Positions 1-64,000 of a stretch of 64,000 nucleotides of DNA are shown piece by piece. The notes beneath the pieces were generated by a model. That model searched no databases. It worked only from the letters and a program-made list of their open reading frames with translations, and was not told the DNA's origin. Position 1 is the stretch's first letter. The number at the start of each line of letters is the position of its first letter. A program made the translations under genes and the position numbers. The stretch is taken from contig JAHJHI010000021.1 in assembly GCA_018824085.1 (NCBI GenBank), positions 62,001 through 126,000 of the forward strand, read 5' to 3'. The stretch is from Gammaproteobacteria bacterium. GTDB taxonomy: Bacteria; Pseudomonadota; Gammaproteobacteria; Burkholderiales; Rhodocyclaceae.

Positions 1-283
1 CCGGCTTGCCGAGCAATTGCGGGACGCGGGCTTCGCAACGCTGATGCATTGCGGCGGCGGCAGTTTCAAGTCGCAGATGAAGCGGGCGGACGCATCCGGC
101 GCCGACGTTGCGCTCATCCTCGGCGAAGACGAGGTGCGGGCCGACGAAGTCACGTTCAAGCCGCTGCGTGGCGGCGAGCAGGTACGCGTCAGCCGTGGCG
201 AGGTTGCGCAACAGCTGGCGATGCTGTTGCTCGGCGGTGGTGATGCCGACGACGAAGAAGAAACCGCTTTCACCCTCCAATAA
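1..283 (+). CDS. hisS: Histidyl-tRNA synthetase, C-terminal end (partial)
   Basis: Only the 3' end of the gene lies in the window; the reading frame is open from base 2. The visible part is the C-terminal anticodon-binding domain of class IIa synthetases. It shows the [13 protein letters not shown] segment followed by [12 protein letters not shown], which in HisS contacts the histidine tRNA anticodon region. The last residues are acidic (DADDEEE). It is followed 41 bases later by the YfgM-like gene and then bamB and der, an order common in beta- and gammaproteobacteria, which supports the call. The catalytic domain is outside the window. Confidence 0.9.
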
Positions 284-324
284 CGACCTTTTGAACACCG
301 GCGCGCCCGGCAGGAGCCAGCAAC

Positions 325-999
325 ATGGCAGCACTCGATCTCGAAGAACAGGAACAGCTTTCCGCAATCAAGGCCTGGTGGAATGCCTGGGGCAATCTCA
401 TCACCTGGGCAGTGATCGCCGTTTCGGCATCGCTGATCGGCTATCAGGCCTGGAACTGGTACCACCGGGACCAGTCGGTCAAGGCGAGTGCCGTATACGA
501 CGCGCTGCAGGAAGCCGCCATTGCCGGTGATCTGAAGAAGACGCGGGAGGCGGCCGGCGAACTGACGGAGCATTACGGCTCCAGCCCATACGCCAGCCTC
601 GGTGCGATGCTGTCGGCCAAGGTGCATATCGACAACGGCGACCCGAAGACGGCGCAGGCGCAGCTCGACTGGGTCAAGTCGAACGCGTCGGATGACGTGC
701 TGCGCGACCTCGCCCGCCTGCGTCTGGCCTATGTGCTGATCGAGGAACAGTCGTTCGACGACGCGGAAAAGATGCTGGAAGGCAAGTCGGAGCCGTCCCT
801 CGAAGCCCGCTTCCTTGAAGCGCGCGGCGACATCATGCTGATGCGCAACAAGCGCGATGAGGCCCGTACTGCCTATCAGGCCGCACTGGCGAAGATGGAC
901 GAGAACGCGAAATCGGGCGGCGCTGCCGCGCAATTCGCACAGCAGGGCTATCGCAACGTGATTGAAATCAAGCTCGACGCAGTCGGAGGCCCGCAGTGA
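325..999 (+). CDS. YfgM-like inner-membrane TPR protein (ancillary SecYEG/periplasmic chaperone factor)
   Basis: The 224-residue protein has a short cytoplasmic N-terminus, one membrane segment at about residues 24-43 and a helical tetratricopeptide-like periplasmic domain. In Escherichia coli the homologue YfgM associates with PpiD and the SecYEG translocon. An AGGAG ribosome site lies about 8 bases before the ATG. The stop overlaps the GTG start of bamB (GTGA), suggesting translational coupling. Family assignment comes from topology, length and the hisS-yfgM-bamB-der order. Confidence 0.85.
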   Translation: MAALDLEEQEQLSAIKAWWNAWGNLITWAVIAVSASLIGYQAWNWYHRDQSVKASAVYDALQEAAIAGDLKKTREAAGELTEHYGSSPYASLGAMLSAKVHIDNGDPKTAQAQLDWVKSNASDDVLRDLARLRLAYVLIEEQSFDDAEKMLEGKSEPSLEARFLEARGDIMLMRNKRDEARTAYQAALAKMDENAKSGGAAAQFAQQGYRNVIEIKLDAVGGPQ

Positions 1000-2141
1000 A
1001 GCAGGTGCGCACTCTGGGCGTGCTGGCCGCGGTCGCGCTGCTTGGCGCTTGTTCCTCGCTCGACAGCCTGAATCCGTTCAGCGGTCCGTCGAAGCCGAAG
1101 ATTCCGCCGCTCGGTGCCATCGAGCCGACGGCACAGTTGTCCGAAGTGTGGCGTCAGGGTGCAGGTCAGTCGGAAGACTTCGTGTTCGCGCCGGCCGTTG
1201 TGGGCGGTACCGTCTATGTGGCTTCGCGCGACGGCGTGATCACACGCATCGACGATGGCCGTCAGGTCTGGCGCATCGAAGCGGGCAAGAAGCTGTCCGG
1301 CGGTGTGGGTGCGAACGAAAATCTCGTCGTCGTCGGAACGGGCAAGGGTGACGTGCTCGCCTTCGGAACCGACGGCAAGCCGCTGTGGCAGGGCGTCGTG
1401 ACGTCGGAGGTGTTGAGCCCGCCGGCCGTGTCGGATGATCTCGTGTTCGTGCGCAGCGCCGACAGCCGCATCCAGGCCTTTGCCGCGAGCGATGGCGCGC
1501 GCCGCTGGAATTACCAGCGCGCAACGCCGGCGCTGACCCTGCGCACGCATGCCGGTGTGGTCAGCACGCCGACGCTGGTCGTGGCGGGCTTTCCCGGCGG
1601 CAAGCTGGTGGCAATCAATCGCAGCAACGGTTCCGCCGCGTGGGAGTCGAACGTCGTGCTGCCGCGCGGCACGACCGAACTTGAACGCATTGCCGACGTG
1701 ACCAGTCCGCCGGTCATTGCCGGGCGTGAAGTGTGCGCTGCCGCGTATCAGGGACGGGTGGCATGTTTTGAGTTGTCCACCGGCAATACCGTGTGGTCGC
1801 GCGATATTTCAAGTGCTGCCGGTATCGACGCCGATGGCCAGAACCTCTACGTGAGCGATGATGGCGGAGCGGTCCACGCGCTGGATCGCGCGACCGGCGC
1901 AAGCCTGTGGAAGCAGGACGCACTGATGCACCGCGCGCCGGGCAAGCCGCTCGCGCTCGACGGTTTTGTCGTCGTCAGCGATGTCGAGGGAATCGTGCAT
2001 CTGCTGCAGCGCGAGAACGGCGCTTTTGCCGCCCGCCTCAAGGGCGATGGCAGCGCCATCAGCGCACCCATGCAGCCCTACGGGCGTGCATTCGTTACAC
2101 AGAGTCGTGCCGGCACAGTGCGTGCACTGTCGGTCCGCTGA
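996..2141 (+). CDS. bamB: BamB, outer-membrane protein assembly lipoprotein
   Basis: The 381-residue protein begins with a lipoprotein signal ending in LLGAC, so Cys19 is the likely lipidated residue. The rest is a series of PQQ-like beta-propeller repeats (for example GGTVYVASRDGVITRID and GNTVWSRDI). BamB is the propeller subunit of the BAM complex, which inserts beta-barrel proteins into the outer membrane. The start is a GTG overlapping the previous stop, with GGAGG at about 985-989. Der follows after 9 bases. Confidence 0.93.
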   Translation: MKQVRTLGVLAAVALLGACSSLDSLNPFSGPSKPKIPPLGAIEPTAQLSEVWRQGAGQSEDFVFAPAVVGGTVYVASRDGVITRIDDGRQVWRIEAGKKLSGGVGANENLVVVGTGKGDVLAFGTDGKPLWQGVVTSEVLSPPAVSDDLVFVRSADSRIQAFAASDGARRWNYQRATPALTLRTHAGVVSTPTLVVAGFPGGKLVAINRSNGSAAWESNVVLPRGTTELERIADVTSPPVIAGREVCAAAYQGRVACFELSTGNTVWSRDISSAAGIDADGQNLYVSDDGGAVHALDRATGASLWKQDALMHRAPGKPLALDGFVVVSDVEGIVHLLQRENGAFAARLKGDGSAISAPMQPYGRAFVTQSRAGTVRALSVR

Positions 2142-2150
2142 GGATAGAGC

Positions 2151-3479
2151 TTGAAACCCGTACTGGTACTCGTAGGCCGCCCCAATGTCGGCAAATCCAC
2201 GCTGTTCAACCGCTTGACGAAGACGCGGGATGCGCTGGTTGCCGATTTCCCGGGCCTTACCCGCGATCGCCATTACGGTGCAGGTCGTCTCGGTGAGCGC
2301 CCCTTCCTCGTGGTCGATACCGGTGGTTTCGAACCCACCGCGCGCGACGGCATCATGGTTGAAATGGCTCAGCAGGCCGAACAGGCGATTGCCGAAGCTG
2401 ACGTGCTGGTGTTCCTCGTCGATGGCCGGGCCGGTCTGACGGCGCATGATCGCGAGATCGCGGCCCGCCTGCGTCGTGCCGGCAAGCCGCTGGTGCTCGC
2501 AGTCAACAAGGCCGAGGGCATGCGGCGCGAGATCGTCGCCGCCGAGTTCCATGAACTGGGCCTCGGTGATCCGCACGTGATTTCTTCGGCGCATGGTGAA
2601 GGCGTGCGAAATCTGGTGGATGAGTGCCTCGCCACGTTTCCGTCCGACGACGAGGAAGAGCCCGACGGCCGCGTACCGCGCATTGCCGTCGCAGGCCGGC
2701 CGAACGTCGGCAAGTCCACACTGATCAACGCCTTGCTTGGCGAGGAGCGCGTCATCGCGTTCGACCAGGCCGGTACGACGCGTGACGCGATCAGCATTCC
2801 TTTCGAGCGCAACGGCAAGCGCTACACGCTGATCGACACGGCCGGACTGCGTCGCCGCGGCAAGATTTTCGAGGCGATCGAAAAGTTTTCGGTGATCAAG
2901 ACGGTTCAGGCGATCGAACAGGCCAACGTCTGTGTGCTGGTGCTCGATGCGACCCAGGAAGTTTCGGATCAGGACGCGCACATCGGCGGTTTCATCGTCG
3001 AGAGCGGTCGCGCACTGGTGCTGGCAATCAACAAGTGGGATGCCGTCGACAGCTACCGGCGGGAAATCTTCAAGCGCGAGATCGCACGCAAGCTGGGCTT
3101 TCTGGGCTTTGCGCGCCATCTGTACATTTCGGCGCTGGAAGGTCTCGGCGTGAGCGGCATGTTCGGGGCGGTCGATGCGGCGTACGCAGCGGCAATGGTC
3201 AAGTTGCCGACGCCGCGTCTGACCCGTGCGCTGCAGGCTGCCCTTGAAAAGCAGGCGCCGCCGAAGCACGGCCTGTTCCGGCCGAAGATGCGGTATGCGC
3301 ATCAGGGCGGCATGAATCCGCCGGTCATCGTCATTCATGGCACCGCGCTCGACCACATCGCAGAAAGTTATCGACGGTTTCTCGAACGAAGTTTCGTCGA
3401 AACGTTCCGACTCCAAGGCACGCCTTTGCGGGTTGAATTTCGCACGGCACACAATCCATTTGCAGCGCGTGAAAAATGA
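2151..3479 (+). CDS. der: Der (EngA), double-domain ribosome-assembly GTPase
   Basis: The 442-residue protein has two tandem Era-type GTPase domains, each opening with GRPNVGKS (residues 9-16 and about 182-189). NKxD motifs are also present, and a C-terminal KH-like domain follows. Der acts in maturation of the 50S ribosomal subunit. The start is a TTG at 2151, nine bases after bamB; no better ATG precedes the first P-loop, which sits at the expected distance from this start. Confidence 0.95.
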
Positions 3480-3579
3480 TTTCCCGAATCGGGATCCAAT
3501 CATGCCGGGCGCCGTCCAAAGCTGCGGTGCATCAAAAAATCCAGTACAGTTGAATTTCAAATAAACAAGAGGTGTTTCC

Positions 3580-3819
3580 ATGAGCAACAAAGGGCAAATG
3601 CTACAAGACCCCTTCCTCAACACCCTTCGGCGCGAACATGTTCCGGTGGCGATTTATCTGGTCAATGGCATCAAGCTGCAGGGGCAGATCGAGTCATTCG
3701 ATCAGTATGTTGTGCTGCTCAAGAATACGGTGACGCAGATGGTCTACAAGCACGCGATTTCCACCGTGGTCCCGGCCCGTCCGGTCAACATCCAGCATGA
3801 GCAGGGTGAGGGCACTTGA
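3580..3819 (+). CDS. hfq: Hfq RNA chaperone
   Basis: The 79-residue protein has the Sm1 core ([32 protein letters not shown]) and the Sm2 motif [10 protein letters not shown]. It forms a hexameric ring that pairs small RNAs with mRNAs. A purine-rich AAGAGG site precedes the ATG. A 100-base leader separates it from der, so hfq probably has its own promoter, although I could not pick one with confidence. The C-terminal tail after the Sm fold is short, as in many betaproteobacteria. Confidence 0.97.
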
Positions 3820-3855
3820 TAGTTGCCCCCGGCCAGCAGATGAAGGGATTTGCGG

Positions 3856-5121
3856 ATGCTTGAGCGTCCGTCGGGTGGGGAGCGCGCGGTCATCGTCCAG
3901 CTGGATTTCGGAGCCGGCGACTACGAAGACCGGCTTGCGGAGTTCTCGCTGCTGGCGAGCAGCGCCGGTGCGGAAACGGTTGCCTGCGTGAGTGGGCGGC
4001 GACAGGCGCCGGATGCCGCAACGTTTGCCGGCAAGGGCAAGGTGGCTGAAATCCGTGATCTCGCCGACGCGAACGACGCGGATATCGTGCTGTTCAATCA
4101 CGAGTTGTCGGCCGGTCAGCAACGCAATCTCGAGCGCGCATTGTCGCGCCGCGTCATTGATCGCAATGCGCTGATTCTCGACATCTTCGCGTTGCGCGCC
4201 CGCAGTCACGAAGGCAAGTTGCAGGTCGAGCTGGCACAGCTGGAACATCTGTCGACGCGCCTGGTTCGCGGCTGGACCCACCTCGAACGCCAGAAGGGTG
4301 GTATCGGTCTGCGGGGGCCCGGCGAGACCCAGCTCGAAACCGACCGCCGCCTGCTGGGGCAGCGCGTGAAAGCGCTCAAGGAACGTCTGCAGCGGGTGGA
4401 GCGGCAGCGCGGTGTGCGGCGCAAGTCGCGGGAGCGGCGCGAAACGCCCGTGGTTGCGCTGGTCGGCTACACCAATGCGGGCAAGTCGACGCTGTTCAAC
4501 GCCATGACCAAGGCGGGTGCTTACGCGGCAGACCAGCTTTTCGCGACGCTGGACACGACGTCACGTCAGCTCTATCTGGGCGAGTTCGGCCAGGTGGTGC
4601 TGTCCGATACCGTCGGATTCATCCGCAGCCTGCCGCATACGCTAGTCGCTGCTTTCCACGCCACGCTGGAAGAGACCGCGGGCGCTGATCTGCTGTTGCA
4701 TGTCATTGATGCCTCGGCACCGGATCGCGATGCGCAGATCGAGGCGGTGGAGCGCGTGCTTGCCGAAGTTGGTGCCGATACGGTGCCGCAGATGCGGGTG
4801 CTCAACAAGGTTGACCTCGTGCCGGCGCTCCGGCCCGGAAGTGAGGACGGACGCTGTGATACCATTCAGACCGTCCGTGTCAGTGCCAAGACGGGTGTCG
4901 GCCTGGCCGATCTCCGGGTTGCGATCGCTACGCGTTTGCATGACGAGCGTGTAGCGGCATCAAGGCGCGTAGCGCCGAATGACGATCCGCGAGGCCTGAA
5001 TCTGGAACTCTCTTCGAGGTCTGTGCTCACAGTCACTTCCCCGGTTGCGGATGACGCTCCCTCTTCCAGTGACGAGGATCAGTCTCCGCTGCCATCTTCC
5101 ATCCTTACCTATCCAGTCTGA
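3856..5121 (+). CDS. hflX: HflX, ribosome-splitting GTPase
   Basis: HflX dissociates or rescues stalled ribosomes, typically under heat stress. The protein has the N-terminal HflX domain, the glycine-rich linker (GGIGLRGPGETQLETDRR) and a G domain with GYTNAGKS at about residues 204-211. The ATG at 3856 is preferred because AAGGG lies 8 bases upstream; an in-frame TTG at 3850 is too close to that site. The C-terminus is extended by about 50 poorly conserved, Ser-rich residues. The stop codon directly abuts an in-frame ATG of hflK. Confidence 0.93.
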   Translation: MLERPSGGERAVIVQLDFGAGDYEDRLAEFSLLASSAGAETVACVSGRRQAPDAATFAGKGKVAEIRDLADANDADIVLFNHELSAGQQRNLERALSRRVIDRNALILDIFALRARSHEGKLQVELAQLEHLSTRLVRGWTHLERQKGGIGLRGPGETQLETDRRLLGQRVKALKERLQRVERQRGVRRKSRERRETPVVALVGYTNAGKSTLFNAMTKAGAYAADQLFATLDTTSRQLYLGEFGQVVLSDTVGFIRSLPHTLVAAFHATLEETAGADLLLHVIDASAPDRDAQIEAVERVLAEVGADTVPQMRVLNKVDLVPALRPGSEDGRCDTIQTVRVSAKTGVGLADLRVAIATRLHDERVAASRRVAPNDDPRGLNLELSSRSVLTVTSPVADDAPSSSDEDQSPLPSSILTYPV

Positions 5122-5139
5122 ATGTTGAATGCGATCTTG

Positions 5140-6351
5140 ATGTCGCTGAATGACCCCAGATGGGGCAATCAGGGCGGTAATGGCAATAAGGGCGGCAACC
5201 AGGGTCCTCCCGATCTCGAGGACTTGTGGCGCGATTTCAATCGCCGCCTGTCCGGCATGTTCGGTGGAAAATCCGGTGATGGCGGCGGTGGAAACCGTCC
5301 GCCGGTCAGCTCACGCCAGTTCGGCGGTGGCATCGGAGTGATACTGGGGCTGATCATCATCGTCTGGCTGGCGAGCGGCCTGTACATCGTCGATGCAAGC
5401 CAGCGCGGTGTCGTGCTGCGTTTCGGCAAGTTGCAGGAGACGACGGATCCGGGCCTGCAGTGGCGCCTGCCCTATCCGATCGAATCGCACGAACTTGTCA
5501 ATCTGACAGGGGTGCGTACGGTCGAAGTCGGTTATCGCGGAGCCGAGCGCAACAAGGTGCTCAACGAAGCGCTGATGCTGACCGATGACGAGAACATCAT
5601 CAACATTCAGTTCGCCGTGCAGTACATACTGAATGATCCAGTCGCCTATCTGTTCCAGAACAGACTGCCGGAAGAGACGGTCGTGCATGCAGCGGAAACT
5701 GCGATGCGCGAAATCGTCGGCAAGAGCAAGATGGATTTTGTGCTGTACGAAGGCCGTGAGCAGATTGCCGTCGATGCGCAGCAGATCATGCAGCAGATTC
5801 TCGACCGTTACCAGACTGGCATACAGATCAGCAAGCTGACGTTGCAGAACGCGCAGCCGCCCGAACAGGTGCAGGCTGCGTTCGACGACGCAGTCAAGGC
5901 TGGTCAGGATCTGGAGCGCCAGAAGAATGAAGGCCAGGCGTACGCCAATGACGTGATTCCGAAGGCGCGCGGTACCGCATCGCGCCTGATGGAAGAGTCG
6001 AACGGTTACAAGCAGCGCATCATCGCGACTGCGGAAGGTGACGCAAGCCGCTTCAAGCAGGTGCTCGCCGAATACCTGAAGGCACCGGAAGTGACGCGTC
6101 AGCGCATGTACATCGACACGATGCAGCAGATCATGACGAATACAAGCAAGGTCATGATTGATGCCAAGGGCGGCAACAATCTCCTCTATCTGCCGCTGGA
6201 CAAGGTGATGCAGCAGGCCGGCGCGGAGCCCTCGACGGGCGCGCGTGCGTCGGAAGCCATTCCACTGCCACCGCTGGTCAATACGGATCCGTCGATTACT
6301 GATGCGCGTTCGCGCGACGCCTTGCGGGCACGTGAAAGAGGAGAGCGGTAA
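5140..6351 (+). CDS. hflK: HflK, SPFH membrane subunit of the FtsH modulator complex
   Basis: The protein has a Gly/Asn-rich cytoplasmic N-terminus, one membrane helix at about residues 65-85 and an SPFH/prohibitin domain. HflK and HflC assemble a large membrane cage around the FtsH protease. I chose the ATG at 5140 because MSLNDPRWG is the usual HflK beginning; an ATG at 5122 would add six residues. The stop overlaps the hflC start (TAATG). The C-terminus ends in a charged Arg-rich tail. Confidence 0.93.
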   Translation: MSLNDPRWGNQGGNGNKGGNQGPPDLEDLWRDFNRRLSGMFGGKSGDGGGGNRPPVSSRQFGGGIGVILGLIIIVWLASGLYIVDASQRGVVLRFGKLQETTDPGLQWRLPYPIESHELVNLTGVRTVEVGYRGAERNKVLNEALMLTDDENIINIQFAVQYILNDPVAYLFQNRLPEETVVHAAETAMREIVGKSKMDFVLYEGREQIAVDAQQIMQQILDRYQTGIQISKLTLQNAQPPEQVQAAFDDAVKAGQDLERQKNEGQAYANDVIPKARGTASRLMEESNGYKQRIIATAEGDASRFKQVLAEYLKAPEVTRQRMYIDTMQQIMTNTSKVMIDAKGGNNLLYLPLDKVMQQAGAEPSTGARASEAIPLPPLVNTDPSITDARSRDALRARERGER

Positions 6352-7232
6352 TGAAAGAGAAACTCCCGCTCCTCGTCGGCGGCCTGTTGCTGGCGTTGAT
6401 CGTTGCATCCACGTCGCTGTTTACGGTGGATCAGCGGCAGTACGCGATCGTGTTCCAGCTGGGTGAAGTGCGCAGCGTGATCGAAGAGCCCGGCTTGCAC
6501 ATGAAATGGCCGCTGGTGCAGAACGTGCGGTTGTTCGACCGCCGCATCCTGACGATGGACAGTGCCGACCCCGAGCGCTTCATCACGTCGGAAAAGAAAA
6601 ACGTTCTGGTCGACCTCTTCGTGAAGTGGCGAATCACCGACGTCAAGCAGTATTACATTTCAGTCGGCGGAAACGAACGACTTGCGGAAACCCGTCTGAT
6701 GCAGACGGTGAATGCCGGGTTGCGCGAGGAGTTCGGTCGCCGGACGGTGCATGAGGTGGTGTCGGGCGAGCGGGATCGCATCATGGAAGACATGCGCGCC
6801 AAGGCGAACGTGGATGCCGTGAAGATCGGTGTTGAAATCGTCGATGTGCGTCTGAAGCGCGTGGATCTGCCGTCGGAAGTGTCGGAGTCGGTCTATCGCC
6901 GGATGGAGGCGGAGCGCAAGCGCGTGGCCAACGAGCTGCGTTCGCTTGGTTCGGCAGAGGCCGAGAAGATCCGTGCGGATGCGGATCGTCAACGCGAAAT
7001 CATCGTTGCCGAAGCCTATCGTGAAGCGCAGGTTGTCAAGGGCAATGGCGATGCGCAGGCAGCCAAGATCTACGCGGATGCGTTCGGCGCCAATCCCGAG
7101 TTCTACGCCTTCTATCGCAGCATGGACGCATACCAGAAGAGCTTCCGAAGCAAGAGCGACCTTCTGGTCATCGAGCCGAATTCGGAGTTCTTCCGCTACC
7201 TCCGGAACGCGTCGCGTACCGGGGCGAAATGA
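6351..7232 (+). CDS. hflC: HflC, SPFH membrane subunit of the FtsH modulator complex
   Basis: The 293-residue protein has an N-terminal membrane anchor (LLVGGLLLALIVASTSLFTV) and a prohibitin-type domain (VDQRQYAIVFQLGEV), followed by a charged helical stalk. It pairs with HflK, with which its gene overlaps by one base. The length and the FYAFYRSMDAYQ segment near the C-terminus are typical. A hairpin with a T-run lies about 65 bases downstream. Confidence 0.95.
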   Translation: MKEKLPLLVGGLLLALIVASTSLFTVDQRQYAIVFQLGEVRSVIEEPGLHMKWPLVQNVRLFDRRILTMDSADPERFITSEKKNVLVDLFVKWRITDVKQYYISVGGNERLAETRLMQTVNAGLREEFGRRTVHEVVSGERDRIMEDMRAKANVDAVKIGVEIVDVRLKRVDLPSEVSESVYRRMEAERKRVANELRSLGSAEAEKIRADADRQREIIVAEAYREAQVVKGNGDAQAAKIYADAFGANPEFYAFYRSMDAYQKSFRSKSDLLVIEPNSEFFRYLRNASRTGAK

Positions 7233-7297
7233 AGGCGGGCGACCAAGCCGGCGGACCTGCTGTATAGTTCACAGGTTGTTCCGTAACGAATGGAATC

Positions 7298-7334
7298 AAA
7301 GGCAACGGCCCGCTTTGCGGGCTTTGCCTTTTTT
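7298..7334 (+). terminator. Intrinsic-terminator-like hairpin between hflC and the DUF2065 gene
   Basis: A 5' arm at 7298-7313 (AAAGGCAACGGCCCGC) pairs imperfectly with 7317-7332 (GCGGGCTTTGCCTTTT) around a TTT loop, and the T-run continues to 7334. The DUF2065 start lies only three bases after the T-run, so the element could end the hfl transcript, attenuate the downstream DUF2065-hisZ genes, or both. Confidence 0.65.
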
Positions 7335-7337
7335 GTG

Positions 7338-7522
7338 ATGGATTCAATCCTGCTCCTTGCATTGGGCCTCATGCTCGTCATTGAAGGCGTGTTGCCCTTT
7401 GTTGCGCCACGACTGTGGCGCGAAACGTTCCGCCGCGCGACCGAGATGGCCGATGGCCAGCTTCGCTTCGTCGGCCTGACCTCAATGCTTATCGGTATCG
7501 CGCTGATCGCGCTGTTCAAGTG

Positions 7523-7523
<1 letters not shown>
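7338..7523 (+). CDS. DUF2065 small membrane protein
   Basis: The 61-residue protein has two hydrophobic helices separated by a short basic loop ([17 protein letters not shown] and [14 protein letters not shown]). This is the form of the DUF2065 (YjeT-like) family, usually found between hflC and hisZ or purA. The ATG at 7338 gives the family length. An upstream ATG at 7290 would translate through the terminator hairpin and is unlikely. No clear Shine-Dalgarno site precedes 7338. The stop overlaps the hisZ start (TGATG). The function is unknown. Confidence 0.8.
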
Positions 7524-9990
<2,467 letters not shown>

Positions 9991-10006
9991 TCGCGGCATG
10001 TTCGAT

Positions 10007-10047
10007 CCGCATGGCCCGCAAGGGCTGTGCGGCATCGATATTTTTTT
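10007..10047 (+). terminator. Probable purA terminator
   Basis: An 11-pair stem (10007-10017 with 10022-10032, two G-T pairs) closes a GCAA loop. A run of seven T follows at 10041-10047, eight bases after the stem. That gap is longer than in a standard intrinsic terminator, so the call is moderate. Confidence 0.45.
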
Positions 10048-10061
10048 CGGCGATGGAAAAG

Positions 10062-10088
10062 AAAAAAGCCGACATTTCTGTCGGCTTT
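10062..10088 (-). terminator. Intrinsic terminator of tRNA-Leu (possibly bidirectional)
   Basis: The stem GCCGACA/TGTCGGC (10068-10074 with 10079-10085) has a four-base loop. On the minus strand it is followed by six T, giving a standard terminator 14 bases beyond the tRNA 3' end. On the plus strand only three T follow, so it is weaker for purA. Confidence 0.8.
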
Positions 10089-10101
10089 CGTCTTGGCTGT
10101 T

Positions 10102-10186
10102 TGGTGCCCAGGAGAGGACTCGAACCTCCACACCTTGCGGCACTAGTACCTGAAACTAGCGCGTCTACCAATTTCGCCACCTGGGC
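10102..10186 (-). tRNA. tRNA-Leu (anticodon CAG)
   Basis: Read on the minus strand, the gene begins GCCCAGGTGGCGAAATTGG and ends with the matching acceptor strand CCTGGGC, discriminator A and an encoded CCA. The anticodon arm is CTAGT-TTCAGGT-ACTAG with anticodon CAG. A long variable arm (GTGCCGCAAGGTGT region) marks a class II tRNA, and the T arm contains GGTTCGAGTCC. The length is 85 bases including CCA. It sits between purA and rnr on the opposite strand. Confidence 0.97.
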
Positions 10187-10219
10187 AAGAGGCTGCGCAT
10201 TCTAAAGAAAGCATTTACG

Positions 10220-12805
10220 TTGTCAAGAGCAAAAGAGAAAAATCAGAAACCCAGCAAGATCCGCAGTGCCGATCCGTTCTTCGAACGAGAGTCGACGCGC
10301 TACGACAATCCTTTGCCGAGCCGCGAGTACATCGTTCAGGTGCTCGAAGCCGCCGCCGTGCCGATGAGCGCGGACGAGTTGGTCCAGGCGCTCGATATCG
10401 CCGCCCACGAACGCGAGTTCTTCGTGCGCCGTCTGGGCGCGATGGAACGCGAGGCGCAGCTGATGCGCAACCGGCGCGACGCGTACATCATCCCCGACAA
10501 GGCCGATCTCGTGGCAGGCCGTGTGGAAGGGCACCCGGACGGTTTCGGTTTCGTCATCACCGGTGAGGACCAGGGAGACGTCTTTCTCGGTGCGCAGGAA
10601 ATGCGCAGTGTGCTGCACGGCGACCGCGTGCTCGTGCGAGTGACCGGTCTGGACCGCCGCGGGCGGCGCGAAGGAAAGGTTGTCGAAGTCACGGAGCGCG
10701 GCAATACGCGACTCGTGGCCCGCGTCGTCGAAGAGCACGGCGTGCAGTTCTGCATCGCCGAGAACCGCCGCATCCGCCAGCAGATCGTTCTGGCCAAGCC
10801 GGAGAAGGGCCGCCGCACGCTGCGTGCCGCACCGGGCAGCGTCGTCGAAGTCGAACTGATCGAACAGCCCACGCGATACACGCCACCGATCGGTCGCGTC
10901 GTCGAGGTGCTGGGCAGCTACGGCGACTCCGGCATGGAGATCGAGATCGCGCTGCGCAAGCACGACATGCCGCACGAATTCTCGCCGCGGGCCCTGGCTG
11001 CCGCGAAGCGGCTGCCGGACGAGGTGCGCGACAGCGACATGACGAAGCGCGAAGACATCCGTGCCTTGCCGCTGGTCACCATCGACGGCGAAACCGCCAG
11101 GGATTTCGACGACGCCGTGTATTGCGAACGACAGGGTCGAGGCTTCCGCCTGATCGTTGCGATCGCCGATGTCAGTCACTACGTGAAGCCCGGTACCGCA
11201 CTCGACGGCGAAGCATACGAGCGCGGCAACTCGGTTTACTTCCCGCGTCGGGTGATTCCGATGTTGCCGGAGAAGCTGTCCAATGGACTGTGCTCGCTGA
11301 ACCCTGAGGTGGATCGCCTGTGCATGGTGTGCGACATGGATGTGTCCGCGGCCGGCGTGATCCAGCGCTACCGTTTCTACGCGGCGGTCATGAATTCGAA
11401 GGCGCGGCTGACCTATACCGAGGTGGCGGCCGCGCTGTACGACAAGGATGCTGCGATGCGCGAACGTCTCGCGCCGCTGTTGCCGCGGCTCGAAGCGCTC
11501 GATGCTGTCTTCCGCGTGTTCGGCAAGGCGCGCGCCAAGCGTGGCGCCATCGATTTTGAAACCGTCGAAACGCAGATGATGTTCAACGACGACGGCAAGA
11601 TCGAACGCATCGTGCCGTACGCGCGCAATGACGCGCACCGGTTGATCGAGGAGTGCATGCTCGCCGCCAACGTGTGTGCGTCGCGCTTTCTCGAAGAGCA
11701 CGGGCAGGCAACGCTGTATCGCGTCCATGAAGGCCCGAGCGAGGACAGGTTGCAGAAGCTGCGCGCCTTCATCGGCGAATTCGGCTTCCAGCTTGGTGGC
11801 GGCAACAAGCCGCACGCGAAGGACTACGCGGCACTGCTTGAGCGTATCGGCGACCGTCCCGACCGGCAACTGCTGCAGACCGTGATGCTGCGTTCGCTTC
11901 GTCAGGCTGTTTACAGCCCGGACAACATGGGGCACTTCGGACTCGCGTACGAGGCGTACGCCCACTTCACGTCGCCGATCCGGCGTTACCCCGATCTGCT
12001 GGTGCACCGCGCGATCAAGGCAGTGCTGGCCAGAAAGCGCTACGAACCGGGCGACTGGTCCGACATCGGAGTGCATTGCTCGACCACCGAGCGACGCGCC
12101 GACGAGGCGAGCCGTGACGTGCAGAACTGGCTGAAGTGCTATTTCATGCAGGACCGGGTCGGCGAGGAGTTTGAAGGCAGCGTGTCGGCTGTCGTGCCGT
12201 TCGGGCTGTTCGTTGCGCTCGACGACGTGTTCATCGAAGGCTTGGTGCACATTTCCGAACTGGGCGCCGACTACTTCCACTATGAAGAGGGCAAGCATCG
12301 TCTGGTGGGCGAGCGCAGTGGCCGCACGTACCGTCTTGCCGACCGCGTGCGCATCCAGGTTGTACGCGTGGATCTCGACAATACCCGCATCGAATTCCGT
12401 CTTGCCGACGGTGGCGGCGATTTTGGCCGCATACCCCGGACCGCTTCTGCGGCAGACGCGAAAGCTTCACCTGCGCCGTCGGGTGAGCGTCCAAGGCGGC
12501 GCAGGGTGGCTGCCGAACCGGTGGTTTCAGCGCCGGCGGAGCCGCGCCGGAAGGCGAAGGCAGCCAAGTCGCCCGGGATCCTGACGTCGCCTTACGCTGT
12601 GGCGGACAAGGCGTCCGCTCCGGACAGGGCAGCGAAGCCGGTGAAGGCCGTAAAGGGTGGGAAGAAGGTTGCACCCGTCAAGGCTGTGCAGGCGAAGGCG
12701 GCGAAGAAGCCGGCCAAGAGCAAGGCCGGCCCGAAAGATGGCGCGCGAAAGACCGCTGGCAAGCCGGCCAAAACGACCGGCGCGAAACAAGGGGGCCGCA
12801 AATGA
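10220..12805 (+). CDS. rnr: Ribonuclease R
   Basis: The 861-residue 3'-5' exoribonuclease has cold-shock/OB domains at about residues 90-260, then the RNB catalytic domain with ARDFDDAV near residue 293, and an S1 domain at about 650-735. RNase R degrades structured RNA and helps quality control of rRNA. The start is TTG at 10220; no nearby ATG fits. The last 120 residues are a Lys/Ala/Pro-rich basic tail of low complexity, typical of RNase R and likely to bind RNA. The stop overlaps rlmB. Confidence 0.95.
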   Translation: MSRAKEKNQKPSKIRSADPFFERESTRYDNPLPSREYIVQVLEAAAVPMSADELVQALDIAAHEREFFVRRLGAMEREAQLMRNRRDAYIIPDKADLVAGRVEGHPDGFGFVITGEDQGDVFLGAQEMRSVLHGDRVLVRVTGLDRRGRREGKVVEVTERGNTRLVARVVEEHGVQFCIAENRRIRQQIVLAKPEKGRRTLRAAPGSVVEVELIEQPTRYTPPIGRVVEVLGSYGDSGMEIEIALRKHDMPHEFSPRALAAAKRLPDEVRDSDMTKREDIRALPLVTIDGETARDFDDAVYCERQGRGFRLIVAIADVSHYVKPGTALDGEAYERGNSVYFPRRVIPMLPEKLSNGLCSLNPEVDRLCMVCDMDVSAAGVIQRYRFYAAVMNSKARLTYTEVAAALYDKDAAMRERLAPLLPRLEALDAVFRVFGKARAKRGAIDFETVETQMMFNDDGKIERIVPYARNDAHRLIEECMLAANVCASRFLEEHGQATLYRVHEGPSEDRLQKLRAFIGEFGFQLGGGNKPHAKDYAALLERIGDRPDRQLLQTVMLRSLRQAVYSPDNMGHFGLAYEAYAHFTSPIRRYPDLLVHRAIKAVLARKRYEPGDWSDIGVHCSTTERRADEASRDVQNWLKCYFMQDRVGEEFEGSVSAVVPFGLFVALDDVFIEGLVHISELGADYFHYEEGKHRLVGERSGRTYRLADRVRIQVVRVDLDNTRIEFRLADGGGDFGRIPRTASAADAKASPAPSGERPRRRRVAAEPVVSAPAEPRRKAKAAKSPGILTSPYAVADKASAPDRAAKPVKAVKGGKKVAPVKAVQAKAAKKPAKSKAGPKDGARKTAGKPAKTTGAKQGGRK

Positions 12806-13554
12806 GCGACACCCGCTACATTTTCGGCTTCCATGCGGTCACCGCCAAGATCCGCCACGCACCGGACAGCGTGAAAGAGGTGTTCGTGTCCACCGCGCGT
12901 CAGGACGGGCGCATGCGTGACCTCGTGCGCGCAGCCGAGTCCGCCGGCGTGAAGTACGTGCAGATGGATCCGGCCCGGCTGGACGGGCTTGCCGGTGGTG
13001 CTGCACGTCATCAAGGGGTGGTGGCCCGAGTCCTCGCGCAGATTCCGTACCGCTCGCTTGACGACGTGCTCGACACGCTGTCGGAGCCGCCCTTGCTGCT
13101 GGTGCTCGACGGCATACAGGACCCGCACAACCTGGGGGCCTGTCTGCGCGTTGCCGATGCGGCAGGCGCGCACGCGGTCGTCGCGCCGCGTGACCGCGCG
13201 GTCGGCCTGAACGCGACGGCCATCAAGGTCGCCAGTGGCGCGGCGGATACGGTGCCCTATGTGACGGTCACCAATCTCGCTCGAAGCCTGCGTGAGATGA
13301 AGGAGCGCAACATCCTTACGGTCGGCGCTGCGGGCGAAGCCACCCAGTCGATGTACGCCGTGGATCAATCGGGCGCGGTCGCGTGGATTCTGGGTGCGGA
13401 AGGCGATGGCATGCGCCGGCTGACCCGTGAAACCGCCGATGTGCTGGCGTCGATTCCGATGCATGGCGCAGTGGAAAGCCTGAACGTGTCGGTGGCCAGC
13501 GGCATCTGCCTGTTCGAGGCGCGCCGGCAGCGCGGTGCCATGGCGCCCTTGTAA
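12802..13554 (+). CDS. rlmB: RlmB, 23S rRNA Gm2251 2'-O-methyltransferase
   Basis: The 250-residue SPOUT-class (SpoU) methyltransferase has an N-terminal substrate-binding domain and the knot motifs NLGACLR, LGAEGDGM and ESLNVSVASGICLFE. It methylates the ribose of G2251 in the peptidyl-transferase P loop. Its ATG lies inside the last codons of rnr (ATGA overlap), a conserved pairing that suggests coupled expression. Confidence 0.95.
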   Translation: MSDTRYIFGFHAVTAKIRHAPDSVKEVFVSTARQDGRMRDLVRAAESAGVKYVQMDPARLDGLAGGAARHQGVVARVLAQIPYRSLDDVLDTLSEPPLLLVLDGIQDPHNLGACLRVADAAGAHAVVAPRDRAVGLNATAIKVASGAADTVPYVTVTNLARSLREMKERNILTVGAAGEATQSMYAVDQSGAVAWILGAEGDGMRRLTRETADVLASIPMHGAVESLNVSVASGICLFEARRQRGAMAPL

Positions 13555-13578
13555 GGCGCGCTTTTCACACGCTATAAT
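13549..13578 (+). promoter_or_regulatory. Sigma-70-type promoter of the rpsF operon
   Basis: A perfect -10 hexamer TATAAT is at 13573-13578. The -35 TTGTAA is at 13549-13554, with an 18-base spacer. The -35 overlaps the rlmB stop. The S6 leader and rpsF follow about 100 bases downstream. Confidence 0.75.
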
Positions 13579-13592
13579 CGCTGGCTAACCTT

Positions 13593-13620
13593 GCCTCACC
13601 GGACTCGCATGCCGGGAGGC
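13593..13620 (+). promoter_or_regulatory. Putative S6:S18-binding leader hairpin
   Basis: The rpsF leader contains a stem GCCT/AGGC and an inner stem CCGG/CCGG, with the sequence CACCG at 13597-13601 at the internal-loop junction. The S6:S18 complex is known to bind a CACCG-containing structure in rpsF leaders that mimics its 16S rRNA site and to repress the operon. A second hairpin, GCGCC-GAAA-GGCGC, follows at 13636-13649. The match is by eye only. Confidence 0.55.
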
Positions 13621-13677
13621 TTCATCGCTGGTTGCGCGCCGAAAGGCGCTTGCCGGCACAAACCGCAAGGAGATTAC

Positions 13678-14097
13678 ATGCGACATTACGAAGTGGTTTT
13701 CATCGTCCACCCCGACCAGAGCGAGCAGGTGCCCGCAATGGTCGATCGCTATCGCACGCTGGTGACCGGCCGTAACGGCAGCATCCACCGTCTGGAAGAC
13801 TGGGGCCGTCGTCAGCTGGCTTACCCGGTCCAGAAAGTGCACAAGGCTCACTACGTGCTCATGAACATCGAGTGCGATGCTGAAACGCTGGCTGAGCTCG
13901 AGCACGCATTCAAGTTCAATGACGCAGTTCTGCGCCACCTCACCATCAAGATGCGCAAGGCAGTGGTTGCGCCGTCGCCGATGATGAAGGAAGAGAAATC
14001 CCGTTCGCTGCTGGCTCCTGCCGCAGATGCGGCCCCGGAAGGCGCAGCCCCGGAAGGTGCGGCACCTGTCGAGACCGCGGAACAGCCGGCAGCTTGA
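13678..14097 (+). CDS. rpsF: 30S ribosomal protein S6
   Basis: The 139-residue protein begins [18 protein letters not shown] and has the S6 ferredoxin-like fold, including [18 protein letters not shown]. The start is the ATG at 13678 with AAGGAG nine bases upstream. The C-terminus carries an Ala/Pro/Glu-rich extension ([15 protein letters not shown]) beyond the conserved domain. The stop overlaps the TTG start of priB. Confidence 0.97.
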
Positions 14098-14456
14098 CGC
14101 GGGACGAAGCGGAGAACGGAGCAGGGCAGTCCGACGCGCAAGCACCCGGTCCGGCGCACAACAGCTTCACGCTGCAAGGTGCGTTGATCGAACGGGATGC
14201 GCTGAGGCACACACCGGCCGGCATGCCGGTCCTGCGAGGGTGTTTGCAGCACCTGTCGCAGCAGATCGAAAACGGCATGCCGCGTGAAGTCAGGCTGGAG
14301 CTTGATTTCGTGATGCTCGGTGATCAGGCCAGATTGCTCGCAGTGGCTCCGCTGGGGACCGCGTTGATTGCACAAGGATTCATGGCAGCCCGCAGTGCAA
14401 AGAGCAGGCAGGCAGTCATGCACATAAACAGTATCGAATTCGTGACGGGTGGCTGA
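14094..14456 (+). CDS. priB: PriB, primosomal replication protein N
   Basis: The 120-residue single-stranded-DNA-binding OB-fold protein works with PriA in replication restart. The core resembles other PriB proteins ([35 protein letters not shown]). Its position between rpsF and rpsR is characteristic of beta- and gammaproteobacteria. The start is a TTG overlapping the rpsF stop. About 20 residues precede the core, so a later start is possible, but no ATG is available. Confidence 0.85.
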
Positions 14457-14492
14457 CAAGGCAACCGTTGCAACAGTGGAAGGACAACCACC

Positions 14493-14765
14493 ATGGCTTT
14501 CAGACCGAAAAGCAACAAGCGCAAGGACGATCGTGGCTCGCGCAGCATGTTCAAGCGCCGCAAGTTCTGCCGTTTCAGCGCCGAGAAGATCGAAGAGATC
14601 GACTACAAGGACGTTGAAATTCTCAAGGACTTCATTTCCGAGAACGGCAAGATCATGCCGGCACGTCTGACCGGCACCCGCGCCGGCTATCAGCGCCAGC
14701 TGTCTACCGCCATCAAGCGCGCCCGCTTCCTCGCGCTGATGCCTTACACCGACCTGCACCAGTAA
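14493..14765 (+). CDS. rpsR: 30S ribosomal protein S18
   Basis: The 90-residue basic protein has the S18 signature ([54 protein letters not shown]). It pairs with S6 on the platform of the 30S subunit. AAGGACAAC precedes the ATG. It is part of the rpsF-priB-rpsR-rplI operon. Confidence 0.98.
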
Positions 14766-14780
14766 TCGAGGAGACCGACC

Positions 14781-15230
14781 ATGCAAGTAATCCTTATGGA
14801 CAAGGTCGCAAAGCTCGGCGATCTGGGCGATGTGGTGAAGGTGCGTGATGGCTACGCCCGCAATTTCCTGATTCCGACGGGCCGCGCCAAGCGCGTCACG
14901 CCGGAGAATCTGGCCGTTTTCGAAGCCCGCCGTGCAGAGCTGGAGAAGGCTGCCGCCGAACGCCTGACCGCAGCACGTACCGTGGCAGAGAAGCTCGAAG
15001 GCGTGACCGTGCAGATCGCACGCAAGGCCGGTGTCGATGGCCGCTTGTTCGGTTCCGTGTCGACGGGTGACATCGCCGACGCACTGGTCGCCCAGTCGTT
15101 CGAGGTGGACAAGTCGATGGTGCGCATGCCCGACGGTCCGGTGAAGACGGTCAGCGAAGGTCAGTACGAAATCGCCCTGCACTCCGACGTCGTCGCAATC
15201 GTCACCGTTGCGGTGGTTGGCGAGAGCTGA
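14781..15230 (+). CDS. rplI: 50S ribosomal protein L9
   Basis: The 149-residue protein starts [19 protein letters not shown] and includes the [17 protein letters not shown] motif of L9. A long connecting helix leads to the C-terminal rRNA-binding domain. It is the last gene of the S6 operon, with GAGGAG upstream. A strong intrinsic terminator follows 28 bases after the stop. Confidence 0.98.
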
Positions 15231-15258
15231 TTGTTGCGCTGCCCTCGCGGGCAGAAGG

Positions 15259-15286
15259 AAAAGGCCACCCGAGCGGTGGCCTTTTT
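15259..15286 (+). terminator. Intrinsic terminator after rplI
   Basis: AAAAGGCCACC pairs with GGTGGCCTTTT around a CGAGC loop and is followed by a T-run, a standard rho-independent terminator closing the S6 operon. Confidence 0.92.
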
Positions 15287-15307
15287 CGTTCACCATGATG
15301 CTGATGT

Positions 15308-15349
15308 TCATCCACAGGCCATCCACAGTTATTCGTTTGCTTTTCCACA
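15308..15349 (+). promoter_or_regulatory. Cluster of three DnaA-box-like 9-mers upstream of dnaB
   Basis: TCATCCACA (15308-15316), CCATCCACA (15319-15327) and TTTTCCACA (15341-15349) match the TTATCCACA box with one, two and one mismatches. All point the same way, and their starts are 11 and 22 bases apart, which is helical phasing. They lie between the rplI terminator and dnaB, where DnaA could influence dnaB transcription. No binding data are available. Confidence 0.4.
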
Positions 15350-15430
15350 GCTTGTTCCGTTGTGCCGGGTGCCCGGCGGGGCTAGATTGCAGGATTGCCG
15401 CCGCAGGTCCCATACAATGAAAAAGACATC

Positions 15431-16846
15431 ATGAGCAGCGTGCGCAATGCACACGGCCCGGAAGCGCAAGCTGCCCAGGCCGCGCAGGACCGGCAGGTTG
15501 CGGCTTTGAAGCTGCCACCGCACTCGATCGAAGCGGAACAGTCGCTCATCGGCGGGTTGCTGCTGGACAACAGCACCTGGGATCGCGTCGGCGATCAGGT
15601 CAATGAATCCGATTTCTATCGCGACGATCACCGCCGGATATTCCGTCACATCGCCCGGCTGATCGAGCAGGGCAAGCCGGCCGATGTCGTGACGGTCTAT
15701 GAATCGGTCGAGAAGGCGGACGAGGTTTCTCAGACTGGCGGGCTCGCCTATCTGGGCGAGATTGCAAACAACACGCCGTCCGCGGCGAACATCCGGCGCT
15801 ATGCGGAGATCGTCCGTGAGCGCGCGATACTGCGCAAACTGGTCAGTGTCGGCGACGAGATCGCTGCCAGCGCGCTGACGCCGCGCGGGCGTGACGCCAA
15901 GTCGCTGCTCGACGAAGCCGAGTCAAAGATTTTCGAGATTGCGGAGCAGGGCGCGTCGACGAGCGCGGGCTTCGTGGCCATCCAGCCCATCCTCGTGCAG
16001 GTGGTCAACCGCATCCAGGAGCTGTACGACCGGGATGATCCGTCGGACGTGACCGGCGTGCCGACCGGCTACGTCGATCTCGACCAGAAGACTGCCGGCC
16101 TGCAGGCCGGCGACATGATCATCGTTGCAGGCCGTCCTGCGATGGGCAAGACGACGTTCGCACTGAACATCGCGGAGCACGTGGCGGTGGATCTCGGGTT
16201 GCCGGTGGCCATCTTCTCGCTCGAAATGCCCGGCACGCAGTTGGCCATGCGCTTCGTGTCGTCGGTTGCCAAGATCGATCAGGGGCGGCTGCGTACCGGA
16301 CGCCTGACCGACGACGACTGGGGCCGGCTGACGATGGCGCTGGGCAAGCTGCACGAAGCGCCCATCCACATCGACGAGACGGGCGGCATCAATCCGACGG
16401 ATCTGCGCGCGCGCGCGCGCCGGCTGTATCGCCAATGCGGCAAGCTCGGACTTATCGTTGTGGATTACCTGCAGCTGATGTCGGGTACGCGTGACGGCGA
16501 GAATCGCACCGCCGAAATTTCCGAAATCTCGCGCGCCATCAAATCGCTGGCGAAGGAACTGAGTGTGCCCATCATCGCGCTGTCTCAGCTCAACCGGGCG
16601 CTCGAACAGCGTCCGAACAAGCGTCCGGTGATGAGCGACCTGCGCGAATCGGGGGCCATCGAGCAGGACGCCGACATCATCATGTTCATCTATCGGGACG
16701 AGGTCTACAACCCGGATACGCAGGACAAGGGGCTGGCGGAGATCATCATCGGCAAACACCGTAACGGCCCGACCGGTACCGTGGTGCTGGGCTTCCAGGG
16801 TGAACACACGCGATTCGTCAACGCTGCCCGACCGGGGCAGTACTGA
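15431..16846 (+). CDS. dnaB: Replicative DNA helicase DnaB
   Basis: The 471-residue hexameric 5'-3' helicase has the N-terminal primase-interacting domain (PPHSIEAEQSLIGGLL) and a RecA-type ATPase. Its Walker A GRPAMGKTT is near residue 234, with Walker B and B-site motifs (LIVVDYLQLM, SQLNRALE, DLRESGAIEQDAD) further on. The ATG at 15431 precedes the conserved domain by about 33 residues rich in Ala and Gln. The next gene starts 10 bases after the stop. Confidence 0.97.
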   Translation: MSSVRNAHGPEAQAAQAAQDRQVAALKLPPHSIEAEQSLIGGLLLDNSTWDRVGDQVNESDFYRDDHRRIFRHIARLIEQGKPADVVTVYESVEKADEVSQTGGLAYLGEIANNTPSAANIRRYAEIVRERAILRKLVSVGDEIAASALTPRGRDAKSLLDEAESKIFEIAEQGASTSAGFVAIQPILVQVVNRIQELYDRDDPSDVTGVPTGYVDLDQKTAGLQAGDMIIVAGRPAMGKTTFALNIAEHVAVDLGLPVAIFSLEMPGTQLAMRFVSSVAKIDQGRLRTGRLTDDDWGRLTMALGKLHEAPIHIDETGGINPTDLRARARRLYRQCGKLGLIVVDYLQLMSGTRDGENRTAEISEISRAIKSLAKELSVPIIALSQLNRALEQRPNKRPVMSDLRESGAIEQDADIIMFIYRDEVYNPDTQDKGLAEIIIGKHRNGPTGTVVLGFQGEHTRFVNAARPGQY

Positions 16847-16856
16847 GCACTGGCGC

Positions 16857-17981
16857 ATGGGAAGGCCGATGCGACGCGCGTTGATCGCCGCAGCCGTACT
16901 CGCGGCGTGCGGCGTACTGGCCTTTCAGCTGGCGCTGCACACGTTGCGGGGGCAAATTGCGGACGCGCTCGGACCGCGCGGGGAGGTCGCCCGGATAGAC
17001 GTCGGCCTGCACGCGCTCGTGCTGCACGACGTGCGCATCCGCGCGCGGCAGGATGGCGGGTCGCCCTGGCCGGCAGGTGACGAACTGCGCGCACGACGCA
17101 TTGAAATCGTCCCGCAGTTGCGCGATCTGCTGTCGGCGCGCGTACGCGTCGAGCGCATCATGATCGAGGGTGGCTACCTGTCGGTCATGCGGACGCGGGA
17201 TGGCCGCCTGCGCCTGTTGCCGGCAATGCTCGAACGCGAGCAGCAGACGACTTCGGGAACCGATCGGCAGGGAACGGCGCAACCGTCGGGTGGCGGCTTG
17301 CCCGTGCGCGTCGAACGCATCGAACTGCGCAGCAGCGCCCTGGATGTGTTCGATGCCAGTGTGCGGCGCAAGCCTCATCTGCTGGCGCTCGAAGGCGTGC
17401 AGGCCGACATCGGTCCGGTCGTCCTGCCGCAGCTGGACGATCCGGTGACAATCGCCATCGACGCGGTGCTCAAGGGCCCGCAGCACAACGGCCGTGTGGC
17501 GCTCAATGGCGAGGTCGTGCCGGCGACTCGCGACGCCAGTCTCGTGCTCTCGATCGTCGGTGCGGATCTGGTCGCCTTTCAGCCCTATCTGATCCGGGCG
17601 GCGGACACGCGGGTGAAGCGCGGCACGATGGATCTCGAAATACGGCCTGTCGTCAGAGCCGGTCGTCTGCGTGCTCCCGGCACGCTTACCCTGCGCGGGC
17701 TTGAACTGGATTCGGGCAGCACCTTCATGGGGATGTCGCGAGCCGCGGTGGTCGGCCTGCTAAAGGACCGCGCGGACAGGATCAGCGTGAACTTCACGCT
17801 GGAAGGGCAGCTGGACGATCCCGCGTTTTCGCTCAACGAGAGCTTCGCAACGCGCGTCGCAGGTTCCGTGGCCGATACCCTCGGCGTGAGTCTGGGCGGA
17901 CTGGTGCGCGGGGTCGGAAAAGCGGGCGGCTCAGTCTTGGAAGGCGTGGGCGATGCGGTCGACAGGCTGTTGGGCGACTGA
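16857..17981 (+). CDS. AsmA-like / DUF748-type membrane-anchored protein
   Basis: The protein has one N-terminal membrane helix (LIAAAVLAACGVLAFQLAL) and a long beta-rich periplasmic part with AsmA-like repeats (VERIELRSSALDVFD; RGTMDLEIRPVVRAGRLR; ISVNFTLEGQLDDPAFSLN). The C-terminal GxG-rich helix (GLVRGVGKAGGSVLEGVG) is frequent in DUF748 proteins. The family is linked to outer-membrane lipid transport and biogenesis; the exact role here is unknown. The start could be 16857 or 16869; GGAAGG sits just before the latter. It converges with ohrR, 12 bases away. Confidence 0.7.
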   Translation: MGRPMRRALIAAAVLAACGVLAFQLALHTLRGQIADALGPRGEVARIDVGLHALVLHDVRIRARQDGGSPWPAGDELRARRIEIVPQLRDLLSARVRVERIMIEGGYLSVMRTRDGRLRLLPAMLEREQQTTSGTDRQGTAQPSGGGLPVRVERIELRSSALDVFDASVRRKPHLLALEGVQADIGPVVLPQLDDPVTIAIDAVLKGPQHNGRVALNGEVVPATRDASLVLSIVGADLVAFQPYLIRAADTRVKRGTMDLEIRPVVRAGRLRAPGTLTLRGLELDSGSTFMGMSRAAVVGLLKDRADRISVNFTLEGQLDDPAFSLNESFATRVAGSVADTLGVSLGGLVRGVGKAGGSVLEGVGDAVDRLLGD

Positions 17982-17993
17982 GTTGCGCCGCCG

Positions 17994-18455
17994 TCAGGTG
18001 CCCGTCGGTTCGGGGTCGTCGCTGCCCTTCAGGCGCATGCTGAGCTTGTGAAGTTCGCTGCGCATGCGCGCCATCGCGTCCTCCGGCAGACCTGACTGGC
18101 GTGCGACCTGGGCCTGCACCTCTTCCGCGCGGTCGCGCAGCGCACGCCCGGCGTCGGTGAGCAGGATTTCCAGCGCCCGTTCATCGGCACGGCTGCGCGC
18201 ACGCGTGATGTAGCCGCTCGCTTCGAGCCGCTTCAGCAACGGTGTCAGCGTGGGTGAGTCGAGATCCAGGCGGTCGGCGAGTGCCTTGAGCGTCAACGCA
18301 TCGTCCTGCCACAGCACGAGCATGACGAGATACTGCGGATAGGTCAGACCCAGCGCCTTCAGACCCGGCGAAAAACTGCGCGTGATGGCGTGACTTGCCG
18401 CATACAGTGCGAAGCACAGTTGCTGGTCGAGCAGCATCGGGTCGATGAAGGTCAT
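17994..18455 (-). CDS. ohrR: OhrR-type MarR-family organic-hydroperoxide sensor/repressor
   Basis: The 153-residue winged-helix protein has the OhrR hallmark LCFALYAASHAITR, whose Cys (residue 13) is the peroxide-sensing residue, and the LGLTYPQYLVMLVLWQ segment. OhrR represses ohr, a thiol peroxidase gene. No ohr is visible here. It is the last gene after bcp and phoH on the minus strand, with GGAGG 8 bases before the ATG. The alternative reading is a generic MarR regulator, but the Cys context is specific. Confidence 0.82.
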   Translation of the reverse strand: MTFIDPMLLDQQLCFALYAASHAITRSFSPGLKALGLTYPQYLVMLVLWQDDALTLKALADRLDLDSPTLTPLLKRLEASGYITRARSRADERALEILLTDAGRALRDRAEEVQAQVARQSGLPEDAMARMRSELHKLSMRLKGSDDPEPTGT

Positions 18456-18475
18456 GGTCCTATCCTCCGTTCGGG

Positions 18476-19930
18476 TCAGAGCACTTCGGCGGCGTGATCC
18501 GCCAGGCGCGAGCGCTCGCCGCGTTGCAGTGTGACGTGGCCGCTGTGCGGCCAGCCCTTGAAACGATCGACAACATAGGTGAGGCCGGAGCTGCCTTCGG
18601 TCAGATACGGCGTGTCGATCTGCGCGATATTGCCCAGGCAGACGACCTTGGTGCCGGGGCCCGCCCGCGTGATCAGTGTCTTCATCTGTTTGGGCGTCAG
18701 GTTCTGCGCTTCGTCGATGATGAGGAACTTGTTCAGGAAGGTACGACCGCGCATGAAATTCAGCGACTTCACCTTGATGCGGCTGCGGATCAGGTCCATT
18801 GTCGCCGCGCGCCCCCACTCGCCGGAACCATTGGGGTCGTCCGTCTTGTTCAGCACGTCGAGGTTGTCTTCGAGCGCGCCCATCCAGGGGGTCATCTTCT
18901 CCTCTTCGGTGCCCGGCAGAAAACCGATGTCCTCGCCAACCGGTACCGTCACCCGGGTCATGATGATTTCGCTGTAGAGCTTTGTTTCCAGCACCTGGGT
19001 CAGGCCTGCGGCAAGCGTGAGCAGGGTTTTGCCGGTACCCGCCTGGCCGAGCAGCGTGACGAAGTCGATCTCCGGGCTCATCAGCAGGTTCAGTGCAAAG
19101 TTCTGCTCGCGGTTTCGCGCGACGATGCCCCAGACCGAATTCTTGTGATGGCTGAAATCGATCAGGGTCTCCAGCACCGCGCCCTTGCCGCTGCGCTCGC
19201 GGACCAGTGCGTGGAAGGGCTTGTCCTGCTTCTCGCCGGCTTCCTTGTAGACGAATTCATTGATGAGCAGATCGGGGCACAGCGGGCCCTTGACCCGGTA
19301 AAGCGTGCGGCCGTTCTCCTTCCACGATTCGAGGTTGCCGCCGTGCTCGTCCCAGAACTTCTCCGGCAGCTCGCGCGTGCCGGTATAGAGCATGTCGGTG
19401 TCTTCGAGAACCTTGTCGTTGAAGTAGTCCTGCGCATGCAGGCCGAGCGCCCGCGCCTTGATGCGCATGTTGATGTCTTTCGACACCAGGATGACCTGCC
19501 GGCCAGGATGGCGCTCCGTCAGGTGCATCACCACGGCGATGATCTGGTTGTCGGCCTTGGCTGTCGGCAGCGCGGACGGCAGCGTGCCGTTGATGGCTTC
19601 GGTCTGCAGCAACAGGTGGCCGCTCGCCAGGTCGCTGGACGCTTCGGCAAGCGGGATGCCTTGGGTGATCTGGTCTTCCGCGCGACTGACGATGTCGTCC
19701 AGCAGACGGCTGACCTGGCGCGCGTTGCGCGCCACCTCCGTCATGCCCTTCTTGTTGTTGTCGAGTTCTTCGAGCGTCATGATCGGCACGAAGATGTCGT
19801 GCTCCTCGAAGCGGAACAGACTCGTCGGGTCGTGCATCAGCACATTGGTGTCGAGTACGAAAAGCTTGGTGACCGGGGCTTTCTTGCGGGAAGTGCGGGC
19901 GGGGGAGGCGGTAGTGCGTCGGGTGGCCAT
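18476..19930 (-). CDS. PhoH family protein with N-terminal PIN domain
   Basis: The 484-residue protein combines a PIN nuclease domain (LFVLDTNVLMHDP, ILVSKDINMRIKA; about residues 20-150) with a C-terminal PhoH-type ATPase. Walker A GQAGTGKT is near residue 295, and FLIIDEAQNLTPKQMKTL provides Walker B. Such PhoH2-like proteins have been described as RNA-unwinding RNases. A basic Thr/Ser/Ala-rich N-terminus precedes the PIN domain. It lies 33 bases after bcp and 20 bases before ohrR, probably in one operon. Confidence 0.88.
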   Translation of the reverse strand: MATRRTTASPARTSRKKAPVTKLFVLDTNVLMHDPTSLFRFEEHDIFVPIMTLEELDNNKKGMTEVARNARQVSRLLDDIVSRAEDQITQGIPLAEASSDLASGHLLLQTEAINGTLPSALPTAKADNQIIAVVMHLTERHPGRQVILVSKDINMRIKARALGLHAQDYFNDKVLEDTDMLYTGTRELPEKFWDEHGGNLESWKENGRTLYRVKGPLCPDLLINEFVYKEAGEKQDKPFHALVRERSGKGAVLETLIDFSHHKNSVWGIVARNREQNFALNLLMSPEIDFVTLLGQAGTGKTLLTLAAGLTQVLETKLYSEIIMTRVTVPVGEDIGFLPGTEEEKMTPWMGALEDNLDVLNKTDDPNGSGEWGRAATMDLIRSRIKVKSLNFMRGRTFLNKFLIIDEAQNLTPKQMKTLITRAGPGTKVVCLGNIAQIDTPYLTEGSSGLTYVVDRFKGWPHSGHVTLQRGERSRLADHAAEVL

Positions 19931-19963
19931 GTAGTGTCTTCTTGTCGGGTTGCGCCGGAATTT

Positions 19964-20416
19964 TCAGAGGGATTGGACAAAGGCGAGCACTTCATCGGCG
20001 TGGCCCGGGACCTTCACGCCGCGCCACTCCCGCAGGATACGATTGTCGCCGCCGATGACGAAAGTGCTGCGCTCCACACCACGCACCTGTTTTCCGTACA
20101 TGTTCTTCATCTTCATCACGCCGAACAGTGCGCAGGCGGTTTCGTCCGGGTCCGACAGCAGTTCGAACGGCAGGCCGAGCTTGGATTTGAAGTTCAGGTG
20201 CGACTTGATGCTGTCACGCGAAATGCCGACCACTTCTGCTCCGGCTGCGACGAATTGCGGATGGAGGTCGCGAAAGTTCGCGCTTTCCGTGGTGCAGCCC
20301 GGCGTGCTGTCCTTCGGGTAGAAGTAGATGACCAGCGGCTTGGTGGCCGTGGATAGCGTGAAGGTCAGGTCGGGTGTGGAGGCCAGGGTGAAATCGTCTA
20401 TCCGGGGCTCGCTCAT
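19964..20416 (-). CDS. bcp: Bcp/PrxQ-type peroxiredoxin
   Basis: The 150-residue thioredoxin-fold peroxidase has the peroxidatic site YPKDSTPGCTTES with Cys41. Position +5 is Ala, so the intrahelical resolving Cys of E. coli Bcp is absent; a second Cys lies in the DETACALFG segment. The ATG at 20416 is chosen because AAGGAG lies 11 bases upstream; a TTG nine bases earlier is too close to it. It leads the bcp-phoH-ohrR group, which fits a peroxide response. Confidence 0.92.
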   Translation of the reverse strand: MSEPRIDDFTLASTPDLTFTLSTATKPLVIYFYPKDSTPGCTTESANFRDLHPQFVAAGAEVVGISRDSIKSHLNFKSKLGLPFELLSDPDETACALFGVMKMKNMYGKQVRGVERSTFVIGGDNRILREWRGVKVPGHADEVLAFVQSL

Positions 20417-20489
20417 CGGAATCAAGTCTCCTTGCGTGTGTGTTCAGGGCGGGCGCCGGCCCCCGTTGCGCACGCTTCGCGCGTGCGAT

Positions 20490-20873
20490 TCATGGCGTCG
20501 GATCGGGCAGCATGAGGATGGCCGCGACGGCGCGGCCTTCGGCGACCAGGATGTTGTATGTGCGCGCGGCCGCCAGCGTATCCATCACTTCGACGCCGAT
20601 TCCGGCGTCGATGAGCGGGCGCAGCAGTGACGGATGCGGAAACTGCTGGACCGGGCCGGTGCCGAGCAGCACGATCTGCACCGACATCTCGGCGATCGGC
20701 AAGAAATTGTCGGCCGTCAGGTCCTCAAGCCGGCCGGCGCCCCAGTCTTCAAGCAGTGTTCCGGGGGCGAGCACGGCCGTGCGCGTGAGCCGGCGATCGC
20801 CGATCTGCAGGTAGCCGTCGCCGAAGCCGGTGACGAGATGAGTGGTTGCGCGCGGGTTCTGATGCAGCTTCAC
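20490..20873 (-). CDS. Mth938-like (DUF498) domain protein
   Basis: The 127-residue protein has the Mth938/NDUFAF3-like fold motifs (ATTHLVTGFGDGYLQIG, VQIVLLGTGPVQQFPHP, GIGVEVMDTLAAARTYN, EGRAVAAILML). The GTG at 20873 gives the usual family start (VKLHQNP). The upstream frame extends further but overlaps the alaA promoter region. Relatives are linked to respiratory-complex assembly in mitochondria; the bacterial role is unclear. It may be the first gene of the bcp-phoH-ohrR unit (73-base gap). Confidence 0.8.
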   Translation of the reverse strand: MKLHQNPRATTHLVTGFGDGYLQIGDRRLTRTAVLAPGTLLEDWGAGRLEDLTADNFLPIAEMSVQIVLLGTGPVQQFPHPSLLRPLIDAGIGVEVMDTLAAARTYNILVAEGRAVAAILMLPDPTP

Positions 20874-21043
20874 GGTGAATTCTGGCGGTGGTGGAACGGG
20901 AAACGTGTGGCGTGGACGCCGCGTTCCGGTGGTGCGGTTTTTGCCCTGCCTTCGGCGCTCGCATACAATCATATCTTTTTTCGCCAGCGGGCAAAGAAGC
21001 CCGCACTGCAGCGCGGACCTCCGCCGCTGCGAGAGGCTCCCAC

Positions 21044-22315
21044 ATGTCCCGCCAAACGCCCAACGTGCCTCCCGATTCCGCCACAGTGCATCCGCCGCTT
21101 TCCAAGTCATCGAAACTCGCCAACGTCTGCTACGACATCCGTGGCCCCGTCCTTGCCCGGGCGCGCCAGATGGAGGAAGAAGGGCAGCGCATCATCAAGC
21201 TCAACATCGGCAATCTGGCACCTTTCGGATTCGAGGCACCGGAGGAAATCGTCCAGGACGTGATCCGCAACCTGCCGGACGCGTCGGGCTATTCCGATTC
21301 GCGCGGCCTCTTCGCGCCGCGCAAGGCGATCATGCACTACTGCCAGGAGAAGCGGATTCCCGGCGTTGGCGTGGACGACATCTTCATCGGCAACGGCGCG
21401 TCGGAACTCATCGTGATGGCGATGCAGGGTCTGCTGAACAGCGGCGACGAAGTGCTGGTGCCGGCGCCCGACTATCCCTTGTGGACCGCGGCGGTGACCC
21501 TGGCCGGCGGTACGGCGCGCCATTACATCTGTGACGAAAGCGCTGACTGGATGCCGGATCTTGCGGACATTCGGGCCAAGATCACGCCGAACACGCGTGC
21601 CATCGTCATCATCAATCCGAACAATCCGACCGGCGCGCTGTACTCCGACGCGTTGCTGCTGGAACTTGTCCAGATCGCGCGCGAGCACAATCTCATCGTC
21701 TACGCCGACGAGATCTACGACAAGACGCTGTACGACGGTGCGACCCACACGTCGATCGCGTCGCTGGCGGACGACCTGCTTTTCGTCACATTCAACGGCC
21801 TGTCGAAAAACTACCGGGCCTGCGGCTACCGCGCCGGCTGGATGGTGGTGTCGGGCGACAAACGACATGCGCGTGACTACATCGACGGGCTGAACATGCT
21901 GGCGTCGATGCGCCTGTGTTCCAACGTCCCCGGGCAGTTCGCGATCCAGACCGCGCTTGGCGGCTACCAGAGCATCAACGACCTGATCGCGCCCGGGGGC
22001 CGACTGACCCGTCAGCGCGATGTTGCCTGGGAACTGCTGACGCAGATTCCCGGCGTCAGTTGTGTCAAGCCGCGCGCCTCGCTCTACCTGTTTCCGCGGC
22101 TTGATCCGGCGATCTATCCGATCGAGGACGACCAGCGCTTCATTCTGGAACTGCTGGAGGAACAACGCGTACTGCTGGTGCAGGGCACCGGGTTCAACTG
22201 GCCGAGGCCGGACCATTTCCGCGTGGTGTTCCTGCCGCACGAAGATGATCTGCGCGACGCGATCGGTCGCATCGCACGCTTCCTGGATGGCTATCGAAAA
22301 CGCCATGGCACGTGA
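21044..22315 (+). CDS. alaA: AlaA-type pyridoxal-phosphate aminotransferase
   Basis: The 423-residue fold-type I aminotransferase closely resembles E. coli AlaA, which makes alanine from pyruvate and glutamate. It shows NNPTGALYS and the PLP lysine in FNGLSKNYRACGYRAGW (Lys255). The C-terminus carries the ligand Arg region FRVVFLPHEDDL. The start at 21044 follows a 170-base divergent gap. The GNAT gene and hom follow with overlapping or adjacent ends, forming an amino-acid operon. Confidence 0.88.
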   Translation: MSRQTPNVPPDSATVHPPLSKSSKLANVCYDIRGPVLARARQMEEEGQRIIKLNIGNLAPFGFEAPEEIVQDVIRNLPDASGYSDSRGLFAPRKAIMHYCQEKRIPGVGVDDIFIGNGASELIVMAMQGLLNSGDEVLVPAPDYPLWTAAVTLAGGTARHYICDESADWMPDLADIRAKITPNTRAIVIINPNNPTGALYSDALLLELVQIAREHNLIVYADEIYDKTLYDGATHTSIASLADDLLFVTFNGLSKNYRACGYRAGWMVVSGDKRHARDYIDGLNMLASMRLCSNVPGQFAIQTALGGYQSINDLIAPGGRLTRQRDVAWELLTQIPGVSCVKPRASLYLFPRLDPAIYPIEDDQRFILELLEEQRVLLVQGTGFNWPRPDHFRVVFLPHEDDLRDAIGRIARFLDGYRKRHGT

Positions 22316-22790
22316 GCCGGACATCGTCCGCGTCGCGTCGTCGCGGACAGTGCTCGAACCGCAGTGGCTGGCGCGCGCAGAATCCGTTCATCGCGCACTG
22401 CGTCCCGGCCTGCCTGCCGACTACGCGGGCGCGATGAAGGGCGTTGTCGATGACGGCGGCGAAATCGCCGTAGCGGCACGTGACTCCGAAGTACTGGGGA
22501 TCGCGGTCTTCCGTGTCTATCGCAACACATCGTCCGGCGTGCATTTTTACGTCGACGACCTGGTAACCGCCGGCCACGCGCGTTCGCAGGGCATCGGCAA
22601 GGCGCTGCTCGACTGGCTCGCGCGCGAGGCGCTCACGCGGGGCGCGTCGCAGCTGCGGCTGGATTCCGGCACGCAGCGCGTCGATGCGCATCGCTTCTAC
22701 CATCGGGAAGGCATGCACGTCGCCTGCTTCAATTTTTCGCGGGATCTGACTCAGAACAGTACCCGGACATCACATCAAGACGAGGGATAG
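22305..22790 (+). CDS. GNAT family N-acetyltransferase
   Basis: The 161-residue single-domain acetyltransferase shows the acetyl-CoA binding motif A (VDDLVTAGHARSQGIGKALL) and the C-terminal HRFYHREGMHVACFNFS segment. Its ATG lies within the alaA 3' end, and hom begins two bases after its stop, so it is co-transcribed with alanine and threonine/methionine biosynthesis genes. The substrate cannot be read from sequence. An in-frame ATG at 22287 is an alternative start. Confidence 0.82.
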   Translation: MAREPDIVRVASSRTVLEPQWLARAESVHRALRPGLPADYAGAMKGVVDDGGEIAVAARDSEVLGIAVFRVYRNTSSGVHFYVDDLVTAGHARSQGIGKALLDWLAREALTRGASQLRLDSGTQRVDAHRFYHREGMHVACFNFSRDLTQNSTRTSHQDEG

Positions 22791-22791
22791 C

Positions 22792-24105
22792 ATGAAACCC
22801 ATCAATGTAGGCCTGCTCGGCATCGGCACCGTGGGCGGCGGTACCTGGACGGTACTGACGCGCAATCAGGAAGAGATCACGCGCCGTGCCGGACGCCCGA
22901 TCCAGATCACCGCTGTCGCGGATCGCGATACGGCGCGCGCGCAGCAGCTCACCGGTGGCGCGGCGCGCATCACCGGAGATGCCTTCGACGTGGTGCGTGA
23001 CCCGGACATCGACATCGTCATCGAGCTGATCGGCGGTTATACGGTGGCACGCGAGCTGGTGATGGAGGCCATCGCCAACGGCAAGCACGTGGTGACGGCC
23101 AACAAGGCATTGCTTGCCGTGCATGGCCAGGAGATTTTCGCCGCAGCGCAGGCCAAGGGTGTCATGGTTGCATTCGAAGCTGCGGTGGCGGGCGGCATTC
23201 CCATCATCAAGGCGGTGCGCGAGGGACTGACGGCAAACCGCATCGACTGGATCGCCGGCATCATCAACGGCACCACCAACTACATCCTGTCGGAGATGCG
23301 CGACAAGGGACTCACGTTCGCCGACGCGCTGGCCGACGCGCAGCGCCTCGGTTACGCCGAGGCCGACCCGACGTTCGACATCGAAGGTGTGGATGCCGCG
23401 CACAAGATCACCTTGCTGGCGGCCATTGCGTTCGGCATTCCGGTGCAGTTCGACCGGGTGCATATCGAGGGCATAACCAAGCTGACGGCGGATGACATCC
23501 GCTACGCCGAAGAGCTGGGTTACCGCATCAAGTTGCTGGGCATCACCAAGCGCAAAGCGGATGGCTTCGAACTGAGGGTTCACCCGACGCTGATTCCCGC
23601 CAAACGCCTCATCGCCAATGTGGAGGGCGTGATGAATGCCGTCGTTGTCAATGCCGATGCCGTGGGCGCAACGCTTTACTACGGCCGTGGCGCTGGCGCC
23701 GAGCCGACGGCCAGTGCGGTCATCGCTGATCTGGTGGATGTCACCCGCCTGCACACGGCTGATCCGGAGCACCGGGTGCCACATCTTGCATTCCGCGCCG
23801 ACCAGCTGTCGGATACGCCGATACTGCCGATCAGCGAAGTCGAAAGTGCCTACTACCTGCGCCTTCGCGTCGAGGACAGGCCGGGCGTGCTGGCCGACAT
23901 CACCCGCATTCTCGCGGACCAGAGCATCAGCATTGACGCGATGCTGCAGAAGGAGCCGCCCGAAGGCGAACAGCAGGCCACCATCATCATCCTCACCCAC
24001 ATCACCCGCGAGAAGCAGATCGATGCCGCGATCGCCCGCATCGAAGCGCTGTCCAGCACTGTCGGAATCGTGACCCGACTGCGCCTTGAAGAGCTGAACG
24101 GCTAG
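22792..24105 (+). CDS. hom: Homoserine dehydrogenase
   Basis: The 437-residue NAD(P)-dependent enzyme reduces aspartate semialdehyde to homoserine. It shows the nucleotide-binding GLLGIGTVGGG, the NGKHVVTANKALLA segment, catalytic-domain motifs (INGTTNYILSEM, YAEADPTFDIEG) and a C-terminal ACT domain (about residues 350-425) for threonine feedback. It is not fused to aspartokinase. The stop overlaps the stop of the convergent HPP gene by four bases. Confidence 0.95.
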   Translation: MKPINVGLLGIGTVGGGTWTVLTRNQEEITRRAGRPIQITAVADRDTARAQQLTGGAARITGDAFDVVRDPDIDIVIELIGGYTVARELVMEAIANGKHVVTANKALLAVHGQEIFAAAQAKGVMVAFEAAVAGGIPIIKAVREGLTANRIDWIAGIINGTTNYILSEMRDKGLTFADALADAQRLGYAEADPTFDIEGVDAAHKITLLAAIAFGIPVQFDRVHIEGITKLTADDIRYAEELGYRIKLLGITKRKADGFELRVHPTLIPAKRLIANVEGVMNAVVVNADAVGATLYYGRGAGAEPTASAVIADLVDVTRLHTADPEHRVPHLAFRADQLSDTPILPISEVESAYYLRLRVEDRPGVLADITRILADQSISIDAMLQKEPPEGEQQATIIILTHITREKQIDAAIARIEALSSTVGIVTRLRLEELNG

Positions 24106-25301
24106 GCGGCGACCGCGACGCCCGACGAGACTGCCATTGCATCGGTCAGCGTGATGCGGTTGTAGAGCGCGCTGATCATGTCGGCGCGCGTCAGCGTGCC
24201 GGCCAGCCGGTCGGCGCCATTGATGATCGGTACCGCAGGTTGATGTCCGGTCGTCAGCGCCTGCGCGGCGGCCGAAATGCCGTCGGTCAGGCGCGCCACC
24301 AGCAAACCCTTGCGTGCGTCGCGCATGACCTGGCCGACCACTTCGGGTTGTTCGGAGTGGACCGCGGCGGTGCCGCCGAGCAGGCGGCGCATCGCGTCAC
24401 CGACCGGACGACGTGCGTCGCCCGCAGGCGAGACGTGGTCGAGAAAGTCTTCCAGCGCGAGCAGGCCGATGACGCGCCTGCTGCGGTCGACGACCGGCAG
24501 GGCGTCAACGCGCAACTGCCGCATGCTCAGCCAGGCTTCGGCCAGCGGTGTTGCGAATTCGACCGCCGTGATCGGTGTCTGATCGACCAGCAGGTCCATG
24601 CAGCGCACCTCGTGCGTGCGCTCGAAGGCGTGGCGCATGGTGCGCTGATACAGATCGACCAGGTCATCCTCGCGAACGTCGAGATAGCCGTCGATCTCGG
24701 CGAGTGCGGCTTCAAGGTCGCGATGCGCGATCGGTTCCGGAGGGTTGTGGGCGCGTCGTTGCGCGGCGGGTGGCGTGCCTTGCGGATAGTGCCGCCCCGG
24801 AATCAGGTTGTTGACCACCATGACCGCCACCAGGATTGCAACGGTGTTCGCGCTGACGGCGAACAGGCTGGCTTCGAATGCGATTCCCTGCGATGCAGCC
24901 ATGGCCATCGTCAGCGCCATGGCGCCGGCGGGCGGATGGATGCATCGCGCCCACGCGGTGAGCCAGATGGATGCGGCAAGCGCGATGGCAACGACCCAGG
25001 GGCCGGCCGGAAGCCACAAGCCGCACGCGTAGCCGAGCGGCGCCGACAGCATCAGCCCGCCGATGACGGGCCAAGGCTGGGCCAGAGGGCTGTGCGGCAG
25101 CGCGAAAAGGATGACCGAGGTGGCGCCCAGCGGCGCAAGCAGCCGTTTTTCTTCCGGCGACAGCGGCAGCACGAACAGCACCGCTTCGAACAGCATCATG
25201 CCCATGAACCCGGCGATCGAGCTGCGCCAGCGCTCGGCGTGGGTGAGCGGCGGCGCGTCCGACACGAGATGGCGCCGCAGCCGGTGAATCAGATCGGTCA
25301 T
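24102..25301 (-). CDS. HPP family membrane protein with C-terminal CBS domains
   Basis: The 399-residue protein has an N-terminal HPP domain of about four membrane helices, including the signature CIHPPAGAMALTMA, then two CBS domains (about residues 230-390) that probably bind adenine nucleotides. Some HPP proteins transport nitrite; the substrate here is unknown. The ATG at 25301 is preferred over an upstream one at 25340. It lies between hom and thrC on the opposite strand. Confidence 0.82.
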   Translation of the reverse strand: MTDLIHRLRRHLVSDAPPLTHAERWRSSIAGFMGMMLFEAVLFVLPLSPEEKRLLAPLGATSVILFALPHSPLAQPWPVIGGLMLSAPLGYACGLWLPAGPWVVAIALAASIWLTAWARCIHPPAGAMALTMAMAASQGIAFEASLFAVSANTVAILVAVMVVNNLIPGRHYPQGTPPAAQRRAHNPPEPIAHRDLEAALAEIDGYLDVREDDLVDLYQRTMRHAFERTHEVRCMDLLVDQTPITAVEFATPLAEAWLSMRQLRVDALPVVDRSRRVIGLLALEDFLDHVSPAGDARRPVGDAMRRLLGGTAAVHSEQPEVVGQVMRDARKGLLVARLTDGISAAAQALTTGHQPAVPIINGADRLAGTLTRADMISALYNRITLTDAMAVSSGVAVAA

Positions 25302-25482
25302 TGCAGAGACGGAAAAATCCTCGAGTTTAGCGCGATGCACAAGTTTGGTGCGCTGCTATGCCGATATAACCGCGTGCACCGGCGCCACCCGCACGTCGTG
25401 TTAAATTCAGGTGCGGGTCGCGACAGCCCGGCGCATGGCGCTCCCGCGAACTTTCCGCGAACCCCAACCGACAGCGAAACAG

Positions 25483-26928
25483 ATGCACTACGTATCCACC
25501 CGCGGCGAGTCGCCGCAAAAGCGTTTCACCGAAATCCTGCTGGGCGGCCTGATGGATGATGGCGGCCTGGCCATGCCCGAGAGCTATCCGGCGTTTTCGC
25601 GTGCCGACCTCGATGCCATGCGCGGCATGGACTATCGCCAGCTGGCCTTCGCCATCCTTTCGCGTTTCGCCGACGACATTCCGGCGGATGACCTGCGCGC
25701 GCTGATCGACCGCACCTACACGCCGGAGGTTTACTGCAATACGGTGTCCGGCTCCGACGCACGCGACATCACGCCGCTGTACACGCTGGAACCCGGGCTG
25801 CACGTGCTCGAACTGTCGAACGGGCCGACCCTCGCGTTCAAGGACATGGCCATGCAGTTGCTCGGCAACCTGTTCGAATACGCGCTCGCAAAGGATTCGG
25901 CGGAACTGAACATCTTCGGTGCGACGTCCGGCGACACCGGTTCGAGCGCCGAGTACGCGATGCGCGGCAAGCGTGGCATCAGGGTGTTCATGCTGAGCCC
26001 GCACAACAAGATGAGCCGTTTCCAGACGGCCCAGATGTTCAGCCTGCAGGACCCGAACATCTTCAATATTGCGGTGCGTGGCGTGTTCGACGACTGCCAG
26101 GACATGGTGAAGGCGGTGTCCAACGACCTCGCATTCAAGTCGTCCTACCGCATCGGCACCGTCAATTCGATCAACTGGGCGCGCGTGTCGGCCCAGGTCG
26201 TCTACTATTTCAAGGGTTATTTCGCCGCGACGCGCAGCAATGACGACGAGGTGAGTTTCACCGTTCCGTCGGGTAACTTCGGCAACGTCTGCGCCGGCCA
26301 CATCGCGCGCATGATGGGACTTCCCATCCGCCATCTTGTGGTGGCGACCAACGAGAATGACGTGCTCGACGAATTCTTCCGTACTGGGGTCTATCGTCCG
26401 CGTGCGACGGCCGAAACACTGCATACGACGAGTCCGTCGATGGACATTTCCAAGGCGAGCAACTTCGAGCGCTTCATCTACGATCTGACCGGAGCGGACG
26501 GCGCGCATGTGAAGGCACTGTGGAGCGACGTTGATCGCGGCCGCGCGTTCGATCTGTCGGAGTCGTCGCTGTTTCCGCGTGTGGCATCCGAATTCGGATT
26601 CCAGTCGGGGACCAGCAACCATGCACACCGGATCGCCACGATGCGCCTGGCCGTGGAGCGTTGGGGACGCGCGATCGACACCCATACTGCGGACGGTCTC
26701 AAAGTCGCGCTCGAACGGCGCGAGACCGACGTGCCGATGATCGTGCTGGAGACGGCGCTGCCGGCAAAGTTCTCGGAGACGGTGCTGGAGGCGCTCGGGA
26801 GCGAGCCGGTGCGGCCTGCGGGCATGGAGTCGCTGGAATCCTTGCCGCAGCGCTTCGAGGTCATGGATGCGGATGTGAACGCGATGAAGGCGTATATCGC
26901 GGACAAGGTGGGGCAGGGCGCGGGGTAG
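25483..26928 (+). CDS. thrC: Threonine synthase
   Basis: The 481-residue PLP enzyme converts phosphohomoserine to threonine. It begins MHYVSTRGESPQKRFTEILL and has the PLP lysine in PTLAFKDMAMQ (Lys120) and the phosphate loop FGATSGDTGSSAEYAM. The length matches the long proteobacterial form. hom lies about 1.4 kb upstream on the same strand, separated by the opposing HPP gene, so thrC probably has its own promoter in 25302-25482. Confidence 0.95.
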   Translation: MHYVSTRGESPQKRFTEILLGGLMDDGGLAMPESYPAFSRADLDAMRGMDYRQLAFAILSRFADDIPADDLRALIDRTYTPEVYCNTVSGSDARDITPLYTLEPGLHVLELSNGPTLAFKDMAMQLLGNLFEYALAKDSAELNIFGATSGDTGSSAEYAMRGKRGIRVFMLSPHNKMSRFQTAQMFSLQDPNIFNIAVRGVFDDCQDMVKAVSNDLAFKSSYRIGTVNSINWARVSAQVVYYFKGYFAATRSNDDEVSFTVPSGNFGNVCAGHIARMMGLPIRHLVVATNENDVLDEFFRTGVYRPRATAETLHTTSPSMDISKASNFERFIYDLTGADGAHVKALWSDVDRGRAFDLSESSLFPRVASEFGFQSGTSNHAHRIATMRLAVERWGRAIDTHTADGLKVALERRETDVPMIVLETALPAKFSETVLEALGSEPVRPAGMESLESLPQRFEVMDADVNAMKAYIADKVGQGAG

Positions 26929-26931
26929 GCC

Positions 26932-26969
26932 GCGGCGATATCACCGTTCAAGTCGCACGGTATCGCTGC
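26932..26969 (+). other. Stem-loop downstream of thrC
   Basis: GCGGCGATA (26932-26940) and CACCG pair with CGGTATCGCTGC (26958-26969), leaving a small bulge and an 11-base loop. No T-run follows, so it is not a standard intrinsic terminator. It may stabilise the thrC 3' end. Confidence 0.35.
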
Positions 26970-27023
26970 CGTATACCATGCATCGGGAAGCAGCACGTCA
27001 TCGCGTGCCACGGAGAACATGAC

Positions 27024-27881
27024 ATGGGTGAGCCGGCGAATGCATCGCTAGAGGCGTTGCAGAGACTATCAGCCGAACTTGAGTCGGGAGACATCGTCTT
27101 CCCGACCAGCATCGACGTGTCACTGCGCATCCGTCAGGCGCTCGAGAACCCCGACATCAATATCAACGAAGTCGCCCGCCTCGTCGGGGCCGAACCGGTA
27201 TTGAGCGCCAAGGCACTGCGGCTGGCCAATTCGGTTGCGTACAACCGCAGCGGCATCGAGATCAGCGACGTGCGCGCCGCTGTCAATCGGGTCGGCACCG
27301 AACCGATACGCATGCTCACGATGTCGCTCATCGTCCGCCAGATGGTCGACGCCCGATCCGACGAGCGTCTGCGCGTGCTCACGCACGACCTGTGGCAGCA
27401 CACCATTCACGTTTCCGCGCTGTGCTATGTCATAGCGCGGCGCCTGTCGCGGCTGAATCCCGATGCCGCGATGTTCGCCGGCGTTGTGCACGAAATCGGG
27501 CAATTCTACCTGCTGGCCCGTGCATCCGCGTTCCCCGCGCTGCTGCAGCGCGAAGCGGAACTTGGCGGGCTGATGTTCAGCTTCAGTCGCAGCGTCGGGC
27601 GCGCCGTGCTCGAATCGCTGAAAGTGCCGCAGCAGATCATCGATGCCGTGGATGATCCCGCTATCGAAGGCGCCGTCGTGCCGCCGCGTGCCCTGGCTGA
27701 CGTCGTATTTCTCGCCGAAAGCATGGCCGTGTTCCCGAACCCGTTCAGCAACACCACGGCGGACGACGAAAGCATGCTTGCGGGGGCCGCAACGGCGGAC
27801 ATCGATAATGAAACGCTGGAATCCGTATTGGCGGAATCGACGGAAGAGATCGATTCCATCATCGCTTCCTTGCAGATCTGA
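27024..27881 (+). CDS. HDOD domain protein
   Basis: The 285-residue protein has an HDOD domain (about residues 25-220), the non-catalytic relative of HD phosphohydrolases found in signalling proteins. It includes NEVARLVGAEPVLSAKALRLAN and FAGVVHEIGQFYLLAR. HDOD proteins often act with cyclic-di-GMP and two-component networks, but the partner here is unknown. The ATG at 27024 follows CGGAGAAC. The C-terminal 50 residues are acidic. The riboswitch-controlled DUF1631 gene follows. Confidence 0.82.
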   Translation: MGEPANASLEALQRLSAELESGDIVFPTSIDVSLRIRQALENPDININEVARLVGAEPVLSAKALRLANSVAYNRSGIEISDVRAAVNRVGTEPIRMLTMSLIVRQMVDARSDERLRVLTHDLWQHTIHVSALCYVIARRLSRLNPDAAMFAGVVHEIGQFYLLARASAFPALLQREAELGGLMFSFSRSVGRAVLESLKVPQQIIDAVDDPAIEGAVVPPRALADVVFLAESMAVFPNPFSNTTADDESMLAGAATADIDNETLESVLAESTEEIDSIIASLQI

Positions 27882-27888
27882 CGGTTTC

Positions 27889-27915
27889 TAAAGTTCGGCG
27901 TGGCGCGGCCGTTAG
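27889..27915 (+). promoter_or_regulatory. FliA (sigma-28)-like promoter upstream of the riboswitch
   Basis: TAAAGTTC at 27889-27896 and GCCGTTAG at 27908-27915 are separated by 11 bases. This matches the sigma-28 consensus TAAAGTTT-N11-GCCGATAA at 7/8 and 6/8 positions with exact spacing. Transcription would begin about 15 bases before the aptamer core. Prediction by eye. Confidence 0.55.
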
Positions 27916-27937
27916 TCACTGTGACGACTAATTGAAG

Positions 27938-28030
27938 CTGAACCAGGGCAAACCCACCGAAAGGTGGCGACGCAAAGTTTCCGGTCTAACGGGCGCGGTG
28001 CGCTCCATGACAGCGGGGCCGCCGAGACCG
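27938..28030 (+). ncRNA. Cyclic-di-GMP-I (GEMM-I) riboswitch aptamer
   Basis: The core shows the conserved GEMM-I order. CAGGGCAAACC is followed by a CCACC-GAAA-GGTGG tetraloop stem, GCGACGCAAAG, then CCGGTCTAAC (tetraloop receptor side). A second stem (GGGCGC/GCGCTC) and GACAGCGGGGCCGCCGA close the aptamer. GEMM-I RNAs bind cyclic di-GMP. The downstream segment GAGACC (28024-28029) can pair with GGTCTC (28068-28073), and a GC hairpin abuts the ribosome site, giving a plausible expression platform. It controls the DUF1631 gene 84 bases downstream. Confidence 0.9.
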
Positions 28031-28082
28031 CACATTCCGGGTCGCGCACGAGCCTGACTTTGCTCTGGGTCTCAGCCTTGAC

Positions 28083-28100
28083 CGGCCGCCTGCGCGGCCG
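28083..28100 (+). promoter_or_regulatory. GC hairpin before the DUF1631 ribosome site (possible expression platform)
   Basis: CGGCCGC-CTGC-GCGGCCG forms a perfect seven-pair stem ending directly before AAAAAGG, the Shine-Dalgarno region of the ATG at 28114. No T-run follows, so translational rather than transcriptional control by the upstream aptamer is more likely. Confidence 0.5.
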
Positions 28101-28113
28101 AAAAAGGTGAATC

Positions 28114-30441
28114 ATGAGCGCTGCACCCCTGACAACCCCGACTGCCGTATCGCCCGAACGAGGGCGGGTGATCAATGATTGCCGCGACTTCACGCTGCGG
28201 CGGCTGCGCGACTCCCTGCGCGGCATGCTCGGGAAGATCGAAGAAGATCTCGTCGCCCGTGCCGAGGCCGAGCTTGATCGCGACCAGCGCAACCTCTACA
28301 TGTTCACGTGCGGCAAGGCTCGCCAGCAGTGGGCAGGCATCGAACAGACCTTCATCGACCACATCACGAAGTACTTCGACGCGCGTGTGCGCGGCGAGCC
28401 GAATGATCCGGAAGTCACCGTTCCCGCGTCGCTTGACGAACTCAGCCTGATTGACGAGGACGACCTGACGCAGAATCTCGCGTTGAACGAGATCACGCGC
28501 AAGCTCAAGCAGCACTGCGAAGAAGACCTGTTTGGCGTGGAACAGCGGCTGGGCTCGCTCCTTGGCAAGGCAGAGCCGACTGACCGTGACAATCCGCTCG
28601 GCACCGAAGGTGTCGCGCAGGCACTGCGGGCTGCATGCGAGGAAGTGGACACCAGTGTGCAGATGCGCCTTGTGTTGCTGCAATCGCTCGAATCCCAGAT
28701 TTCGCGAGAGCTGTCGACGCTCTACCAGGAGCTGAACGGACGCCTTGTCCGCTATAACGTGTTGCCCGGCTTGCGTCGCGGCTTTCGTCGCGGTGCCGGT
28801 GGACGCGGCATGCCGCCGTCTTCAATGCCGCCAGGTGCTGTTGCCGCGGCGCCGGCCGGAGGAGGCACAGGACTGCCGTCGCTGGATGCGGGCATGACGT
28901 CCTCGATGCAGGGCTTTGGCGCTTCGTCGATACAGGGTTTCGGCGTGCCGTCGATGCAGGGCTTCGGCGAACAGTCGGGTGGCGGGACGACCAGCGAAGT
29001 CGAGGGTGATGTCTATGCCATGCTCGCGCAACTCGTGCAGGGCCAGATGGCCGCCCAGGGCATGCCGATGCAGGCGACGACGGGCGCCGCACCGGCCGGC
29101 AACGGCACGCCGTTCGTGTTCGAGGCCCTCAGCGCGTTGCAGGCCGACGCGGACAATTCCGCTTCCGCCTCGTTCGGCCTTCCGGTCAATCTCCTGCGCG
29201 ATTTCCGCACATCCGATCTCGGCCAGCACCTCGGGCAGTTCGATGCGATCACCGTCGACATCGTGGCCATGTTGTTCGACCTCATTTTCGACGACGCCGA
29301 GATCGCTGATCCGATCAAGGCGCTGGTCGGACGGCTGCAGATTCCGCTGGTGAAGGTGGCGATGCTGGATCGCAGTTTCTTCTCGAGCAAGGCCCATCCG
29401 GCACGCCGCCTGCTCGACGTCATATCCCAGTCGATGATGCGCTGGGGACGGGACGTCGGTCATGAGGATCCGCTCTATATCAAGCTGGCCGAGATCGTCG
29501 ACCGGATCCTGCGTGACTTCGAGCGCGATCTGAGCCTGTTCGAGGCATGCCGTACGGATCTCGAGGAATTCGTGGCTTCTCTGGAGGCGGACGAAACGCA
29601 GCGCGCCGAAGCGGCGGCCGTCATCGCCGCCGACCGGGAACAGGAGCGCATTCGTCGCGACGACATGCGGCGCACGGCCGACCTCGATGTGGACGAGCGG
29701 TTGCACACGCCCTTGCCGGGCGTGGTGCAAAGATTGCTCGACGGCGTGTGGCGGCGCTTGCTGCGCCTGCTCGCCGAGCGTGGCGACGAAGCCGCGGTCG
29801 AATACAAACAGGCGCTGGCCACGGCCGACGAACTGATCTGGAGCGTGCATCCCAAGGCCGACGGCGACGACCGGCGATCGCTGATCGTGGCGCTGCCGGG
29901 CTTGCTGCGCCGGCTCAACGAGGGCTTCGATGCGGTGGACACGCACCCGGCCGACAAACTGATGCTGCTCAACGGACTGTTCGATCTGCACGCACAGTGG
30001 ATCAAGCCGGGCGCCTCGGCGTCGGTGCCGGCGGTCGAACAATGGGTGCCGGGCGCCGATTCGGCCAACGACGACGTGCCGCCACCGCAGGTGGTCAGCG
30101 AGCACCTGGAACAGGACGGCTTCGAACTCGAAGACATTTCGCTGAGCCTGCCTGCCTATCTCGACATTCCAGGCCAGGACCGCGTGTCCGAGCTCAAGCG
30201 TGGCGATTGGGTGGAATTCCGTCAGGCAGACGGAGAATTTGCGCGCATGCGACTGAACTGGGTGAGTCCGCAACGCGGCATCTATCTGTTCACGAATCCG
30301 GGTTCGCCGCGCGCGACGTCGATCGCGCCGGATGCACTCGCGCTGCAGCTCGCACGCGGTGACGCGCGCATCGTCGATACGGCGCCGATGTTCGATCGTG
30401 CCGTGAGTCAGGCACTTGGCCAGTGCGCAAGGCCTGCCTGA
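28114..30441 (+). CDS. DUF1631 family protein
   Basis: The 775-residue cytoplasmic protein belongs by overall look to DUF1631, a proteobacterial family without assigned function. The N-terminal 230 residues are helical and charged. A Gly/Pro/Met-rich linker at about 235-295 contains three 8-residue repeats (SSMQGFGA type). The central helical region (about 330-690) is the DUF1631 core. The last 100 residues (LKRGDWVEFRQADGEFARMRLNWVS) look like a small beta-barrel reminiscent of PilZ, but I do not see the RxxxR...DxSxxG PilZ signature. Expression is probably controlled by the upstream c-di-GMP riboswitch. Confidence 0.75.
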   Translation: MSAAPLTTPTAVSPERGRVINDCRDFTLRRLRDSLRGMLGKIEEDLVARAEAELDRDQRNLYMFTCGKARQQWAGIEQTFIDHITKYFDARVRGEPNDPEVTVPASLDELSLIDEDDLTQNLALNEITRKLKQHCEEDLFGVEQRLGSLLGKAEPTDRDNPLGTEGVAQALRAACEEVDTSVQMRLVLLQSLESQISRELSTLYQELNGRLVRYNVLPGLRRGFRRGAGGRGMPPSSMPPGAVAAAPAGGGTGLPSLDAGMTSSMQGFGASSIQGFGVPSMQGFGEQSGGGTTSEVEGDVYAMLAQLVQGQMAAQGMPMQATTGAAPAGNGTPFVFEALSALQADADNSASASFGLPVNLLRDFRTSDLGQHLGQFDAITVDIVAMLFDLIFDDAEIADPIKALVGRLQIPLVKVAMLDRSFFSSKAHPARRLLDVISQSMMRWGRDVGHEDPLYIKLAEIVDRILRDFERDLSLFEACRTDLEEFVASLEADETQRAEAAAVIAADREQERIRRDDMRRTADLDVDERLHTPLPGVVQRLLDGVWRRLLRLLAERGDEAAVEYKQALATADELIWSVHPKADGDDRRSLIVALPGLLRRLNEGFDAVDTHPADKLMLLNGLFDLHAQWIKPGASASVPAVEQWVPGADSANDDVPPPQVVSEHLEQDGFELEDISLSLPAYLDIPGQDRVSELKRGDWVEFRQADGEFARMRLNWVSPQRGIYLFTNPGSPRATSIAPDALALQLARGDARIVDTAPMFDRAVSQALGQCARPA
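28900..28971 (+). repeat. Three tandem 24-base repeats inside the DUF1631 gene
   Basis: Three consecutive 24-base units encode S-S-M-Q-G-F-G-A, S-S-I-Q-G-F-G-V and P-S-M-Q-G-F-G-E (residues 263-286), a low-complexity linker. Such units can change copy number by slippage. Confidence 0.8.
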
Positions 30442-30578
30442 CAGCGACCGGCGATGCTGAAGGCATTTCAGGAGCCGTGTGCCCCGCGCTTCTGCGGCAT
30501 CGCGAGCGTGCGTAACGGGTTTTCAGTCCCGTGAGAGCCTGCTAATCTGCCGTGCTGCCCTGTCGCCCGGAGAATTGA

Positions 30579-31121
30579 ATGCTGATTGATCGCCAACGTT
30601 CGTCGCTGCTGCTGATTGACATGCAGGAGCGACTGCTTCCCGCGATGGATGACGCCGACCGTCTGCTCGACAACGTGGTCTGGATGGTCAAGATCGCGCA
30701 GCGGCTGTCAGTGCCGGTCATGGTCAGCGAGCAGTATCCGAAGGGATTGGGACCGACGGTGCCCGAACTGCGCGCCTTGATTCCGGAGAGCGCCATCGTG
30801 CCCAAGATGCACTTCTCCTGCGTGGCGGACGGTTGCCTGAAGGCCGCGTTTGCCGATGAGCGTCCGCAGGTCATCGTGTGCGGCATCGAGTCGCACATCT
30901 GTGTGCTCCAGACCTCGATGGATCTTCAGTCCAGTGGCAAGCAGGTATATGTCGTGGCCGACTGCGTGGCGTCGCGCGATCCGTCGAATCGCGGCCTGGC
31001 GCTCGAGCGCATGCGCCAGCACGGTGTCGTCATCGTGTCACGGGAAATGGTTGCGTTCGAATGGCTGGGCGCAGCCGGGTCAGACGAGTTTCGCGAAATC
31101 AGCCGCACCTATCTGCGCTGA
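30579..31121 (+). CDS. Isochorismatase-family cysteine hydrolase
   Basis: The 180-residue protein has the family triad: Asp14 in LLLIDMQ, a Lys near residue 76 (IVPKMHFSC) and Cys108 in GIESHICVLQTS. It resembles the YcaC-like branch. Family members hydrolyse isochorismate, nicotinamide or other amides; the substrate cannot be told here. It stands alone between DUF1631 (137-base gap) and a convergent cytochrome gene. The GGAGAA before the ATG supports the start. Confidence 0.85.
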   Translation: MLIDRQRSSLLLIDMQERLLPAMDDADRLLDNVVWMVKIAQRLSVPVMVSEQYPKGLGPTVPELRALIPESAIVPKMHFSCVADGCLKAAFADERPQVIVCGIESHICVLQTSMDLQSSGKQVYVVADCVASRDPSNRGLALERMRQHGVVIVSREMVAFEWLGAAGSDEFREISRTYLR

Positions 31122-31181
31122 ACGCTTCCCCGACATCACACGGCACCGCCAGCGGCGGTCCGTGCGCGCTGCCAGCGGGAC

Positions 31182-31754
31182 TCAGGCGCCGTCAGGCCTG
31201 ACGTTCGGGATCGAGCCGTCCGAGCGGCCTTTCAGATAGGCGTACAGATCGTCGATCTTGGGCGCCAGGAACGCATGGCTGGGCATGCCCAGTGCAAGAC
31301 GCCCTTCCAGCACGACCTTCACGAATTCTTCCTTGGTGAGCTTGCCCATCGACGCGATGAGCGACGGGCCGACCATGCCCTGCTGCTCGGCGCCGTGGCA
31401 ACGTTCGCACGCCGCAGCACGCCAGGCTTTCCAGCCCTTTATGACGTCACCGCCGGTTGCGGTCACCGGCGTCGTGGCGGCAGCCGTGGCTTCCGCCGCC
31501 TTGGGTTCGTTCGCCGCGGCAGCTGTATCGACTGGCGGCGCAGTGGCCGTGGTCGGTTCCGGTGTCGCTTCCTTCTCGGCGACCGGCGCCGAAATGACCG
31601 TCTCGGTCGGCGTGGCGGCGGGCGCTTCCGATCCAGTCGGGCCGGGCGCAGCGTAGTCGTTGACTGCAGTGGCGTTATCGGCCTCCGGTGCCTTGCTGCA
31701 GGCGCCGAGCATGATGGCCGAAAGGCAGATTGCTGCGATGAGTGGGTTACGCAT
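31182..31754 (-). CDS. Membrane-anchored cytochrome c lipoprotein
   Basis: The 190-residue protein has a lipoprotein signal ending LGAC (Cys19). A roughly 85-residue linker rich in Ala, Pro, Thr and Glu leads to a C-terminal class I cytochrome c domain with heme site CERCH (residues 116-120) and MGMPSHAF-like Met ligand region. It should tether a heme domain to a membrane facing the periplasm and carry electrons. GGAGG precedes the ATG at 31754. The redox partner is unknown. Confidence 0.85.
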   Translation of the reverse strand: MRNPLIAAICLSAIMLGACSKAPEADNATAVNDYAAPGPTGSEAPAATPTETVISAPVAEKEATPEPTTATAPPVDTAAAANEPKAAEATAAATTPVTATGGDVIKGWKAWRAAACERCHGAEQQGMVGPSLIASMGKLTKEEFVKVVLEGRLALGMPSHAFLAPKIDDLYAYLKGRSDGSIPNVRPDGA

Positions 31755-31786
31755 GGTGATCCTCCGGTTGCAGCGCGGTTGCCCGC

Positions 31787-31924
31787 TTACAGGTAAAGAA
31801 CGGCTGGAAATACCGTGACCGCCAGTATGAACACCAGCCATTCCAGGTTGTTCCGGGCCAGAAAACCGGTGAAATGCAGGCCGAGCACCGAAATTGCGAC
31901 AACGTAATACAGGATGAACCACAT
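31787..31924 (-). CDS. Hypothetical 45-residue membrane protein
   Basis: The reading frame MWFILYYVVAISVLGLHF... encodes two hydrophobic segments around a short polar turn (ARNNLE). GGAGA lies ten bases before the ATG. It is placed 41 bases after nadC and 32 bases before the cytochrome lipoprotein on the same strand, as in an operon. No family is recognised. It may be a small membrane subunit or a chance frame. Confidence 0.45.
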   Translation of the reverse strand: MWFILYYVVAISVLGLHFTGFLARNNLEWLVFILAVTVFPAVLYL

Positions 31925-31965
31925 CAGCCGGGGTCTCCGCAGGTATTCAGCGTTGGGCCGGGCGC

Positions 31966-32814
31966 TCAGCGCTCGACATGGCGAAGCGACAGGTCGATGG
32001 CGCGCACGTTCTTCGTCAGCACGCCGATCGAGATGCGATGGACGCCCGTTTCGGCGATCGCCCGCACGCGGTCCAGGCTGACGCCACCCGATGCTTCGAG
32101 TTCGGCACGCCCGGCGTTTATCTGCACCGCCTCGCGCATCTGGTCGATGCTCATGTTGTCGAGCAACACCATGGTGGCGCCGGCATCGAGTGACTCGTGC
32201 AGCTGTGCCAGCGTTTCGACTTCGATCTGGATGAAGGCGTTGGACGGGGCGATGCCGCGCGCCCGCGCAAGCACCGGACGGATGCCTCCCGCCGCCATGA
32301 TGTGGTTTTCCTTGATCAGGATGCCGTCGTACAGGCCCATGCGGTGATTCAGTCCGCCGCCGATCGTCACCGCGTATTTCTGCGCGAGTCGCAATCCGGG
32401 CAATGTCTTGCGGGTATCGACGATGCGCGCCTCCGTGCCGCTGATCGCATCGACGAAGCGGCGGGTGATCGTCGCCGTGGCTGACAGCAGTTGCACGAAG
32501 TTCAGTGCGGCGCGTTCCGCAGTGAGCAGCGCGCGCGTCTCGGCGAGGATTTCGCACAGCATCTGGTCCGGTGCGACCCATTCACCTTCGGCGACATGCC
32601 AGGCGACGCTGGCTTTCGGGTCCAGTGCGCGCAGGCACGCTTCGAACCACTCATGGCCGCACAGCACGGCTTCTTCACGTGCGGTCACCAGCCCCTGTGC
32701 GGCCCGTCCCGGCGGAATCAGCCGGGCGGTCAGGTCACCGGTGCCGACGTCTTCGGCAAGCGCCTGTGACACGTTGCGCTGGATTTCGATGGACAGTTGA
32801 TCGTTTTCCCGCAT
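31966..32814 (-). CDS. nadC: Nicotinate-nucleotide pyrophosphorylase (quinolinate phosphoribosyltransferase)
   Basis: The 282-residue enzyme converts quinolinate and PRPP to nicotinate mononucleotide in NAD biosynthesis. It shows the family motifs EDVGTGDLTA, ARIVDTRKTLPGLRLAQKYAV, GGGLNHRMGLYDGILIKENH and MVLLDNMS. Length is standard. It is divergent from the MHYT-GGDEF-EAL gene with 234 bases between starts. Confidence 0.96.
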   Translation of the reverse strand: MRENDQLSIEIQRNVSQALAEDVGTGDLTARLIPPGRAAQGLVTAREEAVLCGHEWFEACLRALDPKASVAWHVAEGEWVAPDQMLCEILAETRALLTAERAALNFVQLLSATATITRRFVDAISGTEARIVDTRKTLPGLRLAQKYAVTIGGGLNHRMGLYDGILIKENHIMAAGGIRPVLARARGIAPSNAFIQIEVETLAQLHESLDAGATMVLLDNMSIDQMREAVQINAGRAELEASGGVSLDRVRAIAETGVHRISIGVLTKNVRAIDLSLRHVER

Positions 32815-32907
32815 GGCACGCTTTCTTTCGAGAGGACGCGGATTCTAGCATCCGTGCGGAAGACACCATGCTTGACAGATTTCGGCCCTGCGCAAGTACG
32901 ACACGAT

Positions 32908-32935
32908 TGAAGTTCGCGCAACCGATTGCCGTTGA
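32908..32935 (+). promoter_or_regulatory. Weak FliA-like promoter upstream of the MHYT-GGDEF-EAL gene
   Basis: TGAAGTTC (32908-32915) and GCCGTTGA (32928-32935) resemble sigma-28 boxes, but the spacer is 12 rather than 11 bases. It is noted because the boxes resemble those before the riboswitch. Confidence 0.25.
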
Positions 32936-33048
32936 TGGACAGATGGCCGCCCTTCGCCGGCTCTTCACGCAAAGGAAACCCCATTGATTCTGCTCGCCGG
33001 CTGTTCAGCGAGAACCGTTGGGCGCATCGTCCGTCAGGTGGCCCGGCC

Positions 33049-35196
33049 ATGAAGGGCGAATACAGCGCCGTTCTCGTCCTGCTGTCGCTGGCAGTGGCGG
33101 TCATGGCCTCGTGGTCCGCGCTCGACCTGGCGCGTCGGGTGACCTCGGGCGACAGCGCCGCGACGCGCCTCTGGCTCGTGACGGGCGCGCTGGTGCTCGG
33201 ATCGGGCATCTGGTCCATGCACTTCGTCGGCATGCTGGCGTTCAGTCTGCCGATCAAGCTTGGCTACGATGTATTGACGACGGTTTTTTCGTGGTTCATC
33301 GCCGTGCTCGTTTCCCTGCTGGCGCTGTTTCTTGCCACCTGGCAAAGCGCCAATCTGCGACTGGTGCTCGGCGGCTCCGTGATGATGGGGCTGGGCGTGT
33401 CGGCCATGCACTACAGCGGCATGGCCGCCATGCGCATCACGCCGGCAATCCAGTATGACCCGCTGCTGTTCGCTGCCTCGGTGCTGATCGCGATTCTGGC
33501 GTCGGCCACTGCCTTGTTCATCATCTTTCATCTGCGTGGCCTGCGTGGCAGCAGCCTGCTCTGGAGAAAGTGTGTTTCCGCGCTGGTGATGGGGTTCGCG
33601 ATCACCGGCATGCACTACACCGGAATGGCTGCTGCACGCTTTGACGGCGCCAGTGTCTGCCTCGCGGCGAACGATCTCGATCCCGGCTGGCTTGCCGTCA
33701 CCGTGGCTATGCTGGCCATCGGTTTCATGATGGTCGGCATCGTCGCGGCGATCTTCGATCACCGCATGGAACAGCGGACGAACAAGCTCTCGTCGCAGTT
33801 GCGCGTCGCAAACGGTGAACTCATGCACGCGGCGCTGCACGACGCGCTGACGGATCTGCCGAACCGGGTGAGTTTCGACGCCCGTCTCGACGCAGCGACA
33901 CGTCAGGCGCGTGCACACAACGGCAAGGTGGCCGTGCTCTACATCGATCTCGACGGCTTCAAGCCGATCAACGACGTGCTCGGTCATCACGTCGGTGACG
34001 AGGTGCTGCGCCAGGTCGCCCAGCGCCTGCGCACGGGTTTGCGTGAGGACGATTTCGTCGCGCGCATCGGCGGCGACGAGTTCGTCCTGGTGTCGCAGGG
34101 GCCGATGGATCGCATCGCCGCAGGCCGGCTTGCGCAGCGCATTGTCGATGCGACCGCGCTGCCGATCCACGTCGTGGAACAGGACATCCATGTGTCGGCA
34201 TCGGTCGGCGTTGCACTGTTTCCCGACGACGGTGACGAAACGCGCGTGCTGGTATGCGCCGACGCCGCGATGTACGCGGCCAAGCACGCCGGACGCAATA
34301 CCTGGCGCCTGTTCAGCGAAGACATGACCGGCACCGGCAACGACATTCTCGGCATGCAGCGCGCGATACGGCGCGCACTCGACGAAGATGAGTTCGTGCT
34401 GCACTACCAGCCCAAGGTCAGCGCGCTCGACGGCTCCCTGCGCGGAGTCGAGGCGCTCATCCGCTGGCAGGACCCGCAGCGCGGCATGGTGTCGCCCGGC
34501 GAGTTCATCCCGGTGGCCGAACGGTTCGGTCTGATCAACGCGATCGGTTTCTGGACGCTGCGCCAGGCCTGTTGCCAGGCTCGTGACTGGCAGCGTGCCG
34601 GGCAGCACATCCAGGTGGCGGTGAATCTGTCGGCGCAGCAGTTCCGCCAGCCGGATCTGGTCGAGCGCGTGCGCGCATGCATCGAGGAATTCGGCATCGA
34701 CCCGGCGCTGCTGGCACTCGAAATCACCGAATCGGTGGTGATGGAAACGTCGTCGAGCGCGCGACGCGCACTCGACGAACTCAAGCAGATGGGCGTCACC
34801 TTGTCGATCGATGACTTCGGAACAGGCTACTCAAGTCTCGCCTACCTGTGCCGCCTCCCGGCACGCCAGCTCAAGATCGATCGCTCCTTCGTGGTCGACA
34901 TGGATGCAGTGGCCGAGGCGCGCACCGTCGTCGAAGCGGTCATCCGGCTGGCACATTCGCTGCGCATGGAGGTGGTGGCGGAAGGGGTCGAGCGTGCAGA
35001 ACAGGTGGCGTTGCTGCGTGCGCTCGGCTGCGACCTCATCCAGGGGTATTACTTCTCCCGTCCGGTGTTGCCGGCGCAGATCGAGGCGCTGCTTGCGAGC
35101 GGTCAGCTGCCGCTGCTGGTCGAGCGTGCCGTGTGGACGGACGCGGGCCGTGGCCGGGACGATGGCGTACGGCGCCTGATCGTGGCGCAGGCCTAG
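33049..35196 (+). CDS. MHYT-GGDEF-EAL membrane protein (bifunctional cyclic-di-GMP enzyme)
   Basis: The 715-residue protein begins with an MHYT sensor of about seven helices; three MHYT-type motifs are at residues 57 (MHFV), 120 (MHYS) and 188 (MHYT). A GGDEF domain follows with GGDEF at 341-345 and an RxxD inhibitory site just before it. The EAL domain has EAL at 468-470 plus IDDFGTGYSSLAYL and VVAEGVE. Both catalytic signatures are intact, so synthesis and breakdown of cyclic di-GMP are possible. The MHYT domain may sense oxygen, CO or NO through copper. I chose the ATG at 33049 at the first membrane helix; longer frames start upstream. Confidence 0.92.
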   Translation: MKGEYSAVLVLLSLAVAVMASWSALDLARRVTSGDSAATRLWLVTGALVLGSGIWSMHFVGMLAFSLPIKLGYDVLTTVFSWFIAVLVSLLALFLATWQSANLRLVLGGSVMMGLGVSAMHYSGMAAMRITPAIQYDPLLFAASVLIAILASATALFIIFHLRGLRGSSLLWRKCVSALVMGFAITGMHYTGMAAARFDGASVCLAANDLDPGWLAVTVAMLAIGFMMVGIVAAIFDHRMEQRTNKLSSQLRVANGELMHAALHDALTDLPNRVSFDARLDAATRQARAHNGKVAVLYIDLDGFKPINDVLGHHVGDEVLRQVAQRLRTGLREDDFVARIGGDEFVLVSQGPMDRIAAGRLAQRIVDATALPIHVVEQDIHVSASVGVALFPDDGDETRVLVCADAAMYAAKHAGRNTWRLFSEDMTGTGNDILGMQRAIRRALDEDEFVLHYQPKVSALDGSLRGVEALIRWQDPQRGMVSPGEFIPVAERFGLINAIGFWTLRQACCQARDWQRAGQHIQVAVNLSAQQFRQPDLVERVRACIEEFGIDPALLALEITESVVMETSSSARRALDELKQMGVTLSIDDFGTGYSSLAYLCRLPARQLKIDRSFVVDMDAVAEARTVVEAVIRLAHSLRMEVVAEGVERAEQVALLRALGCDLIQGYYFSRPVLPAQIEALLASGQLPLLVERAVWTDAGRGRDDGVRRLIVAQA

Positions 35197-35210
35197 AGCC
35201 GGCCACGCGC

Positions 35211-36080
35211 TCAGCGGCGCTGTGCCAGCCAGGCGCTGACCAGACCGCTCGCGATGATGATGCAGGCGCCGGCGATCGCGCTGGCACCGGGAAGCTGTCC
35301 GAACACCAGCCAGCCCATCAGCGTTGCCCACACCAGCTGGACGTAGATCAGCGGGCTCAGTGTGGAGGCCGGCGCGAAGGCCATCGCGCGGATCAGCAGG
35401 AAGTGCCCGGCCATGCCGGACACGCCGAGCGACAGCACGAGCAGCAGGTCGATCCAGCCCGGCATGTCGCTGTGCGCCGACGCCGGCAGCGCCACCGACG
35501 ACAGCAGGGCGCCGATCAGCGCCGTGTAGTACAGCGTGGTCATCGGGTTCTCGGTCGACGCGAGCTTGCGTGTCGCCAGCTGATAGAGCGCGTACAGCAG
35601 GGATCCGCCCAGCAGCATGAGGACCGGCGCGAGCGGCAGGGCGCCGTCGGGGCGCGCGATCAGCAGCACACCCGAAAAGCCGAACAGGGCAAGCAGCCAG
35701 TGCGTCACCGTCACGCGCTCGCCGAGCACGGGACCGGCGAGCAGCGTGACGATCAGTGGCGTGACGAAGAACAGTGAGGTGCCTTCGGCCATCGGCAGCG
35801 TGCGCAATCCGCCCATGATGAGGAAGGACACGCCCGCCAGCATGGCGGCCCGCAGTATCTGCAGTCGCCAGCGCGGCGTGACGACGAGGCGCCGTCCCAT
35901 GCGCGGAAACAGCGCGGCGGCGAGCACCAGCGCCGGAACCAGGTAACGCGCCCAGACCAGCACGCCGACCGGGTAGCGCTGGGACAGGTATTTGCCGGTG
36001 GTATCCAGCACGGCGAAGCAGAACAGCGCGGCCAGCATGAGGGCGACGCCGAGCAGCGGGTGGTGTCTGGACGCATTCAT
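35211..36080 (-). CDS. EamA (DMT superfamily) transporter
   Basis: The protein has ten predicted membrane helices in two EamA repeats (LLGVALMLAALFCFAVLDTTGKYL; LPLAPVLMLLGGSLLYALYQL). Such carriers export metabolites or amino acids; the substrate is unknown. Two ATGs are possible (36080 and 36098), neither with a clear ribosome site. It converges with the MHYT-GGDEF-EAL gene and lies 75 bases after the start of nothing else on its strand, so it is probably transcribed alone or with the downstream nnr gene's promoter region. Confidence 0.82.
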   Translation of the reverse strand: MNASRHHPLLGVALMLAALFCFAVLDTTGKYLSQRYPVGVLVWARYLVPALVLAAALFPRMGRRLVVTPRWRLQILRAAMLAGVSFLIMGGLRTLPMAEGTSLFFVTPLIVTLLAGPVLGERVTVTHWLLALFGFSGVLLIARPDGALPLAPVLMLLGGSLLYALYQLATRKLASTENPMTTLYYTALIGALLSSVALPASAHSDMPGWIDLLLVLSLGVSGMAGHFLLIRAMAFAPASTLSPLIYVQLVWATLMGWLVFGQLPGASAIAGACIIIASGLVSAWLAQRR

Positions 36081-36155
36081 GACGGGCACGCGATGCATGC
36101 ACGCGGACCGGTTGCCGGGCCGGGCGTCACGGCATGCGCGCGAACGGAACGGGGT

Positions 36156-37700
36156 TCAGAGCTGGATATGACTGACTTCCTGCGTATCCGTGCCGGCGAT
36201 CAGGGCATTGAATGCTGCCCGCGCAGACTCGATGACTTCGCCGGCGGTCAGTCCGTTCGGTCCTTTCCCGAGTGCGACCAGCCGGTCGCCCGCCAGGCCG
36301 TGCAGATGCACGCCGCCGATCAGCGCAAGATCGGCCGGCCAGCCCTGCGACAGCAGCCCGGCGATCAGGCCGGTGAGCACGTCGCCCATGCCGGCCGAGG
36401 CCATGCCGGGGTTGCCGGTGGTGTTGATGAACCAGCGTCCGTCCGGTACGGCGATGACGCTGCCGCAGCCCTTCAGCACCGTCGATGCGCGGTAGCGGCG
36501 CGCGATCGCGCCGGCCGAGGCGACGCGGTCCTTCTGCACTTCGGCAATCGTGCTCCCGAGCAGGCGCGCGGCCTCCATCGGATGCGGCGTGAGCAGCGTC
36601 GGTGCCGTGCGCGCCACGACGGCCCTTTCGAGATCGCCGTGCTGCGACAGCAGATTCAGCGCGTCGGCGTCGAGCACCAGCGTGGCCGGCACGCCGATCG
36701 CCTCGCGCATCAGGTCCAGCGCGGCCGGACTCTGGCCAAGACCGGGCCCGATGGCGACGCAGGTCGCCAGATCGCCGGACAGCACGTCTGCCGGCGTGCG
36801 TATCATCAGTTCCGGCTGTTCGGGATCCAGCGGCAGTGCCGCGTGGTCGAGCATGCCGACATAGACGCGACCGGCGCCCACCTTGAGTGCCGCGCGACCG
36901 GCCAGCAGTGCCGCGCCGGCCATGCCGCGCGCGCCGCCGACCAGGACCGCATTGCCGTTGCTGCCCTTGTGGCTGTTGCGCGCGCGCGGGCGCAACAGAT
37001 GGTCGAACAGCGTGCAGCCGACCTGCCACCCGGACGGTGGCACCACCGCGGCGCAGTCCAGACCGAGATCGTGCACCGACAGCTCGCCGCAGCAGTCGGG
37101 CCCGTCCAGCGTCAGCAGACCGGGCTTGAGGGCGATCATCGTTGCCGTGTGCGTGGCGCGGATGGCGCGGCCGAGCACGCTGCCGGTGTCCGCATTCAGT
37201 CCGCTGGGTACATCGATCGCGAGCACCGGACAGTCCATGTCATTGACGGTGTCTATCCACTGGGCGTGCTCGCCCTCGATCGGGCGTGTCAGGCCGATGC
37301 CGTACAGCGCATCCACAACGAGTGAAAAAGCGTCGCGCGGCAGCCGCGGCAGCGTGATTCCGCCGATCGCGCGCCAGGACGCCCAGGCTGATACCGCGTC
37401 GGTCGCGCGCGGGTGTTCGTCGCCGGCGTACGCCACGACGACGTCGAATCCCGTCTGTTTCAGTTGCCGTGCGACGACGAAGCCGTCGCCGCCGTTGTTG
37501 CCCGGGCCGCACATCACCAGCACGCGGCCGTGGCGGCCTCCGAGTATCTGCATCACCTTCGCGGCACCGGTTGCACCGGCGCGTTCCATCAGGCGCGGAG
37601 AACTGTCCGGCGCGTAATGGCGCTCGATGCGGCGCAGCGCGTCGGCACGGTACAGCGCGGGAAGAGCCCCGGTGTTCAGGTTCTGGCGGTTGGCGGGCAT
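36156..37700 (-). CDS. nnr: Bifunctional NAD(P)HX epimerase / dehydratase
   Basis: The 514-residue protein fuses an N-terminal YjeF-type epimerase (VLVMCGPGNNGGDGFVVARQL) to a C-terminal ribokinase-fold ADP- or ATP-dependent dehydratase (TTGNPGMASAGMGDVLTGLI). It repairs hydrated NADH and NADPH. The ATG at 37700 begins MPANRQNL just before the conserved region; the frame is open for about 60 more residues upstream, so a longer form cannot be excluded. About 190 bases separate it from tag. Confidence 0.92.
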   Translation of the reverse strand: MPANRQNLNTGALPALYRADALRRIERHYAPDSSPRLMERAGATGAAKVMQILGGRHGRVLVMCGPGNNGGDGFVVARQLKQTGFDVVVAYAGDEHPRATDAVSAWASWRAIGGITLPRLPRDAFSLVVDALYGIGLTRPIEGEHAQWIDTVNDMDCPVLAIDVPSGLNADTGSVLGRAIRATHTATMIALKPGLLTLDGPDCCGELSVHDLGLDCAAVVPPSGWQVGCTLFDHLLRPRARNSHKGSNGNAVLVGGARGMAGAALLAGRAALKVGAGRVYVGMLDHAALPLDPEQPELMIRTPADVLSGDLATCVAIGPGLGQSPAALDLMREAIGVPATLVLDADALNLLSQHGDLERAVVARTAPTLLTPHPMEAARLLGSTIAEVQKDRVASAGAIARRYRASTVLKGCGSVIAVPDGRWFINTTGNPGMASAGMGDVLTGLIAGLLSQGWPADLALIGGVHLHGLAGDRLVALGKGPNGLTAGEVIESARAAFNALIAGTDTQEVSHIQL

Positions 37701-37893
37701 GCGTTGAACGTCAGCGGAGACGGCGGGAACAACCGCATAGTTTATGCGCTGAGACGACGGTGTGCCGAGGATTGCGCCGCTCATGCGGCCCGACATCCGC
37801 CGGGCGTGACGAAACGCCACGATTGCGTCAGCCCGACGCGGTGTCCGGTACCGGCCGGTCCGTTTGCACGGCGCGACGCGCAATACCGGCGCA

Positions 37894-38478
37894 TCAGTCG
37901 AGAGGGCGGATCAGTTCTCGGTGACGGAAGCAGTCGACCATATGGTCATTGACCACGCCGGCCGACTGCATCCAGGCGTAGACGATGGTGTGGCCGACGA
38001 AGCGGAAGCCGCGTTCGGCGAGGCGCTTCGACAGTTGCACCGACAGCGGCGTGCTGGCCGGGCAGTCGGCAAGGCTGCGCCAGTGATTGATGACGGGCTG
38101 ACCGTCCACGCTGTCCCACAGCAGGCCCGACAGGCTTTCGCCGCGTTCGTGCAGCGCGAGCAGCGCGCGTGCATTGCCGATGGTCGAATCTATCTTCAGC
38201 CGGTTGCGCACGATGCCGGCGTCGGCCATCAGTCGCGCGAAGTCGGCGGCACCATAGCGCGCGATGCGCTGAGCGTCGAAGCCGTCGAACGCGCGCCGAT
38301 AGCCGTCACGCTTGCGCAGTATCGTGATCCATGCGAGGCCGGCCTGAGCGCCTTCGAGTATCAGACGCTCGAACAGCGCCACCTCGTCGCGTACCGGAAC
38401 GCCCCACTCGCTGTCGTGGTAGTCGACGTAGAGAGGGTCCTGTCCGCACCAGGCGCAGCGGACGGGCAGCGTGCTCAT
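37894..38478 (-). CDS. tag: DNA-3-methyladenine glycosylase I
   Basis: The 194-residue enzyme removes 3-methyladenine from alkylated DNA. It starts MSTLPVRCAWCGQDPLYVDY and shows the DSEWGVP motif, the FVGHTIVYAWMQS segment and the C-terminal zinc-site residues in VNDHMVDCFRH. Its start overlaps the stop of the upstream Pat-like gene by four bases, so the two are probably translationally coupled. Confidence 0.95.
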   Translation of the reverse strand: MSTLPVRCAWCGQDPLYVDYHDSEWGVPVRDEVALFERLILEGAQAGLAWITILRKRDGYRRAFDGFDAQRIARYGAADFARLMADAGIVRNRLKIDSTIGNARALLALHERGESLSGLLWDSVDGQPVINHWRSLADCPASTPLSVQLSKRLAERGFRFVGHTIVYAWMQSAGVVNDHMVDCFRHRELIRPLD

Positions 38479-41168
38479 AGCGGACGCAGAAGCAGTTCGC
38501 CATTGACCAGCGAACTGTCCTCGGGATCGCGACTGATGTGGAAACCCAGGCTCTGCACGAAGCGCAGCATGCGTTCGTTGTTGGCGAGAAAGATGCCGGC
38601 CATCACCGACAGGCCGCGCTCGCGGGCGGCCTCGATCAGCAGGTTCATCATGATGCGGGCCAGCCCCTGGCGCTGCCATGCGTCGGCGATGACGATGGCG
38701 AATTCACACGATTCGCCATCCGGATTGACGACGTAGCGGCACACGCCCAGCTGCTCTTCCGCGTCACCGTCGCCGGTAACGGCGACCAGCGCCATTTCAC
38801 GGTCGTAATCGATCTGGGTCAGGCGCGCGAGCAGCGGTGCCGGCAATTCCTTGATCGTGCTCATGAAGCGCAGATAGCGCGTCTCCGGCGACAGCTGGCG
38901 CACGAATTCGGCTTCGCGGTCCGAATCTTCCGGGCGGATCGGGCGGATGATGGCGCGCGTGCCGTTGGGCAGGTTCACCACATGTTCCAGCCGCGCCGGG
39001 TACGGGTGGATGGCCATGTGCGAATACGGTGTCGCCGTCGGCAGTACGTCGCCGAGGATGATGCGCGCATCCACCGCCACGCAGCCGCTTTCGTCGACCA
39101 GCAACGGATTGATGTCCATCTCGCGTATCCACGGCAGCTCGCACACCATTTCGGATACGCGTATCAGCACCCGTTCCAGCGCGTCCATGTCGATCGCCGG
39201 CATGCCGCGGAATTCCCCGAGCATGGCGGATACGCGCGTGCGCTGGATCGCGTCGCGCGCCAGTTCAACGTTGATCGGCGGCAAGGTGACGGCGCGGTCG
39301 CGCAGCACCTCGATGCGGGTGCCGCCGTGGCCGAAGCTGATGACCGGGCCGAACACGTCGTCGTGCACGACGCCCACGAACAGTTCGCGTGCGTTGCGCT
39401 TGGTCACCATCGGCTCGATCGACACGCCGCGAAGGCGCGCTTCGGGCTTGCGCCGGCCGACTTCGGCCATGAGCTCCTGCCAGCAGTCACGCACGGCGCG
39501 CAGATTGTCCACGTGCAGCCGCACGCCGCCGACGTCGCTCTTGTGCATGATGTCTGACGAGTCGATCTTCATCGCAACCGGCAGCCCCATTTCCTCCGCA
39601 TACACCATTGCTTCCGTGGCGCTGCGCGCGACCACCGTCTGCGCGATCGGAATGCGGAATGCGGCGAGCAGCGCCTTGGATTCCATTTCGGTCAGCACGG
39701 TGCGGCGTTCCGACAGCGCGGTTTCGATGACGAGACGGGCCGATTCGACCGACGGCGGATCCAGGTCCTGCGCCAGCGACGCTGGCGCGTGGCGCAGCAG
39801 TTGCTGATTGCGGTAGTAGGACGATATGTGGTGGAACAGCTCGACCGCCGGCTCCGGCGAACGGAAATTCGGGATGCGCGCGTCCTCGAACAGCGCGCGG
39901 GCCGCCCGCACCTGATCTCCGCCCATCCAGGCGGTCATCAGCGGCTTGCCGGCGTCGGTGGCGACCGCGATCACCGTTTCGGCAATTTCCGTGGACCGCG
40001 TCATCGCCTGCGGCGTGAGCAAGGTCAGCACGCCGTCGACACCGGGGTCGGCCAGAACGGCCTTCAGCGCGGCGCCGTAGCGCTCCGCGTCGGCGTCACC
40101 CATGAGGTCGATCGGATTGGTGCCGGGCCAGTTCGGCGGCAGGGCGTGTTTGAGCGTATCCAGTGTTTCGGGCGCAAGCGTCGCCAGCTGGATGCCGAGG
40201 TCTGCGGCGCGGTCGGCCGCCATCATGCCGGGGCCGGCACCGTTGGTGACGACCGCAAGCCGCTTGCCGGACGGCTTGAAGCCGGTGAACAGCGCGTTGG
40301 CCGCGGAGAACATCTGCCCGATGTTGTACAGGCGCACGACGCCGGCGCGGCGCAGCGCGGCGTCGAACACGTCGTCGGATCCGACCATGGCGCCGGTATG
40401 CGAAGCCACCGCCTTCGCGCCGGAAGGATGGCGTCCGACCTTGATCGCCAGCACCGGCTTGACGCGCGCGGCGGCGCGCACCGCACTCATGAAGCGACGT
40501 GCGTTGCGGATGCCTTCGATGTACATGAAGACGCTTTCCGTGCGCGGGTCGGCAATCATGTAGTCGAGGATTTCCCCGAAGTCGAGGTCGATCGACGCCC
40601 CCAGCGACACGACGCTCGAAAAGCCCACGCCATTGGATTGCGCCCAGTCGAGCAGCGTGGTGCAGATCGCGCCGGACTGGGAAATCAGACCGATGCTGCC
40701 CGGCTTTGCGCTGGCGTGCGTGTAGGTTGCGTTCAGGCCGATGGACGGGCGCATCAGGCCCAGGCTGTTGGGGCCGATCATGCGCACGCTGCTGCGCTTG
40801 GCGGCGGCGCGGGTGCGCCGCTCCAGTTCGGCGCCGGCCGGACCGGTTTCACCGAATCCGGGGCTGACGACGACGGCCGCCTTGATGCCGTTGTGCCCGC
40901 ATTCCTCTATCAGCCCGGGCACCTTTGCGGCCGGTGCCGCGATGACGACGAGATCCGGGCGCTTGCGCAGGTCATCCAGGCGGGCGACACAGGGCAATCC
41001 CTGGACCGTCTGATGTTTCGGATTGATGGCGTAGAGGTCACCGCTGAACTTCGCATCCAGCATGTTCTTGACCAGTACCGCACCGATCGAGTCCGGCCGC
41101 TCGCTGGCGCCGACGATGGCGACCGATTTCGGCTCGAACATGGACTTGAGATAGTGCTCGTACTGCAT
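38475..41168 (-). CDS. Pat-like protein: acyl-CoA synthetase (ADP-forming)-like plus GNAT acetyltransferase
   Basis: The 897-residue protein resembles protein lysine acetyltransferase Pat/YfiQ. It has a CoA-binding domain (SVAIVGASERPDSIG), a succinyl-CoA-ligase-like domain (GLISQSGAICTTLLDWA, SHTGAMVGSDDVF), an ATP-grasp domain (about 490-700) and a C-terminal GNAT domain (about 735-890; IADAWQRQGLARIMMNLLIE). Known Pat proteins acetylate and inactivate acetyl-CoA synthetase. The phosphohistidine context of true ADP-forming synthetases was not established. The ATG at 41168 has GGGAG upstream. Confidence 0.87.
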   Translation of the reverse strand: MQYEHYLKSMFEPKSVAIVGASERPDSIGAVLVKNMLDAKFSGDLYAINPKHQTVQGLPCVARLDDLRKRPDLVVIAAPAAKVPGLIEECGHNGIKAAVVVSPGFGETGPAGAELERRTRAAAKRSSVRMIGPNSLGLMRPSIGLNATYTHASAKPGSIGLISQSGAICTTLLDWAQSNGVGFSSVVSLGASIDLDFGEILDYMIADPRTESVFMYIEGIRNARRFMSAVRAAARVKPVLAIKVGRHPSGAKAVASHTGAMVGSDDVFDAALRRAGVVRLYNIGQMFSAANALFTGFKPSGKRLAVVTNGAGPGMMAADRAADLGIQLATLAPETLDTLKHALPPNWPGTNPIDLMGDADAERYGAALKAVLADPGVDGVLTLLTPQAMTRSTEIAETVIAVATDAGKPLMTAWMGGDQVRAARALFEDARIPNFRSPEPAVELFHHISSYYRNQQLLRHAPASLAQDLDPPSVESARLVIETALSERRTVLTEMESKALLAAFRIPIAQTVVARSATEAMVYAEEMGLPVAMKIDSSDIMHKSDVGGVRLHVDNLRAVRDCWQELMAEVGRRKPEARLRGVSIEPMVTKRNARELFVGVVHDDVFGPVISFGHGGTRIEVLRDRAVTLPPINVELARDAIQRTRVSAMLGEFRGMPAIDMDALERVLIRVSEMVCELPWIREMDINPLLVDESGCVAVDARIILGDVLPTATPYSHMAIHPYPARLEHVVNLPNGTRAIIRPIRPEDSDREAEFVRQLSPETRYLRFMSTIKELPAPLLARLTQIDYDREMALVAVTGDGDAEEQLGVCRYVVNPDGESCEFAIVIADAWQRQGLARIMMNLLIEAARERGLSVMAGIFLANNERMLRFVQSLGFHISRDPEDSSLVNGELLLRPL

Positions 41169-41372
41169 TCGGGACTCCCGTGGCTGAGGAACGCGGCGAC
41201 CGACCTTGAAAATCGTCGTGGCGATTCCGTGCGCGATGCGCCCATGCACGTTGAACGCCAGTATATTGCATTGCAACAAAAATGCGTCTTGTGGAAATCC
41301 ACACTCGTCCTGCGTCGACACAATGCGTGTCAATCGGCTGCGAACCGCCGGTTGCGGGTGCCCCGATGCCGG

Positions 41373-43073
41373 CTAGTTCGCGGGGTCCGGCAGCGTGAAA
41401 TGGAAACAGGCCCCCTTGCCGGGCGTTCCCTCCGCCCAGATGCGTCCTCCGTGACGGTGCACGATACGCTGCACCGTCGCCAGCCCGATGCCCGTGCCCT
41501 TGCTGTCGCTCTGGTCGTGCAGGCGGTTGAAGGGTCTGAACAGCTGTGTCGCGTGCGCCATGTCGAACCCTTCTCCGTTGTCGCGCAGATGGAACACCAC
41601 CTCGCGGTTGCGCAGCCGGGCGTCGAATTCGATTTCGGCCGGGGCGCGCCCGGCGGTGAAGGTCCATGCGTTGTTCAACAGGTGGTCAAGCAGCACGCGC
41701 GCGAGCATCGGGTCGACGCGCGCCATCAGATGCAGGCCGATGTCCAGCTTGACTTCGCGTTCCGGTGCCTGCGCCTGCAGCTCGCGCATGATCTTGCGGG
41801 CGAGCGAGGAAAGGTCGACCTCTGCGCGGCTGATCGGTGCGCGCGTGAGCCGGCCGAGTTCCAGCAGATCGTCAATCAGGTGCGACAGTTTTTGCGACGC
41901 CGCGCGGATGCGCCCGAGGTGGCTGTGCGCGAGCGTGTCGAGCTGGCTGCCGTAGTCCTCGATGATGATCTGCGAAAAGCCGTCGATCGCCCGCAGCGGA
42001 TTGCGCAGGTCATGGGACACCGAATAGGAGAAGGCTTCCAGTTCGCGGTTGGACGCTTCGAGTTCCGCGGTGCGCCGTTTCACGCGGCGCTCAAGCTCGG
42101 CGTTCAGGTCGTACAGCGTGGCTTCCGCCTGCTTGCGCTGCGTGATGTCCTCGATGCTGCCGGCCAGGCTTTCGAGCTTGCCGCTGCTGTCGAAGCGCGC
42201 GCTCACGGCGATCTCGAGCCAGCGTGCGGACTGGCCGCCGGCATTCGTGCGCACTTCGACCTGCATGGCGTCGCGACGTCCGTCCAGTAGCGGCTCCAGC
42301 CGCGCCAGCAGGTAACGCGCCTCGTCCTTGCTGAGCCAGTGCAGCACGCGTCGCCCGATGGCCTGGGCGGCCGGCTTGCCGGTCAGCTGTTCCCACGCGC
42401 GGTTCAGATTGACGAAACGTCCGCGCGCGTCGACGAGGAAGATGACTTCGCGCAGCTGATTCACCATTTCGCGATGGCGTGTCTCGAGTTCGCGCAATGC
42501 ACGCGTCGATTGCGCGAACGCGCTTTCGTCGCGGCCGATGCCGCGATAGCCGATGAACCGCCCGTCCGCGTCGTGGCGCGGGTGGCCGCGCAGTTCCAGA
42601 TGCCGCAGCGTCGAGTCGGGCTGGTGCAGCACGAGATGGAGCAGCAGTGCTGCGCGCGCATCGACCTGGCGACGGCATTCGGCCCAGTCACCGTGTACCG
42701 GCGACAGTCCGGCGACGTCCCACAGCAGACGCGCGCGAACCACGTCGATGCCGAGCAGAGGCAGCAGCGCGGCCGGCGCGTGGCTGTGCTGCAGAGCCAT
42801 TGAGGCGTCGGTCTCCCACTGCCAGTCCGCAGCCAGGTCAGCAAACCCTTCATCGCGCGCCAGCACGGTGTCCTGTGCGCGCGAGCGGGCGTCGGCCGAC
42901 GAGAGCGTGCGCGCCGCCAGTGCCGTGACGACGCCGGCGGCGGCGACAGCGGCGAGCGCAGCTGGCGCCGATACGATGATGGCGGTCAGGACGGCGGCGA
43001 GTGCCGCCAGCGCGAGTGCGCGCAACAGGAAGGCGCCGGGGGCGAGCGCGGGCGAGTCCGTTTTGCGAAACAT
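41373..43073 (-). CDS. PAS-domain sensor histidine kinase
   Basis: The 566-residue kinase has two N-terminal membrane helices (about 12-50), two PAS-like regions (about 85-190 and 205-325) and a HisKA dimerisation domain. The phospho-accepting His354 is in SYSVSHDLRNPLRAIDGFS. The HATPase_c domain shows DHLLNNAWTFT, DNGEGFDM and GTGIGLATVQRIV. No response regulator is adjacent, so its partner is elsewhere. The ATG at 43073 is 69 bases from a divergent methyltransferase gene. Confidence 0.88.
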   Translation of the reverse strand: MFRKTDSPALAPGAFLLRALALAALAAVLTAIIVSAPAALAAVAAAGVVTALAARTLSSADARSRAQDTVLARDEGFADLAADWQWETDASMALQHSHAPAALLPLLGIDVVRARLLWDVAGLSPVHGDWAECRRQVDARAALLLHLVLHQPDSTLRHLELRGHPRHDADGRFIGYRGIGRDESAFAQSTRALRELETRHREMVNQLREVIFLVDARGRFVNLNRAWEQLTGKPAAQAIGRRVLHWLSKDEARYLLARLEPLLDGRRDAMQVEVRTNAGGQSARWLEIAVSARFDSSGKLESLAGSIEDITQRKQAEATLYDLNAELERRVKRRTAELEASNRELEAFSYSVSHDLRNPLRAIDGFSQIIIEDYGSQLDTLAHSHLGRIRAASQKLSHLIDDLLELGRLTRAPISRAEVDLSSLARKIMRELQAQAPEREVKLDIGLHLMARVDPMLARVLLDHLLNNAWTFTAGRAPAEIEFDARLRNREVVFHLRDNGEGFDMAHATQLFRPFNRLHDQSDSKGTGIGLATVQRIVHRHGGRIWAEGTPGKGACFHFTLPDPAN

Positions 43074-43142
43074 TGTTTTCCTTGATATGCCGCGGATGAT
43101 AATGCGCCCTGCGTCATGACAACCCGGAATAAAGACCTGTAG

Positions 43143-43694
43143 ATGCCATCTCATTCCTTTTTATCCGCATCGGATCCTTCGCCCTGGGTGACCCGCCACG
43201 CCGCCATGCTGCCCGCCGGCGCCGAAGTCCTTGATCTGGCATGCGGCGGCGGGCGCCACGCGCGCTGGCTGTCGGCGCACGGCATGGCGGTCGTGGCGGC
43301 GGATCGCGACGCGGCGGCGCTGGCGCCGCTGGACGCACTGGCCGGTGTGCAAACGCTGTGTGTCGACCTCGAAGACGGGGACTGGCCCTGGACACCGGCA
43401 TCGTTCGACGCCGTCATCGTCACGCGCTATCTGTTCCGGCCGCGGCTGGACCGCGTGCTCGGCCTGCTGCGCCCGGGTGGGCTGCTGATATACGAAACCT
43501 TCATGCAGGGCAATGAACGCTTCGGCAAGCCGTCAAACCCGGATTTCCTGTTGCGCCCGCATGAACTGCTGGATCTGGTGCGTGGCTGGGGCCGTGTGCT
43601 CGCCTTCGAACAGGGCGAGGTGGCTCAGCCGGCGCCTGCGATGATTCAGCGCATCTGCGCCGTCGGTGGCGAGGCGCCATTGCGGCTGCCCTGA
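43143..43694 (+). CDS. Class I SAM-dependent methyltransferase
   Basis: The 183-residue protein has motif I VLDLACGGGRHARWL (about residues 29-43), acidic motif II (VVAADRD) and a C-terminal YETFMQGNERFGKPSNPDFLL segment found in a TehB-like subgroup. The methyl acceptor is unknown. It overlaps the end of mnmH on the opposite strand by 49 bases. It is not an ArsM-type arsenite methyltransferase: it is too short and lacks the cysteine sites. Confidence 0.8.
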   Translation: MPSHSFLSASDPSPWVTRHAAMLPAGAEVLDLACGGGRHARWLSAHGMAVVAADRDAAALAPLDALAGVQTLCVDLEDGDWPWTPASFDAVIVTRYLFRPRLDRVLGLLRPGGLLIYETFMQGNERFGKPSNPDFLLRPHELLDLVRGWGRVLAFEQGEVAQPAPAMIQRICAVGGEAPLRLP

Positions 43695-44764
43695 TCCGCG
43701 CAAGCGGCGATGCGGGCGGCCAGCGCGTCGATGCCGGCGGCGTCCAGCCGTTCGGCACATATCGTTGGCGCATCGGGGTGGCGTGCGAAGTTGTGCTGCT
43801 GCGAGCGCCGATACAGCGGGTCGTAGTGCAGTTCGAGCAGGGACGCGACCAGTTGTCGCCACTGGCCGTCGCGCGCCATCGCGCTCCAGCTGTCGATGGT
43901 GGCGCGCCCGCGCAGTTCGGTCAGGCGCTGCAGGCATTCGATCAGATTGTCGGCATCCTGCGTGAGGTAGGTGTAGTCGCCCAGCAGGAACTCGGTCCGG
44001 GCCGCCGCCGGCGCGTCGATGCGGATGCATGGCGACGTACGCAGGCGGTCGATCAGCGAGTCGGGAAGCGAAATCCTGCCGATGCGCCGGCTTTCCGCCT
44101 CGGCGAACACCGGACGCGCCGGATCGAAGGTCTTCAGGCGTTCGAGCAGGTGCGACTCGAACATCTTCTGCGGCGGTTGCGGCTGGCCCGGCTGATTGCC
44201 CAGCACCGAGCCCTTGTGGGCGGCGAGTGCTTCGAGGTCCAGCACCTGTTCGCCGTGCGCCGTCAGGCGCTCCAGCACACGGCTCTTGGCGCTCCCGGTC
44301 GGGCCGCTCAGTACGTGGAAATCGAAGCGCGCGGGCAGTTCCGACAGTTGCGTCAGCACGTCGCGCCGGTAGTTCTTGTAGCCGCCTTCGAGCTGATGCG
44401 CGTCCCAGCCGATCTGGCGCAGCACGGTGACGAAAGCGCCGCTGCGCCGCCCGCCGCGCCAGCAGTAGATCAGCGGGCGCCATTGCGGCCCCTTGTCCTG
44501 GAAGCTGTCGAGCAGATGGCGGCCGATGTTCAGCGCGACCAGCGCCGCGCCGCGCCGTTTCGCGACGAAGGGCGACACCTGTTTGTACAGCGTGCCGATC
44601 TCGGCGCGCTGCGCGTCGTCCAGCGCCGGGCAGTTGATCGCGCCGGGGATGTGGTCGAGCGCGAATTCGGCCGGTGACCGCGTGTCGATGATGGCGTCGA
44701 AGCCGCGCAGCTGTGCTACCGTCGCCAGTCCCGCCGGACGGCGTTGTCCGGATGTTTCCGTCAT
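43646..44764 (-). CDS. mnmH: tRNA 2-selenouridine synthase (MnmH/SelU)
   Basis: The 372-residue enzyme replaces sulfur by selenium in wobble uridine of certain tRNAs, using selenophosphate. It has an N-terminal rhodanese domain with active Cys101 in LIYCWRGGRRS and a P-loop domain (GPTGSAKS at about residue 152). It is divergent from selD with only 14 bases between start codons, matching its need for SelD's product. Confidence 0.95.
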   Translation of the reverse strand: MTETSGQRRPAGLATVAQLRGFDAIIDTRSPAEFALDHIPGAINCPALDDAQRAEIGTLYKQVSPFVAKRRGAALVALNIGRHLLDSFQDKGPQWRPLIYCWRGGRRSGAFVTVLRQIGWDAHQLEGGYKNYRRDVLTQLSELPARFDFHVLSGPTGSAKSRVLERLTAHGEQVLDLEALAAHKGSVLGNQPGQPQPPQKMFESHLLERLKTFDPARPVFAEAESRRIGRISLPDSLIDRLRTSPCIRIDAPAAARTEFLLGDYTYLTQDADNLIECLQRLTELRGRATIDSWSAMARDGQWRQLVASLLELHYDPLYRRSQQHNFARHPDAPTICAERLDAAGIDALAARIAACADQGSRNGASPPTAQMR

Positions 44765-44778
44765 TCAAGAGTACCCAT

Positions 44779-45831
44779 ATGAATCAATCGTCTGCCGTCA
44801 GGCTCACCCGGTTTTCGCACGGTGGTGGTTGCGGCTGCAAGATCGCGCCGGGCGTGCTGCGCGACCTGCTCGCGGGCAGCGACGTGGTCCGCATGATGCC
44901 CGAGGCACTGCTGGTCGGCACCGAAACGTCGGATGACGCGGCGGTCTACCAGCTCACGGATGAACTGGCGCTGGTCGCCACGACCGACTTCTTCACCCCC
45001 ATTGTCGACGATGCCCGCGATTTCGGCCGCATCGCCGCGACCAATGCGATTTCCGACGTCTATGCGATGGGTGCGCGCCCGATCATGGCGCTGGCCATCG
45101 TCGGCATGCCGCTGGACAAGCTGCCGCTGGACACCATCCGCGACATCCTGGCCGGTGGCGAGGAAATCTGCGCACGCGCCGGCATTCCGGTGGCGGGCGG
45201 CCATTCCATCGACGTGCTCGAACCCATCTACGGCCTGGTCGCGCTCGGCATCGTCGATCCGCGCAAGCTCAAGCGCAACAGTGACGCGCGCGCCGGCGAC
45301 GTGCTGGTGCTCGGCAAGCCGCTCGGCGTCGGCATCCTGTCGGCGGCGCTCAAGAAGGACGTGCTGTCGGCGCACGGGCTGCGCACGATGATGGACTGGA
45401 CGACGCGCCTGAACACGCCGGGCATCCGGCTGGCCGACATTCCCGGCGTGCACGCGATGACCGACGTGACCGGTTTCGGCCTGGCCGGCCACCTGCTGGA
45501 AATCTGCCGCGGTTCGGCGCTGCGCGCGCAGGTCGCGTTCGACGACCTGCCGCTGATCGGCGAAGCGGTGGCGCATGCCCGTGACGGCATCGCCACCGGC
45601 GCCTCGGCGCGCAATTGGGCGGCGTACGGCGAACAGGTCATGCTGGCACCCGGCATCGAGCTGTGGCAACGAAACGTGGCGACCGATCCGCAGACCTCGG
45701 GCGGCCTGCTTGTCGCCTGCGCCGCCGCCGACGTGGACGGCGTGCTCGAGGTCTTCCGGGCCGAGGGCTTCGGTGAGGCAGCCGTCATCGGTGCGCTGCA
45801 TGAAGGCGAACCGGGCGTCGAGCTGCGCTGA
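44779..45831 (+). CDS. selD: Selenophosphate synthetase
   Basis: The 350-residue enzyme makes selenophosphate from selenide and ATP. It begins with the glycine-rich loop SHGGGCGCK containing catalytic Cys18 and Lys21, so it is the cysteine form with no selenocysteine codon. Further motifs are ATTDFFTPIVDD, AATNAISDVYAMG, AGGHSID and TDVTGFGLAGHLLE. The ATG at 44779 lies 14 bases from the divergent mnmH start. No selA, selB or tRNA-Sec gene is in the window. Confidence 0.96.
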   Translation: MNQSSAVRLTRFSHGGGCGCKIAPGVLRDLLAGSDVVRMMPEALLVGTETSDDAAVYQLTDELALVATTDFFTPIVDDARDFGRIAATNAISDVYAMGARPIMALAIVGMPLDKLPLDTIRDILAGGEEICARAGIPVAGGHSIDVLEPIYGLVALGIVDPRKLKRNSDARAGDVLVLGKPLGVGILSAALKKDVLSAHGLRTMMDWTTRLNTPGIRLADIPGVHAMTDVTGFGLAGHLLEICRGSALRAQVAFDDLPLIGEAVAHARDGIATGASARNWAAYGEQVMLAPGIELWQRNVATDPQTSGGLLVACAAADVDGVLEVFRAEGFGEAAVIGALHEGEPGVELR

Positions 45832-45854
45832 CGCCGTCGTGCGTGGCAGCTTGT

Positions 45855-46478
45855 TCAGCGCGGCTTGCCGAGCAGCGGCTTGAGCGCCTGCCACACGTTG
45901 TCCACGATGCGCGGCTGGGCCGCGGCGACCGGATGCACGCCGTCCTGCTGGAAGCTCTGCGGATCAGTGGCGAAGCCGTCCAGAAGGAAGGGCAGCAGCG
46001 CGGAGCGGGTGGCTTCGGCCACGTCGCTGAAGGTGGCTGCGAACTTTTGCGTGTATGCGGGGCCGTAGTTCGGCGGCAGCTGCATGCCGGCGATCAGCAC
46101 TCTGGCGCCGGCCGCCTGCGCGGCGCGCGTCATCGCTTCGAGGTTGTCGTGCATGGATTTCAGTGACAGCCCGCGCAGGCCGTCATTGGCGCCGAGCGCG
46201 ATGATGACGATGGCCGGCTTGTGGGCGGCGAGCGAGGCGTCGATGCGCGAGCGGCCGTTGGCCGTGGTGTCACCGCTGGTGCTGGCATTGACGACCGAAT
46301 AGCCGTAACCCGCGCGGGTCAGCCTGTCGCCCAGCAGAACGGGCCAGGCCTCGTGCTGGCGCAGGCCGTAACCGGCGGACAGGCTGTCGCCGACGACGAG
46401 CAGCGTCTGCGCCTGCACGGGCAGCGCGGCAAAGAACAGAACACACAGACTGAACAGACCTGACATCGATTTCTTCAT
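45855..46478 (-). CDS. TesA-like periplasmic GDSL arylesterase/lysophospholipase
   Basis: The 207-residue SGNH hydrolase has a signal peptide (MSGLFSLCVLFFAALPVQA), block I VVGDSLSAGYG with the catalytic Ser, the block III GANDGLRG and the Asp/His pair in DGVHPVAAAQ. E. coli TesA acts as thioesterase I, protease I and lysophospholipase L1. The start codon shares three bases with the ATG of the divergent ABC ATPase gene (sequence CATG). Confidence 0.9.
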   Translation of the reverse strand: MKKSMSGLFSLCVLFFAALPVQAQTLLVVGDSLSAGYGLRQHEAWPVLLGDRLTRAGYGYSVVNASTSGDTTANGRSRIDASLAAHKPAIVIIALGANDGLRGLSLKSMHDNLEAMTRAAQAAGARVLIAGMQLPPNYGPAYTQKFAATFSDVAEATRSALLPFLLDGFATDPQSFQQDGVHPVAAAQPRIVDNVWQALKPLLGKPR

Positions 46479-47175
46479 GCCTACAGAGACTCCGGAAACG
46501 CGGCCGCACTTGCTTGAAGTGATCGGCCTTGGCAAACAGGTGAGCAGCGGCAACGCGCCGCTGCAGATTCTTCAGGATATCGCCTTCACGGTTTGCGCCG
46601 GCGAAGCTTTGGCCATCGTCGGCGCCAGCGGTTCAGGCAAATCGACATTGCTGGGCCTGCTGGCGGGGCTGGATCTGCCGAGCTCGGGCAGCGTGAAGCT
46701 GGACGGACAGGACATTTTCGAACTGGACGAGGACGCGCGTGCCGGCCTGCGTGGCGAAAAGGTGGGTTTCGTTTTCCAGTCCTTCCAGCTGCTGCCGTCG
46801 CTGACGGCGCTGGAGAACGTGATGCTGCCGCTTGAGCTGGCGGGCGCCGGTGACGTGCAGGAACGTGCCCGCGCGCTGCTCGCGCGCGTCGGGCTCGCCG
46901 CGCGGCTGACCCATTATCCGCGCCAGCTGTCCGGCGGTGAACAGCAGCGCGTGGCGCTGGCACGCGCATTTGCGCCGTCGCCGCGCCTGCTGCTGGCGGA
47001 CGAGCCGACCGGCAATCTCGACGCGGCCACCGGCGCCGCCGTCATCGATCTCATGTTCGAACTGAATGCGGAGCAGGGCACGACACTGGTGCTGGTGACG
47101 CACGACGACGCGCTGGCCGCCCGTTGCGCGCGGCGCATCCGGCTGGCGGCCGGGCGCATGGCCGATCAGGACTGA
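46477..47175 (+). CDS. ABC transporter ATP-binding protein (YbbA/LolD-like)
   Basis: The 232-residue ATPase has Walker A GASGSGKS at residues 49-56, the signature LSGGEQQRVALARA and Walker B LLLADEPTGNLD. It resembles YbbA, usually paired with the large permease YbbP and divergent from tesA. Here the tesA neighbour is present, but no permease follows; the next gene is on the opposite strand and overlaps by ten bases. The membrane partner must be elsewhere. Confidence 0.88.
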   Translation: MPTETPETRPHLLEVIGLGKQVSSGNAPLQILQDIAFTVCAGEALAIVGASGSGKSTLLGLLAGLDLPSSGSVKLDGQDIFELDEDARAGLRGEKVGFVFQSFQLLPSLTALENVMLPLELAGAGDVQERARALLARVGLAARLTHYPRQLSGGEQQRVALARAFAPSPRLLLADEPTGNLDAATGAAVIDLMFELNAEQGTTLVLVTHDDALAARCARRIRLAAGRMADQD

Positions 47176-48263
47176 GCCGCACGCGCCAGCGGGTCGAAAC
47201 GGGCGATGAAGGCGCGATCTATCCAGTCCTTCCATCGCCACACCCAGTCGCCCTGCAGCGACCAGCCACCGCGCGCGGCGATCGCGTGCTGCCGGCCGCA
47301 GGCGAGCAGCATCAGCGCACGTTGCTGCGCCTGCCAGGGCTGCAGCGCCATGCCGGCCAGCGCACGCCGCAGATTGGCGGCCAGATGCGGGCCGGCGCGC
47401 ACCGCGTAGACACCGGATTTCGGCCGCGGTGCGCTGCGCACGCTGGCCACGTCTCCGGCCGCGAACACCTCGGGATGCGACGTCGATTGCAGCGTGCCGG
47501 CGGTTTCGATGAAGCCGCGCGCGTCCAGCGCCAGCGCGCCGTCATGCAGCCAGTCCGGCGCCGCCGCGCCGGTGGTCCAGACCGTGAAATCACTGTTCAT
47601 CATGCGTCCGTCGGCGAGCACGACTCGGCCTTGCCCGACGTGGTCCAGCGTGCAGCCGGTCAGCAGGTCGATCTGCTGGCGCCGCAGTTGCGCGCCGACG
47701 CGCCGCCGCAAGCCCGGCGCCATGCCGGCCAGCAGCTGCGCATTGCTGTCGACCAGAGAGCAGTGCATGCCGGGGCAGCGCTGGCGCAGCGCCATGACGA
47801 TTTCCACGCCGGCCGCGCCGGCGCCGACGACGACCGCTGATGACGGCTGCTGCGCGAGCACGCGACGCCAGTGCATTTCCAGCCGTCCGATCGGCTTGAC
47901 CGGATGGCCGTGCCCGACGCCGGGCACGGCGGGCAGGCGCGGCGTCGAACCGGTGTCGACGGACAGCAGGTCGTAGTCCACGCGGGCGCCACTGGCGAGG
48001 ACGACACAGCGTTGCGCGGCGTCGATGCCGATGGCGAGATCAAAGTGCAGCCGGCAGCCGGCGCGCGCCGCCAGCGGACGCAGGTCGATGCAGGCTTCGC
48101 GTGCGCGATAGTGGCCGGCAATGACGCCGGGCATCATGCCGGAGTAGGGCGTGAGCGCATCCGGCGTGATCATCAGCACGTCCGCATCAGGGCGCTGGCG
48201 CGCGAAGGCTTCGAGCACGAACAGGTGGGCGTGGCCGCCGCCCAGCAGGACGATGCGCTTCAT
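47166..48263 (-). CDS. FAD/NAD(P)-dependent oxidoreductase of the 'Nterm_to_SelD' family
   Basis: The 365-residue flavoprotein has the N-terminal LLGGGHAHLFVLEAF (residues 6-20), a second nucleotide site (AVVVGAGAAGVEIVMAL) and VFAAGDVAS near the C-terminus. The GGGHAH opening is characteristic of the TIGR03169 family, which in many organisms is fused to the N-terminus of SelD. Here it is a separate gene, 1.3 kb from selD, and the last gene of the eight-gene operon; its start overlaps the DUF3047 stop by four bases. Its reaction is not known to me. Confidence 0.8.
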   Translation of the reverse strand: MKRIVLLGGGHAHLFVLEAFARQRPDADVLMITPDALTPYSGMMPGVIAGHYRAREACIDLRPLAARAGCRLHFDLAIGIDAAQRCVVLASGARVDYDLLSVDTGSTPRLPAVPGVGHGHPVKPIGRLEMHWRRVLAQQPSSAVVVGAGAAGVEIVMALRQRCPGMHCSLVDSNAQLLAGMAPGLRRRVGAQLRRQQIDLLTGCTLDHVGQGRVVLADGRMMNSDFTVWTTGAAAPDWLHDGALALDARGFIETAGTLQSTSHPEVFAAGDVASVRSAPRPKSGVYAVRAGPHLAANLRRALAGMALQPWQAQQRALMLLACGRQHAIAARGGWSLQGDWVWRWKDWIDRAFIARFDPLARAAQS

Positions 48264-48985
48264 GGCGCTGCGGTCGCGCCGAAGCGGATGTCGCCGAACC
48301 AGCCCAGCGCGTCGCCGTGCGTGTTGTCCGTGTCGCTGGCGACGACGATGCCGGTGATGGCCGGCGCTGCCTCGCCGAAGGCTTCGCGGAAATCCTCCGC
48401 CACGTTGCGGCTCACGGTGCGCCAGCTGCCTGTGGCGGAGCCGGCGCCGTCGACGGCGATCATGCGCACGCGGTCGGTGTAGGCGCTCCATGCGCGCGTG
48501 CCCGGTTCGACGCGCGTGTCCCACACATAACAGAGCACGGCGGTCGGCACGTCGCGGCCGTAGAAGGTGCGCGCCAGCCGGATCTTCGTGCGCGCGCCGA
48601 AGGACAGCCTGTCCAGCGGCAGGTCGAACAGCACGTAGATGCGCAGCGCGTAGTCGTCGCCGTCGCGCGTGGCGAAGCGGCCACCCTCGGGCAGTCGATC
48701 GGCGCGCCAGCGCCAGTTCAGCCAGGGCGTGGCCTGCGGGTCGAAGCGCCCGGCGTGGATCAGCGCGGAAGCGGCATCCCGGGCTTCGGCGCGCAGCACG
48801 GTGCGCCCGTCGAGTTCGGCCAGACGGAAGTCGGCCGGTGCCGCCTTGCCGCCCAGCGTCCACGGCATCCAGCCGGTGATGTCGCCGCCAGCCGTCAGGC
48901 TGGAGAATGCCGGCAGCGCGTCGGCATGCAGCGGCGCCGACAGCACGAACAGAAGGGCGCACAGCGCGTGGCGCAGGGATGTCAT
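48260..48985 (-). CDS. DUF3047 secreted protein
   Basis: The 241-residue protein has a cleavable signal peptide (ALCALLFVLSAPLHADA). The beta-rich domain resembles DUF3047: WLNWRWRADRLPEGG, FGARTKIRLARTFYGRDVPTA (quoted in parts), NVAEDFREAFGE and ITGIVVASDTDNTHGDALGWFGDI. The function of this family is unknown. It is embedded in the operon, overlapping both neighbours by four bases. The fold looks like a carbohydrate-binding jelly roll, which is only a guess. Confidence 0.75.
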   Translation of the reverse strand: MTSLRHALCALLFVLSAPLHADALPAFSSLTAGGDITGWMPWTLGGKAAPADFRLAELDGRTVLRAEARDAASALIHAGRFDPQATPWLNWRWRADRLPEGGRFATRDGDDYALRIYVLFDLPLDRLSFGARTKIRLARTFYGRDVPTAVLCYVWDTRVEPGTRAWSAYTDRVRMIAVDGAGSATGSWRTVSRNVAEDFREAFGEAAPAITGIVVASDTDNTHGDALGWFGDIRFGATAAP

Positions 48986-49617
48986 GGCGTGAGCGCCTCG
49001 ATCAATCCTTCGCGCACCGCGCGCGCCCAGTCGGGCGGGTGGTCGACGTCATAGCCGGTGGGCAGTACGCGGGCGTTCAGCGTCATGGCGTCCAGGCGGG
49101 CACGTGTCTGTGCCCACACCGCCGGGCTGCCCCAGGTGATGCCGTCGAACAGCGCATCGTTCGCGCGATTCAGCGCGACCAGCAGATAGCCGCCATCTTC
49201 GGCCGGCACGAAGGCGGCGTCATGGGTGTCCAGCGCGCGGGCCGCCGCGCGGATGTCGCCGGCGCCCAGCGATACCGCGTCGGCGCCGATGAGCACGGCG
49301 CGCGGATGGCGGGTCAGTGCGTCGGCAAAGGCGTGGTGCATGCGCAGGCCGATGTCGCCGTCGCACTGGGCATGCAGCGACAGCCCTTCACAGTGCTGGC
49401 GGCACTCGCCGAAGAAAGGATGGTGCGCGTCCGGCGCGCACCACAACTCGACCGGACCGACATCGGCCGCCGTTGCCGCGTGCAGCGCGCGCCGGGTCAG
49501 CGCGGCACTGGCGCGTGCCGCGCCGGCGGCGCCCAGCGCCGGGATGAGCCGCGTCTTGCAGTGCCCGGGCCGGGGCGCACGCGCGAACACGAGGACGGCG
49601 CAGAGCGTTTCAGTCAT
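48982..49617 (-). CDS. TIGR04282-type glycosyltransferase (DUF2064)
   Basis: The 211-residue GT-A-like protein has the opening ARAPRPGHCKTRLIPALG, which resembles nucleotidyltransferase P-loops. The remainder has the DUF2064 pattern (AVLIGADAVSLGAGDIRAA, FVPAEDGGYLLVAL). The NCBI family name for such proteins is arsenosugar-biosynthesis glycosyltransferase, given for its genomic company. In many TIGR04282 proteins the ADAVSLGA position reads D-x-P; here it is DAVS. It overlaps the TIGR04283 gene by eight bases. Confidence 0.8.
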   Translation of the reverse strand: MTETLCAVLVFARAPRPGHCKTRLIPALGAAGAARASAALTRRALHAATAADVGPVELWCAPDAHHPFFGECRQHCEGLSLHAQCDGDIGLRMHHAFADALTRHPRAVLIGADAVSLGAGDIRAAARALDTHDAAFVPAEDGGYLLVALNRANDALFDGITWGSPAVWAQTRARLDAMTLNARVLPTGYDVDHPPDWARAVREGLIEALTP

Positions 49618-50305
49618 GGTGCGGGCGATAGACGCGTGCCAGCACCTGCGGGTCGGCGCCGAAAAAGTAGCGCAGGCGCAGGCGCCACATCAGCAGCACG
49701 GTGCGCAGCAGGCCGTGCTTCTCCCAGCGGCGGCCCGACGTGAGCACGCGTGCGCGCAGGCATGCCGGGCGCCGCAGGCGGCGCGCGCGGCGCGAGAAAT
49801 CGATGTCTTCCATCAGCGCGATGTCGGCAAACCCGCCGAGGCGTTCGAACAGCGCGCGCGAGCAGAAGATGGCCTGATCGCCGGTGGCGATGCCGCTCAG
49901 GCGCGAGCGCACGTTCATCATGGCGGCGATGACCGGCAACAGCGCGGGGCGGCCGTCGATGCGCACGTCGAAGCGGCCCCAGCTTGCGCCGTCACGCAGC
50001 GCGGCGCCGATCAGCGCCGGCGTGTCGGCCGGCGGGCGGGTGTCGGCGTGCAGGAAGAGCAGGGCCGCACCGCGTGTGGCGGCGGCGCCGGCATTCATCT
50101 GTGCGGCACGCCCGCGCGGTGATGACACGACGCGCTCGCACAGGTCGCGGGCGAGTTCCGCGGTACCGTCGCTGCTGCCGCCGTCGGCCACGATGATCTC
50201 GACGCCGGCGCTGCGCCATGGCTGCAGCGCGGCGAGCGCGTCACGGATGCCGGCCGCTTCGTTGAGCACCGGCAGCACGACGGACAGCGAGGGCTGTGGC
50301 GTCAT
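49610..50305 (-). CDS. TIGR04283-type family 2 glycosyltransferase
   Basis: The 231-residue GT2 enzyme has the start VVLPVLNEAAGI, the DGGSSDGT donor-site motif, FLHADTRPP with the metal-binding Asp region, and GDQAIFCSRALFERLGG. It belongs to the group named after arsenosugar-biosynthesis clusters and is paired with TIGR04282 as usual. It overlaps the flavoprotein fusion gene by four bases. The sugar donor and acceptor are unknown. Confidence 0.83.
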   Translation of the reverse strand: MTPQPSLSVVLPVLNEAAGIRDALAALQPWRSAGVEIIVADGGSSDGTAELARDLCERVVSSPRGRAAQMNAGAAATRGAALLFLHADTRPPADTPALIGAALRDGASWGRFDVRIDGRPALLPVIAAMMNVRSRLSGIATGDQAIFCSRALFERLGGFADIALMEDIDFSRRARRLRRPACLRARVLTSGRRWEKHGLLRTVLLMWRLRLRYFFGADPQVLARVYRPHHD

Positions 50306-52452
50306 CCGCGCATCCAGGCGTGATAGCGCCCGGCCCAGGCGAGCAGCTTCTGCGGTGCGTGGGCGCGCTTCCACACGCCGGCTGCAAATTTGTTGGCTTC
50401 GTTCATCGTCGGGTAGATGTGGATGGTGCCCAGCATCTTGTTGAGGCCGAGGCCGTGTTTCATCGCCAGCACATATTCGGCGATCAGTTCGCCAGCGTGT
50501 TCGCCGACGATGGTGACACCCAGGATGCGGTCGCTGCCCGGCACCGTGAGCACCTTCACGAAGCCATGCGCGGCTTCGTCCGCGATGGCGCGGTCGAGGT
50601 CGTCGAGGCCGTAGATCGTCACCTCGTGCGCGATGTCCTTCTCCTTCGCCTCGCTCTCGTTCAGCCCGACGCGTGCCACCTCCGGTTCGGTGAAGGTGGC
50701 CCATGGAATGACCGAGTAGTCGACGCGGAAACGCCGGAAGCGGCCGAACAGTGCGTTGACCGCGGCGTACCAGGCCTGATGCGCCGCGGTATGCGTGAAC
50801 TGGAACGGACCGGTCACGTCGCCGCAGGCGTAGATGTTGGGGTAGCGCGTGCGCAGATGGTCGTCCGTGTCCACCGTGTGGTTGCCGCGCAGCGCGATGC
50901 CCAGCTCCTCCAGACCGTAGCCGCTCACATTGGGGGTGCGCCCGACCGCGCACAGCAGCGCGTCGAACGGCAGTCGCACCTCGCCCTGCGGGCCTTCGGC
51001 GTACAGCACCGGTGTGCCTTCCTCGCGCGCGAAACGCACCGCCTTGTGGCCAGTCAGCACCTGCACGCCCTCGGCCGAAAACCGCGCCTCGACCAGTGCG
51101 GACACGTCCGGGTCTTCGCGGACCATGAGACGCGGCGCCATCTCCACCTGGGTGACGGTCGAGCCGAGGCGCGCGAAGGCCTGCGCCAGTTCGCAGCCTA
51201 TCGGCCCGCCGCCGAGCACCAGCAGGCGCGCCGGGCGTTCGCGCAGCGACCACACGGTGTCCGACGTGAGCACGTCGATCTGGTCGATGCCCGGAATCGG
51301 CGGCACGAACGGACGCGCGCCGGCCGCGATGACGATGTTGCGCGTGGTCAGCGTCGTCACGTCACCGCGTGCGTCCGTCACGTCCACCGTCCACGGTGAC
51401 GTGATGCGGGCATTGCCGGTGACGCAATCCACGCCGAGCGAGCGGTAGCGCTCGACCGAGTCGTGCGGCTCGATGGTGCGCACGACGCGTGCGACGCGAT
51501 CCATCACGTCGGCGAAGTCGAATTGCGCGCTCGCCTCGCGCACGCCGAGCGAGGGCGCGCGGGCGATCTGGGACAGCAGGCGCGCGCTGCGGATGAGCGC
51601 CTTGGACGGCACGCAGCCGGTGTTCAGACAGTCGCCACCCATGAGGTGCTTCTCCACCAGCGCGACCTTCGCCTTCACCGCGGCGGCGATGTAGGCGGTG
51701 ACCAGGCCGGCGCTGCCTCCGCCGATGACCACGACGTTGTGCCCGAAGCGCGACGGCTTCGGCCAGCGCTGGTAGACCTTGCGGGTGCGCACGACGTCGA
51801 TGATCCTGCGGGCGACGAGCGGGAAGATGCCGAGCAGCAAGAAGGCGCCCAGCAGACCGGGCGACAGGATGCCGGACAGCGACTCGATCTGCGCGAGCTG
51901 GGTGCCGGCGTTCACGAACACCACGGTGCCGGCCAGCATGCCGAGCTGGCTCACCCAGTAGAAGGTGCGCGCGGGCAGCGGCGTGAGCGCCATAGCCAGA
52001 TTGATGACGAAGAAGGGAAAGGCGGGCACCAGCCGCAGCGTGAACAGATAGAACGCGCCGTCCTTGTCCACCCCCCGGTTGATCGCCTCCAGCGCCTTGC
52101 CGAAGCGCGCCTGCACCCAGTCGCGCAGCAGGAAACGCGCGATCAGGAAGGCGAGCAGCGCGCCCAGGCTGGACGCGAACGACACGATGACCAGACCCTT
52201 GAGCAGGCCGAACAGCGCGCCGGCGACCAGCGTCATCACGGCCGCGCCGGGCAGCGACAGCGCAGTGACGACGACATAGATGGCGAAGAACACGGCGGCA
52301 GACGCGAACGGTGCTTCGGCGACCTGGCTGGCGAGCATCTGCTGCTGCGCCTTGAACCATCCGAGATCGAAGAAGCGGCCGAGATCGAACACGAAGAACG
52401 CGGCGATCAGCGCCGTCAGTACGAGCAGCACGGCGAGCTTGCGGGTGTTCAT
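50302..52452 (-). CDS. VTT-domain membrane protein fused to a MerA-like flavin disulfide reductase
   Basis: The 716-residue fusion has an N-terminal TVP38/TMEM64 (VTT/SNARE-associated) domain of five to six helices (about 1-230) and a C-terminal pyridine nucleotide-disulfide oxidoreductase (about 240-716). The latter has NVVVIGGGSAGL, redox motif GGDCLNTGCVPSK (Cys275 and Cys280) and the dimerisation domain (IYPTMNEANKFA). It lacks the HMA domain and C-terminal Cys pair of true mercuric reductase. The reductase may act on a thiol, metalloid or lipid substrate at the membrane. It overlaps both neighbours. Confidence 0.88.
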   Translation of the reverse strand: MNTRKLAVLLVLTALIAAFFVFDLGRFFDLGWFKAQQQMLASQVAEAPFASAAVFFAIYVVVTALSLPGAAVMTLVAGALFGLLKGLVIVSFASSLGALLAFLIARFLLRDWVQARFGKALEAINRGVDKDGAFYLFTLRLVPAFPFFVINLAMALTPLPARTFYWVSQLGMLAGTVVFVNAGTQLAQIESLSGILSPGLLGAFLLLGIFPLVARRIIDVVRTRKVYQRWPKPSRFGHNVVVIGGGSAGLVTAYIAAAVKAKVALVEKHLMGGDCLNTGCVPSKALIRSARLLSQIARAPSLGVREASAQFDFADVMDRVARVVRTIEPHDSVERYRSLGVDCVTGNARITSPWTVDVTDARGDVTTLTTRNIVIAAGARPFVPPIPGIDQIDVLTSDTVWSLRERPARLLVLGGGPIGCELAQAFARLGSTVTQVEMAPRLMVREDPDVSALVEARFSAEGVQVLTGHKAVRFAREEGTPVLYAEGPQGEVRLPFDALLCAVGRTPNVSGYGLEELGIALRGNHTVDTDDHLRTRYPNIYACGDVTGPFQFTHTAAHQAWYAAVNALFGRFRRFRVDYSVIPWATFTEPEVARVGLNESEAKEKDIAHEVTIYGLDDLDRAIADEAAHGFVKVLTVPGSDRILGVTIVGEHAGELIAEYVLAMKHGLGLNKMLGTIHIYPTMNEANKFAAGVWKRAHAPQKLLAWAGRYHAWMRG

Positions 52453-53393
52453 GGCAGGGCGTCCTCCAGTGTCCATGACGGGCCGCCGGTGATGCGGTCC
52501 AGGTAGTTCAGTGCGGCCGCGGATCCGGCAGGCCACTGTGCGGAAAATTCGTCCAGCCAGGCCGTGATGTCGTAGTGAATCGGCAGCGCATCGACGTGCA
52601 GCGCGCCGATGCGCAGGCCGTACAGCGCGCCGGTTGGCGACGGCGTCAGCGCGATGCGCGTGACGACGCCGTGCAGCCGGCCGCGGAAGCAGGGCATGCC
52701 GGCGGCGCCGTTGTTGATGACGGCGCGATGCTCTCCGAAGCGGGCCAGCGCGGAGCGGCAGGTGTGGCTGCTGGCGAACACATCGCATTGCGCGGCGGTG
52801 AAGGCCGCTTCGTGCGCGGTGCGCCGGGCCGGCTCATGCAGCGCTGGCGCGTCGAAAGACCAGCCGGCGAGCGCGTGCGCGTCGCCGTGCACGACGCCGA
52901 TGCGCGCGTCGCCGATCTGCACGCATCGCCAGTAATCGAGCGCTGCCAGTTCGCCGCGCCAGTGCGGGTCATGGCGTGCGGTGTGCGACAGCCGCGCGTG
53001 GATGAGGTTGGAGCGCTCGACCACCGCGTCCGGCACTTCGTCCGGGTAGGCGCAGCCGCAGCCCGCGTCGCCTTCGCCGTCCGCCAGCTCGGCTTCCACG
53101 TTGCCGGCAATGGCGGCGTGTGCCAGCACGCGCCGCTGTACGTCGGCGAAGCCCGCCGGGTCGACGTCGAACCAGTGGAAGTCGCCATTGAACAGTACGC
53201 GCGCGCCGGTATCGGCCTCGACCATGCGCTCCAGTGCGTCGAGCGCGCAGCGGTTGCCGTACAGGCCGCCGGCGACGTACAGCGTGTCGGTCACGAGATC
53301 GGCCTCGCTACGGCGCAGCGCGTGCGCGCCGTAGCGATAGTGCAGCGGGCAGCTGCGTCCCGGTGCGGCGCCCAGGAGGGTGTCGATATCCAT
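52449..53393 (-). CDS. Metallophosphoesterase-like protein
   Basis: The 314-residue protein shows scattered calcineurin-like metal motifs: FNGDFHWFD, AGNVEAEL, VVHGDAHALAG and the SSHTCRSA segment, in the usual order. The N-terminal LYVAGGLYGNRCALD resembles the D-x-H-G-N phosphodiesterase loop, with changes. An Asp/Cys-rich loop (GEGDAGCGCAYPDE) is unusual. A hydrolase acting on a phosphorylated intermediate would fit the operon, but this is inference. It begins one base after the symporter stop. Confidence 0.65.
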   Translation of the reverse strand: MDIDTLLGAAPGRSCPLHYRYGAHALRRSEADLVTDTLYVAGGLYGNRCALDALERMVEADTGARVLFNGDFHWFDVDPAGFADVQRRVLAHAAIAGNVEAELADGEGDAGCGCAYPDEVPDAVVERSNLIHARLSHTARHDPHWRGELAALDYWRCVQIGDARIGVVHGDAHALAGWSFDAPALHEPARRTAHEAAFTAAQCDVFASSHTCRSALARFGEHRAVINNGAAGMPCFRGRLHGVVTRIALTPSPTGALYGLRIGALHVDALPIHYDITAWLDEFSAQWPAGSAAALNYLDRITGGPSWTLEDALP

Positions 53394-53394
53394 G

Positions 53395-54789
53395 TCAGGC
53401 GCGCCGGCCGGCCAGCAGCGGCGGCAGCAGGTAGCCGGCAGTGCACAGCAGCAGGCCGTACAGATTGACGCCGAGCAGCGTGGCGTACTTGCCGTTGCCG
53501 ATCGCCCAGCCCTGCGGTATCAATCCCGCGGCGAGCAGCAGGCCGAGCGCCATGCCGGTCCAGAAGGCGAGGTGGAAGGACCATGCCGCGGCGCGCGTAC
53601 CCGGGCGCGTGAAGCCGGCGAGCAGGAAGACCGGTGCCAGGCCGATCACCATGGTGCCGCTGATCGTCGTGGCCTTCAGGATGTCGGTGCCGGCGAACAT
53701 CGGAATGTTGCCGAGCAGCGCGAACACCGCCATCGCACCCATGCCGAGGCCGATTGCGCGCTTCGGTTCGGGGCGTCCGGCCAGCAGCGGAAGCTCCTGC
53801 GCGGCATGGCGCGCCAGCGACGAGAAGGTGGAGTCGAGCGTGGAGCCGGCCGCCGCCACCATGACGATGGTCATGATGAACAGCGCGCCCGGCCCCATCG
53901 CGCGGGCCAGTGCTGCGGGCACGTTGCCGCCGCCGTCCAGTCCTTCGAGCCGCGCATGCACGCCGACCAGAGAGAACAGCAGGATGCAGACAAAGCCGAG
54001 CAGTCCGGCCCAGACAAAGGCGCGCAGCATGCGGCGCTCGTCCGTGATGAAACCGCGGTCGGTCAGCACCGGATCGTGGAAGGGATAGGACAGCACCTGC
54101 AGCGCCGCCACCAGCAGCAGGTCGACGCCGGCGTCCAGCCGGAAGTCACCGGTGCCCATCAGCGCGGCCGGGCCGTGCTTGGGCAGCACGAGCATCAGTA
54201 CCGCGACGAAGAAGCCGGCGAACAGCACGGTCTGCAGCACGTCGGTGTAGATGGACGAACGCAGCCCGCCCTTGAGGCTGTAGAACAGCGTGGCGGCGGT
54301 AAACAGCAGGGCCGCGCCGATGAAGCCGGCTGATCCCGGATCGCCGTAGTAGCCGCCGACCACCGAGGTATTGCTCCATACCTCGTTGAACAGGCGCACC
54401 AGTATCGCCAGCGAGAACGCCAGCGCGGCGAGCCGGCCGTGGCGGCCGATGAGGAAGGGCAGCAGGCCGGTCGCGCCATACCGGCGGCGCAGGCGCAGGA
54501 TGGCCCAGCCGGCAAGCGGAATGGACAGCCAGTAGGTGGCGTAGGCCAGCCCGCCGACGATGCCGTAGCTGGCGCCGAGATTTGCGGCATTGGTGATGGA
54601 CTTGGCGAATATCCAGGAGATGAAGATGCTGGCGCCGAGCGCCCATGTTCCGGCCGGACGGCCGGCTTCGTCGTGCCCCTGGAAGAATCCTGCACGGCCG
54701 ACCGCGCGCGGTGACAGCGCGTACATGCCGACGCCGTAGAGCACGAGGAAACCCCAGAAGGCGATGCCGAACAAGGCCGGAGTCTGCAT
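53395..54789 (-). CDS. Sodium:solute symporter (SSS family)
   Basis: The 464-residue protein has about 13 hydrophobic segments and SSS features (WIFAKSITNAANLGASYG; SLKGGLRSSIYTDVLQ; SYPFHDPVLTDRGFIT; AAAGSTLDSTFSSLARHA). It probably takes up a solute with sodium. Its location between arsS and the metallophosphoesterase gene, 9 bases after arsS, suggests transport of a precursor or product of this pathway. The substrate is unknown. Confidence 0.85.
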   Translation of the reverse strand: MQTPALFGIAFWGFLVLYGVGMYALSPRAVGRAGFFQGHDEAGRPAGTWALGASIFISWIFAKSITNAANLGASYGIVGGLAYATYWLSIPLAGWAILRLRRRYGATGLLPFLIGRHGRLAALAFSLAILVRLFNEVWSNTSVVGGYYGDPGSAGFIGAALLFTAATLFYSLKGGLRSSIYTDVLQTVLFAGFFVAVLMLVLPKHGPAALMGTGDFRLDAGVDLLLVAALQVLSYPFHDPVLTDRGFITDERRMLRAFVWAGLLGFVCILLFSLVGVHARLEGLDGGGNVPAALARAMGPGALFIMTIVMVAAAGSTLDSTFSSLARHAAQELPLLAGRPEPKRAIGLGMGAMAVFALLGNIPMFAGTDILKATTISGTMVIGLAPVFLLAGFTRPGTRAAAWSFHLAFWTGMALGLLLAAGLIPQGWAIGNGKYATLLGVNLYGLLLCTAGYLLPPLLAGRRA

Positions 54790-54798
54790 GCGGGAGCC

Positions 54799-55761
54799 TC
54801 AGTTCAGCGCGCCGCCACAGGACGAGCCCTGTCCCGCGGTGCAGCCGTAGCAGTGATCCATGACGGTGATCGGCTGGCCGGCGAGATCGCGCCCGATCAG
54901 TTGCGACAGGTGCGGGCGGACCTGGCCGTCGACGCGCAGCGGCAGGCCCAGCATCTGGTTGAAGTCGCAGTCATACACATGGCCTTCCCAGTCGACGCTG
55001 AGCAGGCTGCGGCACATCACCGCGTCAAGGTTGTCGTCGTGGTGGGCGTCGCGCAGCAGGCGCATGTAGGTGTTGAACTGCCCCCTGGAGATCAGCGTCG
55101 AGCCGAAGCGCTGGATCGGCATGTTGGCCAGCGTGAGCAGACGCGTGAACACGATGCCGAAGTCAGTGCCGAGGTGGTCGCGGTAGGCTGCTTCCAGCGC
55201 GCCCTGCGGCGGCGGCAGTGACGGCCCCTGCGGGTTGAACACCAGATTCAGTTCCAGCGCGGAGCCGGGCTGGCCGTAGCCGAGCGCGTTCAGCGCTTGA
55301 AGCGCCGCGATGCTGCGCTGGAATACGCCGTTGCCGCGCTGGTGATCAACGTTGTCTTCCATGTAACAGGGCAGCGATGCGGTGATCCGTACGCCTTCGC
55401 CTGCGAGGAAGGCCGCCAGCGTTTCGTAGCCGGGCTCAGACAGGATGGTCAGGTTGCAGCGGTCCATGACGGTCACGCCGAGCGCGCGTGCCTCGCTCAC
55501 CAGCCAGCGGAAATGCGGATTCATCTCCGGTGCGCCGCCGGTCAGGTCGAGCTGCCGGACACCGGATGCGCGCAGGTAGTCGAGCACGCGCCCGATGTTC
55601 TCCAGGCTCATCTGTTCGGTGCGGGTCGGCCCGGCGTTCACGTGACAGTGCAGGCAGCTCTGATTGCAGGTGTAGCCGAGATTGACCTGCAGCGTCTCGG
55701 TGGTGCGGCGCTCGAGCGCCGGAAAGTCGGTCTTTTTCAGAAGGGGAAGCGTGGCGTGCAT
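54799..55761 (-). CDS. arsS: ArsS-like radical SAM enzyme (arsenosugar-type)
   Basis: The 320-residue radical SAM protein has its cluster motif CNQSCLHC (Cys32, Cys36, Cys39) with CxxxCxxC spacing, LDLTGGAPEMNP for SAM binding, and the C-terminal Cys-rich end HCYGCTAGQGSSCGGA typical of the ArsS/DUF3641 family. Known ArsS transfers a 5'-deoxyadenosyl group to dimethylarsenite. It is the first gene of an eight-gene minus-strand operon. No arsM lies nearby, so the substrate may not be methylated arsenic. Confidence 0.87.
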   Translation of the reverse strand: MHATLPLLKKTDFPALERRTTETLQVNLGYTCNQSCLHCHVNAGPTRTEQMSLENIGRVLDYLRASGVRQLDLTGGAPEMNPHFRWLVSEARALGVTVMDRCNLTILSEPGYETLAAFLAGEGVRITASLPCYMEDNVDHQRGNGVFQRSIAALQALNALGYGQPGSALELNLVFNPQGPSLPPPQGALEAAYRDHLGTDFGIVFTRLLTLANMPIQRFGSTLISRGQFNTYMRLLRDAHHDDNLDAVMCRSLLSVDWEGHVYDCDFNQMLGLPLRVDGQVRPHLSQLIGRDLAGQPITVMDHCYGCTAGQGSSCGGALN

Positions 55762-55884
55762 GGAGAAGGCTCTGTGGTCTGTATCGGATCAGACCGCGCC
55801 GGGCCGGCAAACCTTACCGGTGCGGTGCGGACACTGCAGTATGCTTCGTATGCCGGTGCGTATATATGAGTGGAGGAGTGAGAC

Positions 55885-56874
55885 ATGTTCAAGGCGATAG
55901 TGCTGGAGCAGGGCGAGGGCGGTCACACGATCGCCCGGCTGAGCGATGTCGAGGAAGCGGCACTGCCGCAGGCCGACGTGCGTGTGGCGGTGCGCTGGTC
56001 CAGCCTGAATTACAAGGATGCGCTGGCCATCACCGGACGCAGTCCCATCGTGCGCAAGTGGCCCATGGTGCCGGGTATCGATTTCGCGGGTGTCGTCGAG
56101 CACAGTGAGCATCCCGACTGGAAGGCGGGCGACAACGTCGTGCTGACCGGCTTCGGCGTCGGTGAAAGCCACTGGGGCGGCCTGTCGCAGCGCGCGGCGG
56201 TGAAGGGGGACTGGCTCGTAGGCCTGCCCGCCGGGCTGCAGGCGCAACAGGCGATGGCCGTGGGCACGGCGGGTTTCACGGCCATGCTGTGCCTGATGGC
56301 GCTGGAGCGGCATGGCCTGAAACCGGGCGATGGCGAAGTACTGGTGACCGGCGCCAGCGGGGGGGTCGGCTCGGTTGCCGTGGCCCTGCTGGCCAAGCTC
56401 GGCTACCGCGTGGTGGCGAGTACCGGGCGCCTGGCGGAGACGGACTATCTCAAGTCGCTGGGCGCGGAGTCGGTCATCGATCGAGCCACGCTGTCGGAGT
56501 CCGGCCGCCCGCTGGCCAAGGAGCGCTGGGCCGGCGTCGTGGACAGCGTCGGCTCGCATACGCTGGCCAACGCGTGCGCCGCGACCCGGGAGAATGGTGC
56601 CGTGGCTGCGTGCGGTCTGGCGCAGGGCATGGATTTCCCGGCGACGGTGGCGCCCTTCATCCTGCGCGGTGTGACGCTCTACGGCATCAACAGCGTCACG
56701 GTGGCACGGCAGCCGCGCGAGCAGGCCTGGGCCCGCATCGCCCGCGACATGCCGCTGGACCATCTGGCTGCGATGACGCAGACAGTGCGTCTGGATGAAG
56801 TGATCGGTGTTGCGCCGCGTTTTCTCGATGGACAGGTTCGCGGGCGCATCGTTGTAGACATCCCGGCAGGCTGA
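55885..56874 (+). CDS. acuI: AcuI-like acrylyl-CoA reductase / YhdH family quinone oxidoreductase
   Basis: The 329-residue zinc-free MDR protein begins MFKAIVLEQGEGGHTIARL and has SSLNYKDALAITGR, the NADPH-binding VTGASGGVGSVAVALLAKLGY and GITSVTV-like GINSVTVARQP. AcuI reduces acryloyl-CoA to propionyl-CoA, in DMSP or 3-hydroxypropionate metabolism. The physiological substrate here is not shown. GGAGG precedes the ATG. It is divergent from arsS with 123 bases between. Confidence 0.87.
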   Translation: MFKAIVLEQGEGGHTIARLSDVEEAALPQADVRVAVRWSSLNYKDALAITGRSPIVRKWPMVPGIDFAGVVEHSEHPDWKAGDNVVLTGFGVGESHWGGLSQRAAVKGDWLVGLPAGLQAQQAMAVGTAGFTAMLCLMALERHGLKPGDGEVLVTGASGGVGSVAVALLAKLGYRVVASTGRLAETDYLKSLGAESVIDRATLSESGRPLAKERWAGVVDSVGSHTLANACAATRENGAVAACGLAQGMDFPATVAPFILRGVTLYGINSVTVARQPREQAWARIARDMPLDHLAAMTQTVRLDEVIGVAPRFLDGQVRGRIVVDIPAG

Positions 56875-56903
56875 TGTGCGGGCACGGTCCGGGTGTGTCA
56901 TCT

Positions 56904-56932
56904 TTGACGCTCATCAAGTCCTTCGTTACACT
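56904..56932 (+). promoter_or_regulatory. Sigma-70-type promoter of the cytochrome c pair
   Basis: TTGACG (56904-56909) and TACACT (56927-56932) are separated by 17 bases. The first cytochrome ATG lies 49 bases downstream with GAAGAGAG as ribosome site. Confidence 0.55.
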
Positions 56933-56980
56933 GCGCCGCGATTTTCCGAAATAACTTCAACCTAGAAGAAGAGAGACTCG

Positions 56981-57298
56981 ATGAGCGCCCGGACCCTTCT
57001 TGCTGTCGTTGCAATCTGTGTCAGCCCGCTTGCGTTTGCAGTCGACGGCAATGCAGATGCTGCCAAGGACAAGATTTCGATGTGCGTCGGATGCCACGGC
57101 ATTCCCGGTTACCAGACAGCCTTCCCGAAGACCTACAAGGTGCCGCGGATCGGCGGTCAGCACGCCGATTACATCGTGGCGGCCCTGCAGGCCTACAAGA
57201 CTGGCGATCGCAGCCACCCGACGATGAAAGGCATCGCCGCCAGCCTGAGCGAGCAGGACATGGCTGACCTCGCCGCCTACTACAGCGCCCAGAAATAA
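56981..57298 (+). CDS. Periplasmic cytochrome c (class I)
   Basis: The 105-residue protein has a signal peptide (cleavage likely after AFA, residue 20) and one heme site CVGCH at 35-39. The likely axial Met is in HPTMKGIAA. RIGGQHADYIVAALQAYK and ADLAAYYSAQ are typical of cytochrome c4/c5-type monoheme proteins. It is followed three bases later by a second, similar cytochrome, so the pair may shuttle electrons to a terminal oxidase. Compared with its partner, it has an insertion after the heme site (IPGYQTAFPKTYKV). Confidence 0.9.
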   Translation: MSARTLLAVVAICVSPLAFAVDGNADAAKDKISMCVGCHGIPGYQTAFPKTYKVPRIGGQHADYIVAALQAYKTGDRSHPTMKGIAASLSEQDMADLAAYYSAQK

Positions 57299-57310
57299 GG
57301 AATGCAGGCC

Positions 57311-57634
57311 ATGATGAAGAAACTGATGTTCGTGGCGCTGGCCACGGTTCTGGGCACCAGCGTGGCACACGCCGGTGATGCCGCTCGCGGCAAGGAAAAA
57401 TCCGCCGTATGCGCCGCCTGTCACGGCGCCGACGGCAATGCGCCGGGCGCTGCGTTTCCGCGCATCGGCGGCCAGCATGAGGACTATCTTCAGCAGGCGC
57501 TGCATGCGTACAAGAAGGGCACGCGCAAGAACGCGATCATGAAGGCGCAGGTCGATGCGCTGAGCGATCAGGACATGGCGGATCTTTCAGCCTACTTCGC
57601 TGCGCAGGCCGGTCCGCTGGTGACGCGTCGCTGA
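57311..57634 (+). CDS. Periplasmic cytochrome c (class I), second of a tandem pair
   Basis: The 107-residue protein has a signal peptide ending AHA (residue 21) and heme site CAACH at 34-38. RIGGQHEDYLQQALHAYKKG and NAIMKAQVDALSDQDMADLSAY match the first cytochrome, so the two are duplicates that diverged. The ATG at 57311 has AAGGA nine bases upstream; ATGs at 57302 and 57314 are also in frame. A perfect terminator hairpin lies downstream. Confidence 0.9.
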   Translation: MMKKLMFVALATVLGTSVAHAGDAARGKEKSAVCAACHGADGNAPGAAFPRIGGQHEDYLQQALHAYKKGTRKNAIMKAQVDALSDQDMADLSAYFAAQAGPLVTRR

Positions 57635-57663
57635 GCGAGGTGCCGCCAGTCGGCACGGGCATG

Positions 57664-57697
57664 AATGAAAAAGCCGGCGCAAGCCGGCTTTTTCATT
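57664..57697 (+). terminator. Bidirectional intrinsic terminator
   Basis: A perfect 15-pair stem (57664-57678 with 57683-57697, core AAAAAGCCGGC/GCCGGCTTTTT) has a GCAA loop and runs of T on both strands. It ends the cytochrome pair on the plus strand and the aminopropyltransferase-like gene (min operon end) on the minus strand. Confidence 0.93.
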
Positions 57698-57703
57698 GTG
57701 TGC

Positions 57704-58498
57704 TCAGATAACGAGACGCCCGCCCGGACACAACCCGGCCTGTTCCATCCGGCTCAGTGCCGGCGCGAGGTTCAGGCCGCTGTGCGAGCGCAGCAGGCGT
57801 GCCTGATTGCGCACCTCGTCAAGCGTCGTATCGACCCCCTGTTCACCCACCGCAACGCAGATGGCATTGCCTTCGTCGAGCGACGGCAGCACCAGCGCGC
57901 GTCCGGCGTAGGCGTCGAAGATGCGCCGTGCGCTCTTGCGGAAACCGCGCGTACGGCCGAACAGGTTCAGGCACACCCGCCCGCCCGGTGCCAGACGGGC
58001 AAGGCAGTCGCGGTGGAACGCTTCGCTGTCGAGCGCCTTGGCCCGCGCCCGATGATCGTAGCCGTCGACCAGGATGAGATCCCACTGCGCGTCGGATTGC
58101 GCAACGAACTTCACGCCGTCGTCGATGACGATGTTCAGCCGCCCGTCCTGTGCGGGCAGCCGGAAATGCATGGCCGCCACCGCCGGCATGCGTGGATCGA
58201 TCTCGACTACGGTGAGACTGGACTGCGGGCAGTAGCGGTGCAGGAACTTGGTGACAGACGCCGCGCCAAGCCCGATGACGAGCACGCGCGCCGGCCACTG
58301 TTCGTCAGGAGCGAACAGCAGCGGAAGCATCATTTCCCGCGTGTACTCGAGTTCCAGCGCATACGGTCGCGCGATGCGCATCGCGCCCTGTATCCATTCG
58401 GAGCCGAAGTGCAGATAGCGCACGCCGGCTTCCTCGGAGACGTCGATCGCATTGCGCGGCGGCCGCGCACGCGTGCCCAGCAGGTCGGCCAGACTCAA
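57704..58498 (-). CDS. Spermidine synthase-like (aminopropyltransferase fold) protein
   Basis: The 264-residue protein has a Rossmann fold with [34 protein letters not shown] and [20 protein letters not shown]. This resembles polyamine aminopropyltransferases, although the usual gatekeeping segment is not clear, and some relatives are annotated as fused-MFS or methyltransferase-like. Its ATG overlaps the minE stop by four bases, a pairing that suggests co-expression with minCDE. Confidence 0.75.
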
Positions 58499-58752
58499 TT
58501 GCGGTGCTCGGGCAGCACGATGTTCACTTCCAGGACCTCATAGTTGTCCTGCTTTTCGAGCTGGACCTTGATGTCTTCCGGATTGACGTTCACATACTTC
58601 GAAATGACGGCGACCAGTTCCTGTTGCAATGCAGGCAGGAAATCGGGGCCGGAATTCGCGCCGCGTTCGCGCGCGATGATGAGCTGCAGCCGTTCCTTCG
58701 CGATCGAGGCCGTCTTCTGCTTCTGGCCGAAGATGAGTGAAAGCAACGACAT
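58495..58752 (-). CDS. minE: MinE, cell-division topological specificity factor
   Basis: The 85-residue protein begins [22 protein letters not shown], with the N-terminal membrane and MinD-contact helix ([11 protein letters not shown]) and the C-terminal dimer domain ([17 protein letters not shown]). MinE drives pole-to-pole oscillation of MinD. The ATG at 58752 is chosen with GGAGGG eight bases upstream; a GTG two codons earlier overlaps the minD stop. Confidence 0.95.
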
Positions 58753-58754
58753 GC

Positions 58755-59570
58755 TCACTTCCCTCCGAACAGGCGCTTGAGCAGGCCGGGCTTTTCATAG
58801 TCGACGAAGCGCAGCGGACGTTCTTCGCCAAGGAAGCGCGCGACGACGTCTTCGTACGCCTGCGCGACATCGCTGCCGCTCATGTGGATGGCCGGCATGC
58901 CCTGGTTCGACGCCTGCAATACGACTTCCGATTCCGGAATGACGCCAAGTACCGGAATGCGCAGGATTTCCTGCACGTCGCCAAAGCTCAGCATTTCACC
59001 CTCGAATGCGCGCTTGGGCGCATAGCGGGTGATGATGAGGTGTTCCTTCACCGCTTCACGGCCTTCGCGCGCGCGGCGCGATTTTGACTGCAGGATGCCC
59101 AGGATGCGGTCCGAGTCACGCACCGAACTGACTTCCGGATTGGTCACGATGATTGCTTCATCGGCGAACGTGAGCGCCATCACTGCACCGTGTTCGATGC
59201 CGGCCGGCGAGTCGCAGACGATGTAGTCGAAGCCCATGCCGACCAGGTCGTTCAGCACCTTCTCGACGCCTTCTTCGCTCAGTGCGTCCTTGTCGCGTGT
59301 CTGCGAGGCAGGCAGCACGAAAAGGTTGTCGGAGTGCTTGTCCTTGATGAGCGCCTGCGTGAGGTTCGCTTCACCGTGAATCACGTTGACGAAGTCATAC
59401 ACGACGCGTCGCTCGCACCCCATGATGAGGTCGAGGTTGCGCAGTCCGACGTCGAAGTCGATGACTGCGGTCTTCTTGCCGCGCAGGGCAAGACCCGACG
59501 AAAACGCGGCGCTGGTCGTGGTCTTGCCGACGCCGCCCTTTCCCGATGTGACGACTACGATACGGGTCAC
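58755..59570 (-). CDS. minD: MinD, septum-site-determining ATPase
   Basis: The 271-residue ParA/MinD ATPase has the deviant Walker A KGGVGKTT (residues 11-18), [14 protein letters not shown] and the C-terminal membrane-targeting helix ([12 protein letters not shown]). It recruits MinC to the membrane. The start is GTG at 59570 with GGGAGA upstream, giving the standard N-terminus. It lies 20 bases after minC. Confidence 0.97.
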
Positions 59571-59590
59571 TCTTCTCTCCCTCTGGTGAT

Positions 59591-60403
59591 TCAGGTTGTC
59601 GCCAGTGCGGCGACGTTCAGTACCTGTTTTTCGGAATCTTCCTGCAGGCGCACGTGGACTGGCCGGCGCAGGAGGTCGCTGTTGGCGGAATGTTCGAACG
59701 TGCGATACACGCCTGCAATCGACACCAGCTCGGCTTCGAAGCAGGTGGTGAAGATGCGCGCTTCGGTATCGCCCGAGGCGCCGGCCAGCGCGCGTCCGCG
59801 CAGCGGCGCGTAGATATGGATGTTGCCGTCGGCGATGACCTCGGCGCCAGCGCTCACCATGGCCAGCACGACGAGATCGCAGCCACGGGCATAGATGCGC
59901 TGACCCGAACGCAGCGGTTTGTCGATGATTTCGGTGCGCCGTACGGCCTGTGGCGGCGGCGTGGTCGGTGTCTGGCCGGTTTCGGCTGGCGCAGGCGCAT
60001 CGGCGACGACGCCGGCCGGTGTATCGGTGCCGGCATCTGCCTGCACGGCGGCGTCTGCTGCATGTCCGCGCGTCGCCAGCGTGGTGGCGGGCGGCAGCAC
60101 CGCCAGCGCGCACGCACGCGCCTGGCGCGCGGCCTCGTCTCCGACCCCCTGTACCGCGATGGCGCTCAGTTCGTGTCGTGCCAGCGCATCGCGTATCGCC
60201 GTCCAGTCGGGCCTGGCATCGGCCGGAAGTTCTCCGCAGTCGATGACGACCGGCTCGCCGGAGAAGAAGCCGGGCATGCCGCCCAGTCTTGCGTCGAGGG
60301 CGTCCACGATGACCTGCGTGTCGTCGCTGTGCAGCAGCACGCGCATGGCTTCGAGCGAGGCGCTCTTGAGTTCGATGGCCAAAGGGGCGGGCTTGCGCGC
60401 CAT
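59591..60403 (-). CDS. minC: MinC, septum site-determining inhibitor of FtsZ
   Basis: The 270-residue protein has the N-terminal FtsZ-inhibiting domain and, after a Pro/Ala/Thr-rich linker (about 115-155), the C-terminal beta-helix (KPLRSGQRIYARGCDLVVL, GADGN-like EVIADGNIHIYAPLRGRALAG). It is the first gene of minC-minD-minE. A promoter candidate lies 25-53 bases upstream, overlapping a perfect inverted repeat. Confidence 0.95.
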   Translation of the reverse strand: MARKPAPLAIELKSASLEAMRVLLHSDDTQVIVDALDARLGGMPGFFSGEPVVIDCGELPADARPDWTAIRDALARHELSAIAVQGVGDEAARQARACALAVLPPATTLATRGHAADAAVQADAGTDTPAGVVADAPAPAETGQTPTTPPPQAVRRTEIIDKPLRSGQRIYARGCDLVVLAMVSAGAEVIADGNIHIYAPLRGRALAGASGDTEARIFTTCFEAELVSIAGVYRTFEHSANSDLLRRPVHVRLQEDSEKQVLNVAALATT

Positions 60404-60427
60404 GAGGTGTCCGCTGGAAATGTTGAA

Positions 60428-60456
60428 AGTCTACTCAGTGCCCGCAACGCCGACAA
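60428..60456 (-). promoter_or_regulatory. Candidate promoter of minCDE
   Basis: On the minus strand TTGTCG (60456-60451) and TAGACT (60433-60428) are separated by 17 bases. The -35 lies inside the inverted repeat at 60451-60472. Confidence 0.4.
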
Positions 60457-60472
60457 TGACCCGTCATTGTCG
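60451..60472. repeat. Perfect 10-base inverted repeat between hslO and minC
   Basis: CGACAATGAC and GTCATTGTCG are perfect reverse complements separated by CC. No T-run follows on either strand, so it is not an intrinsic terminator. It covers the proposed minC -35 box and sits two bases after the hslO stop. Confidence 0.85.
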
Positions 60473-60474
60473 CT

Positions 60475-61347
60475 TCAATGCAGTGCGCTCGGGGGATCGC
60501 CGAACAGTTGTGCAATGTCCGAGACGCTGAACCGGTAGTCGTGATTGCACATGTCGTCGTGAATGTGCAGCTCGCCCTTCTCGGCGAGAATGGATTCGAC
60601 TTCGGCGCGGCCCAGCGACAGAACCAGCCGGCGCACCTTTTCTTCATCGCGCGGACAGTTGTGGCGCGGAACGGACGGATCGAACACGCGGATTCCGCCG
60701 TCGGCGATCTCGTCCGCGAACAGGCGGCCCAGCAGGACATCGACCGGCAGGCTGGCCAGCTCTTCCTGCGTGACGGTCGCCGCAAGCCGGCACACGCGGT
60801 TCCAGCCGTCGGCATCGCGCTGGTCGGCATCAGGAAGTTTCTGCAGGAACAGCGCGCTTGCACAGTCGCCATCGGCGTGGAGCCACAACGCGGCAGGCTG
60901 CTGCTCGGATTGTTCCAGAAAGTGCTCGAACACCTCGGCGACGCTGTCGCCTTCCAGCGGCACCAGACTCTGGTAGGGCGTGGCGGAGCGGTCGGTCTGC
61001 AGCGTCATGACGAGATGGCCGTCACCGACCAGCGCGGAAAGCGGGCCTTCAGCGATGTCGTCCGGAGCGATGGCCATGCCGCGCACGCGCTGCTGCTGGT
61101 CGCAATCGACCACCAGCGTGCCGACGGGGCCGCGGCCCCGTACCTGCAGCGTGATCCGCGCCGGCTGCTTGAGCTGGCCGGCGATCAGCAGTGTGACCAC
61201 AGTGACTTCGCCCAGCAGACGCTGCGCGACGATGCCATAGCCGCGTCCACGCAGCATCTCCTGCCAGCCGTGCTCGAAACGGACCAGCGCACCACGGATG
61301 TCCAGCGCTTCGAACAGGAAGCGCCGGATGTAGTCGTCACCCGTCAT
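60475..61347 (-). CDS. hslO: Hsp33-family chaperone with degenerate zinc/redox site
   Basis: The 290-residue protein matches Hsp33 across its N-terminal chaperone domain (RGALVRFEHGWQEML, YGIVAQRLLGEVTVVTLLIAG) and linker. Normal Hsp33 carries C-x-C and C-x-x-C zinc sites that form the redox switch. Here the first is H-N-C (His229, Cys231) and the second D-D-M-C (Asp264, Cys267), so one Cys of each pair is replaced. The redox switch is probably changed or absent, though zinc may still bind. Its start overlaps the ArsC-like stop by four bases. Confidence 0.9.
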   Translation of the reverse strand: MTGDDYIRRFLFEALDIRGALVRFEHGWQEMLRGRGYGIVAQRLLGEVTVVTLLIAGQLKQPARITLQVRGRGPVGTLVVDCDQQQRVRGMAIAPDDIAEGPLSALVGDGHLVMTLQTDRSATPYQSLVPLEGDSVAEVFEHFLEQSEQQPAALWLHADGDCASALFLQKLPDADQRDADGWNRVCRLAATVTQEELASLPVDVLLGRLFADEIADGGIRVFDPSVPRHNCPRDEEKVRRLVLSLGRAEVESILAEKGELHIHDDMCNHDYRFSVSDIAQLFGDPPSALH

Positions 61348-61688
61348 TTGAAAGTTTCGCTCCAGCGAGCCGGATCGAAGCCGATAAGGATATCGGTGCC
61401 GTGCTCGATGATGGGCCGGCGGATGGCGGACGGATTTTCGGTCAGCAGTTTCAGCGCCTTGACGTTGTCGAGATCGGCGGTCTGCTCGGGTGGAAGCTTG
61501 CGGAAGGTGGTGCCGCGCGTATTCACGAGCGCCTGCCAGCCAACGCGTTCCATCCAGCCGGCCAGACGATCTACCGGAACGCCGTCCTTCTTGTAGTCGT
61601 GCAGGTGGAAGTCGAGTTGCTGTTCATTCAGCCAGGCCATGGCGCGGGACATCGTGTCGCAGCGCCGGATACCAAAAACGCGAAGCAT
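61344..61688 (-). CDS. ArsC/Spx-family reductase-like protein (YffB type)
   Basis: The 114-residue thioredoxin-like protein begins MLRVFGIRRCDTM with Cys10, the single conserved Cys of the YffB branch, and has FHLHDYKKDGVP, NTRGTTFRKL and the NPSAIRRPI segment. Typical arsenate reductase has a CxxxR arrangement; this small branch is of uncertain activity. It is not an arsenic-operon gene by context: it precedes hslO with a four-base overlap. Confidence 0.85.
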   Translation of the reverse strand: MLRVFGIRRCDTMSRAMAWLNEQQLDFHLHDYKKDGVPVDRLAGWMERVGWQALVNTRGTTFRKLPPEQTADLDNVKALKLLTENPSAIRRPIIEHGTDILIGFDPARWSETFK

Positions 61689-61980
61689 GTGCGGGGGTGG
61701 GTGAGTTCAATCCCGTGCATTGTAGGGGCTGTTGCGCCGCAATTCGAGACAGTGGCGCCGGTCGCGTCTGTTGCCGCGCCGGGCATGCCCGGCTGCTGAC
61801 GCGAAAAGCGGCTTGCGGCACTGCAGGAGGGGGGCGTTCGGCGATAAGGGGTGGTGCTCTGTGCCATCAATGGTTAATATTGGAAAATCCATCCGAAACA
61901 ACAAACTGGCGCACGATGTTGATCGAATTTTTCAGATTGGAATTCAGGTCGGCGTGGCGCGCGCACAGTGGGAGAACTGC

Positions 61981-62418
61981 ATGATTTTTAGACGCTGGGG
62001 CATTTGCGCCCTCACGCTGTTTTTCGGATTCGCGATGGCGCCGGTTCACGATGCGCAGGCTGCGCGTTCGGCGGCATCCAGCAAGCAGGTCAAGAAAAAG
62101 ACGGTGGCAGCCAAGCGGGTGTCCTCCAAGAAGCGTTCAGTGGCGTCCGCTGCGCCGGTTTTTCGTCCGCCCAAGCCTCCCGCACAGCGTCACTACGCGG
62201 TCGATGGCAGCACGTTCTACGCGGATGGTGTCAGGGTGCGGGCAGCCGGCCTGGAGAAGCTGGAAACGTCAAGCGTGGCCAAGCAGCGGCTGCAGCAGAT
62301 ACTGGATTCCGGCCGCGTGAGCATCGAGCCGCTGGGGCGGGATGGTTCGGGCGACGCAACGCTTGCACGCGTGCGCATCGACGGTCGTGACCTGAGCGAA
62401 ATGGCGCGCCCGCACTGA
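61981..62418 (+). CDS. Exported SNase-like protein lacking catalytic residues
   Basis: The 145-residue protein has a signal peptide (ICALTLFFGFAMAPVHDAQA), a Lys/Ser-rich linker and a domain (VDGSTFYADGVRVRAAG ... LGRDGSGDATLARVRIDGRDLSEM) that follows staphylococcal-nuclease-fold patterns. The usual catalytic Arg/Asp/Glu positions (RLxxIDAPE, DRYGR) are replaced, and the C-terminus is short. It is therefore probably a binding or structural derivative. The start at 61981 follows GGGAG. A 292-base gap upstream is AT-richer and may hold the promoter. Confidence 0.55.
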   Translation: MIFRRWGICALTLFFGFAMAPVHDAQAARSAASSKQVKKKTVAAKRVSSKKRSVASAAPVFRPPKPPAQRHYAVDGSTFYADGVRVRAAGLEKLETSSVAKQRLQQILDSGRVSIEPLGRDGSGDATLARVRIDGRDLSEMARPH

Positions 62419-62456
62419 CGTGGCGTACGGACCGGCCGGCCTGTTCAGGCCGTCGG

Positions 62457-62858
62457 TCAGCTTTCGGTCATCGCGGGGTTCTTGCTGCCGGTATGTTCGG
62501 CGTGTGCGCCGTCTGTGGCCGGAGCAGGGCTGGCACCCCGGGTTTCTTCCCCGTCCGCATTGACCTGTGCCGTGCTGCTTCCGCCTGGCAGGCCCGGCAA
62601 CACGACGTCGATCTTGTTCTGTGTCATGTAGTCGTTCATTTCCCGCCAGCCGGCAAAGATGGCTGCCTTGGATGCGCGCTTGTTCATGCTGTAGCAATCC
62701 TCCAGAGCACGTCCGGCATGACGGCATGCGCCGCCGATCGCCTTGGCGTCGAGCTCGCGCTGCAGGGCTGCGCGGTTCGGATCGGGGAAGGGCAGCTTGT
62801 CGCAGCCGGCGATACCGGCGGCAATGGCAAGCAGCAGGACGGATTGGACGGCGTTCAC
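62457..62858 (-). CDS. Hypothetical lipoprotein
   Basis: The 133-residue protein has a lipoprotein signal (SVLLLAIAAGIAGC, Cys19). The mature part contains two further Cys (AIGGACRHAGRALEDCYSMN) that could form a disulfide, then a Thr/Ala/Gly-rich acidic tail. I recognise no family. It lies between the SNase-like gene (convergent) and ppk1, 72 bases from its end. Confidence 0.65.
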   Translation of the reverse strand: MNAVQSVLLLAIAAGIAGCDKLPFPDPNRAALQRELDAKAIGGACRHAGRALEDCYSMNKRASKAAIFAGWREMNDYMTQNKIDVVLPGLPGGSSTAQVNADGEETRGASPAPATDGAHAEHTGSKNPAMTES

Positions 62859-62930
62859 CTTGCAGCATTCCGGAATGGGGCAGATATCCGGTTTACGGCA
62901 GGGCGCCGTGTCGCTTGAGTCCCGTGCCGT

Positions 62931-64000
62931 CTATCCCGGAGTGCGCGAGTACTCGGCGAGCAGCGCGTCCTGTGCGCAATGTCGTGCGGCGCGCGATACA
63001 CGGCGGCGATAGCGGCCGTCGGACTCCATCTCCCAGGACTGGCTGTTGTCGAGCAGATAGGGGCGCAGGCCTTCCTTGATGACGCGGCGCTTCAGCTTCA
63101 CGTCGAGCACCGGGAAGGCCACTTCGATGCGGCGGAAGAAGTTGCGTTCCATCCAGTCGGCGCTGGAGAAGTAGAGGTTTTCCTCGCCGTCGGCATTGAA
63201 GTAGTAGATGCGCGAATGTTCGAGGAAGCGGCCGACGATGGAACGCACCGTGATGTTTTCGGACAGCCCGGGCACGCCCGGGCGCAGCGAGCACACGCCA
63301 CGCACGATGAGGTCGATCTTCACGCCCGCCTGACTGGCTTCGTAGAGCACTTCAATGGTTTCGTCCTCCACCAGCGAGTTCATCTTGGCGATGATGCGTC
63401 CCTTGCCGCCGGCCCTGGCGATCTCCGCTTCGCGCCGTATGGCCGCCACAACATTGCTGTGCAGCGTGAACGGTGCCTGCCACAGGTGGGTCAGCGTGCC
63501 GGCGTGGCCCAGACCGGTCAGTTGCTTGAACACCTCGTTTACGTCCTCGCCGATCTGTTCGTTTGCCGTCATCAGGCCGAAGTCGGTGTAGAAGCGCGCC
63601 GTGCGCGGATGATAGTTGCCGGTGCCCAGGTGAATGAAGCGGCGGAAGCGCTGCACGCCGTCGATGACCTCGCGCCTGACCACCATCAGCAGTTTCGCGT
63701 GCGTCTTGTAGCCGAACACGCCATACACGACGTGTGCGCCGGCATCTTCCAGCTGTGACGCCCAGTTGATGTTCGCTTCCTCGTCGAAGCGCGCCATCAG
63801 CTCCACGACGACCGTCACTTCCTTGCCCTTTTGCGCGGCGCGCACGAGCGACTCCATCAGTACGGAATCAGTGCCGGTGCGATAGACCGTCATCTTGATC
63901 GCGACGACTTCCGGGTCGTCGACTGCCAGCTGCACGAGGTCGATCACCGGCTTGAAGGACTGGAACGGGTGATGCAGCAGCAAATCCTGCTTGCGCAGCA
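62931..64000 (-). CDS. ppk1: Polyphosphate kinase 1, C-terminal part (partial)
   Basis: The gene runs off the window end; the visible 356 residues cover the two phospholipase-D-like catalytic domains. The autophosphorylated His is in GVFGYKTHAKLLMV and the second motif is RRFIHLGTGNYHP. IGEDVNEVFKQLTG and LVRGVCSLRPGVPGLSENI also match PPK1, which reversibly makes polyphosphate from ATP. The N-terminal and head domains are outside. The C-terminus ends in an Arg-rich segment and AEYSRTPG. Confidence 0.95.
   Translation of the reverse strand, partial: LRKQDLLLHHPFQSFKPVIDLVQLAVDDPEVVAIKMTVYRTGTDSVLMESLVRAAQKGKEVTVVVELMARFDEEANINWASQLEDAGAHVVYGVFGYKTHAKLLMVVRREVIDGVQRFRRFIHLGTGNYHPRTARFYTDFGLMTANEQIGEDVNEVFKQLTGLGHAGTLTHLWQAPFTLHSNVVAAIRREAEIARAGGKGRIIAKMNSLVEDETIEVLYEASQAGVKIDLIVRGVCSLRPGVPGLSENITVRSIVGRFLEHSRIYYFNADGEENLYFSSADWMERNFFRRIEVAFPVLDVKLKRRVIKEGLRPYLLDNSQSWEMESDGRYRRRVSRAARHCAQDALLAEYSRTPG

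Follow-up and report, generated by a model that had tools for sequence, protein, structure and literature searches.

The locus raises the question of when a cell makes a protein of the DUF1631 family, which Pfam lists as of unknown function, and whether flagellar and cyclic di-GMP (c-di-GMP) signals act together on its gene. The preliminary description of the sequence had suggested that the gene is under both flagellar and c-di-GMP control. The window analyzed here is the whole stretch of 64,000 nucleotides, and coordinates refer to it unless stated otherwise. The main features of the locus are as follows.

27024..27881, + strand: HDOD-domain gene (PF08668), with a presumed start codon
27889..27915, + strand: sigma-28 (FliA)-type promoter, TAAAGTTC-N11-GCCGTTAG
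27937..28026, + strand: c-di-GMP-I riboswitch aptamer (RF01051, 62.6 bits, gathering cut-off 35)
28114..30441, + strand: DUF1631 gene, 775 amino acids (PF07793, 510.8 bits), the target of the leader

A c-di-GMP-I aptamer in the DUF1631 leader

The Rfam covariance model RF01051 matched positions 27937-28026 over its complete length (model positions 1-87) with an E value of 7e-10, which bears out the earlier reading of this segment as a complete-looking GEMM-I aptamer. No other RF01051 match was found in the genome (4.28 Mb), and a linker of 87 nt separates the end of the aptamer from the start of the DUF1631 gene. The positions that contact the ligand, G20, A47, and C92 in Vc2 numbering, were G, A, and C in all 54 riboswitch-bearing DUF1631 leaders, the own leader included; the G at position 20 speaks against the c-AMP-GMP variant. 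Judged from these features, the aptamer would be expected to bind c-di-GMP. It resembles known c-di-GMP-I (GEMM-I, RF01051) riboswitches in its full length, its conserved contact positions, and its location in a 5' leader. It differs from them in the DUF1631 target and in the sigma-28 promoter directly 5' of the aptamer, neither of which was found described among the literature matches listed.

Distribution of the riboswitch-DUF1631 pair

A survey of DUF1631 leaders in related genomes, proposed in the preliminary description, was performed on 80 named loci that were the best matches to the family alignment. A covariance model was built from 30 aptamers of this analysis and run on the own stretch, the 80 loci, and 12 loci from a family survey. 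An aptamer lay directly 5' of DUF1631 on the same strand in 53 of the 80 related loci, a proportion that is not an unbiased frequency because the loci are best matches to the family alignment. In these 53 loci the aptamer was located 83-287 nt before the rule-chosen start codon, with no second match within the loci; three of the 80 (L073, L121, and L124) lacked usable upstream DNA. The 30-aptamer model likewise gave no match in the 12 survey loci that have no RF01051 match upstream. Because this model was partly trained on loci of the same family, 15 loci (14 model-positive loci and L130) were re-scanned with Rfam. Thirteen were RF01051, L089 was assigned to RF03167 of the same clan, and L130 gave no match in the re-scan or with the 30-aptamer model.

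Within the own family, 150 genomes were surveyed; RF01051 was present in 75 of them and DUF1631 in 74. When positions were compared by eye, 21 of the 74 DUF1631-bearing genomes had an aptamer upstream on the same strand; 143 RF01051 matches were summed in this survey, whose genomes overlap with the 80-locus set. A class-wide sample of 274 genomes contained DUF1631 in 94 and RF01051 in 49. Among the matches listed, none of the 93 other DUF1631-bearing genomes of this sample had an upstream aptamer, and no riboswitch was located 5' of DUF1631 outside the own family. Taken together, these comparisons indicate a pairing that is common within the family and among the nearest relatives, without being general. 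One other genome of the class sample had an aptamer behind DUF1631, among the matches listed.

When presence of the riboswitch was mapped onto a quick tree of 78 DUF1631 proteins, it required 9 changes compared with 20.7 for shuffled labels. The nearest named DUF1631 relatives were Methyloversatilis proteins and one from an unclassified betaproteobacterium (L062-L070, 72-76% identity), and the source of the DNA was therefore read as Methyloversatilis-like.

Candidate expression platform and predicted direction of switching

Between the aptamer and the DUF1631 gene, the following elements were identified.

28059..28076, + strand: candidate anti-aptamer strand, with UUUGCUCUGG at 28059-28068 and UCAGC at 28072-28076
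28072..28079, + strand: anti-Shine-Dalgarno strand UCAGCCUU from the fold of the downstream part, overlapping the anti-aptamer strand
28083..28100, + strand: hairpin CGGCCGC-cugc-GCGGCCG before the ribosome site, from the fold of the downstream part
28104..28110, + strand: Shine-Dalgarno sequence AAGGUGA, 3 nt 5' of the ATG at 28114

In the predicted ligand-free minimum-energy fold, 28059-28076 pairs with the 5' strand of the aptamer, GCUGAACCAGGGCAAA (27937-27952). When the downstream part was folded alone, UCAGCCUU paired with AAGGUGA around the GC hairpin. The competing stem and the hairpin against the ribosome site that had been noted earlier can thus both form, but neither fold was more stable than shuffled sequences, with z values of -1.2 for the ligand-free fold and -1.1 for the downstream fold.

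Conservation of the two structures was assessed in 11 leaders of the genus. The helix GCUGA/UCAGC of the anti-aptamer stem was paired in 98.2% of cells and its other helix, an extension, in 62.9%. The 5' strand of this stem is invariant aptamer sequence. The stem closing the Shine-Dalgarno sequence was paired in 87.7% of cells overall (87.0% in the anti-Shine-Dalgarno/Shine-Dalgarno helix and 88.3% in the GC hairpin). Its covariation score was 0.144 compared with 0.092 for shuffled alignments, 2 of 500 shuffles being as high, and it dropped to 0-0.081 when the stem was slid. Two pairs of the stem were changed on both sides (shuffled mean 1.2, with 171 of 500 shuffles as high), and the number of further pair types, 6 compared with a shuffled mean of 5.7, was within the range of the shuffles. 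In the hairpin, two of seven pairs had both sides changed within the genus. Neither a terminator-like nor a sigma-70-like site was detected in 27800-28200. The former result argues against transcription termination as the platform, so control is probably exerted at the level of translation.

The direction of switching was evaluated by predicting the accessibility of the Shine-Dalgarno sequence with and without a forced aptamer. Over the 54 leaders, mean accessibility decreased from 0.38 to 0.27 upon forcing; in the five leaders without a Shine-Dalgarno word (L066, L084, L093, L102, and L107) a fixed stretch was used. Accessibility fell by more than 0.1 in 24 of the 54 leaders and rose by more than 0.1 in 7. 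In a control with shuffled linkers the mean change was -0.043 compared with -0.118 for the real linkers, and only half of the leaders (27 of 54) had a real change below the mean of their shuffles. Sixteen leaders were below all 12 of their own linker shuffles, and 6 reached or exceeded all 12. This control reduced the folding evidence for a direction to a modest trend. With that trend, we modestly favor a switch in which c-di-GMP turns the gene off, to which we assign somewhat better than an even chance.

In the opposite case c-di-GMP would open the ribosome site, and DUF1631 would be a braking or surface-transition protein produced in FliA-active cells once c-di-GMP rises. The own leader, with a predicted accessibility of 0.15 in the free and 0.16 in the bound state, was unchanged and showed no fall. 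Within the own clade four relatives fell (L062-L064 and L068), three barely changed, and three rose (L065, L066, and L070), the last accounting for three of the seven leaders with a rise above 0.1. Against these observations stand the 24 leaders with a drop above 0.1, the larger number of leaders below all of their linker shuffles, and the conservation within the genus of the stem that closes the Shine-Dalgarno sequence. We regard the opposite sign as less likely.

The sigma-28-type promoter and the occurrence of FliA

The two boxes of the promoter, TAAAGTTC (27889-27896) and GCCGTTAG (27908-27915), are separated by N11, and 21 nt lie between the site and the start of the aptamer. The usual FliA consensus is TAAAGTTT-N11-GCCGATAA. 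Compared with this strict consensus, the boxes match in 7/8 and 6/8 positions (13/16 in total), or in 14/16 when M and W are allowed, which reproduces the near-consensus promoter with N11 spacing reported earlier at this site. A stringent sigma-28 pattern, designed after site 27889-27915 had been seen, gave 6 matches in the 4.28 Mb of the own genome compared with 3 for the backward pattern used as a control. Four of the six matches could be assigned: to the site described here, a flagellin gene (site at C20:75595 in contig coordinates, with the flagellin domain beginning at 75715), motA (PF20560), and another HDOD gene. Because only six stringent matches occur in 4.28 Mb, a site 21 nt before the sole aptamer found is not expected by chance. 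The order of promoter and aptamer also recurs in relatives.

Leaders were scored with the pattern TMAAGTTT-N11-GCCGWTAA across the 80 nt 5' of the aptamer, with the own leader included among the 54. Control leaders were taken from 30 riboswitch loci (L002-L031), from which L006 and L025 (both DUF1631-linked) and L013 (short contig) were excluded, leaving 27. With N11 spacing only, a score of at least 13/16 was reached in 17 of 54 DUF1631 leaders and in none of the 27 control leaders. When N11 or N12 was allowed, 22 of 54 DUF1631 leaders but 0 of 27 control leaders reached this score, as did 3 of 2160 dinucleotide shuffles. At a threshold of 12/16 with the same spacings, 6 of the 27 control leaders reach the score. 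The 22 sites were located 17-42 nt 5' of the aptamer and were spread over several clades. The ten leaders from the Methyloversatilis clade all carried the motif, and on the quick tree of DUF1631 proteins its label required 6 changes.

The own genome encodes FliA (272.1 bits, above the cut-off) as well as flagellins. FliA was above the cut-off in 41 of the 50 relatives' genomes searched, a survey that left out L063, L064, L068, and L133. Leaders from FliA-less genomes had lower sigma-28 scores (Mann-Whitney p 0.019-0.025, uncorrected for kinship, with 60 nt scanned). Sites farther from the aptamer, in L066, L092, L099, and L101, lay outside this 60-nt scan; L075, whose partial FliA is below the cut-off, was entered as FliA-positive. 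Fisher tests of FliA presence against the site at fixed thresholds gave 0.07-0.23 and were not significant. The genome bin of L085 has a site with a score of 13, yet no FliA match above the cut-off. The association between FliA presence and site score is modest.

It is conceivable that the sigma-28-like site is unused, that the gene is transcribed from an undetected promoter or together with the HDOD gene, and that the riboswitch alone matters. Just 7 nt separate the stop codon of the HDOD gene from the site, a sigma-28 site reaching 13/16 is missing from 32 of 54 leaders, and sigma-70-like hexamers were seen by eye in some leaders. This explanation is nevertheless improbable in view of the lack of a sigma-70-like site in 27800-28200, the presence of the motif in the whole Methyloversatilis clade and its recurrence in separate clades, and the same motif preceding flagellin and motA in the own genome.

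Proposed control of DUF1631 and relation to known systems

Dual control of DUF1631 by FliA and c-di-GMP, irrespective of the direction of switching, is in our assessment probable. The proposal gained support from the comparison between genomes, namely the riboswitch-DUF1631 pair in 53 of 80 loci and a sigma-28 motif 5' of the aptamer in 22 of 54 leaders compared with 0 of 27 control leaders, and from the own genome, which encodes FliA and has promoters of this type at flagellar genes. In the model that we infer, which extends to ligand binding, transcription by FliA and its start site, control at translation, the direction of switching, and the role of the protein, the leader 27889-28113 would regulate a single gene through two inputs. 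RNA polymerase with FliA would start the mRNA a few bases past 27915, and DUF1631 would therefore be read alongside late flagellar genes. The 5' leader would then fold the c-di-GMP-I aptamer, the state of which would set the opening of the DUF1631 ribosome site. In the ligand-free state, the 5' strand of the aptamer would capture the UCAGCCUU segment; c-di-GMP would close the gene because UCAGCCUU, released once the aptamer has formed, could pair with the Shine-Dalgarno sequence AAGGUGA. If this is correct, FliA at initiation and c-di-GMP in the leader act in series on one mRNA.

With c-di-GMP turning the gene off, DUF1631 would be a motility-phase protein, encoded in some lineages beside an HDOD or EAL-HDOD protein. 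The recurrent riboswitch and flagellar promoter would tell when the cell wants the protein, and since the switch is retained in many relatives, often together with the promoter, DUF1631 becomes a testable part of the decision to swim or settle. A further reading, which we offer tentatively and at less than an even chance, is that DUF1631 constitutes an unrecognized output module serving the motile state of Betaproteobacteria, with an HDOD or EAL-HDOD protein as its partner in several lineages. Its production would be confined to cells with low c-di-GMP in which FliA has been set free by flagellar assembly, and would be shut off at the RNA level when c-di-GMP rises. The riboswitch would be the older part, retained in some branches of the DUF1631 tree and lost from others, and the flagellar promoter would have been gained or lost several times.

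In Clostridioides difficile, a c-di-GMP-I riboswitch precedes flagellar genes and controls them transcriptionally. That case likewise ties c-di-GMP to motility genes through a riboswitch of this class; it differs in phylum, in target, and in acting on transcription, whereas no terminator was found here in 27800-28200. The nearest precedent among the papers found is the merRNA of Bdellovibrio bacteriovorus, an abundant RNA containing a c-di-GMP riboswitch, which belongs with FliA-type promoters to one motile attack-phase program (PMC3627812). In that study, Table 2 does not mark merRNA as having a FliA promoter, and no conserved reading frame was found downstream of the RNA (PMC3627812), unlike the present locus, where promoter, aptamer, and conserved gene stand in series. 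That the leader described here is likewise mainly a trans-acting or c-di-GMP-binding RNA, with DUF1631 being incidental, is suggested by the occurrence of FliA-type promoters and such an RNA in one Bdellovibrio program and is made very improbable by the aptamer-DUF1631 arrangement in 53 of 80 loci.

The riboswitch class is already known; neither the DUF1631 target nor the dual control was found described among the open-licence literature matches listed, consistent with the earlier remark that DUF1631 had not been described as a riboswitch target. A review of orphan riboswitches treats c-di-GMP-I targets in general (PMC7266159). In the available parts of papers naming DUF1631, the family appears in lists and the word riboswitch is absent.

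The DUF1631 protein

The PF07793 match (510.8 bits, gathering cut-off 33.7) covers residues 15-769 of 775. The family is widespread, with about 740 residues, and was present in 94 of the 274 genomes of the class sample. An AlphaFold2 model of the protein was helical, with a mean pLDDT of 82.3 and a pTM of 0.59, a low-confidence segment at 224-298, and a small C-terminal beta-barrel at approximately 659-754. Foldseek gave no match with this model at E 0.001, and a profile search of PDB sequences gave none for DUF1631 up to E 1. In the best 50 VIA-align rows, those for the barrel were mainly TraI translocation-signal and Spindlin/Tudor structures (Z 5-6.4), a resemblance that may reflect just a common arrangement. 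PilZ, suggested by the C-terminal sequence, was not among the profile matches, the best 50 Foldseek rows, or the best 50 VIA-align rows. A model of the C-terminal part from the single sequence was poor (mean pLDDT 69.8). A role of DUF1631 in the motility phase is suggested by control and neighbors only.

The best-scoring named NCBIfam model was NF058594, "PacR family protein." Assignment to PacR was rejected, with 195.6 bits being far under the cut-off of 1200 bits. Among the PacR literature matches listed, nothing was present on a DUF1631-like protein or on the function of PacR, and one passage concerned the pac site of phage SPP1.

Neighboring HDOD genes

The HDOD gene directly upstream, already recognized in the preliminary description, was confirmed by PF08668 with 109.1 bits on the frame 26991-27878; it ends 7 nt before the promoter. 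A same-strand HDOD gene adjoined DUF1631 in 20 of the 53 riboswitch loci, 14 times upstream and 6 times downstream, and 9 of the 14 upstream cases belong to the Methyloversatilis clade, that is, one genus. HDOD was beside DUF1631 in 5 of 27 other loci and was present in 2 of 30 control loci, which are shorter. Seven sequences of this analysis went into the HDOD profile; five of these came from loci that were counted, and the counts are in-sample for them. In L110, an HDOD match lying behind DUF1631 was excluded by the distance rule. Several clusters of neighbors are probably readings of the reverse frame, and only the Pfam-checked ones were used. The downstream neighbor in L112, the only one scanned, had HDOD above the cut-off and EAL below it.

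Possible FliA regulon members and a second FliA-family factor in the genome of the window

The genome that contains the window (G000) carries a second HDOD gene (L148, 1501-2422; G000:C37:41181), whose start lies about 40 nt past a match to the stringent sigma-28 pattern, which was drawn up after the window site had been seen. The arrangement hints that HDOD proteins are members of the FliA regulon in this organism. A second FliA-family sigma factor scored above the cut-off at G000:C27:12671-13300, with flagellin genes on the same contig.

Neighboring genes and riboswitch arrangements

Within the window, a MHYT-GGDEF-EAL gene (32926-35196) is located about 2.5 kb downstream of the DUF1631 gene. 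In two genomes of the family survey, a single riboswitch is followed by an apparent tandem pair of DUF1631 genes (G053:C1:3592067-3595869 and G106:C24:101710-105199). At another DUF1631 locus (L089), the upstream aptamer (3747-3842) scored best with RF03167 (c-di-GMP-I-GGC), not RF01051. A divergent pair of c-di-GMP-I aptamers, spaced by about 350 nt, was observed at G003:C18:88577-89104. In the class-wide sample, one genome from a different family of the same class has the c-di-GMP-I aptamer about 300 nt downstream of DUF1631 rather than upstream (G362:C32:89281-91992), and a single genome (G316) yielded 15 c-di-GMP-I matches.
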